Shown piece after piece: positions 1-64,000 of a stretch of DNA of 64,000 nt. The notes under the pieces are model-generated. The model searched no databases. It saw only the letters and a program-made list of their open reading frames with translations, and was not told the origin of the DNA. The stretch covers positions 496,001 to 560,000 of the forward strand of contig NZ_JAPFBJ010000001.1 in NCBI RefSeq assembly GCF_030867385.1. The letters are read 5' to 3'. Position 1 is the stretch's first letter. Every line of letters starts with the position of its first letter. The position numbers were made by a program, and so were the translations under genes. This stretch comes from Sphingobium sp. DEHP117 (lineage in GTDB: Bacteria; Pseudomonadota; Alphaproteobacteria; Sphingomonadales; Sphingomonadaceae).

Positions 1-1451
1 AATACACCGAAAAGCATTTCGTCAACGATGCCGAAAATCCGTATTCCACCGCTCCGGGCACGGATTTCACCTGGTTCCGGAGTTACCAGCTTGGCGGCCG
101 GTCTCTCACCTGGGGGCGGCAGTCCTATCGCTGGTCGGATTATGACTTCGGCGCCAATGCGCGAGACGGGCACGGAACCGACTGGCCGATCCGCTATGCC
201 GACCTCGCGCCCTGGTATGACAAGGTGGAAGAATTTATCGGGGTGTCCGGTCAGTCGGAGGGCCTCAAGCAACTGCCCGACGGCAAGTTTCAGCCCGGTA
301 TGGCCCTGAACGCGGTTGAACAGCATGTGCGCTCGGCCATCCTCGAGCGCTGGCCCGAGCGCTGCCTTACCATTGGCCGGACGGCTAATATGACCCAGGC
401 CAAGCCTGACGAAGGTCGTGCCGCTTGCCAGTATCGGTCGATCTGCGCGCGCGGATGCTCCTTCGGCGCTTATTTCTCGACACAGTCCAGCACACTGCCG
501 GCGGCGAAAAAAACCGGTCGGCTTACGGTGATTACCGACGCCGTAGTCGAGGGCCTTGATTTTGACCCCGCCACCAGACGCGTCACCGCCGTGCGCTATA
601 GCGACACGAAGACAAAGCAGACACATCGCGCCACCTCGCGCATCGTGTTCTTGAATGCCGGTGCGTTCAACTCGGTGCATGTCTTGCTCAATTCGGCCAG
701 CGAGGCGGCGCCCAACGGGCTGGCCAACTCCAGCGGGGTGCTGGGCACGCACATCATGGACCATGCGAACACGCTGTCGGCTCTGGCGCTGATGCCGGGG
801 TTCGAGAAGCATACCAGCTTCGGCAACCGGCCGACGGGTGTCGTCCTGGCGCGTTATCGCAACATGGACGCTTTGGACGGCGTTGGCCATTCCAGAGGAT
901 TTTCGTTCCAGGGCGGTGCGTTCCAATCCACCTGGACAGCGGGGCGGCGCGATGCGGGGATCGGCGAAGCCTACAAGGAAAAACTGCGCCATCCGGGCAT
1001 GTGGCGGATGGTGCTTGTCGGTTTTGCCGACTGTCTGCCCCGGGCTACTAACCGGCTTACACTGGACCGATCGCGCCTTGACGCGAATGGCCTGCCCACG
1101 CTCAAGGTGCAGTTCGCGTTCGGTAAAGAGGAAGGCGCCGCATTGGCGCAGGCCAAGGCTGAGGCGACCGAGATGCTGACTGCTGCTGGTGGCGTCGTCA
1201 TCGCGGGAGGCGACCAGCCTGGCGCTGGTGGAACTGCCATTCACGAAATGGGCGGCGCGCGTATGGGTCATGATCCCGCGACCTCGGTGCTGAACAAATG
1301 GAGCCAGGCCCATGATGTGGCGAATCTGTTCGTCACAGACGGTGCCCAGATGAGTTCGACCGCATGCCAGAACCCGTCCCTGACCTATATGGCGCTAACG
1401 GCGCGGGCCTGCGATGCCGCAGTATCGATGTTGCGCGAAAACCGTATCTGA
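1..1451 (+). CDS. GMC-family oxidoreductase (5' end outside the window)
   Basis: The reading frame is open from position 3, so the gene starts before the window and its N-terminal FAD-binding Rossmann motif is not visible. The visible part starts with a GGRSLTWG stretch, typical of the gluconate/choline-dehydrogenase-like GMC branch. It ends with HEMGGARMG and a CQNPSLTYMALTARA block, which supply the usual active-site His and Asn near the flavin. Members oxidise alcohols or sugars with FAD. The next gene, an MFS pump, starts 2 bases after the stop, so the two are probably co-transcribed. The substrate cannot be told from sequence; the neighbourhood suggests an aromatic-side-chain or cyclic alcohol (inference). 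Confidence 0.85.
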   Translation, partial: YTEKHFVNDAENPYSTAPGTDFTWFRSYQLGGRSLTWGRQSYRWSDYDFGANARDGHGTDWPIRYADLAPWYDKVEEFIGVSGQSEGLKQLPDGKFQPGMALNAVEQHVRSAILERWPERCLTIGRTANMTQAKPDEGRAACQYRSICARGCSFGAYFSTQSSTLPAAKKTGRLTVITDAVVEGLDFDPATRRVTAVRYSDTKTKQTHRATSRIVFLNAGAFNSVHVLLNSASEAAPNGLANSSGVLGTHIMDHANTLSALALMPGFEKHTSFGNRPTGVVLARYRNMDALDGVGHSRGFSFQGGAFQSTWTAGRRDAGIGEAYKEKLRHPGMWRMVLVGFADCLPRATNRLTLDRSRLDANGLPTLKVQFAFGKEEGAALAQAKAEATEMLTAAGGVVIAGGDQPGAGGTAIHEMGGARMGHDPATSVLNKWSQAHDVANLFVTDGAQMSSTACQNPSLTYMALTARACDAAVSMLRENRI

Positions 1452-1452
1452 A

Positions 1453-2883
1453 ATGACACCTGAAGTGACATCGATGACGGCGCGGCAAAGGTCGCTGGCG
1501 CTGATCATACTGGTCATCGCGCTGGTGCTGGAGATTGTCGACCTGACAATCGTCAACACCGCGCTGCCGGCGATTCAGAGCGGGATTGGCGCTGACCCAA
1601 AGCATGTCCAGTGGATCGTGGCCGGCTATTCGCTCAGCTTTGCGCTGCTGCTCATGGCCGGAGGCAGGCTGGGCGACAGCATTGGTTACCGCCGGGTGTT
1701 CATTTGGGGCGTGGCGGGTTTCACCCTTGCCTCGGCCGCGTGCGGATTAGCCCGCAACGGCGATGAGCTTGTCGCCGCCCGCCTTCTTCAGGGAGCAACC
1801 GGCGCAATTATGGCGCCACAGGCGTTGGCGCTGCTGCAAGTCCTGTTCGACCCGCTGGAACGGGTGGCCAAGATGGCGCTGTTCGGTGTTATCGGCGGCT
1901 TGGCTGCCATCGCCGGGCCGATATTCGGGGGTTTGCTCATTGAATCCGATATCTTCGGTCTGGGTTGGCGGCTGGTCTTCCTTGTCAATCTGCCGGTGGG
2001 GATCATTGCGATCGCGGGCGCGCTGCGCTTCCTGCCGACCACGCACGCGATCCGGGGGGACGGGTTCGACATCATCGGCACCGCGCTGTTCGGCGCGGCG
2101 GTTGCGGCATTGTTATGGCCTTTGATCGGGGCGGAAGGCGGCGGCGGTGTCGGTGCGGCGAGCCTCGCCAGCCTGGTTGCGGTCATCCCGCTGTGCTGGC
2201 TCGGCTGGCGCCATGTCGTGAAGCGGGTTTCCCAAAGGCGCGTCGCGCTTTTTGATCCCTCGATCATGGCAATACCTACCTTTCGGATCGGCCTTGTGAT
2301 GTCGGTTGCCTTTGCGGCAGCTAATGCCGGGTTTCTGCTTGTTTTCGCTTATGCTCTCCAGACAGAGCGGGGGCAGACACCTCTGATGACGGCCATGCTC
2401 CACATGCCGTTCGGCTTTGGTGCCATGTTCGGGATCGGGGTGCTGAGCCGCTCGTTCCTGCCGAGTTATGGGCGAACAGTACCTCTCATTGGCGCCATCA
2501 CTATGGCGAGTGCAACGACACTGGTTTTGATCGCGATCGGCAGCGGTTGGTCGCTTGGTTTCGCCGCGCCAGCCATGATTTTTGCCGGCATCGGCATGGG
2601 TATGACGACCGGCTGCATCGGCCCGATCACCTTCGCTCAGATGGACCGGGATCATGCGGGGGCTGCGTCTGGCCTGCTCAAGACCTGTCAGCAGCTCGGC
2701 AGCGCGCTCGGCGTGGCGGTGTTGGGGAGCGCTTACTTCAGTTGGTCGGCATGGGTCGGGCGGGAACCCACCCTCGTTGCCGCAGCGGTCGAGGTCAGCA
2801 TCCTCCTGTTCTGCGCGGTTGCGGCGACCCGCCTTCCCAAGACGATTTTTTTGCCGCAATCCACTCACCCCGTTGCTGCCTGA
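1453..2883 (+). CDS. MFS transporter, DHA2 (14-TM, EmrB/QacA-like)
   Basis: This is a 476-residue polytopic membrane protein. Hydrophobic segments run through the whole length and fit about 14 helices. The motif GGRLGDSIGYRR in the loop after helix 2 is the MFS signature A, and the family normally exports drugs or small organics with proton antiport. The ATG at 1453 sits directly after the upstream stop; a longer start at 1414 would overlap the oxidoreductase, and an ATG at 1474 is also possible. It lies between a GMC oxidoreductase and a cyclase/FAH pair, so it may move the substrate or a toxic intermediate of that pathway (inference). Confidence 0.85.
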   Translation: MTPEVTSMTARQRSLALIILVIALVLEIVDLTIVNTALPAIQSGIGADPKHVQWIVAGYSLSFALLLMAGGRLGDSIGYRRVFIWGVAGFTLASAACGLARNGDELVAARLLQGATGAIMAPQALALLQVLFDPLERVAKMALFGVIGGLAAIAGPIFGGLLIESDIFGLGWRLVFLVNLPVGIIAIAGALRFLPTTHAIRGDGFDIIGTALFGAAVAALLWPLIGAEGGGGVGAASLASLVAVIPLCWLGWRHVVKRVSQRRVALFDPSIMAIPTFRIGLVMSVAFAAANAGFLLVFAYALQTERGQTPLMTAMLHMPFGFGAMFGIGVLSRSFLPSYGRTVPLIGAITMASATTLVLIAIGSGWSLGFAAPAMIFAGIGMGMTTGCIGPITFAQMDRDHAGAASGLLKTCQQLGSALGVAVLGSAYFSWSAWVGREPTLVAAAVEVSILLFCAVAATRLPKTIFLPQSTHPVAA

Positions 2884-2893
2884 GGATGTGCTG

Positions 2894-3673
2894 ATGAGTC
2901 GCCGGTTCGTTGACCTCTCAATTACTCTTTGCAACGATGTCGTGAGCGATCCGCCGTTCATGCGCCCGCACATCGACTATCAGGCGCATGGCGACACTGT
3001 GCATGAGTTGCAGCATTTCTTTCCCGGCGTAACGGCGCAGGATACACCTGACGGAGCGGGTTTCGCGGCTGCCGAGTGGGTGAAGCTCACCACGCATAAT
3101 GGCACCCATCTCGATGCGCCATGGCATTATCATCCCACGATGGACGGCGGCGAACGCGCAATCACGATCGACGAAGTACCCCTCGAATGGTGCTTTCAGC
3201 CGGGAGTGAAACTCGACTTCCGGCATTTCCCTGACGGCTATGTCGTTACGGCGCAGGACGTAGAAGACGAGCTCGCGCGTATCGGCCATGAGCTGAAGCC
3301 GCTGGAGATCGTGCTCGTCAACACCGCCGCCGGTGCGGCGATGGGGGATCCGAACTTTGTGAACATCGGCTGCGGCATGGGATATGAGGCGACGATGTAC
3401 CTGACTTCGCGTGGGATCCGGGTGACCGGGACCGACGCGTGGAGCTGGGACGCGCCCTTCAGCCACACGGCGCAGAAGGTGAAGGAGACGGGTGATACCT
3501 CGCTCATCTGGGAGGGGCATAAGGCGGGTCGCGACATCGGCTATTGCCACCTCGAGAAACTGCACAATCTCGAGGCACTTCCGGCGGACGGGTTCACCGT
3601 CTCCTGCTTTCCTCACAAGATAAAGGGCGCGTCGGCGGGCTGGACCCGCGCCGTCGCGATCTTTGAGGACTAG
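2894..3673 (+). CDS. Cyclase family protein (kynurenine-formamidase-like metal hydrolase)
   Basis: This 259-residue protein carries the family metal-binding signature around residues 68-78 (H-N-G-T-H-L-D-A-P-W-H), known from bacterial kynurenine formamidase and isatin hydrolase, which use Mn or Zn to open amide or lactam/lactone bonds. The start at 2894 is 10 bases after the MFS stop; a longer in-frame extension would run back through the transporter gene and is rejected. The FAH-family gene follows 4 bases later. Isatin hydrolase and lactone-type hydrolases share the same fold, so the substrate is open. Pairing with an FAH-family enzyme suggests ring opening followed by C-C bond hydrolysis or tautomerisation (inference). 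Confidence 0.8.
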   Translation: MSRRFVDLSITLCNDVVSDPPFMRPHIDYQAHGDTVHELQHFFPGVTAQDTPDGAGFAAAEWVKLTTHNGTHLDAPWHYHPTMDGGERAITIDEVPLEWCFQPGVKLDFRHFPDGYVVTAQDVEDELARIGHELKPLEIVLVNTAAGAAMGDPNFVNIGCGMGYEATMYLTSRGIRVTGTDAWSWDAPFSHTAQKVKETGDTSLIWEGHKAGRDIGYCHLEKLHNLEALPADGFTVSCFPHKIKGASAGWTRAVAIFED

Positions 3674-3677
3674 CGCG

Positions 3678-4643
3678 ATGCGGCTGGCAACTCGCAGAAA
3701 CGGCACCCCGGATGGGGAGCTGGTCCTGGTTTCATCCGACGGCAAGCGCTGCCTTCCTGGCGGACCGGATTGGATGAACCTGCTCACGGCGATCGCGTCC
3801 TGGGATGATGCACTCGGCGCCATGCGGTCGATCGCGGATCGGCTGAACGCGGGCGAGGGGGAGGCGCTCGATCAGGCCTCTTTGGGAGCGCCCATGCCGC
3901 GAAGCTGGCAATGGCTCGATGGATCTGCATTTTCCACGCATGGCGCGCTGATGCAGATAGCTTTCAACCTGCCCCCAATTGATACCGAACGACCACTTAT
4001 GTATCAGGGCATGTCGGATCGCTTCTACGGCCCGAATGACGACATTCCCTTTCCGGACGCCGCGCACGGTATCGATTTCGAAGGCGAGTTTGGCGTCATT
4101 GTCGACACTGTGCCCATGGGTACCTCGGCGGCCGACGCACTGAGGTATATCCGGCTCGTCGTGCAGATCAACGACTGGTCCCTGCGCGCGATCGCCCCGA
4201 TCGAGATGAAAACCGGCTTTGGCTGGGTCCAGGCCAAGCCTGCCTGCTCGATGGCGCCTTTTGCCGTCACACCTGACGAGCTGGGCGATGCATGGCGGGA
4301 TGGCAGGGTCTGTCTGAATCTCGAAATCGACTGGAACGGCAGGAGGATCGGAGCGGCTAACGGTTCGGCGATGGATTTCGGCTTTCACGAACTTATCGCC
4401 CACGCAGCACTCACGCGTGATCTGGTCGCGGGAACTATCATCGGTTCGGGCACCGTTTCCAATCCCAATTATGGCGAAGTCGGCTCCAGCTGCATCTCTG
4501 AAATCCGTGCAATCGAGATGATCGAAAAGGGAGCCGCCGAGACACCATTCATGGCCTTTGGCGACACGATCCGGATGGAGGGGGTAGGGTCGGGCCGCAA
4601 CGCGCCTTTCGGTGTAATCGAACAGACGGTGGTTCGGTCGTGA
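3678..4643 (+). CDS. Fumarylacetoacetate hydrolase (FAH) family protein
   Basis: This is a 321-residue FAH-fold enzyme. The divalent-metal ligands expected of the family are visible as E135 and E137 in D-F-E-G-E and D166 in I-N-D-W-S. The C-terminal half carries the family block G-T-V-S-N-P-N-Y. FAH-family enzymes hydrolyse or decarboxylate 2-oxo acids at the end of aromatic ring-cleavage pathways. The ATG at 3678 lies 4 bases after the cyclase stop, so the two are probably translated together. A TTG at 3663 would overlap the previous gene and has no advantage. The exact reaction (hydrolase, hydratase or isomerase) is not decidable here. Confidence 0.82.
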   Translation: MRLATRRNGTPDGELVLVSSDGKRCLPGGPDWMNLLTAIASWDDALGAMRSIADRLNAGEGEALDQASLGAPMPRSWQWLDGSAFSTHGALMQIAFNLPPIDTERPLMYQGMSDRFYGPNDDIPFPDAAHGIDFEGEFGVIVDTVPMGTSAADALRYIRLVVQINDWSLRAIAPIEMKTGFGWVQAKPACSMAPFAVTPDELGDAWRDGRVCLNLEIDWNGRRIGAANGSAMDFGFHELIAHAALTRDLVAGTIIGSGTVSNPNYGEVGSSCISEIRAIEMIEKGAAETPFMAFGDTIRMEGVGSGRNAPFGVIEQTVVRS

Positions 4644-4742
4644 AAACGCAAGTCGTGATTGGCGGCGTGTGAGCTGACCTGCTCGTCGCTCCGCTTCGCG
4701 GATCGCCCTTTCCACGCCTGCCTTGCATCTACCGACGCGTTG

Positions 4743-5597
4743 TCATGGCGCAAAAACGACCGTCTTGTTGCCGTTGAGGAATACCCGGTCGTCGATGTGC
4801 AGCGCCACCGCCCGGGCGAGGACCCGCCGTTCAATGTCGCGTCCCCGGCAGACGAGATCCTCGGGCGAGTCGGCGTGGGTGACTGCCTCCACATTTTGGT
4901 GGATGATCGGCCCTTCGTCGAGGTCGGCGGTCACATAGTGTGCGGTCGCGCCGATCATCTTGACCCCGCGATGAAAAGCCTGGTGGTAGGGTTTGGCGCC
5001 CTTGAAACCCGGGAGGAACGAGTGATGGATGTTGATGCAACGCCCCGACAACTGGCGGGCCAGGTCGTCGGACAGGATTTGCATGTATCGGGCCAGCACG
5101 ACCAGCTCGGCGCCGGAACTCGCGAGGATGGCTGATACTTGCGCTTCCTGTGCCGCCTTCGTGTCTTTTGTAATAGGGAGATGGTGAAAGGGGATGTCGC
5201 CCAGTAGCGAGATGTTGAGCGCGTCGGCTGGATGGTTGCTGACGATCGCGACCACATCCATCGGCAATTCCCCGATCCGGGTGCGATAGAGCAGGTCGCC
5301 CAGGCAATGGTCGAACTTGCTCACCATCAGCATAACCTTGCGGCGTTCTCCCGCCGGACGGACGGCCAAATCCATCGCATACGACCGCACGAGAGGCTCC
5401 ATCGCATCCTTGATCGCGGCGCAGTCCGTGCCCTCGCAATCGAATTGGACCCGCTGAAAGAAGTAGCCGGAGTCGGTCGCGTTAAACTGTTGCGCCTCGC
5501 GGATATTGCCGCCCAGGCGGGCGATCTCGGCACTGACGGCGGCGACCAGGCCGGGCCGGTCGGGACACGACAGCTTGAGGACATATTGTGTGGGCAT
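4743..5597 (-). CDS. purU: Formyltetrahydrofolate deformylase PurU
   Basis: The 284-residue protein has an N-terminal ACT domain (about residues 5-80; C-P-D-R-P-G-L) and a C-terminal formyltransferase-type domain (about 88-275). N189 and H191 in C-I-N-I-H-H-S and D227 in D-L-D-E-G-P match the catalytic Asn-His-Asp set. PurU hydrolyses 10-formyl-THF to formate and THF. It is divergent from the LigM-like O-demethylase gene, which loads methyl groups on THF. In this setting it probably drains C1 units as formate and regenerates free THF (inference), where Sphingobium SYK-6 uses LigH, a formyl-THF synthetase. The intergenic 5598-5684 is the shared promoter region. Confidence 0.93.
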
Positions 5598-5621
5598 GAT
5601 CCGTTTCTCTCCTAAAAATCG

Positions 5622-5638
5622 TTTGTGTCACATACAAA
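5622..5638. promoter_or_regulatory. Imperfect palindrome between purU and ligM-like gene
   Basis: An imperfect dyad (TTTGT, 7-base centre, ACAAA) sits about 50 bases before the O-demethylase start and about 25 bases from the purU start. Position and size fit a site for a MarR- or other dimeric regulator acting on both genes. A good ribosome-binding site (AGGAGAG) follows near 5670-5676. No binding data can be inferred from sequence. Confidence 0.3.
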
Positions 5639-5642
5639 ATAA

Positions 5643-7082
<1,440 letters not shown>

Positions 7083-7097
7083 GCTGCCGAAGCGCTC

Positions 7098-7976
7098 ATG
7101 TCGATACCTGATATCCATCCCAACTGGCATCGGCCGTTTGAGCGGATAACCGACGGTTACTCGCTTGAGATCACCGGCAAGGATGAGCGGGCGCTGCGCG
7201 ATGCGGCCCCCGCAATCCCCGCCGAGACGCCGGTCGCGGTCACGTTCCTTCCGGGTGAGCCGCTGGAACTGAGAGTCGCGGCCGCAGTGGCGGTGCGCGA
7301 CCTCGACCTTGAGCCGATGCCGCATTTTTCCGCCCGGCGCATCCGGTCGGAGGACGACTTTTCGGGTTACCTCAAGCGCACCGTTGCGGCAGCCGGGGTG
7401 CGCCGCGCCTTCGTGGTGGCGGGCGATCCACCCCAACCCGAAGGCCCCTACGCGGATACGTCAGCCTTGCTCGCGACCGGTGCGTTCGAGGAAGCGGGTA
7501 TCACGGCGATCGGCATCGGCGGGCATCCCGAGGGGCACCCGGCGATGTCTCGCCAGCAGACCTGGGATGTGCTGCACTCCAAAATCGCCGACATCCAGGC
7601 GCGCGGCATGGCAGCGCTGATCGTGACGCAGTTCTGTTTCGATGCCGACATCGTGCTGGACTGGCTCGCAGAGACGCGCCGCCGGGGTATCGACGTGCCG
7701 GTGCGGATCGGCGTTCCGGGGCCAGCGGGCATCAAGACGCTCCTCCGCTTCGCGGCGCATTGCGGGGTTGGCGCGTCCACAACGGTGCTGCGCAAGTACG
7801 GCATCTCGCTCCGCGCACTCGTAGGGAGCGCGGGGCCGGACGAATTGGTCAGGCGGCTGGAGCAGGGCCTAGGGGCCGAACATGGCAAGGTTCGGCTGCA
7901 CTTCTATCCTTTCGGCGGAGTACGCCGCACTGCGGACTGGATTGCGGATTACGCCGCCGCTCCCGCGCAGGGCTGA
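7098..7976 (+). CDS. metF: Methylenetetrahydrofolate reductase-like (MetF), catabolic
   Basis: This 292-residue TIM-barrel protein has MTHFR features, including V-A-V-T-F-L-P near the N-terminus, F-V-V-A-G-D and V-T-Q-F-C-F-D in the barrel. It starts 15 bases after the O-demethylase stop, so it is in the same operon. In SYK-6 a metF next to ligM oxidises 5-methyl-THF back to 5,10-methylene-THF, recycling the folate loaded by O-demethylation. The context gives this copy the same job (inference). It is shorter and more diverged than housekeeping MetF, and the usual N-terminal Glu-containing strand is not obvious to me, so cofactor use (FAD, NAD) is unconfirmed. Confidence 0.82.
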   Translation: MSIPDIHPNWHRPFERITDGYSLEITGKDERALRDAAPAIPAETPVAVTFLPGEPLELRVAAAVAVRDLDLEPMPHFSARRIRSEDDFSGYLKRTVAAAGVRRAFVVAGDPPQPEGPYADTSALLATGAFEEAGITAIGIGGHPEGHPAMSRQQTWDVLHSKIADIQARGMAALIVTQFCFDADIVLDWLAETRRRGIDVPVRIGVPGPAGIKTLLRFAAHCGVGASTTVLRKYGISLRALVGSAGPDELVRRLEQGLGAEHGKVRLHFYPFGGVRRTADWIADYAAAPAQG

Positions 7977-7987
7977 GAGGAGCGCGT

Positions 7988-8212
7988 GTGACCACCATTA
8001 TCAACGTTGGCCCGGGTCGAACGGGCCGACGGCACCCGCGCGATGGTCGGCTATTGCCGTGCAGACGAAAAGGTGCCGCAGCAGCCGCCACGCCCGTGCC
8101 ACGCCGGGTGGGACCGATGGCCATGGCCTGCCCAGTGGCCAACATGCTCCGGGCGTGCTTCCCAGAGATCACGGTTGAGCCGGAAATCAGGCGCGCTATG
8201 ATCGCGCAATGA
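7988..8212 (+). CDS. Possible 74-residue protein of unknown function
   Basis: A GTG at 7988 follows an AGAGGAG ribosome-binding site with good spacing, and the frame stays open to a TGA at 8210-8212 that overlaps the ATG of the MarR gene. The composition is Arg/Pro-rich in the first half and ordinary in the second. I recognise no domain. A one-base shift near 8010 would give a different, more protein-like stretch (R-A-M-V-G-Y-C-R-A), so this may be a decayed or frameshifted gene. The tight spacing suggests metF, this frame and the MarR gene can be transcribed together. Confidence 0.3.
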   Translation: MTTIINVGPGRTGRRHPRDGRLLPCRRKGAAAAATPVPRRVGPMAMACPVANMLRACFPEITVEPEIRRAMIAQ

Positions 8213-8670
8213 GCAACCGGGGGGAAGCATCGGGCGTGGGCCTCGCAGGCATAGACGACATCCTGGGATTTCACATTCGCCTCGCTCATGGCGCGGTCTA
8301 CCGGCATTTCACCGAGTCATTCGCCGACCTTGGTCTGACCCAGAAGCAGGTCTCTACGCTATGGCTGATCGAAGACGGCGTGGGACTGAGCCAGGCCGAT
8401 GTCGCAGCCCGCCTTCAGATGGACAGGGCCACCACGATGGGCATCATGCGACGCATGGAGAAGCGCGGCTATCTGGTGCGCGAACGGTCCGCCAAAGACG
8501 GACGGAAGGATGTTCTTGCACTGACCGATCATGGCCGAGCGGCGCTGGCGCGTGCAAAGGCGGCGGTCGAGGAGCACGAGAACTGGCTCAAGGCGCGCTT
8601 CACCGATCAGGAATTGCGCACTCTTCTTGCACTGCTCCGCCGCATTTACGACGACACTCGCATGTCCTAA
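8209..8670 (+). CDS. ferC: MarR-family regulator, FerC-like
   Basis: This 153-residue protein is a winged-helix MarR regulator. The recognition region (S-Q-A-D-V-A-A-R-L then R-A-T-T-M-G-I-M-R-R-M-E) and the wing (E-R-S-A-K-D-G-R-K) are clear. It lies directly upstream of the ferB-ferA pair, as ferC does in SYK-6, where FerC represses ferBA and is released by hydroxycinnamoyl-CoA thioesters. Two copies of a matching palindrome flank the gap between this gene and ferB, which supports local control. Its stop lies only 4 bases before the first copy. A role over the ligM-metF genes just upstream is also possible, as the start overlaps the preceding frame. Confidence 0.85.
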   Translation: MSNRGEASGVGLAGIDDILGFHIRLAHGAVYRHFTESFADLGLTQKQVSTLWLIEDGVGLSQADVAARLQMDRATTMGIMRRMEKRGYLVRERSAKDGRKDVLALTDHGRAALARAKAAVEEHENWLKARFTDQELRTLLALLRRIYDDTRMS

Positions 8671-8673
8671 AAC

Positions 8674-8688
8674 GCTATTATTAATAGC
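8674..8688. promoter_or_regulatory. Perfect palindrome, candidate FerC operator 1
   Basis: GCTATT-ATT-AATAGC is a perfect dyad with a 3-base centre, 4 bases after the MarR stop. A second site with the same core and spacing (CTATT, 3 bases, TATAG) is at 8777-8789 before ferB. Two equal cores in one 180-base gap beside a MarR gene are the usual layout of a MarR operator pair. Confidence 0.45.
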
Positions 8689-8776
8689 TATATATCAGAG
8701 TATTCGGCCCCGGCCAGGCGGTGATGCCGGGCGTCGTCATCGCTTACCTCAAGCGTTGCATTGTCCGAAAAAATAA

Positions 8777-8789
8777 CTATTGAGTATAG
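8777..8789. promoter_or_regulatory. Candidate FerC operator 2 upstream of ferB
   Basis: CTATT-GAG-TATAG repeats the core and spacing of the dyad at 8675-8687. It lies about 60 bases before the ferB start, where a repressor would block transcription. Confidence 0.45.
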
Positions 8790-8848
8790 CAATCAGCTCT
8801 GATAGCAGGGCTGGATACCCGGTCGCCCGGAAGCAAGAGGAATTCGCG

Positions 8849-9703
8849 ATGAGCAAGTCGTCCCAACCCGATCCACGGCCTGAGGAGGAGACCGTCCGCG
8901 TCGAGGTCGCTGACGGGATCGCGTGGGTTTACTTCAACCGCCCGGACAAGCGAAATTGCATGAGTCCTAAGCTCAATCGCCAGATGATGCGCGTGATCGA
9001 GCAGCTGGAATTTCGCGACGACGTTCAGGTCCTCGTGCTCACAGGCGAAGGAGCGGCGTGGTCGGCTGGGATGGACCTGCTGGAATATTTTCGCATGAGT
9101 GAGGAGGCGGGTCTCTCCACTGTCCGCCAATCCCAGCGCGAGGCCTACGGCTGGTGGGAGCGCCTGCGCTGGTATGAGAAGCCAACCGTGGCGATGATCA
9201 ACGGCTGGTGTTTCGGTGGCGGCTACGGCCCGCTGTTCGCCTGCGACCTGGCGTTCTGCGCCGAGAGTGCGCAATTCGGCCTCAGCGAAATCAACTGGGC
9301 GATCCTGCCCGGCGGCGGCGCGAGCAAGGTTGCGGTGGAACTCCTTGGTTTCCGGGATGCGATGTACCACGCGATGATGGGCGAGCACCTGAGTGGCCCT
9401 GAGGCGGCGGCCAAGGGGCTTGTGAATGAATGTCTGCCTGACGACCAACTCCGTGCACGGGTAATCGAAGTCTGCGAGGTTCTGAAAAAGAAGGACAGCC
9501 ATGCCCTGCGCGCCACCAAGTGGGCAATCCGCCGCGTACGCGAGATGACCTACGACAACGCACAGGACTACCTGATCCGCGCGCAGGAAGCGCTGAATGA
9601 CTTTGGCGGCTGGAAGATGCGCAAGGAAGCGACCCGCCAGTTTCTCGACGAGAAGGCTTTCAAGCCGGGCCTTGGCGCGTTCGACAAGAGTAAGGTGAGC
9701 TGA
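8849..9703 (+). CDS. ferB: Feruloyl-CoA hydratase/lyase
   Basis: This 284-residue crotonase-fold protein matches the p-hydroxycinnamoyl-CoA hydratase-lyase (HCHL/Ech) family closely. It has N-R-P-D-K-R-N-C-M-S-P, the oxyanion block N-G-W-C-F-G-G-G and F-G-L-S-E-I-N-W, whose E147 corresponds to the catalytic Glu143 of HCHL. It hydrates feruloyl-CoA and splits it to vanillin and acetyl-CoA. The ATG at 8849 is chosen because AAGAGGAA precedes it and the N-terminus then matches the family; an upstream in-frame extension to 8780 would cover the operator region. ferA follows 22 bases later in the same operon. Confidence 0.93.
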   Translation: MSKSSQPDPRPEEETVRVEVADGIAWVYFNRPDKRNCMSPKLNRQMMRVIEQLEFRDDVQVLVLTGEGAAWSAGMDLLEYFRMSEEAGLSTVRQSQREAYGWWERLRWYEKPTVAMINGWCFGGGYGPLFACDLAFCAESAQFGLSEINWAILPGGGASKVAVELLGFRDAMYHAMMGEHLSGPEAAAKGLVNECLPDDQLRARVIEVCEVLKKKDSHALRATKWAIRRVREMTYDNAQDYLIRAQEALNDFGGWKMRKEATRQFLDEKAFKPGLGAFDKSKVS

Positions 9704-9725
9704 CGACCGACCCGGGAGAAAAAGC

Positions 9726-11834
9726 TTGAGCCGTATCGAGCGCAGCGCGATCGACCGCCTGTTGCGGCCCGCCTCGGTCGCGGTGATCGGCGCGTCAGAC
9801 AAGCCGGGCGCGCTAGGGACGTCGGTTCTGAACAATCTTGACCGCAACGGTTTTGGTGGGGCGATTTATCCGGTCAATCCCAACCGCAGCGAACTCGGCG
9901 GGCGCGCGTGTTTCGCCTCTGCTGGCGATTTGCCGCACGGTGTCGATTGCGCGGTGCTGGCGGTGCCGCGTCCGTCGGTGGTCGAGACCCTGATTGCACT
10001 GGCCGCGCGCGACGTCGGCGCGACAATCATCTTTGCCGCTGGGTTTGCCGAAGACGGCGAAGCGGGCCTAGCCGACCAACGCCGGATCACCGAAATAGCA
10101 GTCGCCAGCGGCATGGTGGTCGAAGGGCCCAATTGTCTCGGGTCGGTAAATTATGTCGATCGGGTGCCCCTGACGTTCGTCGAGACCGATTGCGTGGCAC
10201 CGACAGGGCCGGGGATAGCGGTCGTCTCGCAGAGCGGGGCGATGGCCGCCGTCCTCACCACGACCCTGCGCGCGCGCAATCTCGACGTGAGCTACTCCGT
10301 GTCTACCGGGAATGAGGCCGCGAGCGGCGTTGAGGACTACCTCGAGTGGCTGGTGGACGATCCGCACACCTGCGTCGTGGCCATGATCGTGGAGCAGTTC
10401 CGCCGCCCTGCCGCGTTCCTGAACGCCGTGGCGAAGCTGCGCAATGTGGGCAAGACGATCGTGCTTCTCCATCCGGGGCGCTCTGCCGCCGCCCGGCAAA
10501 GCGCGGCCACCCACACGGGTGCTCTGGCGGGCGACTATCCGCTGATGCGCGCTGTCGTCGGTCACGCCGGGGTGATCTTCGCCGAAACACTCGAGGAACT
10601 GGGCGACATCGTGGAAATCGTCCGGCGCTGCCCGCCTTTGGCTGGCAGGAGTGTCGCAGTGCTGGGCGAGTCGGGAACGTTCAAGGCCCTCACGCTTGAC
10701 CTCGCGGAAGAGGTTGGCCTGTCTCTGACGCCGCTGAGCGATGCCGACAGTCCCGCCTTGCGTGAGGCGCTACCGCCCTTCGTGCCGGTCTCGAACCCGC
10801 TCGATATTACCGCGATGGGCCTGTCGCAGCCCAAGATCTATACTGACAGCATCGGCGCGCTGCTCTCGGACGACAGGGTGGGAGCTGTCCTGGCGGGTAT
10901 CATCCAGACGGACGCCCAGACCTGTGCGCTGAAGTTTCCATCTATCCTGGCGGCGATTCAGGCGGGCGCACTCGTCAAACCGTTTGTCTATGCCGGGCTG
11001 GACGAGGGCGCCCCTGTGCCCGCCGAGTGGCTGGAGCGATTGCGACATGGCGGTGTTCCCTGTTTCCCGTCTGCCGATCGCGCGGTTCGTGCTCTTGCGC
11101 GCCTTGCCCGGGCATTGGGCCGCCGCCCGGGTGGCTCGATCGCAAAGAAACCCATCGCCGGGCTGGCGGACCTGTCTGGCTCGGTACCCGAGTATCGCGC
11201 CAAGGCCTTGTTGGCGGGTGCCGGGCTCTCGTTTCTGCCCTCGCGGCTGTGCCGGTCTCCGGATGAGGCGATCACTGCGGCGGAGGAGCTTGGCGGCGCG
11301 GTCGCTCTCAAGGCGCAGTCGACGCGACTGGGACACAAGAGCGATGCGGGCGGAGTGCGGCTCAATCTGACGGGGGCCGACGCTATCCGTACCGCGTGGA
11401 AAGAGATGATCGCATCGGTCCGGGCCTATGATCCTGCAGTGGAGCTAGACGGCATCCTGGTCGAAGCAATGGGCCGCAAGGGGATCGAGATGATCCTCGG
11501 CGGGCGGCGTGACCCAGAATGGGGGGCGGTCGTGATGTTGGGGTTCGGGGGCGTCGCGGCCGAAGTGTTGCGCGATGTGACGCTGGTGTTGCCGGGACAA
11601 GACCGCACCGCCATCTGCGCAGCTATCGACAGTCTCGCCCAAGCGCAACTCCTCAAAGGTTTTCGCGGCGCGCCGCCAGCCGACGTCGATGCGCTGATTG
11701 ATCTGGTGGAAATTCTCGGCGCGGTGTTGGCGGGCAATCCGCGGATCGCCGAAATCGATCTCAACCCGGTGATGCTTTTGCCCGCCGGCGAGGGCGCGCA
11801 AATTCTCGATGCCCTGATTGAATTGACCGATTGA
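9726..11834 (+). CDS. ferA: Feruloyl-CoA synthetase, NDP-forming acyl-CoA synthetase family
   Basis: This 702-residue protein has the fused ADP-forming acetate-CoA ligase layout: a CoA-binding Rossmann domain (about 8-130; A-V-I-G-A-S), succinyl-CoA-ligase-like domains (about 150-450) with the phospho-histidine H263 in A-T-H-T-G-A-L-A-G, and a C-terminal ATP-grasp domain (about 480-700; G-G-V-A-A-E-V). SYK-6 FerA, which activates ferulate to feruloyl-CoA, has this unusual architecture rather than the AMP-forming type. The start is TTG at 9726, preceded by GGGAGAAA. It is last in the ferB-ferA operon and converges on a MarR gene 15 bases after its stop. Confidence 0.9.
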   Translation: MSRIERSAIDRLLRPASVAVIGASDKPGALGTSVLNNLDRNGFGGAIYPVNPNRSELGGRACFASAGDLPHGVDCAVLAVPRPSVVETLIALAARDVGATIIFAAGFAEDGEAGLADQRRITEIAVASGMVVEGPNCLGSVNYVDRVPLTFVETDCVAPTGPGIAVVSQSGAMAAVLTTTLRARNLDVSYSVSTGNEAASGVEDYLEWLVDDPHTCVVAMIVEQFRRPAAFLNAVAKLRNVGKTIVLLHPGRSAAARQSAATHTGALAGDYPLMRAVVGHAGVIFAETLEELGDIVEIVRRCPPLAGRSVAVLGESGTFKALTLDLAEEVGLSLTPLSDADSPALREALPPFVPVSNPLDITAMGLSQPKIYTDSIGALLSDDRVGAVLAGIIQTDAQTCALKFPSILAAIQAGALVKPFVYAGLDEGAPVPAEWLERLRHGGVPCFPSADRAVRALARLARALGRRPGGSIAKKPIAGLADLSGSVPEYRAKALLAGAGLSFLPSRLCRSPDEAITAAEELGGAVALKAQSTRLGHKSDAGGVRLNLTGADAIRTAWKEMIASVRAYDPAVELDGILVEAMGRKGIEMILGGRRDPEWGAVVMLGFGGVAAEVLRDVTLVLPGQDRTAICAAIDSLAQAQLLKGFRGAPPADVDALIDLVEILGAVLAGNPRIAEIDLNPVMLLPAGEGAQILDALIELTD

Positions 11835-11849
11835 CGTCGCGCCCGGGCG

Positions 11850-12296
11850 TCAGCTCTGCCGCCATATTGCAAGCAGGGCTGGCGCGAGGTGCTCGCGGTG
11901 CTCTGCCGGAACGCGGGCCATCAGATCCTGTTCGAACCGGGCGAGGATTGCTTCAGCCTCGCGGCAAACCTGCTTTCCCTTGTCGGTCAGGTGCAGCCCG
12001 TTCGACTTGCCGTCGATTGGCGTGCGTTCGATCAAGTCCCTGTCCTCTAGTTTGCGTATCAGGGGAACCATGTTGGCCCCGCGAATGTCGAGGATCTTGC
12101 CGATGCTGCTGCCGATGATGCCTGGCTTTTCGTCGATCAGGACGAGCGTCGAGGCGTCGACCTGTCGCAGATCGATCGCCGCGAGCCTTTCGCTCAGGTC
12201 GGCCATCGCACTGGCCGCAGCGCGTTTCAGAAGGTAGCCGGGTCGCTCGTTCAGCCGGTCGGCTGGACCGCTGCGGCTGCGTGATTTCGAATTCAT
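11850..12296 (-). CDS. MarR-family regulator, divergent from a TonB receptor
   Basis: This 148-residue winged-helix protein has a MarR core (G-A-N-M-V-P-L-I-R-K-L-E-D-R-D and wing T-P-I-D-G-K-S-N-G). The ATG at 12296 is preferred over a TTG at 12308. It is convergent with ferA and divergent from the TonB-dependent receptor at 12464, so it probably controls receptor expression, and perhaps the ALDH-transporter genes behind it (inference). The shared gap contains a CTATT-GCC-AATAT element like the ferC-region sites. The ligand is unknown; an aromatic acid or CoA thioester is likely from context. Confidence 0.8.
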   Translation of the reverse strand: MNSKSRSRSGPADRLNERPGYLLKRAAASAMADLSERLAAIDLRQVDASTLVLIDEKPGIIGSSIGKILDIRGANMVPLIRKLEDRDLIERTPIDGKSNGLHLTDKGKQVCREAEAILARFEQDLMARVPAEHREHLAPALLAIWRQS

Positions 12297-12390
12297 GAAC
12301 GATGCCAATTCCCTGACCGATTTCTCGGCACATGGAAGCCGCGCGCCGCGCCGCTGTCAACCCGTCACGCAAAATAGGTATATAACATTG

Positions 12391-12403
12391 CTATTGCCAA
12401 TAT
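12391..12403. promoter_or_regulatory. ferC-like operator core before the TonB receptor
   Basis: CTATT-GCC-AATAT has the same left half and spacing as the two dyads near ferB, with one mismatch in the last base of the right half. It lies about 60 bases before the TonB receptor start and about 95 bases from the divergent MarR start. It may be a shared or related MarR operator. Confidence 0.3.
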
Positions 12404-12463
12404 GTTTTTTTGCGCTTAGCCTTGGTGTGAGTTGCCAAAGATGCAACAGCTAGGGGAGGTTGT

Positions 12464-14866
12464 ATGATGATGGGTATACACACCGCGCGTCGAATCTGTT
12501 GGATGGTGTCGAGCTGCTTCGCGGCGGTTGCGTTGGCGAGCCCCGGCACCGTATCCGCGCAGGCCACAGAACCCGCTGCAGACGTCCAAAATCCCGATCT
12601 GGGCAGCGATGAGATCATCGTGACTGCGCGCCGCCGTGACGAGAGCATGCAGGAAACTCCGATCGCCGTCACTGCTTTCACGCCCGAAACCCTGGCCGAC
12701 CGCTCGATTCAAACCACGCAGGATCTTGAGGCCTTTACGCCCAGTCTCCAGTTCAAGAGCGCCGGCCAGCTTTCCGGCAACAGCGCAGCGACGGTGGTAT
12801 TCATCCGCGGCGTCGGCCAGCTCGATCCCACGGCGGCGGTCGATCCGGGCGTCGGCATTTACCTCGATGAAGTATATCTGGGACGTGCAGTCGGCGGAGC
12901 CATCGATTTCGGCGATATAGCAGGGGTTGAGATCCTGCGCGGTCCGCAAGGCACCTTGTTCGGTCGCAACACGATCGGCGGTGCGATCCTCGTGCGGACG
13001 CAGCAGCCTGTTCTGGGCGAGTTCAGCGGGAAGGTCCGTGGCCGTGTCGGCAGCGACAACCTCCATGAGGCGTTCGGAGTGGTCAACGTTCCGCTCGGCG
13101 ATATAGTCGCCGCGCGCTTGTCGGGCGGTTTCAAAAAGCGCGACGGCTACGTCATTCGTGCGTTCGACGGGCTCGATCTCGGAAACGACAATTCATACAG
13201 CTTTGGCGGCTCGTTGAAGGTCGAGCCATCGAATGATTTCGACCTTTTCGTCCGCGGCGACTACAACAAGCGCGACGAGCACGGCGCGCCCTTCGTGTTC
13301 GCAGGGATCAACGAACAGGCGCCGGTGCCCGCCATCGTCTCGGTCGGCGCGGGGTGCCCGGGCGCGACGATCCCGTACGCCCCGCTGGCACCAGGCAATC
13401 CGCGTTTCGGTGCGCCCAACGTGCCGCTGATCAACGATGCGCGTTGCGCCAATGACCTCCAGGCACGCGGACCGTTCGTCAACGGCGGCACAGCCGCGGT
13501 GACCAGTACTTCGGAGACCTGGGGCTTGGCGGCTACGGCGCGCGCAAAGCTGAATGATTGGCTGACTTTCAAGTCGATCACATCGTATCGTTCGACCAAG
13601 TCGCGCGGCGTGCGTGATGCGGACAACACCCCGTTTACCATCCTCACCACTGATCTGACCACCGATAGCAAGCAGGTCAGCCAGGAAATGCAATTCCAGA
13701 TCGACAAGGGCATTGTCCATGCCATCGTTGGCACGTTCTTCTACAACGAAAAGACGTTCGAACGCGCGACAGTCTATCTTGCCTTTCCGCCATCGCCGCC
13801 GCTGATCGGATCGATACTTGCGGGCGGGCCGGGATCGCGCGACTTGCAATTGTCGAAACTTGAAACGGATTCATTGGCGGTCTTCGGAGAGGCTTCGGTC
13901 GAGGCAGCTCCCGGCCTCGAGTTGACCGGTGGCCTACGCTACACCGTTGACGACAAAAGCTATCTCGGTAACGTGCGAAACCTGTTCCCTGGCACGCTGC
14001 CCGATCCGGATCCGATCGCTACAAAAGCGACATCGGAAGGTGGGCCGTTGTTCATATTCTACCGTCCGAACAAGCGCAAATTCACCGCACTGACCGGATC
14101 GGCCAGCGTGCGCTATGCGATCAACGACAACGTCAGCACCTATGTGTCTTATGCAAAGAGCTTCAAGTCGGGGGGCTTCAACACTCGTTACAACGCGCCG
14201 CCGCCGGGCAATCAGCCGGTGCCGTTCGACGAGGAGCAGGTGACAAGCTACGAGGTGGGTGCGAAATTCTCACTCGGGCGTGCGCGCCTGAACCTGGCGG
14301 CCTATCGCGCCAATTACGACGACATCCAGCTCATTTTCCGCCAAGGCGTTGTGCCTCTGCTGTTCAACGCGGGGAAGGCGCGGATTCAGGGTCTGGAGGC
14401 TGAGTTCGCCTATCACCCGGCCTCCGGTCTGCAGCTCGATGCTTCGGCCAGCTATCTCGACGACCGGATCAAGTCGGTTACCCTGATACCGGGGGCGACG
14501 GCAACAGTGGCGCCTGGCGAAGATCTTCCGCTGACGCCGACCTGGCAGACCAGTTTCGGCGTCGGCTACAAGCTGCCGATCGGAGAGTGGGAATTGACCC
14601 CGAGGTTTGACGGCAGCTATCAGTCATACACGCGCTTCATTACCGGCAGTGTGCCGTTGATCGAACAGTCCGGATATTTTGTGGGTAATGCATCAATCAC
14701 GTTCGCCCAGGCAAAAGGCGGGTTGCGTGTCCAGGCCGGTGTCCAGAACGTCACGGACAAGCGCTACAAGATTCAGGGCAACGCCTCGCTTGCAACGCTA
14801 GGCTATGCCGAGGTAATCTACGCTCGACCACGGAACTGGTACCTGCAGATCGGATACCAGTTCTGA
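12464..14866 (+). CDS. TonB-dependent outer-membrane receptor
   Basis: This 800-residue protein starts with a signal peptide ending near V-S-A-Q-A, then a TonB-box-like D-E-I-I-V-T-A-R-R, a plug domain (about 60-170; L-R-G-P-Q-G-T-L-F-G-R-N) and a beta-barrel ending in the aromatic C-terminus Y-Q-F. It belongs to the iron-complex-type OMR family that sphingomonads also use for lignin-derived compounds. Its place between ferBA and a vanillin-dehydrogenase-like gene suggests uptake of ferulate-type oligomers or related phenolics (inference). A divergent MarR gene is upstream. No FecR or sigma factor is nearby, so classical surface signalling is unlikely. Confidence 0.9.
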   Translation: MMMGIHTARRICWMVSSCFAAVALASPGTVSAQATEPAADVQNPDLGSDEIIVTARRRDESMQETPIAVTAFTPETLADRSIQTTQDLEAFTPSLQFKSAGQLSGNSAATVVFIRGVGQLDPTAAVDPGVGIYLDEVYLGRAVGGAIDFGDIAGVEILRGPQGTLFGRNTIGGAILVRTQQPVLGEFSGKVRGRVGSDNLHEAFGVVNVPLGDIVAARLSGGFKKRDGYVIRAFDGLDLGNDNSYSFGGSLKVEPSNDFDLFVRGDYNKRDEHGAPFVFAGINEQAPVPAIVSVGAGCPGATIPYAPLAPGNPRFGAPNVPLINDARCANDLQARGPFVNGGTAAVTSTSETWGLAATARAKLNDWLTFKSITSYRSTKSRGVRDADNTPFTILTTDLTTDSKQVSQEMQFQIDKGIVHAIVGTFFYNEKTFERATVYLAFPPSPPLIGSILAGGPGSRDLQLSKLETDSLAVFGEASVEAAPGLELTGGLRYTVDDKSYLGNVRNLFPGTLPDPDPIATKATSEGGPLFIFYRPNKRKFTALTGSASVRYAINDNVSTYVSYAKSFKSGGFNTRYNAPPPGNQPVPFDEEQVTSYEVGAKFSLGRARLNLAAYRANYDDIQLIFRQGVVPLLFNAGKARIQGLEAEFAYHPASGLQLDASASYLDDRIKSVTLIPGATATVAPGEDLPLTPTWQTSFGVGYKLPIGEWELTPRFDGSYQSYTRFITGSVPLIEQSGYFVGNASITFAQAKGGLRVQAGVQNVTDKRYKIQGNASLATLGYAEVIYARPRNWYLQIGYQF

Positions 14867-14877
14867 CAGGAGAAGCA

Positions 14878-14901
14878 TGACAGCATTTGTCCCAGACTGA
14901 A
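14878..14901 (+). other. Seven-codon mini frame with strong ribosome-binding site
   Basis: Directly after the TonB receptor, CAGGAGAAGC precedes an ATG that runs only seven codons to a TGA. The following 55 bases contain a small GC hairpin (GGGC/GCCC) and an ATTTTT run near 14919-14938. It may be a leader peptide with a partial terminator before the ALDH gene, or the stub of a deleted gene. Neither can be decided here. Confidence 0.25.
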
Positions 14902-14957
14902 GCCCGGGTTCCGCTGTGCGGGGCCCGTGCCCATTTTTGCAGGCCAGGAAACACGCG

Positions 14958-16352
14958 ATGGAATTCGTACGCATCAACCCGCTGACCAGTGAACCGGCCT
15001 CGACCTCGCGCGCTCTTCAGGCCAGCGACATGGCGGCCTTTGCTGCCCGTGCCGCCGCCGCTCAGATCGGATGGGGGGCTACCGGTCCGAACACGCGTCG
15101 CGCCGTGCTGACGAAGGCCGCCGCTGCGCTGGAAGCCAAGATGGCGGATTTCATCGTCGCGATGATGAACGAGATTGGCGCGACCGAGGCGTGGGCGCGT
15201 TTCAATGTGATGCTGGCGGCCGGTATGATGCGCGAAGCAGCAGCGCTGACCACGCAGATCTCGGGAGAGATCATTCCGTCCGACCAGGCGCGCATCGCGA
15301 TGGCGGTGCGCGAGCCGGTGGGCGTGGTGTTGGGTATCGCGCCTTGGAACGCGCCGATCATTCTCGGCGTGCGCGCGCTCGCGGTTCCGCTCGCCTGCGG
15401 CAACGCGGTGATCCTGAAGGCCAGCGAGAGCTGCCCGCGAACGCATGAGCTGGTCGTCGAGGCCTGCCGGGAGGGCGGCGTCCCCGAAGATGTGCTGCAG
15501 ATCGTCACCAACCGGCCGGAGGATGCCGCCGATGTCGTTGGGGCGCTGATTGACGCGCCGGAAGTGCGCCGTATCAACTTCACCGGATCAACTGCGGTCG
15601 GCAAGGTCATTGCCAAGCGCGCGGCAGAGCATCTTAAACCCTGCCTGCTCGAACTGGGCGGCAAGGCACCGCTGATCGTGTTGGCAGACGCTGATCTCGA
15701 CGAGGCGGTCAAGGCCGCTGCCTTCGGCGCCTACATGAACCAGGGCCAGATCTGCATGTCGACCGAACGGATCATCGTGGTTGAGGAAGTGGCCGACGCC
15801 TTTGTCGATCAGCTGGCGGCCAAGGTGCGCACGCTTGCCGCTGGTGACCCGCGCGAGGGCGCCGCCCCGCTTGGTGCGGTTGTATCCCAAAACACGGTCG
15901 ACCATGTCCGCTCGCTGGTGGAAGATGCGATCCGGCAAGGCGCCGAATTGCTCGTAGGCGGGGAGGCTGATCGCACCGTCATGCCCGCGCACCTCGTCGA
16001 CAGGGTGGCGCCAGACATGAAGCTGTTTCGAGACGAGAGTTTCGGCCCTGTCTGCGGGATCGTCCGTGCGCGCGACACCGATCATGCGATCGAGTTGGCC
16101 AACGATTCCGACTATGGCCTGTCCGCCGCCATCTTCAGCCGCGACGTGGCGGGCGCCCTCGCGCTGGCGCGCAGGGTCCGTTCCGGCATTTGCCACATCA
16201 ACGGCGCAACGGTCTCTGACGAACCGCAGATGCCTTTCGGCGGGGTGGGCGCGAGCGGCTACGGGCGGTTCGGCGGCAAGGCGGGGATCGATGCATTCAC
16301 CGAATTGCGGTGGATCACGATCGCCACCGGCGCGGGGCATTTTCCGATATGA
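14958..16352 (+). CDS. NAD(P)-dependent aldehyde dehydrogenase, vanillin-dehydrogenase-like
   Basis: This is a 464-residue ALDH-superfamily enzyme with the general-base E232 in L-E-L-G-G-K-A-P and the catalytic C266 in G-Q-I-C-M-S. Length and the Q-I-C-M-S-T-E-R form fit the vanillin/salicylaldehyde/benzaldehyde dehydrogenase group, including LigV of SYK-6. It would oxidise the vanillin made by FerB to vanillate, the LigM substrate. The ATG at 14958 has CAGGAAA in front; a longer start at 14916 would begin inside the hairpin region. The stop overlaps the start of the MFS gene (ATGA), so the two are translationally coupled. Confidence 0.87.
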   Translation: MEFVRINPLTSEPASTSRALQASDMAAFAARAAAAQIGWGATGPNTRRAVLTKAAAALEAKMADFIVAMMNEIGATEAWARFNVMLAAGMMREAAALTTQISGEIIPSDQARIAMAVREPVGVVLGIAPWNAPIILGVRALAVPLACGNAVILKASESCPRTHELVVEACREGGVPEDVLQIVTNRPEDAADVVGALIDAPEVRRINFTGSTAVGKVIAKRAAEHLKPCLLELGGKAPLIVLADADLDEAVKAAAFGAYMNQGQICMSTERIIVVEEVADAFVDQLAAKVRTLAAGDPREGAAPLGAVVSQNTVDHVRSLVEDAIRQGAELLVGGEADRTVMPAHLVDRVAPDMKLFRDESFGPVCGIVRARDTDHAIELANDSDYGLSAAIFSRDVAGALALARRVRSGICHINGATVSDEPQMPFGGVGASGYGRFGGKAGIDAFTELRWITIATGAGHFPI

Positions 16353-17659
16353 TTACCGCCTGCAACGATCCGCGACTGTTGGTCGAGACAAGCCGAATGA
16401 CTTGGCGGCAGTACGTCATCATCGGGTTGTGCGTGTTGCTGAACGGGCTCGACGGTTTCGATGTGCTGTCGATTAGCTTCGCCTCGCCCGGAATCGCCGC
16501 GGACTGGGGAGTCGATCGCGCGACGTTGGGCGTGATCCTTTCGATGGAACTGATCGGCATGTCGATCGGGTCGGTAATTCTCGGCCTCCTGGCGGATCGC
16601 ATTGGCCGCCGCCCGATTGCGATTGGCAGCCTTTTCGTGATGGCTGGGGGAATGGCGCTCGCCGCGCAAGCAAGCGGCATCGGCGAACTCGCCGCGATCC
16701 GGTTCGCCACCGGCCTTGGCATCGGCGGTATGCTCGCTTGCGCAAACGCGATCGTCGCCGAAGCCGCCAACCGCAAAGCCAGGGCGGCAGCTGTGGCGCT
16801 CATGGCCTCCGGCTACCCGCTCGGCGCGATCATCGGCGGTACTATCGCGACTGACCTGTTGCAGCACGGAACCTGGCGTGACATTTTCACCTTCGGTGCT
16901 TGGGTAACCGTGGGCTTCCTGCCCTTCATTCTGCTCATCCTGCCAGAATCCATCAGCGTCACCGTGCGGCGGTTCGATGCGGCAGCCGCGTTGCCCCGGG
17001 TCAACCGCGCGCTCAACCGCCTGGGGCACAACGCCCTCTCGGTGATCGAGCTCGTCAAGCCGCACGAGGGGGCCGACGAGGGGGTGATGCGCGGTGCGCT
17101 GCGCCGTGTCACGCTGCTCCTCGTCTTCGCCTACTTCTTCCACATGACCACATTCTATTTCATGTTGAAGTGGATCCCGAAGATCGTCACCGACATGGGT
17201 TTCGAACCTTCGGCAGCAGGCGGTGTGCTGGTCTGGGCCAATATAGGCGGGTTCGCGGGATCGCTAGTGTTCAGCGTGCTGACTGCGCGCGCGCCGCTCC
17301 GCCCGCTGCTTCTGGCGACTTTCGCTGCCGCCTTCGCCGCTGTGTGCTGGTTCGGACTGACGGCGAGCGGGATAGAGCCGCTCTCGCGCTCTGCGGCGCT
17401 GGCGGGCTTCTTCACCAATGCGGGCGCCGTGGGCCTCTATGCGCTCATCGCGGCATCATATCCCTCGCACCTCACGGCGGGGGCGACGGGCATAGTGATC
17501 GGCTTCGGCCGGGGCGGGACAGCGCTGGGGCCGATCATCGCCGGGCTGCTGTTCGCCGGTGGGGCCGGGCTGCCGGTGACGGCCGCGGTGATGGCCTGCG
17601 GATCGCTGATCGCGCTGGCGGCGATCTTCTTTCTCCCGCGGCAGACCGTCAAGACGTGA
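16349..17659 (+). CDS. MFS aromatic-acid:H+ symporter (AAHS, PcaK/VanK-like)
   Basis: This 436-residue, 12-helix transporter carries the AAHS hallmark D-G-F-D in helix 1 and the loop motif L-L-A-D-R-I-G-R-R-P, both needed for transport in PcaK. The family imports benzoates, protocatechuate or vanillate with protons. It starts inside the stop of the vanillin-dehydrogenase-like gene, so it is probably the inner-membrane step for ferulate or vanillate, while the TonB receptor handles the outer membrane (inference). A large cytoplasmic loop with an Arg-rich stretch is present between helices 6 and 7, as usual for MFS. Confidence 0.87.
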   Translation: MITACNDPRLLVETSRMTWRQYVIIGLCVLLNGLDGFDVLSISFASPGIAADWGVDRATLGVILSMELIGMSIGSVILGLLADRIGRRPIAIGSLFVMAGGMALAAQASGIGELAAIRFATGLGIGGMLACANAIVAEAANRKARAAAVALMASGYPLGAIIGGTIATDLLQHGTWRDIFTFGAWVTVGFLPFILLILPESISVTVRRFDAAAALPRVNRALNRLGHNALSVIELVKPHEGADEGVMRGALRRVTLLLVFAYFFHMTTFYFMLKWIPKIVTDMGFEPSAAGGVLVWANIGGFAGSLVFSVLTARAPLRPLLLATFAAAFAAVCWFGLTASGIEPLSRSAALAGFFTNAGAVGLYALIAASYPSHLTAGATGIVIGFGRGGTALGPIIAGLLFAGGAGLPVTAAVMACGSLIALAAIFFLPRQTVKT

Positions 17660-17728
17660 ACCGGAAGCGTGGCCGAAGGCCGTGCACTTCAGTATCAGGG
17701 GCATGATTGAAACGGAGGCCGATGGCTC

Positions 17729-18559
17729 ATGACCGATAGGGACGACGATCATGCTGCACTCGCCGCCGCCTGCGCAAGCGGGGCCGGATTGTGCACGATC
17801 GTCGGGATAGACGGCAGCTTCTCCCGTCGGCTGGGGTCGCAGCTCGCTGTCATGCGCTCGGGCGACATCGTCGGCAGCCTCGCGGACGGATGCCTTGAGA
17901 AACAGTTGGCTGCGGATTTGGCGGGGTGCGATCGGCCGACCGTCAAGCGCTACGGCAAGGGCTCATCGAAAATCGATTTTCGCCTGCCCTGCGGCGGCGG
18001 GCTCGACATCCTGCTGGATCCGCAGCCTGACGCTGCGATGTGCCGGGCGGCAATCGAGAAGCTCGACGCGCGGGAGGAGGCCTCGCTGCCGCTCCCGATC
18101 AATGAGCGACTCCCTGTGCGGCACTATATCCCCAGATTGCGCGTGCGCGCCTTCGGCGAGGATCCGGAACTGGCGGTGCTGCAGGATCTGGCACGAGCCA
18201 GCAATATAGTGTTCGAGCGCTATGACAGGAGCGCGCTCTCGCTAGGCCGTGAGCCTGATCTGCCGCCCGCCGACCTATGGACTGCGCATATTCTCCTGTT
18301 CCACGATCACGAATGGGAAGCCTCAATCCTGCGCCAGGCGCTGGCTGGTCCGAGCTTTTACATCGGGGCGCAAGGGGGCGCGAAGGCGCGTGAAGGTCGC
18401 ATCGAACGGCTTGCGAGCGATGGTGTCGGCTCTGAGGATCTGGCCCGCGTTCGTGGGCCTGTCGGGGTCATTCCTTCGTCGCGGACACCGCGCTCTCTCG
18501 CCTTGTCGATATTGAGCGAGATAGTCGGCGCGTATGAGCGGTTGCATCCGCATGCCTGA
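17729..18559 (+). CDS. XdhC-like molybdoenzyme maturation factor
   Basis: This 276-residue protein has the XdhC/CoxI layout: an N-terminal domain (G-S-L-A-D-G-C-L-E around residues 50-58) and a C-terminal Rossmann-like domain (about 140-265; Y-I-G-A-Q-G-G). XdhC proteins bind the molybdenum cofactor, protect its sulfurated form and insert it into xanthine-dehydrogenase-family enzymes; E. coli PaoD does this for PaoABC. The only matching enzyme in this window is the PaoABC-type set at 40.0-43.8 kb, 21 kb away, which is probably its client. The N-terminal domain lacks the stretch at its start seen in longer XdhC proteins. It overlaps the mocA-like gene by 26 bases. Confidence 0.85.
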   Translation: MTDRDDDHAALAAACASGAGLCTIVGIDGSFSRRLGSQLAVMRSGDIVGSLADGCLEKQLAADLAGCDRPTVKRYGKGSSKIDFRLPCGGGLDILLDPQPDAAMCRAAIEKLDAREEASLPLPINERLPVRHYIPRLRVRAFGEDPELAVLQDLARASNIVFERYDRSALSLGREPDLPPADLWTAHILLFHDHEWEASILRQALAGPSFYIGAQGGAKAREGRIERLASDGVGSEDLARVRGPVGVIPSSRTPRSLALSILSEIVGAYERLHPHA

Positions 18560-19124
18560 GCATGGGGTTGCGATTGCTCTTCTTGCTGCAGGGCGGGCTG
18601 AGCGCTTCGGAGGGGGCAAGCTGGACGCCCCTTGCGCAGGAAAGCCGCTCGGTGCGTGGGCGGCGCAGGCGGTAGAGGCTACGCATTGTAGCTTGCGTCT
18701 GGTCGTCGTGCCGGAAGTCTGCCCGGCCTTTGCAGAGAAGCTCGACGGATGGCGGCGTGTCGTCAATCATGAGCCACAGGAAGGTCTCGCCGCCTCTATC
18801 CGCATGGCCGCAAAAGCGGCGCAGGGGTGCTCGCGGCTTGTCATCGTGCTTGCAGATATGCCGCTTGTTGAAGCGTCCCATCTGCAGGCACTGGCGGCAA
18901 CCGATGGCGTCGCCTTCACGGTCTATCCGGATGGCGGCCGAGGTGTTCCGGCTGTATTCCCCGCTCGTTGTTTCACTACGCTTGGCACGCTGATGGGCAG
19001 CGCCGCCCGGTTCGACTGGGGCGAGGAGGTAACGGTCTTGCCCCCGCCGAGGCCGGAGTCGCTGATGGATGTCGATACGGCCGAGGATCTGGCAGCGGTT
19101 CAGGCCTTGCTCGTCGGCCGTTAG
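18534..19124 (+). CDS. mocA: MocA-like molybdenum cofactor cytidylyltransferase
   Basis: This is a 196-residue nucleotidyltransferase of the MobA/MocA fold. The nucleotide-binding loop L-A-A-G-R-A-E-R-F-G-G-G-K-L is near the N-terminus and the metal-binding L-A-D-M-P is near residue 110. MocA makes molybdopterin cytosine dinucleotide, the cofactor form used by PaoABC-type enzymes. The gene overlaps the XdhC-like gene by 26 bases (an ATG at 18552 would still overlap). MobA (guanylyl) is less likely because of the XdhC partner. The stop codon lies at the edge of the palindromic repeat that follows. Confidence 0.83.
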   Translation: MSGCIRMPEHGVAIALLAAGRAERFGGGKLDAPCAGKPLGAWAAQAVEATHCSLRLVVVPEVCPAFAEKLDGWRRVVNHEPQEGLAASIRMAAKAAQGCSRLVIVLADMPLVEASHLQALAATDGVAFTVYPDGGRGVPAVFPARCFTTLGTLMGSAARFDWGEEVTVLPPPRPESLMDVDTAEDLAAVQALLVGR

Positions 19125-19125
19125 A

Positions 19126-19169
19126 GCGATTTCCAGTCAGATGGCATCATCTGACGATTCAGAAATCGC
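19126..19169. repeat. Palindromic intergenic repeat, copy 1
   Basis: Nested inverted repeats: outer arms GCGATTTC and GAAATCGC, inner arms GTCAGATG and CATCTGAC around GCAT. With copy 2 it fills the convergent gap between mocA and the oxygenase gene. It resembles the RIME-type palindromes common in alphaproteobacteria. It may also act as a bidirectional terminator. Confidence 0.7.
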
Positions 19170-19183
19170 GGTAAAACAATAGC

Positions 19184-19227
19184 CTAGAGCGGTTGATCTG
19201 ATTCAATCAGATCGGAAGCCGCTCTAG
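19184..19227. repeat. Palindromic intergenic repeat, copy 2
   Basis: Outer arms CTAGAGCGG and CCGCTCTAG, inner arms GATCTGAT and ATCAGATC around TCA, so nearly the whole 44 bases can pair. It is related to copy 1 (shared AGAGCG edge and nested design). Its right edge supplies the stop codon of the leftward oxygenase gene. Confidence 0.72.
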
Positions 19228-20210
19228 CGCGCCGCCTGCAGTCCGAAGCTGTCGAGTGGCACAGCGTCGTTCAGGACAAGTTCTCCCCGTTCGACCCGGC
19301 CCTTGAGGTAGGCGAAGGTTTGGGCTGTCTGGTTGAAGAGGTGCTCGCCACCCTTGAGCGGGGCATAGCGGGCGGCTTCACCCCGCACAATCGGCGCAAC
19401 CACATAATCATAATCGAAGGCGCAGAACATCGGGAAGGAATAGCGCTCTTCTGGAACTTGTTTCACCCGATGCCGGGTGGCGAGATAGCGGCCATTGGAG
19501 AGGATTTCCATCATATCGCCGATGTTCATGATCATCGTTCCATCCAGCAACGGCACGTCGATCCACTCACCCCGTTTGTTGATCACCTGAAGACCCGGCG
19601 CCGTCACGGCCAGCAGGGTGAAACATTCATAATCGGTGTGCGCGCCCATGCCGGGCCGATCCTCCGCGCTTGCGTTATGGGGGTAATGCATGAGGCGCAG
19701 TTGGCTTGGCGGATGGCGCAGATGTGCGTCGAAATGATGTTCCTCAAGGCCCAACGCAAGCGCGAAGGCGCGGAAGAGCTGACGACCTATCGCTGCTATA
19801 TGATCATAATAGCCTGTCACATCCTTCTGAAATCCAGGCATGTCTGGCCAGATATTGGGGCCCAACAGCGGCCGGCGCCCTTGATCGGACGAGTATTCGC
19901 AGTTTATGTCGTAGGCTTCCTTGAGATCATGGGAGGTGCCGCCCAATTGTTCCTCACCCACCGGCACATAGCCGCTGTGATTCTCGGACAAGCCAATATA
20001 GCTCTTCATCTTGGCGTCGTGATCGAGCGCGAAATAGGCTTTGGCGCGCGCGAGGAGGCGGGAAAAGGGCGCGTCGTCAATCTGCGTGCCGGTGAGATAG
20101 AGAAATCCGGCTGCCATGCAGGCCCGGTTGAGACTGCGGGCGACGGCCAGCCGGTCTTCGCGGCGATCGCTGGCGAGTGGGGAGATGTCCACAACGGGTA
20201 GCACGGTCAT
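19224..20210 (-). CDS. 2OG-Fe(II) oxygenase, isopenicillin-N-synthase-like family
   Basis: This 328-residue protein has the DIOX_N and 2OG-FeII_Oxy domains. The iron ligands are visible as H-T-D in G-A-H-T-D-Y-E and the distal His in A-T-R-H-R-V; R-Y-S-F-P supplies the 2-oxoglutarate-binding Arg-x-Ser. Family members hydroxylate, desaturate or cyclise small molecules. The substrate is not predictable. It is divergent from a LysR regulator 111 bases away, a classical regulator-target pair. Its last codon and stop lie inside palindromic repeat copy 2, suggesting the repeat inserted at or trimmed the 3' end. Confidence 0.85.
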   Translation of the reverse strand: MTVLPVVDISPLASDRREDRLAVARSLNRACMAAGFLYLTGTQIDDAPFSRLLARAKAYFALDHDAKMKSYIGLSENHSGYVPVGEEQLGGTSHDLKEAYDINCEYSSDQGRRPLLGPNIWPDMPGFQKDVTGYYDHIAAIGRQLFRAFALALGLEEHHFDAHLRHPPSQLRLMHYPHNASAEDRPGMGAHTDYECFTLLAVTAPGLQVINKRGEWIDVPLLDGTMIMNIGDMMEILSNGRYLATRHRVKQVPEERYSFPMFCAFDYDYVVAPIVRGEAARYAPLKGGEHLFNQTAQTFAYLKGRVERGELVLNDAVPLDSFGLQAAR

Positions 20211-20249
20211 CAGCCACTAGTAGGCGAAGCGGGTCATAACGCTAGGTCG

Positions 20250-20292
20250 GGAAATTTTATATTTTCCATTGATTTGGTCTATGGGGCCCCAT
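20250..20292. promoter_or_regulatory. Two palindromes in the oxygenase-LysR divergent promoter
   Basis: GGAAA-N8-TTTCC (20250-20267) is an AT-rich dyad and ATGGGGCCCCAT (20281-20292) is a perfect 12-base palindrome. Both lie in the 111-base gap between the 2OG oxygenase and the LysR gene, where a LysR protein would bind to control its target and itself. Confidence 0.35.
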
Positions 20293-20321
20293 TATACGAG
20301 GGACTTGCGAAAGACCGCCCC

Positions 20322-21260
20322 ATGAACGACCGTGCTCCGTTGATCGACAAGAAATTCGCCAGCCGGGTCGACTGGAACCTGATGCGGACGTTCGTGGACA
20401 TCGTGCGCGCGGGGGGAATCGGCGCGGCGGCGCGACAGCTCAACCGGCAGCAGCCCAGTATCAGCGCCGCGCTAAAGCGGCTTGAGGACCATGTCGGCAC
20501 CACGCTGCTCCATCGCACTGCCACCGGTGTCGAGATGACCGCCGCAGGCAAGGCGATGATGGCGCTGTGCGAGGATATGCTCGAATCTGCGCGGATGGTG
20601 CCGCATCACATTGCCCAGGCAACAAAGCGGGTAGAAGGCATTGTCCGTATCCAGATTATCTCAGGCCTGTTCTCGGCGGAGTTCGACGAGGCTATCGCCA
20701 GCTTCCACCGCCGCAACCCCGCCATCCATATCGAAATTCGGGTTTCGCCATGGCGCCAGGTGCTGGATGCGCTGGAGCAGGGCGAGGTCGAGATCGGCGT
20801 CGGCTACGACAGCAGCGTGCGCGGCGGCCTGATGTATGAGCCGCTGCTGGTAGAGCGCCAGCAACTCTATTGCTCGCGCAGCAATCCCTTTTTCGGCCAC
20901 CGCGTCAGTCGGCTCGGCGAGCTCAAGGATCAGGACTTCGTGCTGACCGGCGACGACGAGATCGAGCTTATCACCCATCTGCGGCGGCGCTATCGCCTGG
21001 GTACCCGGGTGAGCGGCTTGGCGGAAGATATCAACGAGGCGCGGCGGCTGATCGTCCACGGTGTCGGCATGGGCTTTCTGCCGGTGCTGGCTGCGGAAAA
21101 CGAGGTCGCGAAAGGGCGGCTGTGGCCGATCCTTCATGCCGATACCGAGCCGACATATGACATCTTCCTGCTCGCGCGTGCCGAGGCCGCCCGAGATACG
21201 GCGACCCAGCTTTTTTGGGAGGAGGTCATCCGGCGCATACGCGCCCAGCGCAGGTCATAG
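20322..21260 (+). CDS. LysR-family transcriptional regulator
   Basis: This 312-residue protein has an N-terminal winged HTH (about 18-78; G-G-I-G-A-A-A-R-Q-L-N-R-Q-Q-P-S-I-S-A-A) and a periplasmic-binding-like effector domain (about 105-300). It is divergent from the 2OG oxygenase gene and probably activates it in response to a pathway metabolite (inference). The ATG at 20322 is chosen because the family HTH then starts about 15 residues in; an in-frame TTG at 20274 would place the start inside the palindromic promoter region. The downstream sterol-desaturase-type gene is 87 bases away and could also be a target. Confidence 0.87.
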   Translation: MNDRAPLIDKKFASRVDWNLMRTFVDIVRAGGIGAAARQLNRQQPSISAALKRLEDHVGTTLLHRTATGVEMTAAGKAMMALCEDMLESARMVPHHIAQATKRVEGIVRIQIISGLFSAEFDEAIASFHRRNPAIHIEIRVSPWRQVLDALEQGEVEIGVGYDSSVRGGLMYEPLLVERQQLYCSRSNPFFGHRVSRLGELKDQDFVLTGDDEIELITHLRRRYRLGTRVSGLAEDINEARRLIVHGVGMGFLPVLAAENEVAKGRLWPILHADTEPTYDIFLLARAEAARDTATQLFWEEVIRRIRAQRRS

Positions 21261-21347
21261 CGCTGATCTATGCCTTTCATCATCAATTCGCCTCTCCTTT
21301 CATGACGCAGTGCAGTGCAGCATGCTGGCACTGAATGGAGCTACGTC

Positions 21348-22268
21348 ATGGAAACGAGCCTCAAAAACCGGGTCTTCAACTATATTCCACCCGCGATGAT
21401 CGCGGTTGTCCTGCTGTTCTGGGCCTATGGACCGGAGGCGCTGGTCGCAAACCCGTGGACGATGATCGTCGTCTCGCCGCTTATCGTCGTGGTCGTCTTG
21501 CTGCTTGAGCAGATCAACGAGCGACATGCCGGCTGGCGGATGAACAGGCAGGAATTCCTCGCCGACCTCTATTACAACATTCTGGGCGCGACGCTGATCG
21601 CCTGGCTGGTCAAGGCGCTGGCCGAAGACCCCCTTTTGTCGATCAAGGAGTCGCTGGGCATCACCACCCAATGGGCGGCCGGACTGCCGTGGCTGGTGCA
21701 GGTCATGCTCGTCGTGACCCTGATCGAGTTCGGCCAATACTGGATGCATCGGCTGATGCACAACGTCACGCCCTTCTGGCTGACCCACGCGCCGCACCAT
21801 CACATCACCCAGCTCAACGGAAGCAAGGGATGGGTGGGCAACCCGATCGAGCTGTTCCTCATCAGCCTGAGCGTCGTTGCGCTGTTCGATCTGAAGGACA
21901 CCGCAATCTTCGCGGCCTACAGCGTAACCGGGGTCATCTCGACCTTCGCCCATGCCAATGTCCGGGCCGATCCGCCGATCTGGTACTCCTACTTTTTCAC
22001 CACCATCCGCCATCACAGCCTGCATCACTCGACGGATTATGAGAGCACGCGCTGCAACTATGGCAACTCTCTGATCCTGCTCGATCGCATCTTCGGCACC
22101 TATCGCGAGGGGGAGGGCGTTGTCGTGGGGCAGGATGACCGCAGGCGCCTGTCGATCTGGGAGCAGACCATGTTCCCGTTCCAGCCCCTGATCGATAGGT
22201 ACAAGGCTCGAAGAGCGGGCGCTGGCTTCGCGGGTGATGACAACAACGGACCTGCGGCGACGGCATGA
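21348..22268 (+). CDS. Sterol desaturase / fatty acid hydroxylase family protein (copy 1)
   Basis: This is a 306-residue membrane protein with about four N-terminal hydrophobic segments and the di-iron histidine clusters of the family: H-R-L-M-H, H-A-P-H-H-H and H-H-S-L-H-H. Such enzymes hydroxylate or desaturate lipids at the inner membrane. TGGAG precedes the ATG at 21348. The sulfotransferase gene overlaps its stop (ATGA), so hydroxylation followed by sulfation of the same lipid or terpenoid is an attractive idea (inference). A paralogue with the same histidine pattern and similar flanks is at 44465-45460. Confidence 0.85.
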   Translation: METSLKNRVFNYIPPAMIAVVLLFWAYGPEALVANPWTMIVVSPLIVVVVLLLEQINERHAGWRMNRQEFLADLYYNILGATLIAWLVKALAEDPLLSIKESLGITTQWAAGLPWLVQVMLVVTLIEFGQYWMHRLMHNVTPFWLTHAPHHHITQLNGSKGWVGNPIELFLISLSVVALFDLKDTAIFAAYSVTGVISTFAHANVRADPPIWYSYFFTTIRHHSLHHSTDYESTRCNYGNSLILLDRIFGTYREGEGVVVGQDDRRRLSIWEQTMFPFQPLIDRYKARRAGAGFAGDDNNGPAATA

Positions 22269-23833
22269 AAGGAATGCGCGCCGCGCGGGTTCAAACCAGC
22301 CATTGGGCTTCGCGGGGCACAAGTGCCTTTCATCCTCTGAACATCACGACGGCCTCCGCCGCAAACTCCGAGATCGCACGGCGCGCATTTTTGCGGGGTA
22401 TGGCGGAGGCGAATGCGGGGCGCGTTCGCGCCGGCATCGAGCACGTGCGCCAGGCCATCGCGCTGGATCCACAGGGAGAGTATCGCGCTCAGCTTGCCAA
22501 GCTATACACCCTCGTCCGCCAGGACGGTGAAGCAGCGGCGACCCTGCGCGACGCCGAGGAGGCACCGCCTTCCGACGCGTTGAGCCGCGACACCATTGGT
22601 TGCGTCTATGCCCGCTTGGGGGATCACGAAGCGGCGCTCCCTCATTTTGCCGAGGCTGTTCGGCTGGAGCCTCGCAACACCGGGTTTCGCTATAACCTGG
22701 CAGCGACGCTCAATTTTCTCGGTCGGGCCGATGAGGCAGAAGCGGCGCTGGAAGCCTTGCTCGCGGTTGCTCCGCATCATGCACGCGCGCATTATCTGCT
22801 CGCCAGCCTGCGCAAACAGGACTCCGCGCAAAACCACATCGGCCGGCTGAAGCAGGTCTCCGCCAGGGCACAGGAACCGCGCGATCGCCTGCTGCTTGGC
22901 TATGCGCTGGCCAAGGAGCTAGAGGATATCGGAGAACCGGCCCAAGCGTTGGAAACGCTGTGTGCCGCAAATACCGAGCATCGCCGACGGCTGGATTACG
23001 ACTTCTCGCGGGATGCCGCTGTGTTCGATGCCATCGAGGCGGCATGGCCGCTCGCCGCATCAACCGCGAAACCCCCTCTCGATGCTCCGATCTTCATCAT
23101 CGGCATGCCGCGCACCGGCACGACGCTGGTGGACCGCATTATTTCCTCGCACCCCGAGGTCGAGAGCGCGGGCGAACTGCAGGCGATGCCGCTGGCGGTC
23201 AAAAGCGCCGCCGGGACGCGGTCTCGGGTTGTGCTCGATCCTGAAACCGTCGCTCAGGCAGCGCGCATGGACATAGGCGAAATCGGGACGGACTATATCA
23301 AGCGGGCCAGCCATCACCGGCGCGATCCCGCGCTGCGCTTCACGGACAAATTCCCCGGCAACTTCCTCTACGCCGGATTCATCGCCCATGCTTTGCCCAA
23401 TGCCCGGATTGTCTGTCTGCGCCGTAATCCGATGGACACGGTGCTCAGCAATTTCCGCAATCTCTTCGCGGTCAGCTCGCGATATTATGACTATAGCTAT
23501 GATCTGCTCGATATAGCCGCCTATCATGTCCGCTTTGACCGCCTGATGAGCGTCTGGCGTGAGCGGCTCCCCGGCCTGATCCTCGAGATCCGCTACGAGG
23601 ATCTGGTGGCGGATCAGGAGCGCGAGACGCGGCGCCTGCTCGACCATTGCGGTCTGGCTTGGTCCGAAGGCTGCCTCGATTTCCATTCAAACAGTGCCCC
23701 CGTTTCTACCCCGAGCGCCGCGCAGGTGCGCCGGCCGATCTACCGCGACTCGGTCGCCCGATGGAAACAGCACGCGGACGTTCTGGAACCTGTGAGACGC
23801 TTTTTCGAGGAGGCCGGCATTGCCCTGGACTGA
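22265..23833 (+). CDS. TPR-repeat sulfotransferase
   Basis: This 522-residue protein combines N-terminal TPR repeats (about 40-240; Y-A-R-L-G-D-H-E-A-A-L-P-H-F and L-G-R-A-D-E-A-E-A-A-L) with a C-terminal sulfotransferase domain (about 270-520). The PAPS-binding loop is I-G-M-P-R-T-G-T-T-L and the 3'-phosphate motif region includes C-L-R-R-N-P-M-D. Similar proteins are common in sphingomonads with unknown acceptors. It overlaps the sterol-desaturase-type gene by 4 bases and the next small secreted gene by 14, so all three are one operon. It has no signal peptide, so it should act in the cytoplasm. Confidence 0.85.
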   Translation: MKGMRAARVQTSHWASRGTSAFHPLNITTASAANSEIARRAFLRGMAEANAGRVRAGIEHVRQAIALDPQGEYRAQLAKLYTLVRQDGEAAATLRDAEEAPPSDALSRDTIGCVYARLGDHEAALPHFAEAVRLEPRNTGFRYNLAATLNFLGRADEAEAALEALLAVAPHHARAHYLLASLRKQDSAQNHIGRLKQVSARAQEPRDRLLLGYALAKELEDIGEPAQALETLCAANTEHRRRLDYDFSRDAAVFDAIEAAWPLAASTAKPPLDAPIFIIGMPRTGTTLVDRIISSHPEVESAGELQAMPLAVKSAAGTRSRVVLDPETVAQAARMDIGEIGTDYIKRASHHRRDPALRFTDKFPGNFLYAGFIAHALPNARIVCLRRNPMDTVLSNFRNLFAVSSRYYDYSYDLLDIAAYHVRFDRLMSVWRERLPGLILEIRYEDLVADQERETRRLLDHCGLAWSEGCLDFHSNSAPVSTPSAAQVRRPIYRDSVARWKQHADVLEPVRRFFEEAGIALD

Positions 23834-24203
23834 TTGCTCTAAACTGTTGCGTCACCTCTTGCTGGGTGCTGCGGCCATCGGCACAGTGCTCGCTACTCCA
23901 GTATCAGCAGCGGATGGCTTGAACACGAAAATCGTCTCGTGTGGCGAGCAAAGCTGCCTGCTGGTCACAGGGCGGCGAGCCGATGCCAACGCACAGGTCG
24001 CTTTGAATGGTCGCGTCGTAACGGTCGAAGGCGATAGGAAATGGCGGGTTCGCGTGCCGGTCGATACCGTTCGCGCATGGTCCGCGCCGTTCGCGCAGGC
24101 TATCGTGGTTTCGATCGCCGGAGTGTCTCACAAGGCGAAACTACCCATCGGAATGCTCTTGGGTGATGAGCACCTTGCCATGCTGACTGTTACCGCCAAG
24201 TAA
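23820..24203 (+). CDS. Small secreted protein of unknown function
   Basis: This 127-residue frame begins with TTG at 23820, inside the end of the sulfotransferase gene. It has a hydrophobic signal sequence (L-L-L-G-A-A-A-I-G-T-V-L-A) with a likely cleavage at V-S-A-A-D. The mature part contains C-G-E-Q-S-C-L-L-V-T-G-R and is rich in beta-type residues. No family is recognised. The two closely spaced Cys may form a disulphide in the periplasm. A later start (for example near 23870) would shorten the signal sequence and is not excluded. Confidence 0.6.
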   Translation: MPWTDCSKLLRHLLLGAAAIGTVLATPVSAADGLNTKIVSCGEQSCLLVTGRRADANAQVALNGRVVTVEGDRKWRVRVPVDTVRAWSAPFAQAIVVSIAGVSHKAKLPIGMLLGDEHLAMLTVTAK

Positions 24204-24250
24204 TAACGGGAGACCTTCTTAGTAATAAACAGACAAATTCTGTTCCTGTA

Positions 24251-24279
24251 TTGTTATTTTAATCTTCTGGCATTATAAG
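24251..24279 (+). promoter_or_regulatory. Sigma70-like promoter for the UrcA-family gene
   Basis: TTGTTA (24251-24256), a 17-base spacer and TATAAG (24274-24279) lie about 50 bases before the start codon at 24329. The surrounding 100 bases are unusually AT-rich for this genome, as expected for a promoter. Confidence 0.5.
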
Positions 24280-24328
24280 AATGGCAGTCGCCGGAGAGTG
24301 GCGCCCATTCGATATGCAGGAGATGGCA

Positions 24329-24652
24329 ATGAAAATCGGCTTCGTGGCACTGGCCGCGCTCGCTTTCGCAACCCCCGCTTTGGCCGCTGAAGAAAATCCG
24401 TTTGCTCAGGACCAGGCAACCCTCAATCTGAAAGACCTCGATCTCGCTACCGCCGACGGGCAGCAGCGCCTTGCAATCCGTATGGATCAGGCAGCGCGCG
24501 CCGTGTGCGGTGATCAGGTTGCCAGCGTTCATCTGGCTCTGGAGGCCAAGGCGCGTGATTGCCGCGCAGCGGTCATCGCCGATGTCCGCTCGCAGATCGA
24601 AGCTCGCACCGCGATGACTTCGGGTTCGGCAAAGCTGGCCTACAACCGCTAA
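24329..24652 (+). CDS. UrcA family protein (secreted)
   Basis: This 107-residue protein has a clear signal peptide (M-K-I-G-F-V-A-L-A-A-L ending at L-A-A-E). The mature part has the UrcA-type pattern: L-N-L-K-D-L-D-L-A-T-A-D-G-Q-Q-R-L followed by a C-G and a C-R-A, two cysteines that probably form a disulphide. UrcA proteins are small periplasmic proteins of unknown function widespread in Sphingomonadales and Caulobacterales. The ATG at 24329 follows AGGAGA; an upstream in-frame ATG at 24281 would begin inside the promoter -10 region. It has its own promoter and terminator, so it is a single-gene unit. Confidence 0.82.
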   Translation: MKIGFVALAALAFATPALAAEENPFAQDQATLNLKDLDLATADGQQRLAIRMDQAARAVCGDQVASVHLALEAKARDCRAAVIADVRSQIEARTAMTSGSAKLAYNR

Positions 24653-24673
24653 ATATTTCGTCGAAACGAAATA

Positions 24674-24704
24674 AAACCGGGCCTTTTCATTGAAGGCCCG
24701 GTTT
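24674..24704 (+). terminator. Rho-independent terminator after the UrcA-family gene
   Basis: A 12-base stem (AAACCGGGCCTT / AAGGCCCGGTTT) with a short AT loop is followed by TTT on the plus strand, and preceded by an A-run for the minus strand. It can end transcription of both the UrcA-family gene and the long leftward operon. Confidence 0.85.
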
Positions 24705-24717
24705 TTTATTTGTAGCT

Positions 24718-25650
24718 TTACTTTACGATTCTCTTTGGCTTCGGCCACCATGTGAGCGTGTGCACATCATGGGCCGATGTCCAGATGCCCTTGCCCGTAT
24801 AGCGCAACGCGCCGCTGCCCTCGGCCTTGCCGACGCGTTTGCGCACCGTCATCGTCTTCGGGTCGATCACCACGAAGGTCTGATCTTCGGTAGTGCGCAG
24901 CCATACCATGCCACCGCCGGTGTCGATGTCGCCCCATTTCAGCACGTCGCCAACCTTGACCCGCCCGGATACCTCGCCCGTCGCGGGGGCGATGCGGGCA
25001 ACCGTGCCGTCACCCTGTTCCTGAACCCATATCCCGCCTTCACCGGCGGCGAGAAAGCCGGGTGCGCGGCCGAGCTTCGTTGTTTTCACGACGCTGTTGG
25101 TTGCGGGGTCGATCCGCTGGATCGTCTGCCGTGGCAAGCAGACTGCCCAGACCGCGCCGTAGCCGTAGGTCAGATAGGATGTTTCCGGGTCGACGGCGAT
25201 TGTGGCGGTGACCGTGTTGGTTGCCGTGTCGACCCGTGAGATCAGCCCCTTCGCATCGCTCGCGATCCAGATCGATCCCGCGCCCGCAGCAAGTTGAAGC
25301 TCCGCCTCCTTCAACTCTGCGATGCCGGTCGGAATGGAGGCGATCAGCTTGGCGGTTTTAAGGTCGATGCGGTTGAGCGTGCCGTTCTCGCAATTGTCGA
25401 CCCAGAGGCTCCCGTCGGCGATCACCATGGCGCCGCAGGGTTTGGCGATGGCCACCTCCGCAAGTTTGCCTTTGCGGGACCAGCGTTCCACCCGTCCGGC
25501 ATTGGTCACCCATACCGTGTCGCCGTCCACCGCCAGAAAGTCGGCAAACCCTTCGACCGGGATCACCTGCTCCTTGGGCGCCTGCGCGGCGGCGGGGAAC
25601 GAGCCGCAGCATACGGCGGTGGCGATGGCAAGGGCACCAAGCTTCTGCAT
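24718..25650 (-). CDS. Secreted beta-propeller protein (YncE/Vgb-like)
   Basis: This 310-residue protein has a signal peptide (A-I-A-T-A-V-C-C-G-S-F-P-A-A-A-Q-A) and repeated blades with the pattern D-G-S-L-W-V, A-G-S-I-W-I, Y-G-A-V-W-A and G-G-I-W-V, each followed by R-I-D/R-V-D. This fits a seven-bladed propeller like YncE or virginiamycin B lyase, but I see no lyase-specific residues. It is the last gene of the guanidine/urea operon, 2 bases after allophanate hydrolase. A periplasmic binding or scavenging role is possible, but the function is unknown. Confidence 0.7.
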   Translation of the reverse strand: MQKLGALAIATAVCCGSFPAAAQAPKEQVIPVEGFADFLAVDGDTVWVTNAGRVERWSRKGKLAEVAIAKPCGAMVIADGSLWVDNCENGTLNRIDLKTAKLIASIPTGIAELKEAELQLAAGAGSIWIASDAKGLISRVDTATNTVTATIAVDPETSYLTYGYGAVWAVCLPRQTIQRIDPATNSVVKTTKLGRAPGFLAAGEGGIWVQEQGDGTVARIAPATGEVSGRVKVGDVLKWGDIDTGGGMVWLRTTEDQTFVVIDPKTMTVRKRVGKAEGSGALRYTGKGIWTSAHDVHTLTWWPKPKRIVK

Positions 25651-25652
25651 GA

Positions 25653-27422
25653 CTAGTCCTTTCGGTTGATGAACGCGCGCCAGCCGCCCAGGCTGGTGAT
25701 GTCCTCGGCACCGATCACCGCGCGTGGTTCGGCAACGAAGCCTTTGACGCTGCTGCCGTCCGCCAGCATCACGGTGCCGATGGCGAGCGGGGCGGGGACT
25801 TCGGCAACGAAGCTGCCGAATTCCGCAACGCCCAGTTCATAGACCTCGAGCGCAATGGCTGCGCCGTCTTCGCTGTGGACGAGCGCAGGCTTGGGCGGCA
25901 CGCTGTCCGCCATCGCGTAGAGGCGGTAGGTGGGCGCCGTCTCAAAGGCGCCGACAAACTTCGCATCGCGCGAAGTAAGCTGCCAGTGCAGCGGCATGTC
26001 CTTCAGGTGAGCGCCGACAACGGCGAGTTTCACTGTCTGCATTCTGCCCTCCAGGTCGAGCGGTGGTGGGGATGGAAGATCGGCCGCCGCGAGATAGGCG
26101 TCGGCGGCATCAAGCAAGGCGCGGTCCGTGTCTGCCGGGCCGATGAGCGTGATCCCGAAGCCGGTGCCGTTGGGGCGGATGCCCGCAGGCACGGCGACAG
26201 CCGCCATGTCGAGCAGGTTCACGAAGTTGGTGTAGAAACCCAGCGCGCTGTTGAGCGCGATCGGCGCGGCCAGCATTTCACGTACGCGATAGGTTGTGCC
26301 GGCGGTGGGGAAGGCCAGAAGGTCGATAGTTTCCCATAGGGTGTCGGCCTGCCGTTTGAGTTCTGCCAACCGATAGATACCGTTGAACAGCGCGACGGCG
26401 CTTATGTCCCGGCCCGGCGCGACCACCGCGCGCACCGTGGGATCGATAGCATCCGGCGTGGTGGCAAGCAGGTCGGCCAAGGCGGCTGCGCGCTCGGCCA
26501 CCCATGGGCCGCCATAGAGCAACTGCGCAGCTTCCTGTAATGGGGACAGATCGATCTCGACCACATCGGCCAATGTGCCAAGCGTCTCCAACGCGCGCTC
26601 ATAGAGATGTTCCGACTCGCTGTCACCGAACCAGACCCGCTGGTCCCGGCGCGGCACGCCAATCGTCTTGCACCCGCGCGCCGCGTCCGCCAGCGGTTTG
26701 GAGAAGGGATCGGCAGCGTCGTATCCCGCGATCACACTATCGATCAGGCGTGCGTCCGCGGTGTCTTGGGTGAAGACCGATATACAGTCCAGCGTCCGGC
26801 AAGCAGGCACGAGTCCGCGATTGCTCCACCGGCCCTTGCTGGGCTTGAAGCCGATCAGGTGCTGGAATGCGGCAGGTACGCGGCCGGACCCGGCGGTATC
26901 GGTGCCAAGGGCGAAGGGCACCAGCCCCGCCGCCACCGCGACCGACGATCCAGAACTTGAGCCGCCACTTACGTAGGCGAGATTATAGGCGTTGAGAGGC
27001 GCGCCATAGGGGCTGCGCGTGCCGTTGAGGCCGGTGGCGAACTGATCGAGGTTGGTTTTGCCGACGCAGATCGCGCCTGCGGCCGTGAGGCGCTCGATGA
27101 CGGTGGCGGAGCTTTGGGGCGAATAAGCGAAGGCAGGGCAGGCCGCCGTGGTGTCGAGGCCGGCCACATCGATGTTGTCCTTCGCAGCGAACGGTACTCC
27201 GGCGAGCGGCAACACTTCGCCCGCCGCCACGCGCGCATCGACCTCGCGCGCCGCAGCGAGAACTGCTTCCTTGCTGAAGCGACTGATCCACACTTGCGGC
27301 TGGATCGCGTCATAAGCGCTGATCCGGGTGAGCGCGTCATGCACAACCGCGACAGCGCTGATCTGCCTGGCATTGACGGCATCGGCGATGGCCACCGTGG
27401 TGCGGAGGTCGGGCATGCTCAT
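25653..27422 (-). CDS. atzF: Allophanate hydrolase AtzF
   Basis: This 589-residue protein has an amidase-signature domain (about 1-450) and the C-terminal allophanate-hydrolase domain (about 460-589) that finishes the reaction by hydrolysing N-carboxycarbamate. With a ten-residue offset from Pseudomonas AtzF, the triad is K81, S155 (cis-Ser in S-G-G-S-S-S-G) and S179 (D-T-A-G-S-G-R). It converts allophanate to ammonia and CO2. The ATG at 27422 overlaps the stop of the carboxylase gene (ATGA); longer in-frame starts would run into that gene. It completes nitrogen release from urea or guanidine. Confidence 0.92.
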   Translation of the reverse strand: MSMPDLRTTVAIADAVNARQISAVAVVHDALTRISAYDAIQPQVWISRFSKEAVLAAAREVDARVAAGEVLPLAGVPFAAKDNIDVAGLDTTAACPAFAYSPQSSATVIERLTAAGAICVGKTNLDQFATGLNGTRSPYGAPLNAYNLAYVSGGSSSGSSVAVAAGLVPFALGTDTAGSGRVPAAFQHLIGFKPSKGRWSNRGLVPACRTLDCISVFTQDTADARLIDSVIAGYDAADPFSKPLADAARGCKTIGVPRRDQRVWFGDSESEHLYERALETLGTLADVVEIDLSPLQEAAQLLYGGPWVAERAAALADLLATTPDAIDPTVRAVVAPGRDISAVALFNGIYRLAELKRQADTLWETIDLLAFPTAGTTYRVREMLAAPIALNSALGFYTNFVNLLDMAAVAVPAGIRPNGTGFGITLIGPADTDRALLDAADAYLAAADLPSPPPLDLEGRMQTVKLAVVGAHLKDMPLHWQLTSRDAKFVGAFETAPTYRLYAMADSVPPKPALVHSEDGAAIALEVYELGVAEFGSFVAEVPAPLAIGTVMLADGSSVKGFVAEPRAVIGAEDITSLGGWRAFINRKD

Positions 27423-30400
27423 GCCTCGGCCATCAGCGCAAGCATCGGCGCGCCGGGTTGCAGCGCCTGCCGCTCCTGCACATAGATCGCCGCGACGGTT
27501 CCCGCGCCCGGACTTTGCACGGCACATTCCATTTTCATGGCCTCTATGATCGCGATCGTATCGCCCGCCTTCACCGCGTCGCCCGCCGACACCAGCAGCT
27601 TCCAGACGCTCCCGCCGAAGGGGGCCTCCACAAGATTCGCGCCGTCTGGCAAATCGATCGTCGCAGCGCGCGGCGCATCGCTGTCAGTAAGGTCGGTGAT
27701 CCGGTCGAATTCGCCGCTAGCCCTCCATTCCGCGCGCTCTGCTTCAAATGCGGTCTGTCGCTGGGTCTCAAACGCGGCAATGGAGTCTGCATTGTCAGCG
27801 AGGAACGCGCGATAGTCCGCCAGCCGGAATTCAGACTGCTCGATGCGGATCGATCGCCTGCCCGTTGGAAAGTCCCGCCGCCATTCAACCAGCTCTTCGG
27901 CGCTGACGGGGTAAAAGCGGATCTGATCGAAGAAGCGCAGCAGCCACGGCTTGCCTTCGATGAAGGCATCGGTCTGGCGGTGGGTATTCCACACCTGGAT
28001 GGTGCGGCCGAACAGCTGATACCCGCCCGGACCCTCCATGCCATAGATGCACATATAGGCGCCGCCGATGCCCACAACATTGGGCGGGGTCCAGGTTCTC
28101 GCCGGATTGTATTTCGTGGTGACGAGCCGGTGGCGCGGATCGACCGGGGTGGCAACGGGCGCGCCGAGGTAGACGTCGCCCAGACCCAAGACGAGATAGT
28201 TGGCCTCGAAAATCAAATTCTCTACCGCCGCCGCGTCCGGCAGGCCGTTTACGCGTCGGATGAACTCGATGTTGTCCGGGCACCAGGGCGCGTCGTCCCG
28301 GACCGTCCCCATATATTTCTCGATCGTTTCGATCGTCGCCGGATCACGCCAGCTCAGCGGCAGGTGGACGATGCGCGAAGGAATCGTAAAGTCCTCAAGG
28401 TCGCCCAGCCGCTCTTCCGCCTCGATCAATGCGGCGAGGGCGGCACGCTGGTTTAGCCGCTCGCCATCGAAATGCAGCTGCAGCGAGCGGATGCCGGGCA
28501 CGATGTCGACCACGCCGGGCAGGGCCAGCCGCTCAAGCTCGCACATCAGGGCATGAACCCGGATGCGCAGCTCGATGTCGAGCACTATCGGCCCATATTC
28601 GACGAGGATATTGCGGTCTCCTTGCTGCCGATACACGGTGCGAGGCCGTGCGCCTTGCGCCGCCATCTCGGCCAGGATGGGGTACAGCGCTTCGATAGGC
28701 CGCGCGGGGCTTGATGGAGAGGACACGCCGTCCCTCATGAGGAGGTTTTGCTGGCGGTCAGCCGCCGCCGCGTCGTCTATCGTCACGGGCAGGAAGCGCA
28801 GTTTGTCTCCCGGCGCAAGCTGGCCGATTTTCCAGCGGTCGGCTGCGATCACCACGAATGGGCAGACGAAGCCGCCGAGCGAGGGGCCATCAGGCCCGAG
28901 GATGATCGGCATGTCACCGGTGAAATCCACTGCGCCGATGGCGTAGGGGTTGTCGTGAATGTTGGACGGGTGCAGGCCAGCCTCGCCGCCGTCTGTCCGC
29001 GCCCATTGCGGCTTGGGGCCCACGAGGCGGACGCCGGTGCGGTTGGAATTATAATGCACCTGCCATTCGGAGGAGACGATCGCGTCGATATCTTCCGGGG
29101 TGAAAAACTCGGGTGCGCCATGCGGACCATAAAGGACGCGCAAGTTCCATTCCGTTGAGAGACGTGGCAGGGCGACCTGAGGCAGCGGAGCGGACGTTTC
29201 CTTGTCGCCCAGATGCAGCGTGTCTCCAGCCAGCAGGCGCCGCGCGGCATGGCCGCCAAACTGGCCCAGCTCGAACGTGCTGCAGCTACCGAGATAGGGC
29301 GCGATGTCCAGCCCACCCGCAAACAACAGATAACCGCGCATTCCGCCGCCAGATGCGCGGCCGAGCGTGAGCGTCTGGCCCGGCTCAATATCGATCGCCT
29401 TCCCGCGCTCGACTGGAACACCATCCACCATCGCGCCGAAGTCCGCACCCATCAGGCAGATGCGCGCTGGCGCCGTGAAGGCGAGGGTAGGGCCATTCAG
29501 CGTCATTTCCAGCCCGGCCATGCCCTCCGGATTGCCGAGCAGCCGGTTACCGAGGCGGAACGACTGGTCGTCCATCGGGCCGGATGGAGGAACGCCGACC
29601 GCCCACAAATTTTGTCGACCCGGCCAGTCCTGCACGGTCGTCGCCGTGCCTCCGCTGATCACCCTGACGCTGCGCGGATGGAATGCGATGCCATCCAGCA
29701 GTCGCGTTGACACCTCGCCGCTAACGAAGGGATCGCAGCGCACCACGTCCCGCAGCCAGCGCAGATTGGTCTCAATGCCGTCGAGCCTCGTCTGGTCGAG
29801 CGCCGCCTGCATCGTGGCGATCGCCTCGGCCCGTGTCTGCGCGTGAACGATCAGCTTGGCCAGCATCGGGTCGTACCAGATGGAGACCTCGGTTCCCCCT
29901 GTCACCCATGTCTCGGCGCGGACATCGGCGGGAAACTCCACCGTGGTCAGCATGCCTGAGGTCGGCCGGTAATCCAGCGCCGGGTCCTCTGCATAGAGGC
30001 GCACCTGCACCGAATGGCCAGCGGGGGAGGGCGGTGGTCCATCGAGGAAGGCAAAGTCACCCGCCCCGCCGCGGATCATCCATTCGACCAGGTCGATGCC
30101 CATCACCTCTTCGGTCACACCATGCTCGACCTGAAGGCGCGTGTTCATCTCGAGGAAGAAGAACTCCTCGCGCTCGGCGTCATAGAGAAACTCCACCGTC
30201 CCGGCGGAGCGATAACGGGCGGCTTGCCCCAGTCGGGTCGCGGCGGCGATTAGGTCTGCGCGAACTCTATCCGGCAGCAACGGCGCGGGTGCTTCCTCGA
30301 CAACCTTCTGGTTGCGGCGCTGGAGCGAGCAGTCACGCTCGCCCAAGGCCATAACCCGGCCTGCGCCATCGCCGAAGATCTGCACTTCCACATGCCGGGC

Positions 30401-31015
30401 GCGGCGGATGTAGCGTTCAAGAAAAATCCCGGCGTCGCCGAAACTGCTCTGCCCTTGGCGCGCCACTGTCGCGAACCCCTCGCGCACTGCGGCCTCATCC
30501 TCGCAGACGCGCATGCCGATGCCCCCGCCGCCCGCCGTCGCCTTGAGGATCACGGGATAGCCGATTTCGCGCGCGGCGGCTGCCGCCTCCTCCTCATCGG
30601 TGAGCAATCCCGTGCCCGGCGCCAGCGGCAGGTCATGCGCAGTCGCCAGCGCGCGGGCACTATGCTTAAGGCCGAAGGTGCAGATGTTTTCGACCGTCGG
30701 GCCGATAAAGACGATTCCGGCCTGCTCGCAGGCTTGCGCGAACTCGACATTCTCGGCGAGGAAGCCATAGCCCGGATGGATTGCCCCCGCGCCGGTGGCC
30801 CTTGCGGCCTCCAATATGGCTTCGATGTTGAGATAGCTGTCCGACGCGCGCGCCGGGCCGATGCAAACGGCTTCATCGGCTTCGGACACATGGAGCGAGC
30901 CTTCGTCCGCTTCCGAATAGACCGCCACAGACCGGAGGCCCATGCGCCGCAGCGTGCGAATGATGCGCGTGGCAATGGCGCCCCGATTGGCGATGAGAAC
31001 CGTGTCAAAGCTCAT
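27419..31015 (-). CDS. Biotin-dependent urea/guanidine carboxylase
   Basis: The 1198-residue single chain has a biotin carboxylase domain (about 1-450; ATP-grasp G-G-G-G-I-G-M), a KipA-like AHS2 domain (about 470-770), a KipI-like AHS1 domain (about 800-1010) and a C-terminal biotinyl domain with K1161 in E-A-M-K-M-E. It carboxylates urea to allophanate, or guanidine to carboxyguanidine, with ATP and bicarbonate. In clusters with two DUF1989 proteins and this transporter type, guanidine is the reported preferred substrate. It is translationally coupled to genes on both sides (4-base overlaps). Confidence 0.92.
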   Translation of the reverse strand: MSFDTVLIANRGAIATRIIRTLRRMGLRSVAVYSEADEGSLHVSEADEAVCIGPARASDSYLNIEAILEAARATGAGAIHPGYGFLAENVEFAQACEQAGIVFIGPTVENICTFGLKHSARALATAHDLPLAPGTGLLTDEEEAAAAAREIGYPVILKATAGGGGIGMRVCEDEAAVREGFATVARQGQSSFGDAGIFLERYIRRARHVEVQIFGDGAGRVMALGERDCSLQRRNQKVVEEAPAPLLPDRVRADLIAAATRLGQAARYRSAGTVEFLYDAEREEFFFLEMNTRLQVEHGVTEEVMGIDLVEWMIRGGAGDFAFLDGPPPSPAGHSVQVRLYAEDPALDYRPTSGMLTTVEFPADVRAETWVTGGTEVSIWYDPMLAKLIVHAQTRAEAIATMQAALDQTRLDGIETNLRWLRDVVRCDPFVSGEVSTRLLDGIAFHPRSVRVISGGTATTVQDWPGRQNLWAVGVPPSGPMDDQSFRLGNRLLGNPEGMAGLEMTLNGPTLAFTAPARICLMGADFGAMVDGVPVERGKAIDIEPGQTLTLGRASGGGMRGYLLFAGGLDIAPYLGSCSTFELGQFGGHAARRLLAGDTLHLGDKETSAPLPQVALPRLSTEWNLRVLYGPHGAPEFFTPEDIDAIVSSEWQVHYNSNRTGVRLVGPKPQWARTDGGEAGLHPSNIHDNPYAIGAVDFTGDMPIILGPDGPSLGGFVCPFVVIAADRWKIGQLAPGDKLRFLPVTIDDAAAADRQQNLLMRDGVSSPSSPARPIEALYPILAEMAAQGARPRTVYRQQGDRNILVEYGPIVLDIELRIRVHALMCELERLALPGVVDIVPGIRSLQLHFDGERLNQRAALAALIEAEERLGDLEDFTIPSRIVHLPLSWRDPATIETIEKYMGTVRDDAPWCPDNIEFIRRVNGLPDAAAVENLIFEANYLVLGLGDVYLGAPVATPVDPRHRLVTTKYNPARTWTPPNVVGIGGAYMCIYGMEGPGGYQLFGRTIQVWNTHRQTDAFIEGKPWLLRFFDQIRFYPVSAEELVEWRRDFPTGRRSIRIEQSEFRLADYRAFLADNADSIAAFETQRQTAFEAERAEWRASGEFDRITDLTDSDAPRAATIDLPDGANLVEAPFGGSVWKLLVSAGDAVKAGDTIAIIEAMKMECAVQSPGAGTVAAIYVQERQALQPGAPMLALMAEA

Positions 31016-31647
31016 GCGGTGACGATCATGCGTACGGGCGTGGGGTTGAAGCCATTGCAGGGATTATTGATCTGCGGGCAGTTGGAGACGACGACGATGA
31101 CGTCCATCTCGGCGCGTAGATCGACAGTGAGGCCGGGGGCTGAGATGCCGTCGACAATGCCGAGCGACCCGTCCGCCTCCACCGGCACGTTCATGAAGAA
31201 GTTGATGTTGGAAACGATGTCGCGCTTGCCGCGTCCCTCGCGCAGATTGGCCTCCAGGAAATTTTCGACGCAGGCATGCTCCGCTTTGGTGTGATGGCCA
31301 TAGCGCAAGGTGTTGGACTCGCACGAGCAGGCACCGCCAATGGTGTCGTGATACTCCACCGAGGTGGCCGCTATGGTCATCATCGCTCGCCCCTCGTTGG
31401 AGCGCAGCACCGTGCCCTCGCGCAGAAACAGGTTGCCCTGCGCCGCCACAGTGTCCTGCGCGCTGTAACGCTCGGTGTCGTCCTCCGCCGCATAGAGCAG
31501 GAAATCCACCGCCTGGTTGCCTTCCAGGTCGACGATGCGCAGCGTCTGCCCTGCATGGACATGATGCAGCCACGGCGCGCGCGCAGGCACGATCTCGTCG
31601 TGGATCACGGCTCCGGCCAGACCGGAAAGATGGGGATCGACGCTCAT
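31012..31647 (-). CDS. DUF1989 protein, urea carboxylase-associated protein 2 (carboxyguanidine deiminase subunit)
   Basis: This 211-residue DUF1989 protein has the family blocks G-N-Q-A-V-D-F-L-L-Y, C-S-C-E-S-N-T-L-R-Y-G and N-I-N-F-F-M-N-V-P-V. The first C-x-C and nearby His residues are likely metal ligands. Published work on guanidine use assigns a DUF1989 pair (CgdAB) as carboxyguanidine deiminase, making allophanate. This is the shorter of the two here. The ATG at 31647 follows AAGGAACAGG; the longer in-frame extension would run through the other DUF1989 gene. Which of CgdA/CgdB it is I cannot say. Confidence 0.85.
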   Translation of the reverse strand: MSVDPHLSGLAGAVIHDEIVPARAPWLHHVHAGQTLRIVDLEGNQAVDFLLYAAEDDTERYSAQDTVAAQGNLFLREGTVLRSNEGRAMMTIAATSVEYHDTIGGACSCESNTLRYGHHTKAEHACVENFLEANLREGRGKRDIVSNINFFMNVPVEADGSLGIVDGISAPGLTVDLRAEMDVIVVVSNCPQINNPCNGFNPTPVRMIVTA

Positions 31648-31663
31648 GGTGGCCTGTTCCTTG

Positions 31664-32488
31664 TTACCGGCGGAAATAGTCTTCGACATTCTCGAAGGCA
31701 CGCAGGCCCTCGGGCGTCGCATTGCGAATGGCATCGTCCAGCGGCGTGATCGCGCCGCGCCATGCCGTCGCGCGCAGCGGGGTCACGCTCCACTCCGCGC
31801 GCGGGTCGAGCACATGGGGGCAGTTGGCGATGACGACGATCACATCCATCTCGGCTCGGAGCATCACAGTCCGCCCCGGATTGAAGGGACCGATCTGGGG
31901 AGTGATCGCCCCGTCCTGCTCGATCGTCACGCCCTTGAACAGGGTCACGCAGGGGTGGACGTCGCGCCGCTGCAACCCATGCTTGGCCGCGCCCAGCAGG
32001 AAACGGTCCCGACCGTTGGGAAAAGGGCCACTGTTCGCGCCATTGCCATATTTGGCGGCGTTCGTGGCGGCGTTCGATGTGCCGCAAAAGCAATCATGGG
32101 TGCCGGCATTGTCCTCAAGAATGCTCATGAGCACCCGGCCCATGTCAGACAGCAACAGCTTGCCCGCGCCGAGATAGGCGTTCCACTGCACCTTCACCGT
32201 GTCGGCCACATTGAGCCGTTCGGTCGGCATCTCGGCATTGAACAGCAGGATCGAGGCGCACGCATCGCCCTTGAGATCGATCAGCCGCAGCCGCGAACCG
32301 CGCTTCAGCCGCCGCGTGGCATAGCCCCCCGCAGCAATCGTCTCCTCCCACAGCAGATCGTCAGGTGACACGCCGGTGGGCAGATCGTCCGCAACAGGGG
32401 GCAGCACCGGCATAGCCTCGACCACGGTACCCGCCATGGCGCGGGCGTGATCGCGCGCGGCGAGCGGATTGGCGAGCACTTCGGTCAT
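31664..32488 (-). CDS. DUF1989 protein, urea carboxylase-associated protein 1 (carboxyguanidine deiminase subunit)
   Basis: The 274-residue partner of the other DUF1989 protein has the parallel blocks G-D-A-C-A-S-I-L-L-F, H-D-C-F-C-G-T-S-N and D-V-I-V-V-I-A-N-C-P-H. The two genes are 16 bases apart, and the proteins are homologous and probably form a heteromer, as CgdAB do. It would convert carboxyguanidine to allophanate for AtzF, which makes guanidine the more likely nutrient than urea. The ATG at 32488 overlaps the stop of the NikR-like gene (ATGA); the longer in-frame extension is inside that gene and is rejected. Confidence 0.85.
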   Translation of the reverse strand: MTEVLANPLAARDHARAMAGTVVEAMPVLPPVADDLPTGVSPDDLLWEETIAAGGYATRRLKRGSRLRLIDLKGDACASILLFNAEMPTERLNVADTVKVQWNAYLGAGKLLLSDMGRVLMSILEDNAGTHDCFCGTSNAATNAAKYGNGANSGPFPNGRDRFLLGAAKHGLQRRDVHPCVTLFKGVTIEQDGAITPQIGPFNPGRTVMLRAEMDVIVVIANCPHVLDPRAEWSVTPLRATAWRGAITPLDDAIRNATPEGLRAFENVEDYFRR

Positions 32489-32961
32489 GCCGCCGCCCCC
32501 TTGCCTTGCGCGTCCTGCTCGTAGAGCGGAGGCAACAGCGTGGTCGTGGTGGTGAGATGGAGTTGATGAACGCCGCGCACCCGCCGCAGCGCGTCGCACA
32601 GCTCCTTCAGCCGCAGCGCCGGACCCTGCACCAGCAGAACCTCCAGCGACTGGTCATCCTCAAGGAACACATGCTGTGAAGAGATCACCTCGCGCAGATA
32701 ATCCGCCTGCGTCTGGGCAAGCTGGTGCCGCACCCGCCCTCGGTCGCCGCGATAGACCATGGTGATCGTGCCCGCGAGCATCTCGTCCGGACGGGTGAAG
32801 GCTTCATGCTCGGCGAGCGCGTGGCGGATCAGCTCGGCGATCAGTTGCGAGCGCGACGGCAGCTCGCGCTCTGACACCATCATATCGAGCTGCCGGAACA
32901 GCTCACCCGGAAGGCTGATGCTCAGCCTCGCGAGGCTGGCGATTTCGCTACCCATGTCCAA
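32485..32961 (-). CDS. NikR-like ribbon-helix-helix regulator lacking nickel ligands
   Basis: This 158-residue protein has an N-terminal ribbon-helix-helix (L-S-I-S-L-P then S-R-S-Q-L-I-A-E-L-I-R-H-A-L) and a C-terminal ACT-like ligand domain aligned to NikR (S-S-Q-H-V-F-L-E-D-D-Q-S-L-E). Of the nickel ligands of E. coli NikR (H76, H87, H89, C95), only H87 has a counterpart; the others read Ala, Phe and Ser. It therefore probably senses something other than nickel, such as guanidine or a product (inference). It sits inside the operon, overlapping the ATPase gene by 14 bases, and likely autoregulates it. C-terminal H-Q-L-H-L could offer different ligands. Confidence 0.82.
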   Translation of the reverse strand: MDMGSEIASLARLSISLPGELFRQLDMMVSERELPSRSQLIAELIRHALAEHEAFTRPDEMLAGTITMVYRGDRGRVRHQLAQTQADYLREVISSQHVFLEDDQSLEVLLVQGPALRLKELCDALRRVRGVHQLHLTTTTTLLPPLYEQDAQGKGAAA

Positions 32962-33787
32962 TGCTCTCCTTGGTGTTCAGGTTGGCGTCGATTGCGGGAG
33001 CAAGCGTGTCCGCCAGCATCTGCTCGCCCTCAGCCCGATCCTTGTGGTTGCGCAGCGCGAGGTCGTAGATCGCGGTCGCGCCAAAGCGATGCGGCGCGTC
33101 GGGATCGTGGCGGCGCTTGTCCAGCGTCAACACCCGCGTGCCCAGCTTGAAGGCCTCGCGGATATCGTGCGTCACCATGATGATCGTCAGCGCATAGTCA
33201 TTCCACAGCCGCGTGATAAGCGCGTGCATATCCGCGCGTATACCCGGGTCGAGCGCGCCGAACGGCTCGTCCAGCAGCAGGATGCGGGGGCGCTTGATCA
33301 GCGCCTGCGCGATGGCGAGCCGCTGCTGCATGCCGCCGGACATCTGGGCCGGATACAGGTGCCTTGAGTCTGCCAGGCCCACGGCGTCGAGCATGTCGGT
33401 TGCCTGCGCCATGGCTGCCTTGCGCGCGCTGCCAGTCAACCGCGCCAGCAGTGGCGCCTGCTCGCATTCAAGTCCAAACATGGTGTTGCGCAGCGCCGAG
33501 AGGTGCGGGAACACCGAATAACGCTGGAAAACGACGCCGCGATCCGGTCCGCATTCCCCGCCGAGGGGCGCACCGTCGAGCAGGATAGTACCACGCGTCG
33601 GCATTTCCTGACCCAGCACCACGCGAAGCAGGCTGCTCTTGCCTGCACCCGAAGGCCCGACGATGGAGACAAAGGACCGTTCCTCGATATCGAGGTTGAC
33701 GCGCTCCAGCACGATCTTGTCGCCATATTCGACCCAGACGTTCCGGAGGCTGAGGAGTGCGCTCAATGGCTTGCTCCATGCGCCCAT
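32948..33787 (-). CDS. ABC transporter ATP-binding protein (SsuB/TauB-like)
   Basis: This 279-residue ATPase has Walker A G-P-S-G-A-G-K-S-S, signature M-S-G-G-M-Q-Q-R, Walker B I-L-L-L-D-E-P-F-G-A-L-D and the H-loop V-T-H-D. The group serves nitrate/sulfonate/taurine-type importers. The ATG at 33787 overlaps the permease end by 25 bases; a longer in-frame extension to 34354 is a shadow of the permease gene. The C-terminal tail (about 40 residues beyond the usual core) is family-typical for urea-carboxylase-linked transporters. With the permease and binding protein it forms a dedicated importer for the guanidine/urea operon. Confidence 0.88.
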   Translation of the reverse strand: MGAWSKPLSALLSLRNVWVEYGDKIVLERVNLDIEERSFVSIVGPSGAGKSSLLRVVLGQEMPTRGTILLDGAPLGGECGPDRGVVFQRYSVFPHLSALRNTMFGLECEQAPLLARLTGSARKAAMAQATDMLDAVGLADSRHLYPAQMSGGMQQRLAIAQALIKRPRILLLDEPFGALDPGIRADMHALITRLWNDYALTIIMVTHDIREAFKLGTRVLTLDKRRHDPDAPHRFGATAIYDLALRNHKDRAEGEQMLADTLAPAIDANLNTKESIGHG

Positions 33788-34578
33788 GGGAACGCCTGCT
33801 TGCTGAGAACTACCAGCACAGCATCCATGGCTATCGCCAGCAGGGCGATCCAGGCCACATAGGGGATGATCACATCCATGGAGAGATAGCGGCGGACGAG
33901 AAAGATGCGATAGCCAAGCCCGATGTCCGATGCGATGGCTTCTGCCGAGATCAGGAACACCCAGGCGGGACCGAGCGCCAGCCGGATTGCATGAAGCAGC
34001 CGCGGCATCGCCTGCGGCAGCGCGACGCGGATCATGATCTGCCAGGAGCTTGCGCCCAGCGTCTGTGCCTTGATGATCTGCTCGCGCGGCAGGCCGCTGA
34101 CATGGGCGGTAATGTCGCGGATCATCACCGGCGCAATGCCGATCACGATGAGCGCGATCTTCGCCGTCTCGCCAAGGCCTAGCGCGATGAAGAGAATGGG
34201 CAGCAGCGCAATCGGCGGGATCACCGCTATCGTGGTCACCAGCGGACCGAATGTTGCGCGCAGGGGCGGGAGGACACCGAGTACAAGGCCGATGAGGAGG
34301 GTGGCGAGGGTTGCTATACCCAGCCCCAGACCGAGGCGCTGGAGGCTTGCCCATGTGTCTGCCCAGAAGATGATTTTCCCGGTCAGCTGATCTGTGTTGA
34401 ACAGCAGGCTGGCCATCCCTTCGGCCATGCCGCCCGGCAGGGGGAGGATCTTGTCAAAGGGATTGGCCGCGTGGCGTTGCGCAGCCAGGAACAGGTAGAG
34501 CAGCACAAGGAGCACGATCGGTATGGCGCCGAACAGCGCGGCTTCCCTTCGGCGAACATGGCGGTTCACCCAGCGCAT
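33763..34578 (-). CDS. ABC transporter permease (SsuC/TauC-like)
   Basis: This 271-residue inner-membrane protein has about six helices and the EAA-type coupling loop region Q-T-L-G-A-S-S-W-Q-I-M-I-R-V-A-L-P-Q (about 175-192) that docks to the ATPase. The N-terminus R-R-R-E-A-A-L-F precedes the first helix. It is 39 bases downstream of the binding-protein gene and overlaps the ATPase gene. Nothing in the sequence tells the substrate beyond operon context. Confidence 0.88.
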   Translation of the reverse strand: MRWVNRHVRRREAALFGAIPIVLLVLLYLFLAAQRHAANPFDKILPLPGGMAEGMASLLFNTDQLTGKIIFWADTWASLQRLGLGLGIATLATLLIGLVLGVLPPLRATFGPLVTTIAVIPPIALLPILFIALGLGETAKIALIVIGIAPVMIRDITAHVSGLPREQIIKAQTLGASSWQIMIRVALPQAMPRLLHAIRLALGPAWVFLISAEAIASDIGLGYRIFLVRRYLSMDVIIPYVAWIALLAIAMDAVLVVLSKQAFPWAHGASH

Positions 34579-34617
34579 AATGTCACCTCACCTTCCAGTG
34601 GAGCGGGCCAGTGTGGA

Positions 34618-35700
34618 TCAAAGTTTCCCGTCGGCAGCCATCTTCATGAAGCTCTCGTCGAACCTCAGCGTCACGCGCGCGGGGTCGCCGAGCGTCTTTG
34701 CTCCGGGAAAGGCCATGCCCACGGCGTCTGCCGAAGAAGCACCCTTGAACAACCCCTGGTTGAAGCTGAAATCGCGCACCAGTGTCATCGTCTTGATCAG
34801 CGCCGGGGAGGACGTCGCCGCGACCGCCGCCTTGGGATCGGTGTAAAGATAGGTTGTCGACAACTGGCTGTCGAAGCTTTCCGGCGTGGTCCCGGCGAGC
34901 TTCGCCATCGCCGCGCGCGCTTCCTTGCCTTGGGCATCTTGCCTTTGCATCAGGGCTACCGTTTCATACCATATGCCCGCCAATGCCTTGCCGAGATTGG
35001 GGTTGGCCTTCAGCGTCGCCGTATCAACGACCATGAGGTCGAGGATTTCACCCGGAATTTGCGAGGAGTTGAACACCTCCTTCGCGCCCGCCTGGCCCTT
35101 CATCACCGAGAGTTGCGGGTTCCAGGCCACCGCCGCGCGGGCATCGGGGCTACCGAAAGCGCCGACAATATCCGCGTCAGACGTGTTGATCGTCTTGATG
35201 TCGGTGGGTTTCAGGCCTGCCTTTTCGAGGCCGCGAGCGAGCAGATAGTGCGACACCGAAAGCTCGACCAGATAGACTTGACGGCCCTTGATATCGCCGA
35301 GCGTATTGGCGCCCTTGAGCAGAATCCCGTCATTGCCGTTCGAGTAATCGCCGACGATGATGGCGCTGGTGTCCTTGCCACCGGCGGCCGGGATGGTCAG
35401 CGCATCCATGTTGGTCACGGTTACGCCGTCAAACTTCCCGGCGGTGTACTGGTTGATGGATTCCACATAATCGTTCACCTGAACGACGTTGATCTTGATC
35501 CCGTATTTATCGGCCCATTTCTTTACGATCCCGGCCTGCTGGGCATAAGGCCACGGCATCCACCCGGCGTAAATCGTCCAGCCGATATTGAACTCCTTGC
35601 GGGCTTGGGCTTCGGGTTCCGGTGACTTGGAGCAGGATGCCAGCATGAGTGCCCCTGCCAGCGCTGCGATCTTTCCCGCCTTGCCAATCACCCTGATCAT
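34618..35700 (-). CDS. ABC transporter substrate-binding lipoprotein, urea-carboxylase region type
   Basis: This 360-residue protein has a lipoprotein signal with lipobox L-A-S-C (Cys23), so it is anchored to a membrane, and a NrtA/SsuA-type binding fold (I-G-W-T-I-Y-A-G-W-M-P-W-P-Y near residues 38-52). The start at 35700 follows AAGGGGA and begins the leftward operon. The large aromatic cluster W-T-x-Y-x-x-W-M-P-W could bind a planar cation such as guanidinium (inference). Related proteins are catalogued as the binding component next to urea carboxylase genes. No guanidine-I riboswitch pattern was found upstream; a 7-base dyad at 35760-35785 is the obvious control site. Confidence 0.87.
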   Translation of the reverse strand: MIRVIGKAGKIAALAGALMLASCSKSPEPEAQARKEFNIGWTIYAGWMPWPYAQQAGIVKKWADKYGIKINVVQVNDYVESINQYTAGKFDGVTVTNMDALTIPAAGGKDTSAIIVGDYSNGNDGILLKGANTLGDIKGRQVYLVELSVSHYLLARGLEKAGLKPTDIKTINTSDADIVGAFGSPDARAAVAWNPQLSVMKGQAGAKEVFNSSQIPGEILDLMVVDTATLKANPNLGKALAGIWYETVALMQRQDAQGKEARAAMAKLAGTTPESFDSQLSTTYLYTDPKAAVAATSSPALIKTMTLVRDFSFNQGLFKGASSADAVGMAFPGAKTLGDPARVTLRFDESFMKMAADGKL

Positions 35701-35759
35701 GATTCGGTCCCCTTTCGCAGTGCAGCATCACCTGACAGGCAACGCTTGTCCATAGAAAA

Positions 35760-35785
35760 TATTACGATTCCAGAAGGCCGTAATA
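35760..35785. promoter_or_regulatory. 7-base dyad upstream of the guanidine/urea operon, candidate operator
   Basis: TATTACG-N12-CGTAATA is a perfect dyad about 60 bases before the start of the binding-protein gene. Ribbon-helix-helix NikR-type regulators bind long-spaced dyads, and the operon encodes one. No similar dyad was seen elsewhere in the operon. Confidence 0.45.
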
Positions 35786-36091
35786 ATTTTTTTGCAGGAT
35801 GAGGCATTCGGCGTACGCGCAGCTCGCATGAAGCGGCCCATTTCCGCGTAGCCTCATCACATTCAACAAACCCCTGTATTACTGGATATATTCCATCGCT
35901 TGAAGAAAGAGCCGAATGATTCGCGAATCGATTCGCCGCTTGGAGGCCTGGCTCCGCCGGATGGAGGGTGTCTCAGTATTACTGCCGAAGGTTGCGACGT
36001 GAAAATTGGCCCGGATATCCGCCAATTTGTGCAGAGCAGTATGAAACACGTCGGCACTGAGCAACTGCAAAATTATTACGCTTGACGCGAT
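35786..36091. other. Intergenic stretch without a recognisable gene
   Basis: This lies between the divergent guanidine/urea operon and the second TonB receptor. A 61-codon frame at 35900-36085 (plus) and one at 35879-36070 (minus) exist, but neither has a ribosome-binding site or recognisable composition. The stretch is AT-richer than coding DNA near 35780-35900, consistent with promoters. Confidence 0.4.
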
Positions 36092-36117
36092 CGGTAATAT
36101 CCATACCGTATCGGTAT
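36082..36117 (+). promoter_or_regulatory. Promoter-like element overlapped by CGGTAT dyads
   Basis: TTGACG (36082-36087) and TACCGT (36104-36109) with a 16-base spacer could be -35 and -10 boxes. Overlapping them are CGGTAAT, ATACCG and CGGTAT (36092-36117); the last two form a perfect dyad with a 3-base centre. This looks like a regulated promoter about 310 bases upstream of the TonB receptor, implying a long leader; the 36118-36435 stretch shows no gene. Confidence 0.35.
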
Positions 36118-36435
36118 TGCTTGCGAAAACAGCAACAGAACGAGGACCGGCGTGGGCACAGCCTGCGCGTTACAGGGGGTCAACATTTTGGGCTTTGGCC
36201 TGAGACCAGTTCTATCCTTTGCAATGTCGCCGGTGGCGACGGCTGGGCTCTGGAATTGCTCACTCAGCCACGCGGTTCGCGGACGAGGGGTCGGCACAGC
36301 GGGCCGAAGCAGAACGAGACACAATGGCGATGCCGCTTCTTTGCGGACAAGCCGTCCAATCAAGGCGCGGGCATAGCCACAGCGCCCATGGGAGGGATGT
36401 CACTTTAAGGCTCAACGAAAGGGGTCGGAGTGACT

Positions 36436-38841
36436 ATGAAACTATTTCGCAACACGCTGCTGAGCGCGACCATATTGATGGGCGTTGGATCCACGCAGCT
36501 TTTCGCGCAGGAAGCGGCGCCAGCTGAAAGCGCCGATGCTGAAGACCCCAGCGTCATCGTGGTGACAGCCACTCGGCGCGCCACATCGATCCAGGATGTA
36601 CCGATCAATATCACGGCGGTGGGCCAGGAGCAGATTGCCCGGCAACGCATCGACGACGTGCGTGACATTGCCGACTTCACGCCCGGCATGACCATTTCGG
36701 ACACCGGGCCGGGTTCGACGGGAACGATCGTGTTGCGCGGCCTCAACGCGTCAGACGCGGATACGACCGGCAACTCCTATGACGACGCGCTCGGCGTCTA
36801 TCTGGGCGAGGTCCCGCTCTATTACGATTTCAAAATGCTCGATATTGCCCGCGTTGAAACGCTGCTCGGGCCGCAGGGCACGCTTTACGGCCTTGGTACA
36901 CTGGCGGGTGCTATCCGCAACATTCCGAACCGGCCGGGTCTGGACTCGTTCGGGGCCGAGGCCCATGGCCGTGCCTATGGCAAGGACCATGCCGGAAAGC
37001 TCGGCTATCAGCTCGATGGCGTCATCAACGTTCCAATAATCAGGGATCATGTGGCGTTTCGATCCGCGACCGGATATTTCTACGATCCCGGCTTCATTGA
37101 CTATCCGCTGCTACTCCAGACACCCGGCGTGTCGCTGCCGCAGCCCGATGGGCCCGACTTCATAACACCGGCAGGTTATGCCGCGAACCTGCGGAAAGAA
37201 GAGGACCTCAATTTCGAAAAGACCTTCACCAGCCGCAACCAGCTGCTCGTCCAGTTCAGCGAGGATCTGAAGTTCAACTTCACCTATGCCTATCAGCAGA
37301 CCAAGACCGACGGCGGCCAATACAACAGTCTCGGCGTGTTCGGCACGGGGAAATATGAGAGTGCGGGGCGCTTCATCGAACCAGTCAAGCGCCGCGCCCA
37401 TCTTGGCAGCGTTGAAATCAATGCCAATCTGGCCGACATTGCCGATCTCGTCGCGACGACTGCGTACACGGATGTCAAGAACAAGACACAGTTCGACAAT
37501 ACCGATCTGTTGCTTGATCTCGACTATGACTATGAGGCGTTTCCGGCCTTTTCAAGCTGGAACGAGAATGAGAACACGCGCAAGCAATTCAATCAGGAGG
37601 TGCGGTTCGTGTCGCGCCACGGCGGGCCGTTCAGCTGGGTGATCGGCGGCTTCTACAACCAGCAAAAGCGCCAGCAGGATTATGTCGAACATGTGCCCAA
37701 TCACCCGTGGGTGGCGTTCGGCACGCAACCCAACCCGGACGAGGTTGAATATGCCTCATTCGTCAAATCGAAGATAGTTGAGAAGGCGGTATTCGGCGAA
37801 GGCACGTTCAAGGTCACACCCAAATGGCAGGTCACCGCAGGTGCGCGCTATTTCGGATATACGTCGAACGTGGCGGGGATTTCGGTGCTGCCTCTGCTGG
37901 GGGATCCCGTGAGTCCCTATGATGTCACAGCCGCTGGCGGCAAATCGAAGAAAAGCGGCTGGGTGTGGAAGCTCAACAGCTCCTATAACTTCACGCCGGA
38001 CGTGATGGTCTATGGCACCTATAGCAAAGGCTATCGTATCGGTGGACCAAACACTGTGGCGCCTTGTATCTTGCCGCTTGACCCCACCCAACAGAATGTG
38101 TGCGGTCTGCCTGATGAAATCCAATATGGTCCGGACAATACCAAGAATGCCGAACTTGGAATCCGTACCCAATTGTTCGACCGCAAGCTGACATTCAACT
38201 TCAACGTCTTCCACATCAAGTGGAACGGCATTCAAGTGGATTCAGCTACCGTCAACGGCATAGTCGGGATTACCGTGAACGGAGGCAAGGCCAAGTCCGA
38301 GGGCTTTGAGGCATCATTCCAGGCACGGCCTATCCCAAGGCTGTCGATCCAAGGAACCTATTCCTACGTCAATGCCAAGCTGACCGAGGACGTGACCGGA
38401 ATCATTGCAGTCAACAGCCCGGCCGCGACCTATCCGAGCACTCCGATCCAGCTCGATGCGCTTTCGGGTGATCGGCTGCCGGGTTCGGCCAAGAACAGCG
38501 GCAGCCTTGGCGTTACGTACACAATGCCGTTCAAGGACGGTGACATCGTTGCCGACTGGACGGCCACCTATCGCGGTAATGTCGTCACCCGTCTGGGCTG
38601 GGATCGCGCCTATGGCGACAAGTTGCCCAGCTATGTGCTTCACCGCGCCTCGTTGATGTACGAGACAAAGCGCTACAGCATCGGCCTTTTCGCCAATAAT
38701 ATCTTCGACAATTTTGCAGTGAATTCGGTCAACCAGGACCGATCGCGCATAGGAACCAATGATGGCGTGCGGCTGCGCTACTACAAGCATTCGGTTATCA
38801 ACCCGCGCACCTTTGGTATCGAGGCGCGGTTCAAATACTGA
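36436..38841 (+). CDS. TonB-dependent outer-membrane receptor (second)
   Basis: This 801-residue protein has a signal peptide ending at L-F-A-Q-E, a TonB-box-like S-V-I-V-V-T-A-T-R-R, a plug (L-L-G-P-Q-G-T-L-Y-G) and a barrel ending in F-K-Y. The ATG at 36436 follows GGAG with 5-base spacing; a GTG at 36430 is the only alternative. It precedes an MBL-fold hydrolase and a periplasmic aldehyde oxidoreductase, so it may import the precursor those enzymes act on (inference). It is about as distant from the first receptor in this window as such family members usually are, so they likely differ in ligand. Confidence 0.9.
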   Translation: MKLFRNTLLSATILMGVGSTQLFAQEAAPAESADAEDPSVIVVTATRRATSIQDVPINITAVGQEQIARQRIDDVRDIADFTPGMTISDTGPGSTGTIVLRGLNASDADTTGNSYDDALGVYLGEVPLYYDFKMLDIARVETLLGPQGTLYGLGTLAGAIRNIPNRPGLDSFGAEAHGRAYGKDHAGKLGYQLDGVINVPIIRDHVAFRSATGYFYDPGFIDYPLLLQTPGVSLPQPDGPDFITPAGYAANLRKEEDLNFEKTFTSRNQLLVQFSEDLKFNFTYAYQQTKTDGGQYNSLGVFGTGKYESAGRFIEPVKRRAHLGSVEINANLADIADLVATTAYTDVKNKTQFDNTDLLLDLDYDYEAFPAFSSWNENENTRKQFNQEVRFVSRHGGPFSWVIGGFYNQQKRQQDYVEHVPNHPWVAFGTQPNPDEVEYASFVKSKIVEKAVFGEGTFKVTPKWQVTAGARYFGYTSNVAGISVLPLLGDPVSPYDVTAAGGKSKKSGWVWKLNSSYNFTPDVMVYGTYSKGYRIGGPNTVAPCILPLDPTQQNVCGLPDEIQYGPDNTKNAELGIRTQLFDRKLTFNFNVFHIKWNGIQVDSATVNGIVGITVNGGKAKSEGFEASFQARPIPRLSIQGTYSYVNAKLTEDVTGIIAVNSPAATYPSTPIQLDALSGDRLPGSAKNSGSLGVTYTMPFKDGDIVADWTATYRGNVVTRLGWDRAYGDKLPSYVLHRASLMYETKRYSIGLFANNIFDNFAVNSVNQDRSRIGTNDGVRLRYYKHSVINPRTFGIEARFKY

Positions 38842-38851
38842 TCTGAACTAT

Positions 38852-38879
38852 GAAGCGCCGTCCTGCGGGATGGCGCTTC
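38852..38879 (+). terminator. Hairpin after the second TonB receptor
   Basis: GAAGCGCC and GGCGCTTC form a perfect 8-base stem with a 12-base loop 10 bases after the stop. No T-run follows, so it may stabilise the message end rather than terminate alone. Confidence 0.4.
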
Positions 38880-38935
38880 GCACATCCGAAGCCGGCATTG
38901 CATAGTCTGGTTCATACACATGTGGGGAGAGTGGA

Positions 38936-39883
38936 ATGGCGACAAACCGGTCCTTCACCGGGCGGATAGCGCTTTTGAGTGCGGCTCTGCTATGGTCTTC
39001 GGGCATGGCTGAGGGTGTTGCCGTTGCCGCAGACGCCGGGAGTGGCGCCCCCTTGCCGCGCCTGTTCGCTGAAAAATGGATCGACGGGACCCAGCCCTCC
39101 GAACCCTCTACGCAGGTCCAGGCGCTCGATGCGGATACCTTCGTCATCCGCCAGTCGGTCAAGAGCAATTTCGAGGCACCGTTCCTCTACCTGTTCTTCG
39201 GGCGTGACAAGGCACTGCTGATCGATACCGGCGCGGAAGGGGGGCAGATCAGGCCCGCAATCGATGCTGTCATCTCCAATTGGGTGAAGGCGCGCGGGCG
39301 CAAAGACATCCCGCTTGTCGTCGCGCATAGCCACAGCCATGGCGATCATGTCGCAGCGGACGGCGCGTTTCGCGAGCGGGCCAACACGACCGTTGTCGGC
39401 CTCAAGCCGCAGGATGTCGCCGCGTTCTTCGGCATCGCACATTGGCCCGATCAGATCGTCCGGTTCGATCTCGGCAAGCGCCCGCTCAGCATAATCCCCA
39501 CGCCGGGGCACCAGAAGGCGGCCATCATGGTCTATGATCCGCGCCTCAAGATCCTGCTCTCCGGAGACACGCTGTATCCGGGCCGCCTTTACGTGCCGGT
39601 AAACTTCATGGCGGAGGAGCGTGCGAGCATTGATCGGCTCGCCGCTTTTGCCGCCCGCCATCCCATCCGTGCGGTGCTCGGCGCGCATATCGAAATGACG
39701 CAGACGCCGGGGCGTGACTATGGGCACGAGGCCCCGACCCACCCGAATGAGCATCCGCTCGAATTGCCCGTGGAGAGCATCGCCGAGCTGCGCGCGGGTT
39801 TGAAGGCGCCGCTGGACGTTCCCGATCGGCCCCAGATCCACGATCGCTTCATCATCTTCCCGGTGGCAGCCAGAACAGAGTAG
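38936..39883 (+). CDS. Secreted MBL-fold metallo-hydrolase
   Basis: This 315-residue protein has an N-terminal signal sequence (L-L-S-A-A-L-L-W-S-S-G-M ending near V-A-A-D-A) and the metal-binding motif H-x-H-x-D-H at 133-138. T-P-G-H-Q gives the next His, and S-G-D-T-L the bridging Asp. MBL proteins of this kind hydrolyse esters, lactones or thioesters, or degrade quorum lactones; it lacks evidence for beta-lactamase use. It lies between the second TonB receptor and paoA, in the same direction, with short gaps, so it may process an imported ester or lactone in the periplasm. Confidence 0.83.
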   Translation: MATNRSFTGRIALLSAALLWSSGMAEGVAVAADAGSGAPLPRLFAEKWIDGTQPSEPSTQVQALDADTFVIRQSVKSNFEAPFLYLFFGRDKALLIDTGAEGGQIRPAIDAVISNWVKARGRKDIPLVVAHSHSHGDHVAADGAFRERANTTVVGLKPQDVAAFFGIAHWPDQIVRFDLGKRPLSIIPTPGHQKAAIMVYDPRLKILLSGDTLYPGRLYVPVNFMAEERASIDRLAAFAARHPIRAVLGAHIEMTQTPGRDYGHEAPTHPNEHPLELPVESIAELRAGLKAPLDVPDRPQIHDRFIIFPVAARTE

Positions 39884-39981
39884 CGCGCATGCATTTTTTT
39901 CGCGACAAGGATATAACGATCTGGTTTGTGAGTTTTCCACACCATGCCATACGCAGTGGCTCTCCCGGGGAAGGGGCCTGA

Positions 39982-40623
39982 ATGATGGATAGCGACAAGG
40001 AACTGGCGATATCGCGCCGAGGCATCCTCGCCGGAACCGCGATTTCTGCGGCGGCAGCGGCGACTTCGACCTTACCCAATTCGGCTGCTGCGGCTCGAGC
40101 TGGAGCAAATTCCGCAATGCCAATAATGCTGAAGGTAAATGGCCAGAGCCGGCCCCTGTCGCTCGACACGCGCACGACACTGCTCGATGCCCTGCGCGAA
40201 CATCTTCACCTTACCGGTACCAAAAAAGGCTGCGACCATGGCCAGTGCGGGGCTTGCACGGTGCTGGTCAACGGCAGGAGGATCAATAGCTGCCTCAGCC
40301 TCGCGATCATGCACGACGGAGACGAGATTACCACGATCGAGGGGCTTGGCACGCCCGACAAGCTCCACCCGATGCAGGCGGCCTTCGTGAAGCATGATGG
40401 CTATCAGTGCGGTTATTGCACGCCGGGTCAGATCTGCTCCGCAGTAGCGGTGCTGGAAGAGATTGCGCGCGGCGTACCCAGCCATGTGCAGGAAGATCTC
40501 ACAGCCGCCCCCCGCGCAACCAATCTGGAAATGCGCGAGCGGATGAGTGGCAACATCTGCCGCTGCGGAGCCTATTCCAACATAGCCGAGGCCATGGCCG
40601 AGGTGGCGGGAGTTGCGGGGTGA
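39982..40623 (+). CDS. paoA: Periplasmic aldehyde oxidoreductase, 2Fe-2S subunit PaoA-like
   Basis: This 213-residue protein has a Tat-type signal (S-R-R-G-I-L-A-G, residues 11-18, followed by an Ala-rich helix), a plant-type 2Fe-2S domain ([10 protein letters not shown] then S-C-L-S-L) and a second 2Fe-2S domain (C-G-Y-C then N-I-C-R-C-G). That Tat signal distinguishes PaoA (YagT) of E. coli from cytosolic xanthine dehydrogenase small subunits and would export the folded trimer. The next gene starts with a GTG overlapping its stop. PaoABC oxidises aromatic aldehydes to acids in the periplasm, which suits this aromatic-rich region. Confidence 0.9.
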
Positions 40624-41570
40624 AGGCATTTACCTATGAACGCGCCAAGGACCCCCTCGCGGCAGCGCGCGCTGTGGCTGGCCGCCCCGGCGCAAAGTTC
40701 ATCGCCGGGGGCACCAATCTTCTCGATCTGATGAAGATCGAGGTAGAGGTGCCTACTCATCTCGTCGATGTGCAGGATCTCCCGTTCGACAAGATAGAGC
40801 AGACCCCGCAGGGCGGCGTCAGGATCGGTGCGCTCGTAACCAATACTGATCTTGCGGCAGACCCACGGATACGCCGTGACTATGCCGTGCTGAGCCGCGC
40901 CATTGTGGCCGGCGCCTCGGGTCAGTTGCGCAACAAGGCATCAACTGCAGGCAACCTCCTCCAGCGCACGCGCTGCCCCTATTTTTACGATACCAACATG
41001 GCTTGCAACAAACGCAAGCCGGGGTCCGGGTGCGCCGCGATCGGTGGTTTTTCCCGGCAGCTCGGCGTTATCGGCGTGAGCAAGTCATGTATTGCCACCT
41101 TCCCGGGAGACATGCCGGTCGCACTCCGCTTGTTGGACGCTTTGGTGGAAACAGTCGACCCACAAGGCAAAACCCGCGCAATCCCGATTGCGGATTTCCA
41201 TCGCTTGTGGGGCGATCATCCCGAAATGGAAACCGTGCTCGCCCCCGGCGAACTGATCACGGCGGTCACGCTGCCGGCTCCGATTGGCGGCAAGCATTAT
41301 TACGAGAAGGTGCGGGATCGGGCGTCTTATGCCTTCGCGCTGGTCTCTGTCGCGGCCGTAATCCAGCCCGACGGCTCCGGTCGCGTCGCGTTCGGCGGTG
41401 TCGCGCCCAAGCCGTGGCGGGTGGAAGCCGCCGAGGCGCTGTTGCCACAGGGGGCGGCGGCTGTCACCGCAAAGGCCTTCGCAGGCGCCACGCCGAGCAA
41501 GGACAATGCGTTCAAACTCCCGCTCGCGACACGCGCGCTGGCTTCCGTCATCGCGCAATCCAAGGCATGA
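40620..41570 (+). CDS. paoB: Periplasmic aldehyde oxidoreductase, FAD/4Fe-4S subunit PaoB-like
   Basis: This 316-residue FAD-binding subunit (F-I-A-G-G-T-N-L near residue 25 for FAD pyrophosphate) includes the insert R-T-R-C-P-Y-F-Y and [11 protein letters not shown], whose cysteines hold the extra 4Fe-4S cluster found in PaoB. Length matches PaoB (318). The start is GTG at 40620, overlapping the paoA stop; the frame extends upstream to 40407 but that part lies in paoA. The family C-terminal CO_deh_flav_C domain is present (about 210-310). Confidence 0.9.
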
Positions 41571-41574
41571 ACCC

Positions 41575-43779
41575 ATGAAGTTCGATACCCCAGCCCAGAC
41601 CAATCCCATCGACAAAATGGTCGTTGTCGGCCGCGCAGTCGATCGGATCGATGGTCCGCTCAAGACCACGGGCACCGCGACATACGCCTATGAACATCGC
41701 GAGGCTGTAAACCCCGCTTATGGCTGGGTCATCGGATCGGCCATCGCGAAAGGCAGCTTTCGCTGGCTCAATCTGAATGAGGTCAGGGCCGCGCCCGGTG
41801 TGATAGCGGTTGTCACCGCACAGGAAGCAGGCCCTCTGGGTAAGGGCGACTTCAACACAGCCAAGCTCCTCGGCGGCCCGGATGTTGATCATTATCATCA
41901 GGCGATCGGCGTTGTCGTTGCCGAAACTCTGGAGCAGGCCAGGGCCGCAGCGGCGCTGGCACGCGTGGAATATGCGCGCGCAGAGGGGCAGTTCGATCTG
42001 GTAAAGGCATTGGACACCGCTGCTGTCGTGGGGGACAACGGCAAGCCCGCGAGCCCGGAGATCGTCGGTACCTTTGATGCAGCCTTCGCTGCCGCGCCGG
42101 TCAAGCTCGATGCCGAATACACGACACCGGATCACAGCCACGCAATGATGGAGCCGTTCGCCTCCATTGCAGTGTGGAATGGCGACGAGCTGACGGTGTG
42201 GACATCGCACCAGTTGATTGACTGGGGGCGCAGTGACCTGGCCAAGATGCTTAACATTCCGAAGGACAAGGTCCGGTTCCTGTCGCCCTATATCGGCGGT
42301 GGATTCGGAGGGAAATTGTGGGTTCGCGCCGATGCGGTACTCGCGGCGCTCGGCGCGAAGGCAGCGGGGCGCGCAGTCAAGGTGGCGCTGCCACGGCCGT
42401 TCATGATGAACAACTCCACGCATCGGCCTGCAACGCGCCAGCGCATCCGGATCGGTGCACGGCAGGACGGCACGATAACCGCGATCGGCCATGAAAGCGG
42501 ATCCGGCGATTTGCCGGGCGGGAGCCCGGAGACGGCAACGGGCCAGACCAAGCTGCTCTATGCCGGTGCCAACAGGCTGACCGCGCTGAGGCTCGCAGTG
42601 CTGGACCTGCCCGAAGGCAATGCGATGCGCGCTCCCGGCGAGGCTCCCGGGATGATGGCGCTGGAAATCGCGATGGACGAGATGGCGGAAAAGCTGGGGA
42701 TGGACCCGGTGGCGTTCCGCATCAAAAACGATACGCAGGTCGACCCGGCGAGGCCGGAGCGCCGCTTCTCTCAGCGGCAGCTTGTCCGCTGTTTGACGGA
42801 GGGCGCCGAGCGCTTTGTCTGGTCGCGCCGCAATCCGAAACCGGGGCAGACGCGCGATGGTCGCTGGCTGACCGGCTTAGGCGTGGCCGCCGCGTTTCGC
42901 AATCATATGAGCGGGACCAGCGCCGCGCGGGTGCATCTTGATGCCGATGGCAAGGTGGCTGTCGAAACGGACATGACCGATATCGGCACTGGCAGCTATA
43001 CGATCATCGCACAGACGGCTGCGGAGATGATGGGCGTGCCTCTCGACGCTGTCACCGTCAAACTTGGCAGCTCGGAATTTCCGGTATCCGTAGGATCGGG
43101 CGGGCAGTGGGGCGCGGCCAACTCGACCGCGGGTGTTTATGCAGCCTGCGTCAGGCTGCGCGAGGCCATCGCGCAAAAGCTGGGCTTCGACCCGGCCAGC
43201 GCGCTCTTCGAGGGAGGTTTCGTTCGCAGTGGCAATCGTTCGGCCCGGCTGGGCGAGGCGGCGGCGCAAGGTCGGCTGACCGGCGAGGACAAGATCGAAT
43301 ATGGAACGCTGGGCAAGACATGGCAGCTGTCCACATTTGGCGCGCATTTCGTTGAGGTCGGCGTCGACGCCTACACAGGCGTCACGCGCCTCCGCCGGAT
43401 GCTGGCGGTGTGTGCTGCCGGGCGGATCATCAACCCCAAGTCGGCGCGGAGCCAGGTGATCGGCGCGATGACCATGGGCGTGGGTAGCGCTCTGATGGAA
43501 GAGCTGGTGGTCGACAAGCGGTTCGGCTTCTTCGTCAACCACGATCTCGCCTCTTATGAGGTGCCGGTCCATGCCGATATCCCACATCAGGACGTGATTT
43601 TCCTCGATGAGGCAGACGACAAGGCGAATCCGATGAAGGCGAAGGGTGTCGGCGAGCTGGGCTTGTGCGGCGTTGGTGCGGCGGTTGCGAACGCGATCTA
43701 CAACGCCACCGGCGTGCGCATCCGCGATTATCCCCTGACGCTCGACAAATATCTGGACAAGCTGCCGCCGCTGGTCTGA
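41575..43779 (+). CDS. paoC: Periplasmic aldehyde oxidoreductase, molybdenum subunit PaoC-like
   Basis: This 734-residue molybdopterin subunit matches PaoC (732). The family base glutamate is E694 in K-G-V-G-E-L-G-L, equivalent to E692 of E. coli PaoC. Y-I-G-G-G-F-G-G-K and S-G-G-Q-W-G-A-A-N-S bind the cofactor. The ATG at 41575 is chosen over an in-frame start at 41398 inside paoB. It needs MCD cofactor, sulfuration and chaperoning; the XdhC-like and MocA-like genes at 17.7-19.1 kb supply these. No dedicated chaperone is next to this operon, unlike E. coli paoD. Confidence 0.9.
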   Translation: MKFDTPAQTNPIDKMVVVGRAVDRIDGPLKTTGTATYAYEHREAVNPAYGWVIGSAIAKGSFRWLNLNEVRAAPGVIAVVTAQEAGPLGKGDFNTAKLLGGPDVDHYHQAIGVVVAETLEQARAAAALARVEYARAEGQFDLVKALDTAAVVGDNGKPASPEIVGTFDAAFAAAPVKLDAEYTTPDHSHAMMEPFASIAVWNGDELTVWTSHQLIDWGRSDLAKMLNIPKDKVRFLSPYIGGGFGGKLWVRADAVLAALGAKAAGRAVKVALPRPFMMNNSTHRPATRQRIRIGARQDGTITAIGHESGSGDLPGGSPETATGQTKLLYAGANRLTALRLAVLDLPEGNAMRAPGEAPGMMALEIAMDEMAEKLGMDPVAFRIKNDTQVDPARPERRFSQRQLVRCLTEGAERFVWSRRNPKPGQTRDGRWLTGLGVAAAFRNHMSGTSAARVHLDADGKVAVETDMTDIGTGSYTIIAQTAAEMMGVPLDAVTVKLGSSEFPVSVGSGGQWGAANSTAGVYAACVRLREAIAQKLGFDPASALFEGGFVRSGNRSARLGEAAAQGRLTGEDKIEYGTLGKTWQLSTFGAHFVEVGVDAYTGVTRLRRMLAVCAAGRIINPKSARSQVIGAMTMGVGSALMEELVVDKRFGFFVNHDLASYEVPVHADIPHQDVIFLDEADDKANPMKAKGVGELGLCGVGAAVANAIYNATGVRIRDYPLTLDKYLDKLPPLV

Positions 43780-43799
43780 GCGGTGGCGGAGGGGAGGCC

Positions 43800-44468
43800 T
43801 TACACGCCCTGCAGGGTCTTTCGGAACAGCCTGCGTACCAGTCTTGCTTCCAGAATCCGGCCTATGATGTAGAGGATGGCGAACAAGCCAGCGAAGACAT
43901 AGCTGGCGGTGGGCTTCAGCTTTTTATCCTCTTCCTTGGACTTGTCGTCCTTCTTCGGCTTCTCAGGGGCAGGTGCGCCGAGGAATTTGTCGATCGGGTG
44001 CTGGGGGAGGGCAGCCGGTTCCTTCTTTTCCTCTTTCGCAGCCGCGCCATTCTTCGGCTCTTCCCATTTGCTGATGAGGATCGTCACCTGCGCGAATGCC
44101 AGAAACATCAGCGGCGCAAGAAAACAGAACAGCAGCATCCGGCTCGCAAGCCGATAGTGGAGCATCATTCCGCTCTCGTCGCGCTCGATGCGCAATACGC
44201 CGTTTTCAAAGGTCGCCAGCCTGTCCTGCGCTACCGGGTCCTTTTTGTGGAAAGTCAATGCGCGGCCGTTGCGGTCGTGGCTCGTGCCCACCTGATGGAA
44301 CAGCGGCTCGAGCCGGTCCAGCGCCTCATCGCCGGATTGCGCCGGGTCGATCGGCAGGCTCCCTTCAACGTGCCAGATCCGCTCGATCCACTGCCGGATT
44401 GTCACGCTTTTCTTCTCTGGTTGCGGAGGAAGGGTCGCGAGGCGATTCGGATGCGCCAGCTCGGTCAT
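43800..44468 (-). CDS. Membrane protein of unknown function, partner of desaturase copy 2
   Basis: This 222-residue protein has a soluble N-terminal part (about 1-105), a hydrophobic helix (L-L-F-C-F-L-A-P-L-M-F-L-A), a Lys/Glu-rich hydrophilic loop (about 135-185) and a second helix (A-G-L-F-A-I-L-Y-I-I-G-R-I-L). No catalytic motif is recognised. The ATG overlaps the stop of the sterol-desaturase-type gene (ATGA), so the two are translationally coupled. It may assist or anchor that enzyme (inference). Confidence 0.65.
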   Translation of the reverse strand: MTELAHPNRLATLPPQPEKKSVTIRQWIERIWHVEGSLPIDPAQSGDEALDRLEPLFHQVGTSHDRNGRALTFHKKDPVAQDRLATFENGVLRIERDESGMMLHYRLASRMLLFCFLAPLMFLAFAQVTILISKWEEPKNGAAAKEEKKEPAALPQHPIDKFLGAPAPEKPKKDDKSKEEDKKLKPTASYVFAGLFAILYIIGRILEARLVRRLFRKTLQGV

Positions 44469-45460
44469 TCTGCGGGCACCAGTTCAGGCTGATCCGGTTG
44501 GCCTTTGCCGAACCGCGCTTTCATTGTCTTCCAGGCTTCGGTGAAGGGGTAGGTCATTTGCTCGCGGATCGACATGCGCCGCCCGCCCTCCATGCCCAGC
44601 AGCTCCGCCTCGCCGTCCACACAGGTGCCGAACATCCTGTCAATGAAGATGTAGGTGCCCGCATAATTGCTGCGTGTGGCCTCATAGTCCTGTGAGTGAT
44701 GCAGGCTGTGGTGCTCGGTGGTGTTGAAGAGGTAGCGCCACCAGCGCGGTGTATCGAACCGGACATTGATATGCTGGTAGGTGGCGACAGCAAGGCCGAT
44801 CGACCCGGCGAGCAAGGCCGCGCGGGGCAGAAAGTCGAAGAAGCCACCGATGCCGAGGCCTATCAGGAAGAGTTCCACCGGGTTGCCGACCGCGCCCTTG
44901 TTGATGTTGAGCTGGGTGATGTAATGGTGCACCGAATGGGTCAGCCACAGCGGATACCAGTTGTGCATGCCGCGATGCATCCAGTACTGCCCGAAATCGA
45001 AGATGAACGAGATCAGGAACGCCTGTACCAGCAGCGGCAGGCCGAGGAACCAGACGAGCTTGTCCCAATCGAACTGGTGCTGGATTGCATCGATCACCGC
45101 GTCACTGCCGATATATCGCTCGATGACCGCCAGAAACGTATAGCCGAGCGAGACATAGAACAGATCGACGACCAGCTCCTTCCACGTCAGCCGCCAGCTG
45201 TCATAGCGGGGGTTTACCCACTCCAAAGCCAGCAACAAAGCCTTGAAGCCGATGCCAATGCCGATTGCGGTCGATGCCGTGGCGATCGAATTGGGCGCGT
45301 AATACCAGAACGCGACCAGGGCGAACAGCATGGCGGGCTGAAACCATGTGAAGATGAACCGCTTGACGCGGCCACCCTGGACCCGCCCCACATTCTCCCA
45401 CCCGATCGTTACCGGAGCGTCAGCGCCAATATTGCGCTTCCCTACACGGACTCCATCCAT
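44465..45460 (-). CDS. Sterol desaturase / fatty acid hydroxylase family protein (copy 2)
   Basis: This is a 331-residue membrane enzyme with the same histidine design as the 21.3-kb copy: H-R-G-M-H, H-S-V-H-H-Y and E-H-H-S-L-H-H. The ATG at 45460 follows GAGGGCG; a longer start at 45487 is possible but has no site. The two copies share long stretches such as G-N-P-V/I-E-L-F-L-I, so they arose by duplication, yet their neighbours differ (sulfotransferase there, membrane protein here). They probably act on related lipid or terpenoid substrates. Confidence 0.83.
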   Translation of the reverse strand: MDGVRVGKRNIGADAPVTIGWENVGRVQGGRVKRFIFTWFQPAMLFALVAFWYYAPNSIATASTAIGIGIGFKALLLALEWVNPRYDSWRLTWKELVVDLFYVSLGYTFLAVIERYIGSDAVIDAIQHQFDWDKLVWFLGLPLLVQAFLISFIFDFGQYWMHRGMHNWYPLWLTHSVHHYITQLNINKGAVGNPVELFLIGLGIGGFFDFLPRAALLAGSIGLAVATYQHINVRFDTPRWWRYLFNTTEHHSLHHSQDYEATRSNYAGTYIFIDRMFGTCVDGEAELLGMEGGRRMSIREQMTYPFTEAWKTMKARFGKGQPDQPELVPAE

Positions 45461-45779
45461 ATCGCCCTCACGTCGTTGGCAACCCAAAAGCTGTCAGGGG
45501 CCGAAGGACGAGTCAGGTGTCGGGCGTCGGCCGCCTGGCGCATTGGCAACATTGTCAAAATGCCCCGCCATCGCCAGACGGCAATCTGCTATCTCGCTCA
45601 TAGATGCTGTCTATGTGAAGCGCGTCGAGAGGGTGGAACCAAGCCGCCCAGTTGCATGTTCACCGCCCGCTCAACCCAGATCGTCATGGTCGTCGATGGC
45701 GGCCAGACGTAAAGAACGAACATCGGAAAGCGCGACCTGAACCCCGCAATATTTCAACGGAGCACGCCGCGCTTCAGCG
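45461..45779. other. Gene-free stretch between hslU and desaturase copy 2
   Basis: No coding frame here has a ribosome-binding site or domain. It must hold the promoter of the leftward desaturase operon and any terminator of hslVU, but I see no clear hairpin with a T-run and no strong -35/-10 pair. Confidence 0.4.
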
Positions 45780-47081
45780 TCAGAGGATATATTTGCTCAA
45801 ATCCGTGTTGCGCGAGATGCTCGATAGCTGCGCATCCACATAGGCGCCGTCAATCGTCAGCGTCTCGCCCTTGCGGTCCTCGGCGTCGAAGCTCACATCC
45901 TCCAGCAGCTTCTCCATCACGGTCTGCAGCCTGCGCGCGCCGATATTCTCGACCTGGCTGTTCACCTCGGCGGCGATGCGCGCCACCGCGCGGATACCGC
46001 TTGTCGTCAGGTCGATCGTCACGCCCTCGGTGGCGAGCAGCGCCTTGTATTGCTCGGCAAGGCTCGCCTTGGTGTCCGAAAGGATCGCCACGAAATCTTC
46101 CTCGCTCAGTCCCTTGAGCTCAACCCGGATCGGCAGGCGTCCCTGCAACTCGGGCAGCAGGTCGCTCGGCTTTGCAACATGGAACGCGCCGGACGCGATG
46201 AACAGGATATGGTCGGTTTTCAGCGGGCCATATTTGGTCGATACGGTCGTGCCCTCGATCAGCGGCAGCAGATCACGCTGCACACCCTCGCGGCTGACCG
46301 AGCCACCGCGCACATCCGATACGGCGATCTTGTCGACCTCATCCAGGAACACAATGCCGTTCTGCTCCGCCTGAGCCAGGGCGACGCGGTTCAAATCGTC
46401 GGTGTCCAGGCGCTTGTCCTGTTCTTCCTCTACCAGCTTGTCCCATGCATCGGCCACGCGCAGCTTGCGCCGCTTCTTCGCCTGCTGGCCGAACGCCTTG
46501 CCCATCATGTCGGATAGGTTGATCATGCCGATCTGCCCGCCCATGCCGGGGATCTCCAGCGGCATGGAGGGCGCATCCGCCACCTCTATCTCGACCTCAG
46601 CGTCGTTCATCTGGCCGGATTCGACGCGGTCGCGATAGGCGAGGCGGGTGGCCTGGCTCGCTTCCTTGCCGGTGAGGGCATCCAGGAGCCGCTCCATCGC
46701 CGCCTCGGATGCCGCATGGCGCACGGATTCACGCCGCCGGTCCCGCTCCAGCCGCACCGCTTCCTCGACGAGATCGCGCACGATCTGCTCCACATCGCGG
46801 CCGACATAGCCGACCTCGGTGAACTTGGTCGCCTCTACCTTGACGAACGGCGCGTCCGCCAGCTTGGCGAGGCGGCGCGAAATCTCGGTCTTGCCGCAGC
46901 CGGTGGGGCCGATCATCAGGATGTTCTTGGGCGTCACCTCGTCGCGCAGCTCGGGGCTGAGCTGCTGCCGGCGCCAGCGGTTGCGCAGCGCGACGGCGAC
47001 TGCGCGCTTGGCGTCTTTCTGGCCGATGATGTGCTCGTCGAGCGCGGCGACAATCGCCTTGGGGGTGAGGGCAGGGTTCAT
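45780..47081 (-). CDS. hslU: ATP-dependent protease ATPase subunit HslU (ClpY)
   Basis: This is a 433-residue AAA+ unfoldase with Walker A G-P-T-G-C-G-K-T, the pore loop G-Y-V-G-R-D, Walker B (I-V-F-L-D-E-V-D-K) and the HslV-docking C-terminus ending near Y-I-L. It unfolds substrates and feeds them to HslV. It follows hslV on the minus strand with a 31-base gap, one heat-shock operon. The insertion domain (about 110-230) has normal length. Confidence 0.97.
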
Positions 47082-47112
47082 TGGGTATATCTCTTCGAAT
47101 AAATAGATAGTG

Positions 47113-47682
47113 TCAGGCGGCGCTATCCAGCGCCTCCAGGGTCACGCTGTCATTGGTATAGACGCACAGCTCGGCAGCGATCTTCATCGCCTTGCGCGCC
47201 AGCGTTTCGGCGTCTTCCTCATAGTCCATCAGCGCCCGCGCGGCGGAGAGCGCGAAATTGCCGCCCGAGCCGATCGCGGCGATGCCGTCCACGGGTTCGA
47301 GCACGTCGCCATTGCCGGTCAGGATCAGCGTGACGTCCTTGTCCGCCACCGCCATCATCGCCTCAAGATTGCGAAGATATTTGTCCGTGCGCCAGTCCTT
47401 CGCCAGCTCCACCGCCGCGCGCATTAGCTGGCCGTTGTGGCGCTCAAGCTTCGACTCCAGCCGCTCGAACAGTGTGAAGGCGTCTGCCGTCGCGCCCGCG
47501 AACCCGCCGATGACGGAGCCGTCGTGCAGGCGGCGCACCTTGCGGGCGTTGGGCTTCATGATCGTCGGCCCCATGCTGACCTGGCCGTCTCCGGCGACGA
47601 CGACCCGGCCATTTTTGCGTACGGAGAGGATGGTGGTGCCGTGCCATTGCGGCATCCCGGCGGAGGAGGAAGATGCGTTCAT
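47113..47682 (-). CDS. hslV: ATP-dependent protease peptidase subunit HslV (ClpQ)
   Basis: This 189-residue protein is a threonine peptidase of the proteasome-beta type. W-H-G-T-T-I-L-S-V places the catalytic Thr just behind a short leader to be removed; [10 protein letters not shown] marks the core. The annotated ATG (47682) gives a 15-residue leader. A heat-shock-type -10 element ends only 8 bases upstream of it, so the true start may be the internal ATG at 47655 (180 residues). Either choice leaves the mature protein unchanged. Confidence 0.95.
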
Positions 47683-47690
47683 GCTCCGCC

Positions 47691-47719
47691 ATATGGGCGG
47701 GCGCGGGCGCGTGTTCAAG
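47691..47719 (-). promoter_or_regulatory. RpoH (sigma32)-type promoter of hslVU
   Basis: On the minus strand CTTGAAC (47713-47719), a 14-base spacer and GCCCATAT (47691-47698) match the heat-shock consensus well. Position directly ahead of hslV fits the known RpoH control of this operon. Confidence 0.6.
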
Positions 47720-47791
47720 ATTGCGTCAACACGGACTGCGCGTGGCTTGACAGCCGCCCCGGCCAATGCCAATGCGCTGCTTCCCTTTCCG

Positions 47792-47866
47792 GGGCGCGTA
47801 GCTCAGTGGTAGAGCACACCCTTCACACGGGTGGGGTCGTAGGTTCAATCCCTACCGCGCCCACCA
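47792..47866 (+). tRNA. tRNA-Val (anticodon CAC)
   Basis: The 75-base cloverleaf is complete: acceptor arms GGGCGCG / CGCGCCC, D-arm GCTC-AGTGGTA-GAGC, anticodon arm CACCC-TTCACAC-GGGTG with anticodon CAC, T-arm GTAGG-TTCAATC-CCTAC, and an encoded CCA. It reads GUG codons. Its last 17 bases recur at 49945-49961, marking it as an integration target. Confidence 0.96.
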
Positions 47867-47901
47867 GTCTTTTCAATATGTTATAGGCTATTGAAAGACT
47901 G
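47865..47901 (+). terminator. Hairpin directly after tRNA-Val
   Basis: CAGTCTTTTCAATA and TATTGAAAGACTG pair with one bulged base around a 10-base loop, starting in the CCA end of the tRNA gene. No T-run follows. It may help 3' processing, or be the arm of an integration site. Confidence 0.45.
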
Positions 47902-48093
47902 CTCCGGAATCCACCCCACCATATCCCCACTGAGCGGGATGATAAATCCCCACATTCTGCCGTCGATGAAGCGGCGAAGGGCGGCTCACTTTGCGGGTGG
48001 ATTGCCGGACTGAGCGGTAGGAATTTCGGAATTTACCAGGGGTTGCCGGGGGAGGGGGCAAAATCGCCTATTCCGTTTCCGTTTTTGAAAAAT

Positions 48094-48750
48094 TTATGGC
48101 GCAAGGCTTCTCTGCCTCCGGCCATCAAAGCGGCTGGTATCCATCGCCGGTACTGCCTGCGCCGGGGTGCAGTTATAATCTTTTGCGGATAGCTGGCCGC
48201 TGCCAATGCGCTGCACGATATATTCAACCACGACTTTAATGCTATCCGGAGTTGCGTTTCCGGCTTTGCGCAAGCCAAGTTTATCTCCGGGGACGATTGC
48301 ACATTGCCGCTCTGTGGCCGCGCCATTTTGCATGGTGATGACCGAGAAGCGAAAGCGTTTATCCAGATAATTTGCCGAGGAAGCGTATTCCATCCCGGCA
48401 TCAAACAGGAACAGCTCCAGATTTCTGTCGAGCCTCATCGACCATGTGGCCGAGCCACGAATGAAACGATACCGCTTGCCCCGAAACACGATTTTGTAAT
48501 CGCATTCCTCCTCGGCTTCATCAGCGGTCAGGCTCATTTTGATGGGAAGTCCAGCCCTGCTCAGAGGCGCGTTATAAGTCTGGGTCGTGCTGCCGCTGTC
48601 GATGTCCACCGAAACCGCAATGCCCTCTCGATTATTATCTTCGGCATAGTCATTCTGAGGATGATAATAGTGAGGGGCAGCATGTCCGGTGCTAGGCACT
48701 GTCAGCACGGCGAGGCATGCAACAATCAACTCTGGGGCTGAAATCTTCAC
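48094..48750 (-). CDS. Secreted protein of unknown function on the tRNA-bounded insert
   Basis: The 218-residue protein has a signal peptide (I-V-A-C-L-A-V-L-T-V-P-S-T-G-H-A-A) and a mature part with C-D-Y-K-I-V-F-R-G-K-R-Y and two other cysteines, predicted mostly beta. No family is recognised. GTG at 48750 is preferred, because an ATG at 48798 would start inside the end of the peptidase gene, add an unlikely N-terminus and lose the GGGG site. It lies just downstream of a secreted-type peptidase in the same direction, so it could be an inhibitor, immunity protein or co-factor (inference). Confidence 0.55.
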   Translation of the reverse strand: MKISAPELIVACLAVLTVPSTGHAAPHYYHPQNDYAEDNNREGIAVSVDIDSGSTTQTYNAPLSRAGLPIKMSLTADEAEEECDYKIVFRGKRYRFIRGSATWSMRLDRNLELFLFDAGMEYASSANYLDKRFRFSVITMQNGAATERQCAIVPGDKLGLRKAGNATPDSIKVVVEYIVQRIGSGQLSAKDYNCTPAQAVPAMDTSRFDGRRQRSLAP

Positions 48751-48766
48751 CTTAATGCCCCAATAC

Positions 48767-49762
48767 CTACTGCGTCGGATCAATCGGCTTTGCGCCATTG
48801 GAAACCTTGCCCAAAGTATCGTTGCCGATATATTTTCGCACTTCGAAATGGAGATGCGTTCCGTGATTTACTGCATTTCCGCTGTTGCCGACAACGCCTA
48901 CGGCATCACCTTTTGTAACAGGCCAGCCGACCTTGACATCCCCATAATTATCCAGATGTGCATACATGGACACGTTCCCATCTGGATGAAGTATGGCTAC
49001 TGTCTTCCCATAGCCGGGAATTACTCCGACATAATACACCTTTCCGCTGCCTGCGGCTTGGACGGTATCGCCGGATGTAGCAGGCAAATCTATACCATAA
49101 TGGGGTCGCCCATTGCGGTGTGTCCCGGATGGATCGTAGCGTCCGTCTGAATAAGGCTTCTTATTTGGACCAATGGCCCCGTGTTTGGCAGGTTTGCCAT
49201 TTCCGGCTACCGGCCACACATGAGGGGTCGGACTTTTTGACGCCCGATTTTCGGCGGGCCGTTTACCGACAACCAGAATGTCATTGTTGCCTGCATCGCT
49301 TTGCGCCTTCGGAGGCCCTGGAGAATGATGAGCGGGGTGCGGCGGCTCGTGTGGCGGCTCATGCTGCGGAATGTGCAGTGTTTGCCCTGCCTGAATATGA
49401 TCCGGGTGCTTGATGCCGTTCGCCCCTGCCAGTGCGTCGGTCCTTATGCCGTGCCGCCGCGCAATATGGGAGAGCGTGTCGCCTTTGCGGATGGTGTAGG
49501 TTCTTGGCTTTGCTGGTGCATGAGGACGGCCATGTCCCGGTGTGTGTCCTGAGCCTGTCCGGGCTCCACCCGGCGCGAAGGTAAACTGGCCATTACGCGG
49601 ATCATGATAGGGATTGAACTTCAATTCAACGCCCTGCTCCTCGATAAACATTTCTTCGGGAAGGCGTCGGCCGGTCCTCAGATAGTGAGAGAATGCCCTC
49701 TGGCTGAGCGATTTAAAAGATGCATGGCTCGTGATCATCACCTCATAGTTGCGGTGAGGCAT
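48767..49762 (-). CDS. LysM-M23 peptidase with phage/toxin-like N-terminus
   Basis: The 331-residue protein has three parts: an N-terminal segment with F-N-P-Y-H-D-P-R-N-G-Q-F-T (about 49-61) and a Gly-rich stretch, a LysM domain (about 86-132; Y-T-I-R-K-G-D-T-L-S-H-I-A) and a C-terminal M23 endopeptidase (about 195-315) with H-Y-G-I-D-L and H-L-H-F-E-V zinc motifs. There is no classical signal peptide. The linker contains D-I-L-V-V-G-K-R-P. N-P-x-H-D-x-x-N-G-x-F motifs occur at the start of phage-type and polymorphic toxin proteins (recalled), so this could be a cell-wall-cutting effector or phage lysin-like factor. Confidence 0.78.
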   Translation of the reverse strand: MPHRNYEVMITSHASFKSLSQRAFSHYLRTGRRLPEEMFIEEQGVELKFNPYHDPRNGQFTFAPGGARTGSGHTPGHGRPHAPAKPRTYTIRKGDTLSHIARRHGIRTDALAGANGIKHPDHIQAGQTLHIPQHEPPHEPPHPAHHSPGPPKAQSDAGNNDILVVGKRPAENRASKSPTPHVWPVAGNGKPAKHGAIGPNKKPYSDGRYDPSGTHRNGRPHYGIDLPATSGDTVQAAGSGKVYYVGVIPGYGKTVAILHPDGNVSMYAHLDNYGDVKVGWPVTKGDAVGVVGNSGNAVNHGTHLHFEVRKYIGNDTLGKVSNGAKPIDPTQ

Positions 49763-49898
49763 ATGAAAAAAAGCAGGATGTAGGACAGCAGAAAATCGCC
49801 ATCATCAAGCTGGATCGTTAATCCTCAACGGCTGACCCGGCGTTCACATTGCCGAGAAGCCGATCGGTGACGAAATCTGCCAGCCATGCGTATTTGCA

Positions 49899-50645
49899 AT
49901 GTTCAATGGAAGGCAAGGAAAGGCGAAGGATGTAGAGATTGATCCCCTACCGCGCCCACCATTGCCCCGCGCTCGGCCGCCGGGCGTTCTTCTGACACGC
50001 TATGGATTTCTCGCGCGCCCTGCGGTAGCGTTGCTTGCCCGACTGGAGCCAACCGCGCCTGTGCCGAATATTCCCGAATCCCTGATTCTCAACAGCTCCG
50101 TCGCGGCGGTGGTGAGCAACCCGCGCCTGCCTGATAACCCGTTGATCGCGTGCAATGAAGCTTTTCTGCGGCTGAGCGGCTATGCGCGAGAGGAGGTGAT
50201 CGGCCGCAACTGTCGCTTCATGCGCGGGCCGGGGACCGAGTGGGAGCAAACCGCCCTGTTGAGCGCCGCGATCGCGGAGGCGCGCCCGACTCTGGTGGAG
50301 CTGACGAACTATCGCAAGGACGGCGCGCCGTTTCGCAACGCCGTGATGATCGCGCCGCTGTTTGATGATCGGGGCGATCTCGAATATTTCCTGGGTTCCC
50401 AGATGGTGGTCGACGCGGGGAATGAGAGCCGCCAGGCGCAGGCGCTCGCGCTGATCAAACAGCTGAGCCGCAGGCAGCGCCAGATCCTGGAAGGCCTCAC
50501 CCGCGGGCACCTCAACAAGCAGATCGCCTATGAGCTGTCGGTCACCGAACGCACGGTGAAGATGCACCGAGCGGCGATGTTGCGCGCGCTCAACGTGCGT
50601 ACCGTGGCGGAGGCGATCCGCACCGCCATCGAGGCGGGCTTTTAA
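49899..50645 (+). CDS. LOV-HTH blue-light transcription factor, EL222-like
   Basis: A LOV domain (about residues 62-170) is followed by a LuxR-type HTH (about 190-248; L-T-R-G-H-L-N-K-Q-I-A-Y-E-L-S-V-T-E-R-T-V-K). The photoactive Cys is in G-R-N-C-R-F-M-R; the flavin-contacting Gln is in F-L-G-S-Q. This is the layout of EL222 of Erythrobacter litoralis, in which light releases the HTH to dimerise on DNA. The residue after F-M is Arg where most LOV domains have Gln. The first 30 codons run through the tRNA-derived repeat, so a TTG at 50031 is a likelier start. It converges on the IspH-prenyltransferase fusion gene. Confidence 0.85.
   Translation: MFNGRQGKAKDVEIDPLPRPPLPRARPPGVLLTRYGFLARPAVALLARLEPTAPVPNIPESLILNSSVAAVVSNPRLPDNPLIACNEAFLRLSGYAREEVIGRNCRFMRGPGTEWEQTALLSAAIAEARPTLVELTNYRKDGAPFRNAVMIAPLFDDRGDLEYFLGSQMVVDAGNESRQAQALALIKQLSRRQRQILEGLTRGHLNKQIAYELSVTERTVKMHRAAMLRALNVRTVAEAIRTAIEAGF
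49928..49961 (+). repeat. Diverged partial copy of the tRNA-Val 3' end
   Basis: Seventeen bases at 49945-49961 equal the tRNA 3' end (47850-47866), and the preceding bases still show the T-arm half GTAG. It is the far edge of a 2.1-kb insert whose other edge is the intact tRNA, the usual outcome of site-specific integration at a tRNA. Confidence 0.75.
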
Positions 50646-50662
50646 CCGCGAGTCTGCCCCCG

Positions 50663-52510
50663 TCAGTGCATTCGGCGGACGGCGAAGCGGGCGAGGTCGT
50701 GCAGCGGCATCGCCTTTGGCCCCAATGCCTCAAGGGCATGGTGGCAGGCGTCTTCCAGCATGCTTGCCTTGCGCGCCGCGCCATCCAGGCCGAGTGTGTT
50801 GGTTGCGCTCTGGCGGCCGGCCGCCCCGTCTTTCCGCAGGGCCTTGCCGACGACCGACGGGTCACCCACGCTGTCGAGCATGTCGTCGCGGATCTGGAAC
50901 ACCAGCCCCAGATTTTCGGCGAACCGGAGCAGCTTCTCGCGCTCCTGCTCCGTGCAGGGGCCAAGCATTGCGCCCGCTTCGACCGCGAACCGGATCAGCG
51001 CGCCGGTCTTGCGCGCCTCGCATTCGAAAACATCCTGCGCGGTCGGGTGGGGCGGAGGATGGAGGTCCATCATCTGCCCACCCGCAAGCCCGTCTTGCCC
51101 TACAGCACGGGCAAGTGAGAGCACCAGACGCGCCCTCAGTGCGCCGTCGGGGTGGGTGGCCTCGTCCGCCAGAATTTCAAACGCGAGCGCGAGCAGCGCA
51201 TCGCCGGCCAGCACCGCCGTAGCCTCGTCGAACTTGCGGTGCAGCGTCGGCTTGCCCCGGCGCAGATCGTCGTCATCCATGCAGGGCAGGTCATCGTGCA
51301 CCAGCGATTGCGCGTGCACGCACTCGATGGCCGCGCCGATGCGCAGCGCGTGGGCATAGGATCCGCCGACCAGATCCGCGACGGAGGCGACGAGCAGCGC
51401 ACGAAACCTTTTGCCCGCGCCGGTGACGGCATAGCGCATGGCGTCGGCCAGCCGGCGGTTGCGCGTGTCACTCTGGCCGATGGCGCTTTCGAGTACGGCA
51501 TCGAGGTCGGCCCGCAGGCGCGAGAGCCGATCCTCCAGCGATCCCGAATCGCCCGGCGTGCTCAGCGGCTCGAGCCCGGCCGGGCGGAACCGCACCCGCT
51601 CGGGCGCGCCATCCGTTTCCTCCAGCGCGAAGCCTTGGTCGACCAGCGCATCGCACACCCCACGCACCGCTGTCTCGGGTGTCGAGGCGGCGGCAGTGAG
51701 GCCGATCACCCCGGCGCGTGCGATCAAATCCACCGGCAGGTCGCGTGCGGTGGCCACCAGCCGCGCTTGCGGGCAACCGGCGCTTAATGCCACCTCCACC
51801 AGCCGCCGCGCGTTGGAGGACATCGTGTCCCCCACCACCAGCACGAGGTCCGCCTGGGGCGCGATTGCGGAGATCGCGCGCTGGCGGTTCGTGGTGGCGT
51901 AGCAGATGTCGCTCGCGCGGGGGGCCGCGCAATCCGTGAAGCGCGCACGGATCGCGGCTATCATTTCCTCGGCGTCGCCCGCAGCGAAGGTCGTCTGCAC
52001 TGCAAAAGCAACCGCGCTGTTGGGCGCGAGGTCGAGCACATCCAGATCCTGCGGATGGGTAACAAGGGAAATCGCGCCTGCGGGCAGCTGGCCCAGCGTG
52101 CCGACAATCTCGGGGTGCCCCTGATGGCCGATCAGCAGCACATGGCGCCCGGCGCGATACCATGCCTCCACCTCGGCATGCACCTTCGCCACGAGCGGGC
52201 AGACGGCGTCCACCACGCGCAGATTGCGGTTATGCGCCGCGTGCTTGACCGCACGGGCGCTGCCATGGGCGGAAAGGATCGCCATCGCTCCGGCAGGAAT
52301 TTCGTCCACCTCCTGCACGAACACCGCGCCGAGCGCCTCCAGCCGGGATACGACCTCGCGGTTGTGGACGATCGCGCGCCGCACATAAACCGGCGCTCCG
52401 TGCAGCGACAGCGCCTGCTCGACCGCATCGATCGCGCGCTCCACGCCCGCGCAGAATCCGCGCGGGTTGGCGAGCAGCACGCGCCGCTGATCCTGAGTGC
52501 CGATACTCAT
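50663..52510 (-). CDS. Fused IspH (HMBPP reductase) and prenyl diphosphate synthase (CrtE/IspA type)
   Basis: The 615-residue chain has two enzymes. Residues 9-311 are IspH: C20, C104 and C203 for the 4Fe-4S cluster (G-F-C-A-G-V, D-A-V-C-P-L-V, D-I-C-Y-A-T), H82, H-Q-G-H-P-E at 129-134, and S230-S231-N232. After a short linker, residues 323-615 are an E-isoprenyl synthase: A-G-K-R-F-R near 364, first Asp motif D405-D-L-P-C-M-D, second motif D-D-M-L-D. At position -5 from the first Asp it has Gln, not the aromatic residue of farnesyl synthases, which points to a C20 product (inference). The start at 52510 follows AGGAAG. It would couple IPP/DMAPP supply to GGPP for carotenoids. Confidence 0.9.
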   Translation of the reverse strand: MSIGTQDQRRVLLANPRGFCAGVERAIDAVEQALSLHGAPVYVRRAIVHNREVVSRLEALGAVFVQEVDEIPAGAMAILSAHGSARAVKHAAHNRNLRVVDAVCPLVAKVHAEVEAWYRAGRHVLLIGHQGHPEIVGTLGQLPAGAISLVTHPQDLDVLDLAPNSAVAFAVQTTFAAGDAEEMIAAIRARFTDCAAPRASDICYATTNRQRAISAIAPQADLVLVVGDTMSSNARRLVEVALSAGCPQARLVATARDLPVDLIARAGVIGLTAAASTPETAVRGVCDALVDQGFALEETDGAPERVRFRPAGLEPLSTPGDSGSLEDRLSRLRADLDAVLESAIGQSDTRNRRLADAMRYAVTGAGKRFRALLVASVADLVGGSYAHALRIGAAIECVHAQSLVHDDLPCMDDDDLRRGKPTLHRKFDEATAVLAGDALLALAFEILADEATHPDGALRARLVLSLARAVGQDGLAGGQMMDLHPPPHPTAQDVFECEARKTGALIRFAVEAGAMLGPCTEQEREKLLRFAENLGLVFQIRDDMLDSVGDPSVVGKALRKDGAAGRQSATNTLGLDGAARKASMLEDACHHALEALGPKAMPLHDLARFAVRRMH

Positions 52511-52552
52511 ATGCGCCTGCTTCCTGTCAAATATGCGCCTGCTTCCTGTCAA
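52509..52552. repeat. Perfect 22-base tandem duplication at the fusion-gene start
   Basis: Two exact 22-base copies (52509-52530 and 52531-52552) lie head to tail over the ribosome-binding site of the IspH fusion gene. Each, read on the minus strand, contains TTGACAGGAAGCAGGCG. The copy nearer the gene supplies the AGGA site; the other repeats it upstream. Confidence 0.8.
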
Positions 52553-52613
52553 ACTTCTGGCATCCTCTTTTTCAGGCGTTAGCATGCAACGCCCGATACC
52601 TGCGGAACACCCA

Positions 52614-52623
52614 CCCCTAGGGG
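52614..52623. promoter_or_regulatory. Palindrome in the divergent crt promoter region
   Basis: CCCCTAGGGG is a perfect 10-base palindrome roughly midway between the divergent IspH-fusion and crtI starts. It is a candidate control site for both arms, for instance by the LOV-HTH protein (inference). No consensus was confirmed. Confidence 0.35.
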
Positions 52624-52696
52624 CAGGTTGCACAGGTGTGATCGATCCCTATCTGCCGGGGTCGGAGATGCCTGTGACGAAAGTGTATTGATCTTC

Positions 52697-54169
52697 ATGC
52701 CCAGTCAAAAGTCAGCCGTCGTCATAGGATCCGGGTTCGGTGGGCTGGCGCTGGCCATCCGGCTCCAGAGCGCGGGAATCGCCACCACGATCGTCGAGGC
52801 GCGAGACCGTCCGGGCGGCCGCGCCTATGTCTGGAAGGAAGCGGGCTACACCTTCGATGCCGGGCCGACCGTGGTGACGGACCCGCCGTGCCTCGAGGAA
52901 TTATGGGCACTATCCGGCAGCCGCATGGCTGATGATGTGACGCTGCTGCCCGTCCAGCCTTTTTATCGTCTGTTGTGGAACGACGGGACGGCCTTCGATT
53001 ATTCCAACGACGCTACCCAGCTGAATGCCGAAATTGCGCGGCTCGACCCCGCCGATGTCGCCGGATACGCGCGGTTTCTCGACTATTCGCGAGCGGTGTA
53101 TGAGGAAGGCTATGTCAAGCTCGGCGCCGTGCCGTTCCTCGATTTCGGGAGTATGCTGAAGGCCGCCCCCGCGCTCGCCCGGCGTCAGGCCTGGCGCTCG
53201 GTCTATTCCATGGTCTCCAGCTTCGTGAGCAACGAGAAACTGCGTCAGGCGCTGTCATTCCATACCCTCCTCGTGGGCGGCAACCCGATGCATACCAGCA
53301 GCATCTACGCGCTCATTCATACGCTGGAGAAGGACGGCGGCGTGTGGTTCGCCAAGGGCGGCACCAACGCGCTCGTGAATGGCATGGTCGCGCTGTTCAA
53401 GCGGCTGGGCGGTAAATTGCTGCTGGGCGAGGCGGCGACGCGCATCATCCATGCAGGCAAGCGCGTGACGGCTGTTCAAACCGCAGCCGGGCGTACGCTC
53501 AAAGCAGACATGATCGCCAGCAATGGTGATCTGGTTCACAGCTATGGGCTGATCGAGGGTTCATCCTATGCGCAAGGCAGGGTGCGCGCGCTGAAGCGCA
53601 AGCGTTTCTCGCCCAGCCTGTTCGTGGTTCACTTCGGGCTGAACGGCACCTTCCCGGATGTTGCTCATCATAGCATATTGTTTTCAGATCGTTACGGCCC
53701 GTTGCTCAACGATATTTACAAGAGTGGCATACTCCCCCCAGACCCGTCGCTCTACCTCCACAACCCCTGCGCCACCGACCCCTATATGGCGCCGCCCGGC
53801 AAATCCGCCCTCTATGCGCTCGCCCCGGTGCCGCATATGGGCCGCGCGCCGGTGGACTGGGCGCGCGAGGGGCCGCGCTATCGCGAGGTCGTGTTGAACC
53901 GGGTGCGAGACCTGCTGATCCCGGACCTGTACGAGCGTCTGGACCATTGTTTCCACTATACCCCGCAGGATTTCTCCGACGATCTCGGCGCGCATCTCGG
54001 CAGTGCGTTCAGCCTCGAACCGATACTGACGCAAAGCGCCTGGTTTCGCGGCCACAACCGCGATGATCATTTCGGCAATCTTTATTTCGTCGGCGCGGGG
54101 ACCCATCCCGGCGCGGGGATACCCGGCGTCGTCGGCAGCGCCAAGGCGACCGCAAGCCTTATGGTGTGA
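52697..54169 (+). CDS. crtI: Phytoene desaturase CrtI
   Basis: The 490-residue protein has the N-terminal FAD motif V-V-I-G-S-G-F-G-G-L, D-R-P-G-G-R-A near residue 40, and the C-terminal carotenoid-desaturase block G-A-G-T-H-P-G-A-G-I-P-G-V. It converts phytoene to lycopene at the membrane. The ATG at 52697 is chosen because the FAD motif then lies 10 residues in; a longer in-frame start near 52628 would add a chain with no family match and run through the palindromic promoter. crtZ follows 28 bases later. The promoter region is shared with the IspH fusion gene. Confidence 0.94.
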   Translation: MPSQKSAVVIGSGFGGLALAIRLQSAGIATTIVEARDRPGGRAYVWKEAGYTFDAGPTVVTDPPCLEELWALSGSRMADDVTLLPVQPFYRLLWNDGTAFDYSNDATQLNAEIARLDPADVAGYARFLDYSRAVYEEGYVKLGAVPFLDFGSMLKAAPALARRQAWRSVYSMVSSFVSNEKLRQALSFHTLLVGGNPMHTSSIYALIHTLEKDGGVWFAKGGTNALVNGMVALFKRLGGKLLLGEAATRIIHAGKRVTAVQTAAGRTLKADMIASNGDLVHSYGLIEGSSYAQGRVRALKRKRFSPSLFVVHFGLNGTFPDVAHHSILFSDRYGPLLNDIYKSGILPPDPSLYLHNPCATDPYMAPPGKSALYALAPVPHMGRAPVDWAREGPRYREVVLNRVRDLLIPDLYERLDHCFHYTPQDFSDDLGAHLGSAFSLEPILTQSAWFRGHNRDDHFGNLYFVGAGTHPGAGIPGVVGSAKATASLMV

Positions 54170-54197
54170 CGGGCGCTCCTCCGCTATAGTCTCGGCC

Positions 54198-54695
54198 ATG
54201 CATACCGCCACCCTCATCCTGATCTTCCTTGGCACGGTCGCCGCCATGGAGCTGTTCGCCTATGCCATGCACCGCTGGGTGATGCATGGGCCGGGCTGGT
54301 TCCTGCACGCCAGCCACCACCGTGCACGCACCGGGCCGTTCGAGTGGAACGACTTTTACGCCGTCATCTTCGCTGTGCCCTCCATCCTATTGATATACTT
54401 GGGTGTTCGTGGCGGCTGGGGCGATGGTGCGACGGCGGTGGGCGCAGGCATTGCGGGCTATGGCATGATCTATTTCGGCTTTCACGACTGGATCGTGCAC
54501 CAGCGCCTGCCGCACCGCATCGTGCCGCGCTCGCGCTATTTCAAGCGCATCGTGCAGGCCCACCGGCTGCATCATGCGGTCGAGAGCAAGCGCGGCACGG
54601 TGAGCTTCGGCTTCCTCTATGCCCCGCCGGTTGACGCCCTGAAAGCGGCGCTCAAACAGTCGGGTGAGGCGCGGCTGCGGGAGCCCGGCACCTAA
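54198..54695 (+). CDS. crtZ: Beta-carotene hydroxylase CrtZ
   Basis: This 165-residue membrane protein of the fatty-acid-hydroxylase superfamily has the CrtZ histidine clusters H-R-W-V-M-H, H-A-S-H-H, F-H-D-W-I-V-H and H-R-L-H-H. It hydroxylates both rings of beta-carotene to zeaxanthin. The ATG at 54198 gives the usual length. Its end overlaps the end of convergent crtB by 4 bases. No crtW ketolase or crtG hydroxylase is in the window, so zeaxanthin is the last product encoded here; nostoxanthin or glycosides would need genes elsewhere. Confidence 0.93.
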   Translation: MHTATLILIFLGTVAAMELFAYAMHRWVMHGPGWFLHASHHRARTGPFEWNDFYAVIFAVPSILLIYLGVRGGWGDGATAVGAGIAGYGMIYFGFHDWIVHQRLPHRIVPRSRYFKRIVQAHRLHHAVESKRGTVSFGFLYAPPVDALKAALKQSGEARLREPGT

Positions 54696-55624
54696 CCCGG
54701 CCGCGTCCAGAGGCCGGTGCGCAGGGTGTAGGCAGGCGTGAAGGGCGCGCGCATCAGGGCGCCAGCAAACAGCGCCAGCTTGGCGGCAGCGCCAGTGCGC
54801 ACCCGCTCGTCCCACGCGCTCGTCTCCCGTTGCACCACGCGCTCGCCGATCGCGCCGTAAATCGCGTCCGCCGCCAGCACGGCGAGGCGCGAACGGGGCG
54901 CAAGATGCGCCGCGCCGATCCGCGCCGATGCACGATAGGGGCGAGACAGCTCCACCAGCCGTTGCGCCATCCGCGCCAGCCTGGGTCGATGCCGGGGCAG
55001 GTGGATGTCCGCCTCGGCCAGTCCCTCCGCCTCCAGCCATTGTGCCGGCAGATAACAGCGCCCGGCCAGCGCATCGGGCACGATGTCGCGCGCGATATTG
55101 GCAAGCTGAAACGCCAGCCCGAGGTCTGACGCGCGATCGAGCACCTCCCGCTCGGCCGGATCGACGCCCATCACCACCGCCATCATGCAGCCCACGCTGC
55201 CCGCGACATGATAGCAATAGCGCAGCAGGTCGTCCTCGCTCTCCGGCCGCCAGTCCGCCGCATCGAGCGCGAACCCGGCGATATGGTCGTCGATGAAGGC
55301 GCGGGGCATCTGTGTTTCGCGCGCAACGAGGCGCAGCGCCGCGAACGGTGTCGGAACCGCCGCATCGCTGGTGAGCGCGGCGTCGGTCAACGCCACCAGC
55401 CGCATATGAGCCTCGCCCGCGTCGTCCTGCACCGCCGCAGCAGCGCCGCCCAGTTCCTGCCCATCGGTCATGTCATCCGCCGCGCGGCACCAGGCATAGA
55501 GCAGCCATGCCCGCTCGCGCGTCATCGGCGCGAACAGCCTGCTCGCCGCCGCAAAGCTCTGAGATCCGCGCGCGATGCTCTGATAGGCGGCCTGCACCAG
55601 CGCGGCGCGATCGGCTTGCGTCAT
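54692..55624 (-). CDS. crtB: Phytoene synthase CrtB
   Basis: This is a 310-residue squalene/phytoene synthase with D-x-x-x-D in A-A-D-D-M-T-D and the second motif L-A-N-I-A-R-D-I-V. It joins two GGPP to phytoene. The ATG at 55624 overlaps the crtY stop (ATGA); longer in-frame starts lie in crtY. It receives its GGPP from the fused IspH-prenyltransferase, and its product goes to CrtI encoded on the opposite strand. Confidence 0.93.
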   Translation of the reverse strand: MTQADRAALVQAAYQSIARGSQSFAAASRLFAPMTRERAWLLYAWCRAADDMTDGQELGGAAAAVQDDAGEAHMRLVALTDAALTSDAAVPTPFAALRLVARETQMPRAFIDDHIAGFALDAADWRPESEDDLLRYCYHVAGSVGCMMAVVMGVDPAEREVLDRASDLGLAFQLANIARDIVPDALAGRCYLPAQWLEAEGLAEADIHLPRHRPRLARMAQRLVELSRPYRASARIGAAHLAPRSRLAVLAADAIYGAIGERVVQRETSAWDERVRTGAAAKLALFAGALMRAPFTPAYTLRTGLWTRPG

Positions 55625-56775
55625 CTTCCGCTGCCCATCAGCGCCCGCACCGCCGCCGCTATCGAGACCGGCGGCTTGCCGGTCAGGATGGCGAGCTTGT
55701 CCGAGGCGGTGAGCGCACCCGCATAAAACCGCCCGATCCGTTCCGGAGAGAGGCGATAGAAATGCGCGAAGATGAGGTGGCGCTCCTCCGGTTTGGCGGC
55801 ATGGAACAGCATGCGGTTCAACAGCCGGAAATAGCCGCTCTCCCGCCAGTGCGCCATGAAGCGCGCGCGCGTCCACCGCGCCAGCTGCGCGCCGTCGAGT
55901 GGGCCGGGCAGGACAGACAGCTCCTCCGCCAGCCGCAGCGCCAGCCCGAAGGAATAGCCCGTCGTCGCATGAAAAAATCCACCGCGCAGGCCCAGCCGCG
56001 CTATCGGGTCATTCTCCGGCCAAAACAGATCGGGATCGCCGCCGATCAGGATCGGCAGCACGCCCGTCTCCTGCCGCACTTCTTCGCCCGAAAGCCCGCG
56101 CGCATGCGCCAGCGCCCGTACGCGATCCGCCACTTGGCCCACATCAAGATCGGGCGTGTTGCTATAGTAAGTGTCCTCCACCAGCACCGTCTCGGCGCTC
56201 AGCGGCAGCACATAGACAAAGCGATAGCCGTCTATCTGCGGCAGCCGCGCGTCCATCACCGTGGCGCAGTCCGGCTCCGGCGCGCGCGCCGCGAATTCGA
56301 TGCCGACGAACTTCTGCCACCCCAGCTCCAGCCCCGGCATCGGCCCGTCCGGCCCGCGCGCGTCGATCACCGCGCGCGCCGCAATCCGCTCGCCGGTGCC
56401 AAGCGTCACGGCGTCTGTCTCTACCCTCGTCACCTCTGTGTTCAGCCAGTAAGCCGCCTCGGGCAGCCGCGCCCGCACCAGCGCATCGAGCGCCGCCGCA
56501 TTGGTCGCGTTATAAGCCATGGGAAGCATGCGCTCGCGCCCTTCAAAGGCCACGCGGTGGCGCGGCCAGCGTACCGGGGCGAGCGCCTCGACCAGATCGC
56601 CCGCGCCCGGCGGCACATCGCTGTCGAAGAACGACCAGACATGATTGCCGCCAAAGCTTGCCCCGCCCTCGATCAGCAACAGCGGAATGTCCGGCCGCCG
56701 CGCCGCCAGCCGCAGCGCCGCCAGCGCCCCCGCCAGCCCGCCGCCGACAATCACCAGAGGAAGCTCGCGCGTCAT
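55621..56775 (-). CDS. crtY: Lycopene beta-cyclase CrtY
   Basis: This 384-residue flavoprotein has the dinucleotide-binding motif V-I-V-G-G-G-L-A-G at its start, I-E-G-G-A-S-F-G-G-N-H and the C-terminal F-H-A-T-T-G-Y-S-F-G typical of CrtY. It cyclises both ends of lycopene to beta-carotene. The ATG at 56775 is chosen; an in-frame extension to 56889 has no family match. The promoter must lie in 56776-56903, shared with the divergent DUF2141 gene. It precedes crtB with a 4-base overlap. Confidence 0.93.
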   Translation of the reverse strand: MTRELPLVIVGGGLAGALAALRLAARRPDIPLLLIEGGASFGGNHVWSFFDSDVPPGAGDLVEALAPVRWPRHRVAFEGRERMLPMAYNATNAAALDALVRARLPEAAYWLNTEVTRVETDAVTLGTGERIAARAVIDARGPDGPMPGLELGWQKFVGIEFAARAPEPDCATVMDARLPQIDGYRFVYVLPLSAETVLVEDTYYSNTPDLDVGQVADRVRALAHARGLSGEEVRQETGVLPILIGGDPDLFWPENDPIARLGLRGGFFHATTGYSFGLALRLAEELSVLPGPLDGAQLARWTRARFMAHWRESGYFRLLNRMLFHAAKPEERHLIFAHFYRLSPERIGRFYAGALTASDKLAILTGKPPVSIAAAVRALMGSGR

Positions 56776-56903
56776 CAAGGGGGTCTTATCCTTTGCTGGC
56801 AAGCAAACCAAGCGGCAAGACATGTACTTTGGGGAGGAGGGGAGGTGCGTGCCCCGCAACCAGCACTCTTTCCTTGGGCCGCCGGGCATTGTAACGAGGC
56901 GCG

Positions 56904-57362
56904 ATGCTTCCTGCCGCCCGCCTGCTCACAGTCTGCGCACTGCCCTTGATGGCGCTGGCGCTTTCCGGTTCCGCATCGCCTACGCCCGCGGGTTCCGGCG
57001 CGCTGGATATCGAGATCACGGGCATCCGCTCCGCGCAAGGCGTGGTGCGGCTCGCGCTATGTCCGCCGCGCTCGGGCTTTCCCGATTGCGGAGCGTCTGT
57101 CATCCGGTCCACTTCCGCTCCTGCGGGGCGCGGCCATCTGCGTTTTCATCTGGCGGATCTGCCGGAGGGGCCGCTCGCCGTCAGCGTCTTTCACGATGCC
57201 AACGGCAACGGGCGCATGGACAGCTTCGTCGGTATCCCGCGCGAAGGATATGGCTTTTCGGGCAATCCGCCTTTCCGCCCGCGCGCGCCGCGTTTCGAGG
57301 AAGCACAGCTCAACCTGTCCGGTCACAGCAGCATCACGATCAGCCTGCGCTATCTCCTCTGA
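56904..57362 (+). CDS. DUF2141 secreted protein
   Basis: This 152-residue protein has a signal peptide (L-L-T-V-C-A-L-P-L-M-A-L-A-L ending near S-A-S-P) and the DUF2141 fold: L-D-I-E-I-T-G-I-R-S-A-Q-G near residue 35, a V-F-H-D-A-N-G-N-G-R-M-D segment that resembles a calcium loop, and G-F-S-G-N-P-P-F. In sphingomonads it often sits beside carotenoid genes, though its role is unknown. It is divergent from crtY. Confidence 0.8.
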   Translation: MLPAARLLTVCALPLMALALSGSASPTPAGSGALDIEITGIRSAQGVVRLALCPPRSGFPDCGASVIRSTSAPAGRGHLRFHLADLPEGPLAVSVFHDANGNGRMDSFVGIPREGYGFSGNPPFRPRAPRFEEAQLNLSGHSSITISLRYLL

Positions 57363-57450
57363 GGGGTGGCGCGCAAGCCCCGGCGCGCCGCAACCGCCCC
57401 GATCATTTATTGCCTTTGTGTGTTAACCTTCTTCCTGTAGATTGGCAGCC

Positions 57451-59151
57451 ATGGAGAGCGATATGCCGATTTGGCGGGAGTGTTATAGCCACCCCGTCGC
57501 TTGGGACACTGCTTTTGAGCCGATGTCCCTTCCCGATATGCTGCTGAAAAAGGCGGAAGAAACGCCGCTGGCGCCTGCGATAGATTTCATGGGTCGCAAG
57601 TTCAGTTATGCCGACGTGGCGCTGGGTGCCTGCAAGGTGGCCCGCGGACTGGTGGAGCTTGATGTCCGCCGGGGTGACCGTGTCGGGCTGTTCCTGCCCA
57701 ATGTGCCGCATTATGTCGCCGCTTATTATGGCGCGATGATGATGGGCGCGATTGTGGTCAACTTCTCGCCGCTCTACACGGTGGAGGAGCTGAAATATCA
57801 GGCGGAGGACAGCGGCACCAAGCTGCTGTTCACCCTCTCGGCCAAGGCGTTGTTCCCCCGCGCGGTGGAGGTGTTGAATCAGAGTTGCCTTGAGCATCTG
57901 GTCGTCGGCTCCATCGCGGGCGCGTTGCCCGTCGGCAAGTCGCTGCTCTACCGGCTGTTCAAGAGCGAAGAAGAGGCCGAGGTGCCAGACGGTGACCGGC
58001 GCATCACCCGCTTTTCCAGCTTGATCGACAATGATGGCGATTGCCTGCCGGTGCCGATCGATGCGGTGAACGACATAGCTCTGCTGCAATATACCGGCGG
58101 CACCACCGGCACGCCCAAGGGCGCCATGCTGACGCACCAGAACCTCACTGCCAACGCGCGTCAGGTGGCTTTGTGCGATCCTGAGCCGCCAGAACATGAC
58201 CGGGCCATCGGCGCGCTCCCGCTGTTTCATGTCTTTGCCAATACCTGCGTGTTGAACCGCACGGTTGCGCGCGGCGGGGAGATGGTGCTGCTGCCCCGGT
58301 TCAACCCCAAGCAGGTGATGGACGCGATAGAGCGCACCCACGCGCCGCTGATGTTCGGCGTGCCGACCATGTATCAGGCCATGCTCGACAGCCCGGCGCT
58401 GCATGGCGCGGATCTCTCTTCGCTCCAGGTCTGCATTTCCGGTGGCGCCCCCCTGCCGCAGGAGCTGAAACTGCGGTTCGAGGAGGCCACAGGCGCGCGC
58501 ATTGTAGAAGGCTATGGCCTGACCGAGAGCAGCGGCGTGGTCAGCTCCAACCCTTATGAGGGCGGCACCAAATTCGGCACCATCGGTCACCCGATGCCGG
58601 GCACGCGCGTCAAGCTGCTCGACCGGGAGGACCCGACCCGCGATGCCTTGCCCGGGGAACCGGGCGAGCTCGCCTTTTCCGGCCCGCAGGTGATGAAGGG
58701 GTATTGGCGGCGGCCGGATGCGGACAAGGATGTTTTCGTCAATGGCTATCTCCGCACCGGAGATGTCGCGACAATAGACGAAGAGGGCTATATCCGCATC
58801 GTCGACCGGATCAAGGACATGATCACCGTCGGCGGCTTCAAGGTTTTCCCCAGCCAGGTCGAGGCGGTGCTTTACCGGCACCCGGCCGTGAAGGAGGCAC
58901 TGGTCATCGGCATTCCCGATGCCTATCGCGGCGAAAGTCCTAAAGCGTTCGTTGCATTGCGCGAAGGGACCGAGGCGAGCGGTGAGGAGCTGCAGGCGTG
59001 GCTCAACCCTCAGGTTGGCAAGCACGAGAAGGTGGTGTCGGTGGAAATACGCGAGAGCCTGCCGAAAACGCTGGTCGGCAAGCTTTCACGCAAGGAACTG
59101 GTCGCCGAAGAGCGGGAGAAGTACCAAGCTATGAAGAACGGCAATGGCTGA
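57451..59151 (+). CDS. Long-chain acyl-CoA synthetase (AMP-forming, FadD-like)
   Basis: This 566-residue ANL-superfamily enzyme has the P-loop [19 protein letters not shown] and the C-terminal [12 protein letters not shown] with the catalytic Lys near the end (L-V-G-K-L-S-R-K). It activates fatty acids with ATP and CoA. Length and motifs are complete. The ATG at 57451 is used; an ATG at 57463 or TTG at 57442 would also work. msrA starts 8 bases before its stop, so the two may be transcribed together. Confidence 0.9.
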
Positions 59152-59677
59152 GGAAGTCGCGACATTCGCAGGCGGCTGTTTCTGGTGCACGGAGGCCGTG
59201 TTCCTTCAGCTCGCGGGCGTCATTGGGGTCGAGAGCGGCTATATCGGCGGCACTACCGTCAACCCTAGCTATGAGGAGGTGTGCAGCGGTCGTACCGGCC
59301 ACGCCGAGGCGATCCGCATCCGCTTCGATCCCGCTATCATCAGCTATGACGACCTGCTCGACATCTTTTTCGCCACGCATGACCCGACGCAGCTGAACCG
59401 CCAGGGCAACGACATCGGCACGCAATATCGCTCCGCCATCTTCCCGCATGACGCTGCGCAGGGGGAAGCGGCGCGGGCGGGGATAGAGCGTGCGCAAGCC
59501 GACTGGGCGATGCCGATCGTGACCACGATCGAGCCGCTGGCCGAGTGGTATCCTGCTGAGGGCTATCATCAGGATTACTGGAACCGATCGGGCGATCGGA
59601 ACCCCTATTGCATGGCTGTTATCCCTCCCAAGCTTCAGAAACTACGTAAGAAATTCTCCGACAGGCTGGCGGGATGA
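59144..59677 (+). CDS. msrA: Peptide methionine sulfoxide reductase MsrA
   Basis: This 177-residue protein has the catalytic G-C-F-W-C at residues 11-15, G-Y-I-G-G and Y-H-Q-D-Y-W. It reduces the S-epimer of methionine sulfoxide. Overlaps at both ends (8 and 4 bases) tie it to the acyl-CoA ligase and the lipoprotein gene. The recycling Cys found near the C-terminus of some MsrA is represented by one C in P-Y-C-M-A. Confidence 0.95.
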
Positions 59678-59907
59678 TGCCGCGCGCGCTGTTGGGCGCA
59701 GGCCTCGCCGTCGTGCTTGCAGGCTGTGTCAGCACGGTCGGCAAGGTCGTCACCGCGCCGGTCAAGGCTGGGGCCAAGGCGGCGGACTGGATGACGACGA
59801 GCCAGGACGAGGCAGACCGCAATCGCGGGCGGGAGATACGCCGTCAGGAAGAAGCCGCGCGCAAGGCCTGCCGTAAAGAAGGCAGGCGGGACTGCGGGGA
59901 AGACTGA
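59674..59907 (+). CDS. Small lipoprotein of unknown function
   Basis: This 77-residue protein has a lipoprotein signal with lipobox L-A-G-C (Cys18) and a charged, Arg/Glu-rich C-terminal helix ending [10 protein letters not shown]. The two late cysteines could pair. It overlaps msrA by 4 bases. No family is recognised; it may be an envelope or stress-linked protein by position only. Confidence 0.68.
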
Positions 59908-59910
59908 AGC

Positions 59911-60858
59911 TCAGGCCGCCGCGCGCCTCAGCCGGTCGTTGATCGCCAGACCCACGCCCTCCATCGGTACGTTGGCGACCGCAATGCGCGGGGCCGAACT
60001 GGCGTCGGCAATGTGCAGCGCGGCGAACAATGCGGCGGCGGCTTCATCCAGATCTGCTGTCTCGGAAAGGCTGATGTCGCCCTTCACCGCGCCGAAGCCG
60101 ATCAGATACTCGCCCGCCATCGCGTCAGTCGCGTTGAGCCGCACCGGCTTTGAGGGGGCATAATGGCTCTCCATCTGGCCGGGCGCTTCGATGCCATGAT
60201 CGCTGCCTGACACGACCACCGGCAGGCCGCTCGCCTGCTCCAGCCTCTCTGCCGCGATCGGTCCGGGGCGCAGCAGGCGAATATGGTCTCCCGCGCATGC
60301 AGCAATCGTCGACTCGATCCCGCGCGCGGTTGGCCCGCCATCGAGCACCAGCGGGATGCGCCCGCCCAGGCTGCGCCTCACATGCTCGGCGTTCGTCGGG
60401 CTGATCGCGCCGGAGCGATTGGCCGAGGGGGCGGCAAGGGGCGCGCCGCTCGCCGCGATCAGCGCCTGCATCGCCGGGTGAGCGGGGCAGCGGATCGCAA
60501 TGGTAGGCAGGCCCGCCATCACCAGCGGAGAAAGGCCCGCTTCGGCCCGCACCGGCAGTACAAGGGTCAGCGGACCAGGCCAAAAGGCCGCCGCAAGGCG
60601 TAGGGAGTTGTCATCCAACTCCGCCAGGTCCCGGGCCATCGCCACCCCCGCCACATGCACGATCAGCGGGTTGAACGCCGGTCGTCCCTTGGCTGCATAA
60701 ATGCGCGCCACGGCGTCGCTGTCGCGCGCGTCGGCGGCGAGGCCATATACCGTTTCGGTCGGCACGGCCACGGTCTGCCCGGCGCGGATCAGCTCTGCCG
60801 CATAGGCAATGCCGTCCTCGTCACAGCGGCGCAATTCGGTGGTGAAATCAGGTTGCAC
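59911..60858 (-). CDS. L-threonylcarbamoyladenylate synthase (Sua5/TsaC)
   Basis: This 315-residue protein has the YrdC domain (about 20-200; P-T-E-T-V-Y-G-L-A-A-D, K-G-R-P-A-F-N-P and S-A-N-R-S-G) plus the extra C-terminal Sua5 domain (about 215-315), so it is the long Sua5 form. It makes threonylcarbamoyl-AMP for the t6A modification of tRNA. GTG at 60858 is the chosen start, since the family core begins about 15 residues later; upstream in-frame sequence has no family match. It is divergent from the DUF815 ATPase. Confidence 0.9.
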   Translation of the reverse strand: MQPDFTTELRRCDEDGIAYAAELIRAGQTVAVPTETVYGLAADARDSDAVARIYAAKGRPAFNPLIVHVAGVAMARDLAELDDNSLRLAAAFWPGPLTLVLPVRAEAGLSPLVMAGLPTIAIRCPAHPAMQALIAASGAPLAAPSANRSGAISPTNAEHVRRSLGGRIPLVLDGGPTARGIESTIAACAGDHIRLLRPGPIAAERLEQASGLPVVVSGSDHGIEAPGQMESHYAPSKPVRLNATDAMAGEYLIGFGAVKGDISLSETADLDEAAAALFAALHIADASSAPRIAVANVPMEGVGLAINDRLRRAAA

Positions 60859-60941
60859 GCGCCGCGCTATAGGGATTTGTACGGGCGGGGGGAAGGGCGA
60901 AGCCTTGCCGCCGCCATGCCCAGCCGATAGAGCATGCCGCC

Positions 60942-61772
60942 ATGACCGAAGACCTGCTCTCCCGCATTGCCTCCGCGCTCGAACGGCTCGCACCCCCCGC
61001 ACCGCCGCTGCCCGACCTGACCGCACACCCCGCCTATGTGTGGAATGGCCGCTACGCGCAGGCGATCGCGGCCTTCGCTCCGGCTGATTATGCGCTGCTC
61101 AACGGCATAGACGAACAGAAGGGCCGCCTGCTGGAAAACACGCGCCGCCATGCCGCCGGGCTGCCCGCGCACGATGCGTTGCTCTGGGGCTCGCGGGGCA
61201 CCGGCAAGTCCGCCAGCGTCGGCGCGGTGATCGGGGCCTTGCAGGGCGAAGGGGCGGACATCGCGCTGATGCAATGCACCGCCGATCATCTCGAATCGCT
61301 GCCCGATCTGTTCGCCGTGCTGCGCCCGGTCGCGCGCCCCTTCATCCTCTTCATAGACGACCTCGGATTTGATGAGGCCAGCAGCGGCACCGATGCCCGC
61401 CTGCTGCGCTCCTTGCTCGATGGCGGGGCGAGCGCGCGCCCGGCCAATGTGCGGCTCTACGTCACGTCAAACCGGCGGCACATCCTGCCGCGCCAGATGT
61501 CGGAGCAGGAAGACCCCATCAACATGCGCGATGTCGTGGATGACAAGATGGCACTGTCAGACCGGTTCGGCCTGTCGCTTGGCTTTCACGCGATGGATCA
61601 GGACACCTATCTCGCGATCGTCGAAGGCTATGCCCGCCACTTCGCGCTCCCGTTCGACGGCGCGGATGCGGTGCAGTGGGCGACCCGGCGCGGCAGCCGC
61701 TCGGGCCGGGTGGCGTGGCAATATGTGACCGAGCTCGCCGGGCGCGAGGGCAAGCGGCTGGTTATTTCCTGA
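60942..61772 (+). CDS. DUF815 family AAA-type ATPase
   Basis: This 276-residue protein has Walker A W-G-S-R-G-T-G-K-S and Walker B F-I-L-F-I-D-D-L-G-F. The sensor/arginine region T-S-N-R-R-H-I-L-P-R follows. DUF815 proteins are conserved in alphaproteobacteria and their role is not settled. The end overlaps the end of the convergent beta-propeller gene by 11 bases. Confidence 0.85.
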   Translation: MTEDLLSRIASALERLAPPAPPLPDLTAHPAYVWNGRYAQAIAAFAPADYALLNGIDEQKGRLLENTRRHAAGLPAHDALLWGSRGTGKSASVGAVIGALQGEGADIALMQCTADHLESLPDLFAVLRPVARPFILFIDDLGFDEASSGTDARLLRSLLDGGASARPANVRLYVTSNRRHILPRQMSEQEDPINMRDVVDDKMALSDRFGLSLGFHAMDQDTYLAIVEGYARHFALPFDGADAVQWATRRGSRSGRVAWQYVTELAGREGKRLVIS

Positions 61773-63096
61773 TAACCCGCCAGATCACGCCGCCCACATC
61801 ATCGCTCACCAGCAGCGCGCCGTCCTTCGCTACCAGTACATCGACCGGCCGGCCGCGCGCTTCCTCGGTGTCGGCGGAGAGGAAGCCGCTCAGCACGTCG
61901 ATCGGTTTGCCGCTCTGCGAGGCGCGGCCATCCTTCTCGAACGGCACGAACACCACCTTGTAGCCGGACCTGGGCTTGCGGTTCCAGCTGCCGTGCAGCC
62001 CGATGAACGCGCCACCCTCAAACGGTGCGCCCAGCTTTGCCCCGGTGGAAAAGGTCAGGCCGAGCGGCGCGGTGTGGTTGCCCAGCGCGAAGTCGGGCCG
62101 CTTGGTATATTCGCGGATTTCCGGCCTGCCGGGCTCCACGCGACGGTCCTCATAGCCGCCCCAGTAATTCCATGGCCAGCCATAGAACCCGCCGAACTCC
62201 ACGCGGGTGAGGTAATCGGGCACAAGATCGGACCCCAGCATGTCCCGCTCGTTCACTACGGTCCACAGCGTGCCGGAAACCGGCTCCCATGCCATGCCGA
62301 TCGGGTTGCGCAGACCGCTGGCGAAAATGCGATTGTCGCCGGTCTTGGGATCGAGCTCGATGACCGCCGCGCGGTTGGTCTCCGTTTCCAACCCATTCTC
62401 GCCGATGTTGGAGTTGGCGCCGATGCCGATATAGAGCAGGCTGCCGTCCGGGCTGGCCAGCAGGCTGCGCGTCCAGTGCGGGTTGGGCGCGCCATGCGGC
62501 AGAGAGACGATCTTGCGGCCCTTTGCCGTGATGCGGGTATCGCCCTCCTTATAGGGGAAGGCCAGCACCGCGTCGGTGTTCGCGACATAGAGCGTGTCAC
62601 CCACCAGCGCCATGCCATAGGGAGAGTTGAGGCCGGTGAGGAATGCTGTCTTCACCTCCGCCTTGCCGTCGCCATCCGCATCGCGCAACAGGGTGATCCG
62701 GTTAGCCGGCGCACCGCCCGCTCCGGCCTTGTTCATGTACCATAGGGTGATCCTGTCGACGATGCCGTCTGGCTCGCGCTTGGGCGCGCCTGTCTCGGCT
62801 ACCAGCACATCACCATTGGGCAGCTTCAGCATCGAGCGCGGATGCGCCAGCCCCTCGGCAAAGCGGACTACGCCAAGTCCGTTGGCCGGGGTGGGGGCCT
62901 CTCCCGTCTTCCAGCCCACGGCCTCGGCAATATTGGGTACCGGGATCCACTGCGATCGCGGGTTGGTGATCTGCGGCACCCGGCCCATATCCGCACCATA
63001 GGCCAGCCGCGCCTCGTCCGGCCGCGTCAGGTAAAAGAGTCCCCCCAACAATACGGCGAGGAAAATCAGTCCCAAAGAAATTATATGTTTCATCAT
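61762..63096 (-). CDS. Membrane-anchored sorbosone/glucose-dehydrogenase-like beta-propeller
   Basis: This 444-residue protein begins with one hydrophobic anchor (L-G-L-I-F-L-A-V-L-L-G-G-L-F-Y-L) and continues as a propeller of the PQQ glucose/sorbosone dehydrogenase type (A-H-P-R-S-M, Y-G-M-A-L-V, G-L-R-N-P-I-G-M-A and a C-terminal G-S-W-N-R). Such enzymes oxidise sugars or aldoses with PQQ in the periplasm, but many homologues lack known activity, and no PQQ synthesis genes are in this window. The ATG at 63096 is used. A 59-codon membrane protein gene ends 4 bases before it. Confidence 0.78.
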   Translation of the reverse strand: MMKHIISLGLIFLAVLLGGLFYLTRPDEARLAYGADMGRVPQITNPRSQWIPVPNIAEAVGWKTGEAPTPANGLGVVRFAEGLAHPRSMLKLPNGDVLVAETGAPKREPDGIVDRITLWYMNKAGAGGAPANRITLLRDADGDGKAEVKTAFLTGLNSPYGMALVGDTLYVANTDAVLAFPYKEGDTRITAKGRKIVSLPHGAPNPHWTRSLLASPDGSLLYIGIGANSNIGENGLETETNRAAVIELDPKTGDNRIFASGLRNPIGMAWEPVSGTLWTVVNERDMLGSDLVPDYLTRVEFGGFYGWPWNYWGGYEDRRVEPGRPEIREYTKRPDFALGNHTAPLGLTFSTGAKLGAPFEGGAFIGLHGSWNRKPRSGYKVVFVPFEKDGRASQSGKPIDVLSGFLSADTEEARGRPVDVLVAKDGALLVSDDVGGVIWRVIRK

Positions 63097-63100
63097 GATG

Positions 63101-63280
63101 TTATCGTCCGCGCTGCCGCAACCATATTCCCACCGCGATGGCGATGCCCAGGCCGAAGCCAACGAGCAGGCCTATGCTCGGCTGCCCCAGCAGCCCGCCG
63201 ATTACCGCGCCCGCGGGAACCAGCGCCGCGATATAGCATCCGCCCGCGCTGCTCTTCTTGCTCTCTGTCGAGCCGTTCAT
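63101..63280 (-). CDS. Small membrane protein, 59 residues
   Basis: A complete short frame runs from ATG at 63280 to TAA at 63101-63103. It has a hydrophilic N-terminus (M-N-G-S-T-E-S-K-K-S), two hydrophobic helices separated by a G-Q-P-S turn and a basic end (W-L-R-Q-R-G-R). It ends 4 bases before the propeller gene start, so it is probably the first gene of a two-gene operon. Composition and topology look like a real protein. No family is recognised. Confidence 0.7.
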   Translation of the reverse strand: MNGSTESKKSSAGGCYIAALVPAGAVIGGLLGQPSIGLLVGFGLGIAIAVGIWLRQRGR

Positions 63281-63480
63281 GCCTTTGTCCGTTGCGCTGA
63301 TTTGATCATCTTCGCTTCATATCGGGACAGTGCCCGTCCCGCCAGCGCACAATTGTCCCGATTTGGCATTTGCCTAACGGTGCATTGACGTTCGCACCCC
63401 GCGTAATTGCGTGGGCGTGCAATACTGGCACGGCCATTGGACATGGGAACCCATACAAGGTCGCAAACACACGGGGTATC

Positions 63481-63690
63481 ATGCAAGTTCCAATATTGGG
63501 GGATCGCCAGAGTTTCGAAGACGCTTCGGAACTGATGAAGGCATTTGGCGCGCAGGCGGGGCGCGAAGCGGCCTCTCGCGCAGACAAGAGCCGCGACGTC
63601 GGTAATCATATCCGCTTCTGCCACTGGCGGCAGATCGAGCGGATGATATTCCTGCTGTCCATCGATCAGCCGGTGGGGACGATTCACTGA
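63481..63690 (+). CDS. Small conserved sphingomonad-type protein of unknown function
   Basis: This 69-residue frame starts at ATG 63481. It is hydrophilic with F-C-H-W-R-Q-I-E-R-M-I-F-L-L near the C-terminus and ends V-G-T-I-H. I recall short sphingomonad proteins with a similar C-H-W-R-Q-I/V-E-R core ending G-T-V-H. An in-frame start at 63370 would add a chain without that feel. A palindromic repeat follows its stop by 8 bases. Confidence 0.6.
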   Translation: MQVPILGDRQSFEDASELMKAFGAQAGREAASRADKSRDVGNHIRFCHWRQIERMIFLLSIDQPVGTIH

Positions 63691-63698
63691 AAACTGAT

Positions 63699-63775
63699 CG
63701 TCATTCCCGCGAAAGCGGGAATCCAGGGTCCAACACCGTTATTTTGACTGGATCCCCGCCTGCGCGGGGATGACG
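63699..63775. repeat. Palindromic intergenic repeat after the small gene
   Basis: The left arm starts CGTCATTCCCGC and the right arm ends GCGGGGATGACG; the two 28-base arms pair imperfectly, and each has its own small GCG-centred hairpin. This is a known kind of repeat in proteobacterial genomes that often ends transcription between convergent genes, here the small gene and argC. Confidence 0.75.
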
Positions 63776-63802
63776 AAAGGTCGCGCGGCCAAGCGGCCGC
63801 TT

Positions 63803-64000
63803 TCACAATTTCAGGCCCGCCGCCTCGTCGAGCCCGCACAGCAGGTTGAGGTTCTGCACCGCCGCGCCCGATGCGCCCTTGCCGAGATTGTCGAGCGCGG
63901 CGACGAGGCGCACCTGCGCGCCATCGGGCGAGGCGAAGACGAACAGGTCCATGGCGTCCGTGCCGGCCAGCCGCTCGATCGGTAGTGTTGCGCCGTCATG
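63803..64000 (-). CDS. argC: N-acetyl-gamma-glutamyl-phosphate reductase ArgC (3' end only)
   Basis: The last 65 codons of a leftward gene are present, read from the window edge to a TGA at 63803-63805. They contain [16 protein letters not shown], the strongly conserved C-terminal block of ArgC, ending G-L-K-L. ArgC reduces N-acetylglutamyl phosphate in arginine synthesis. The catalytic Cys lies outside the window, so completeness cannot be judged. Confidence 0.88.

Follow-up and report, generated by a model that had tools for sequence, protein, structure and literature searches.

Introduction

What a cell might gain by tying the last enzyme of the MEP pathway to an enzyme that uses its products is the question raised by the window, i.e., the whole stretch of 64,000 nucleotides from Sphingobium sp. 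DEHP117 that was analyzed here, in which a single chain combines IspH with an E-prenyl diphosphate synthase. An earlier note on this DNA, prepared from the letters alone, proposed that the fusion channels isoprenoid flux into carotenoids. The protein is, in our judgment, probably a bifunctional IspH/GGPP synthase whose task is carotenoid synthesis. The N-terminal half would convert HMBPP to IPP and DMAPP via a [4Fe-4S] cluster, the C-terminal half would assemble GGPP from one DMAPP and three IPP, and the neighboring CrtB would convert GGPP to phytoene. The most likely gain would be a fixed 1:1 ratio of precursor supply and consumer, atop the housekeeping pathway, and the fusion looks like a precursor source reserved for the pigments.

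Structure of the Fused Gene

The minus strand of the window is open from 52510 to 50663 over 615 codons and a stop, and the corresponding plus-strand reading (50663-52510) contains stops in that register; the earlier note named no strand. The gene is divided as follows.

50663..52510, minus strand: fused ispH-prenyl synthase gene, 615 aa, with the ATG at 52510 and the stop at 50663-50665
51584..52483, minus strand: IspH (LytB) half, residues 10-309, from domain matches and key sites
51533..51583, minus strand: linker, residues 310-326, variable among relatives and of low model confidence at 311-330
50666..51532, minus strand: E-prenyl diphosphate synthase half, residues 327-615, IspA-like, from domain and structure-chain matches
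51275..51295, minus strand: first Asp-rich motif, D406-D407-L-P-C-M-D412
51308..51310, minus strand: Gln401, the fifth residue before the first Asp-rich motif, a predicted chain-length switch

Residues 11-289 match Pfam LYTB (E 1e-79), and residues 353-587 match polyprenyl_synt (PF00348; E 2.9e-49; 168 bits against a cut-off of 27). The fusion exceeds the cut-off of TIGR00216 ispH_lytB (274.1 against 187.85 bits) and does not reach the narrower NCBIfam IspH models, e.g., NF002190 (354 against 389). Solved IspH chains match residues 9-293 (best E 2e-80), and the synthase half is matched by a solved polyprenyl synthetase (E 3.1e-72) and by geranyltranstransferases (from E 9e-66). The frame and both domain matches bear out the earlier description of a complete IspH and a complete E-prenyl synthase in one chain. 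The IspH residues named at the time (C20, C104, C203, H82, H129, and E134) are all correctly placed; the first Asp-rich motif is present as described, although it lies one residue later (D406-D407 to D412) than the D405-D411 given for it. The second Asp-rich motif of the synthase half is DDMLD (residues 542-546). The predicted monomer structure (mean pLDDT 89.7, pTM 0.61, low confidence at 311-330) looks like two well-formed domains on an apparently flexible tether. Separately, a perfect 22-bp tandem duplication (window 52509-52552), with TTGACA in each copy, overlaps the ATG of the fusion and is absent from the three relatives checked.

Distribution of the Fusion

Both halves occupy one frame, in the same order, in ten loci: the window, eight other genomes, and one Sphingobium plasmid. 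The nine other proteins are 57-82% identical to that of the window (genome G000): G032, 82%; G351 and G251 (Novosphingobium kunmingense, locus L006, Sphingomonadaceae), 75%; G835, 74%; G295 (a Sphingosinicella MAG, locus L007), 72%; G881, 65%; plasmid pKN1 of Sphingobium yanoikuyae, 61%; G857, 58%; and G220, 57%. This recurrence settles the concern that a frameshift or an assembly error had merged two separate genes. Five relatives do carry separate genes whose ends overlap or nearly touch, such that a single indel could merge them; the identical in-frame arrangement in nine further loci shows that the fusion is not an assembly artefact, and the probability left to such an error is negligible.

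The fusion is real, rare, and conserved. In overlapping samples of genomes, each including the window genome, it is intact in 3 of 94 from the genus (with three further matches that are split or single-half), 4 of 397 from the family (with nine further matches to a half or a partial half), and 5 of 396 from the order (with one further match, to IspH only). The class (1/385, E <= 1e-92) and phylum (1/398, E <= 1e-90) samples yielded the fusion in the window genome only, at limits that, with at most three scored candidates per genome, would miss weakly similar fusions. One of 327 plasmid records carries the fusion (pKN1), and none of the 36 matching phage records reaches 80% coverage of the query.

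Origin of the Fusion

The comparison of fused and unfused homologues suggested in the earlier note sets the ten in-frame fusions beside five loci in which ispH and the synthase are separate neighbors. The likely ATG of the synthase overlaps the stop of ispH by 4 nt in Sphingomonas daechungensis (locus L035) and G298 and by 7 nt in G1037, and follows it after a gap of 2 nt in G996 and 8 nt in G1060. Such overlapping or nearly touching pairs are the likely source of the fusion: a second ispH and an adjacent, re-tooled IspA paralogue of a carotenoid cluster would have become one frame. In Sphingomonas daechungensis, the synthase (L035:6915-7827) spans more than one frame, and crtY and the LOV-HTH gene match in pieces; these may be pseudogenes or sequencing errors.

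The IspH tree places the 22 linked IspHs together, with 41 other IspHs outside their clade (100/99); within it, nine unfused rows lie on one side (100/95) and ten fused and three IspH-only rows on the other (100/98). Rows omitted from the trees for their length are the synthase of L035 and the IspHs of G030 and G034. crtI lies within the fetched stretch for 18 of the 22 and is absent from it for G836, G843, G957, and G304. Fusion of adjacent genes is the simplest reading, and we infer the direction from unfused to fused, the root being the midpoint. The linked synthases fall in two places in a first synthase tree; once five octaprenyl rows and one long row are removed, a single clade is not rejected (p-AU 0.497) but appears in only 18% of the bootstrap trees, and the linked synthases may have one origin or two. 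A hint of transfer from one lineage to another comes from G295: its linked IspH joins those of G351 and G251 (95/91), but its housekeeping IspH branches outside the 22 others (98/86) in a set of 23 Sphingomonad rows.

Four genomes of the fused clade retain partial forms (IspH only in G836 and G843, a truncated IspH in G888, and the synthase only in G949), and these, together with the split fusion of G030, count against a strict need for the fusion. The element that splits G030 is a transposase gene (Pfam Transposase_mut; L105:9064-10293) inside the IspH half.

The IspH Half as an Extra Copy

The earlier note held that the cell must either have another ispH or depend on the fused one; the first alternative is the correct one. 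A search of the genome for separate ispH and ispA/crtE genes, as it had proposed, located a stand-alone second ispH (C3:119304) and two further synthases. One (C1:602168) is IspA-type and scores 318.9 bits with the FPP synthase model, above the cut-off of 275; the other (C1:1143779) is octaprenyl-type, and its best model is octaprenyl diphosphate synthase at 319 bits, below the cut-off of 412. With another ispH and both a short-chain and a long-chain synthase, the cell need not depend on the fusion, and the stand-alone ispH rules out the fused IspH as the only one here. A complete IspH besides the linked one is present in 20 of 22 related genomes of a hand-picked set. G835 and G034 have a single IspH match each, which in G835 is the fused one. 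In G000, ispH is followed by a kinase gene (Pfam APH), which we take to be thrB; G032 has this gene too, and it was found neither in G835 nor in G034, so that an assembly gap is likelier than a genuine lack of a second ispH. Two ispH copies are also reported for Sphingomonas nostoxanthinifaciens (PMC9950776).

Twelve sites of the IspH half were followed (C20, C104, C203, H49, H82, H132, E134, T174, S231, S232, N233, and S276), of which the three Cys are presumably cluster-binding and the His, Glu, Thr, Ser, and Asn presumably belong to the active site. In alignment with solved IspH, all key sites are present in the window fusion. Ten of the twelve are kept in all 22 linked IspHs, E134 in 21 of 22, and S276 in all 21 that reach it, the truncated protein of G888 ending before the site; all twelve are kept in nine of the ten fused proteins. 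The synthase half likewise has its catalytic residues conserved. In G220 (L108), a natural Gln occupies the position of E134. Between G000 and G032, the two closest relatives, dN/dS is 0.10 for IspH and 0.11 for the synthase; over five pairs it ranges from 0.10 to 0.25 and from 0.09 to 0.15, respectively, rough figures because dS is near 1. These ratios show purifying selection on both halves.

An alternative is that the IspH half has ceased to be an effective reductase and serves chiefly as a regulatory or oxygen-sensing Fe-S domain. Its status as an extra copy beside a housekeeping ispH and the Gln for E134 in one fused protein would fit, as would the sensor roles proposed for IspH-RPS1 (PMC4746011). 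The intact twelve sites in nine of ten fused proteins and the low dN/dS of this half (0.10-0.25) speak against it, and we regard a sensor as highly improbable. The reductase activity of the preferred bifunctional enzyme is a prediction from its residues.

Chain Length of the Synthase Product

The "GGPP/farnesyl-type" label of the earlier note can be sharpened to an IspA-like enzyme with Tyr replaced by Gln at the chain-length residue, which would favor GGPP. The synthase half scores 216.7 bits with the CrtE GGPP synthase model NF045685, below its cut-off of 460, and is therefore not filed as a member of CrtE but only said to work like one; its best NCBIfam match, the FPP synthase model NF045485, is a near miss (270.7 bits, cut-off 275). 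That both cut-offs are missed counts against a dedicated GGPP synthase. At position -5 relative to the first Asp-rich motif, the aromatic residue of IspA-type FPP synthases is absent from the window protein, where Gln401 is found; the residue is Gln in 13 and His in 4 of the 17 linked synthases. By contrast, Tyr occupies this position in all nine IspA genes of these genomes, in three of three more, and in 71 of 71 synthase-half loci among the best 80 of 592 matches of a peptide-pattern scan, hence in 83 of 83 IspA-type enzymes overall, a tally from which five octaprenyl-type enzymes (Ala at -5) were left out. Position -4 is Ser, as in IspA.

Two papers report a part for this place in setting chain length. 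The Y90A variant of yeast FPP synthase, with a smaller residue there, also makes GGPP, and Y90K gave none (PMC11048977); in a cyanobacterium, a GGPP synthase given bulky residues at -4/-5 reportedly became an FPP synthase (PMC7261888). Gln at -5 is not among the tested substitutions covered here, and this and the Y90K result count against the GGPP reading. The replacement of Tyr by Gln or His at -5 suggests a C20 product, and the linked synthases look, from their residues, like IspA enzymes re-tooled for GGPP. The competing reading is that the synthase half makes FPP, or a mixture of FPP and GGPP, and that the fusion merely boosts general prenyl supply. Its top model and the Ser at -4 agree with this, as does the fact that most genomes of the genus possess crtI without this enzyme, where IspA itself may supply GGPP. 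The split at -5 (17 of 17 linked enzymes against 83 of 83 others, 71 of the latter among the best 80 of 592 matches), the IspA with Tyr that the genome already holds, and crtI being adjacent to nine of ten fusions and close to the tenth weigh more heavily, and FPP as a main or joint product appears improbable.

Gene Surroundings and Regulation

The carotenoid-cluster setting of the two substrate-linked enzymes implied in the earlier note is evident from the neighboring genes, i.e., crtI, crtZ, crtB, and crtY, listed here with the other elements around the fusion.

49899..50645, plus strand: EL222-like LOV-HTH regulator (PAS/LOV with GRNCRF and a LuxR-type HTH), convergent with the fusion and 17 nt from its stop
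52610..52631, minus strand: 22-bp site, about RCAACCTGTCCCAAGGGGAGGA, shared by nine loci in the stretch from crtI to the linked ispH
52697..54169, plus strand: crtI, phytoene desaturase, divergent from the fusion
54198..54695, plus strand: crtZ-like beta-carotene hydroxylase gene, named by its HASHH and HRLHH motifs
54692..55624, minus strand: crtB, phytoene synthase
55621..56775, minus strand: crtY, lycopene cyclase, whose end overlaps the start of crtB by 4 nt

For the crtZ-like gene (54198..54695), neither Pfam nor NCBIfam gives a match at E <= 0.001; its motifs are described in PMC5989583. crtI adjoins the fusion in nine of the ten fused loci, on the opposite side in G220; in G857, it lies 2.5 kb away, with crtY and a DUF2141 gene intervening. 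When nine window proteins were searched in the fetched stretches, pKN1, G030, G220, and G295 contained only crtI, the fusion (split in G030), and a LOV-HTH match, which together form a compact module, once plasmid-borne. At E <= 1e-100, crtI is matched once or more in each of the 94 genomes from the genus, with two matches in G030 and in the three genomes with an intact fusion; 88 of the 94 have crtI and no match to the fusion protein (P0001) at E <= 1e-92, so that the module is not required for carotenoids in general. A second crtI-like gene of the window genome (L208:9519-11027, on C2 of G000), 48% identical, adjoins a Lysine_decarbox (Pfam) gene that we take to be LOG-like, and the same pair occurs in G032 and G835.

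The neighboring LOV-HTH protein, with a LOV domain containing GRNCRF and a LuxR-type HTH, matches EL222 at E 7e-54. A LOV-HTH match is found near the fusion in seven of ten fused loci; six keep NCRF, and that of G295 retains the C-terminal part only. The 22-bp motif was chosen by eye from related sequences, so its scores are descriptive rather than a strict test. The profile was drawn from eight loci in which the site lies between crtI and the fusion; sites orthologous to that of the window are in L103, L104, L105, L110, L114, L131, L136, and L145. With its own sequence excluded from the profile, the window site scores 19.6, the best in the window (next 12.7); a ninth site, before the linked ispH of G888 and not used for the profile, scores 28.4 bits. 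Ten loci shuffled once each gave at most 14.2, and one real match elsewhere, in the unrelated locus L112, scores 16.1.

The site is a candidate operator of the LOV-HTH protein. It is absent from G881 and G857, both without a LOV-HTH match, and weaker copies adjoin the LOV-HTH gene in G843, G888, and G030. It is also absent from G220, where the LOV-HTH gene is present, and from the unfused Sphingomonas-type loci, and G032 has the site with no LOV-HTH match nearby. The fusion would be switched on together with the pigment genes, probably by the LOV-HTH protein, and light control is a prediction. An EL222 operator consensus gave three window matches against 2.28 expected, none near the fusion or in the promoter region. 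EL222 and the neighbor share domains and the GRNCRF motif, whereas the target site of the neighbor is putative. A sigma-70 scan of 49700-52900 gave no promoter match.

Possible Channeling and a Proposed Pigment Cassette

The earlier note spoke of channeling, which in the strict sense would have the IPP and DMAPP made by the IspH half reach the active site of the synthase half, in the fused protein, before mixing with the cell pool. In its favor, the two reactions are consecutive, the order of the halves is constant in ten loci, and IspH yields approximately five IPP per DMAPP (PMC4746011), which is near the 3:1 needed for GGPP. The low-confidence linker, the pTM of 0.61 in an otherwise well-folded two-domain monomer model, and the halves that are lost or separate inside the fused clade argue against channeling, as does the small size and diffusibility of IPP and DMAPP. 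On balance, channeling is unlikely. A bolder proposal joins the bifunctional enzyme to its surroundings as a light-controlled, partly mobile pigment-flux cassette. It would consist of crtI, an enzyme leading from HMBPP to GGPP in one chain, and a LOV-HTH switch acting on an operator of its own; its host would obtain terpenes for its own use without drawing on the housekeeping pathway, and the tether would be kinetically beneficial. We advance this tentatively, as a possibility with the odds against it.

Comparison With Known Systems

IspH fusions are already known, and an E-prenyl synthase as the partner is new within the literature searched. The text of PMC4746011 covered here names RPS1, UbiA, CMP kinase, helicase, fructose bisphosphatase, and UDP/PNP phosphorylase as IspH partners, with no E-prenyl synthase among them. 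A search of open-licence papers found no fusion of IspH with an E-prenyl diphosphate synthase, in agreement with the statement in the earlier note that no IspH-CrtE protein was known; within that literature, this would be the earliest description of such a synthase joined to the terminal enzyme of the MEP pathway. The partner here is PF00348, neither S1 repeats nor UbiA, and the fusion scores 193.9 against 624 bits with NF000907. A close counterpart is the IspH-UbiA protein that Rao et al. (2015; PMC4746011) describe from sulfate-reducing bacteria, which likewise joins an N-terminal IspH to a prenyl-using enzyme and was proposed to raise local IPP/DMAPP. There, the partner belongs to the UbiA superfamily of membrane prenyltransferases and the hosts are anaerobes; here, it is an E-prenyl diphosphate synthase, the hosts are Sphingomonadaceae, and the fusion is an extra copy within a carotenoid cluster. 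IspH-RPS1 (NF000907) also consists of two parts and begins with IspH; its partner consists of ribosomal S1 repeats and, unlike here, the authors found no other ispH in those organisms (PMC4746011).

Among synthases, the IspA-type farnesyl diphosphate synthase is the nearest model of the C-terminal half (NF045485), from which the fusion differs in Gln for Tyr at -5, in being fused, and in its place beside crt genes. The CrtE of carotenoid clusters resembles the synthase half in cluster place and predicted reaction, although the latter falls far below the CrtE model and is apparently a re-tooled IspA. For 41 Sphingomonadales strains, PMC5989583 reports that crtE never lies beside other crt genes and is present in non-carotenogenic strains, and a two-strain study (PMC9967899) that no GGPP synthase could be annotated. 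Given the Tyr/Gln pattern at -5, the mostly single-copy crtE of PMC5989583, also present in non-carotenogenic strains, may well be IspA. A subset of Sphingomonadaceae has, inside the carotenoid cluster, a synthase whose residue at the textbook position for chain length is not that of IspA; the fusion would be nature's own way of directing isoprenoid flux toward carotenoids. This synthase is half-hidden, since the protein can be annotated as IspH only, as in the record of plasmid pKN1. Outside Sphingomonadales, a plasmid of Indioceanicola profundi carries another IspH (L206:9950-10945), and two genes in its vicinity share 30-32% identity with CrtI.
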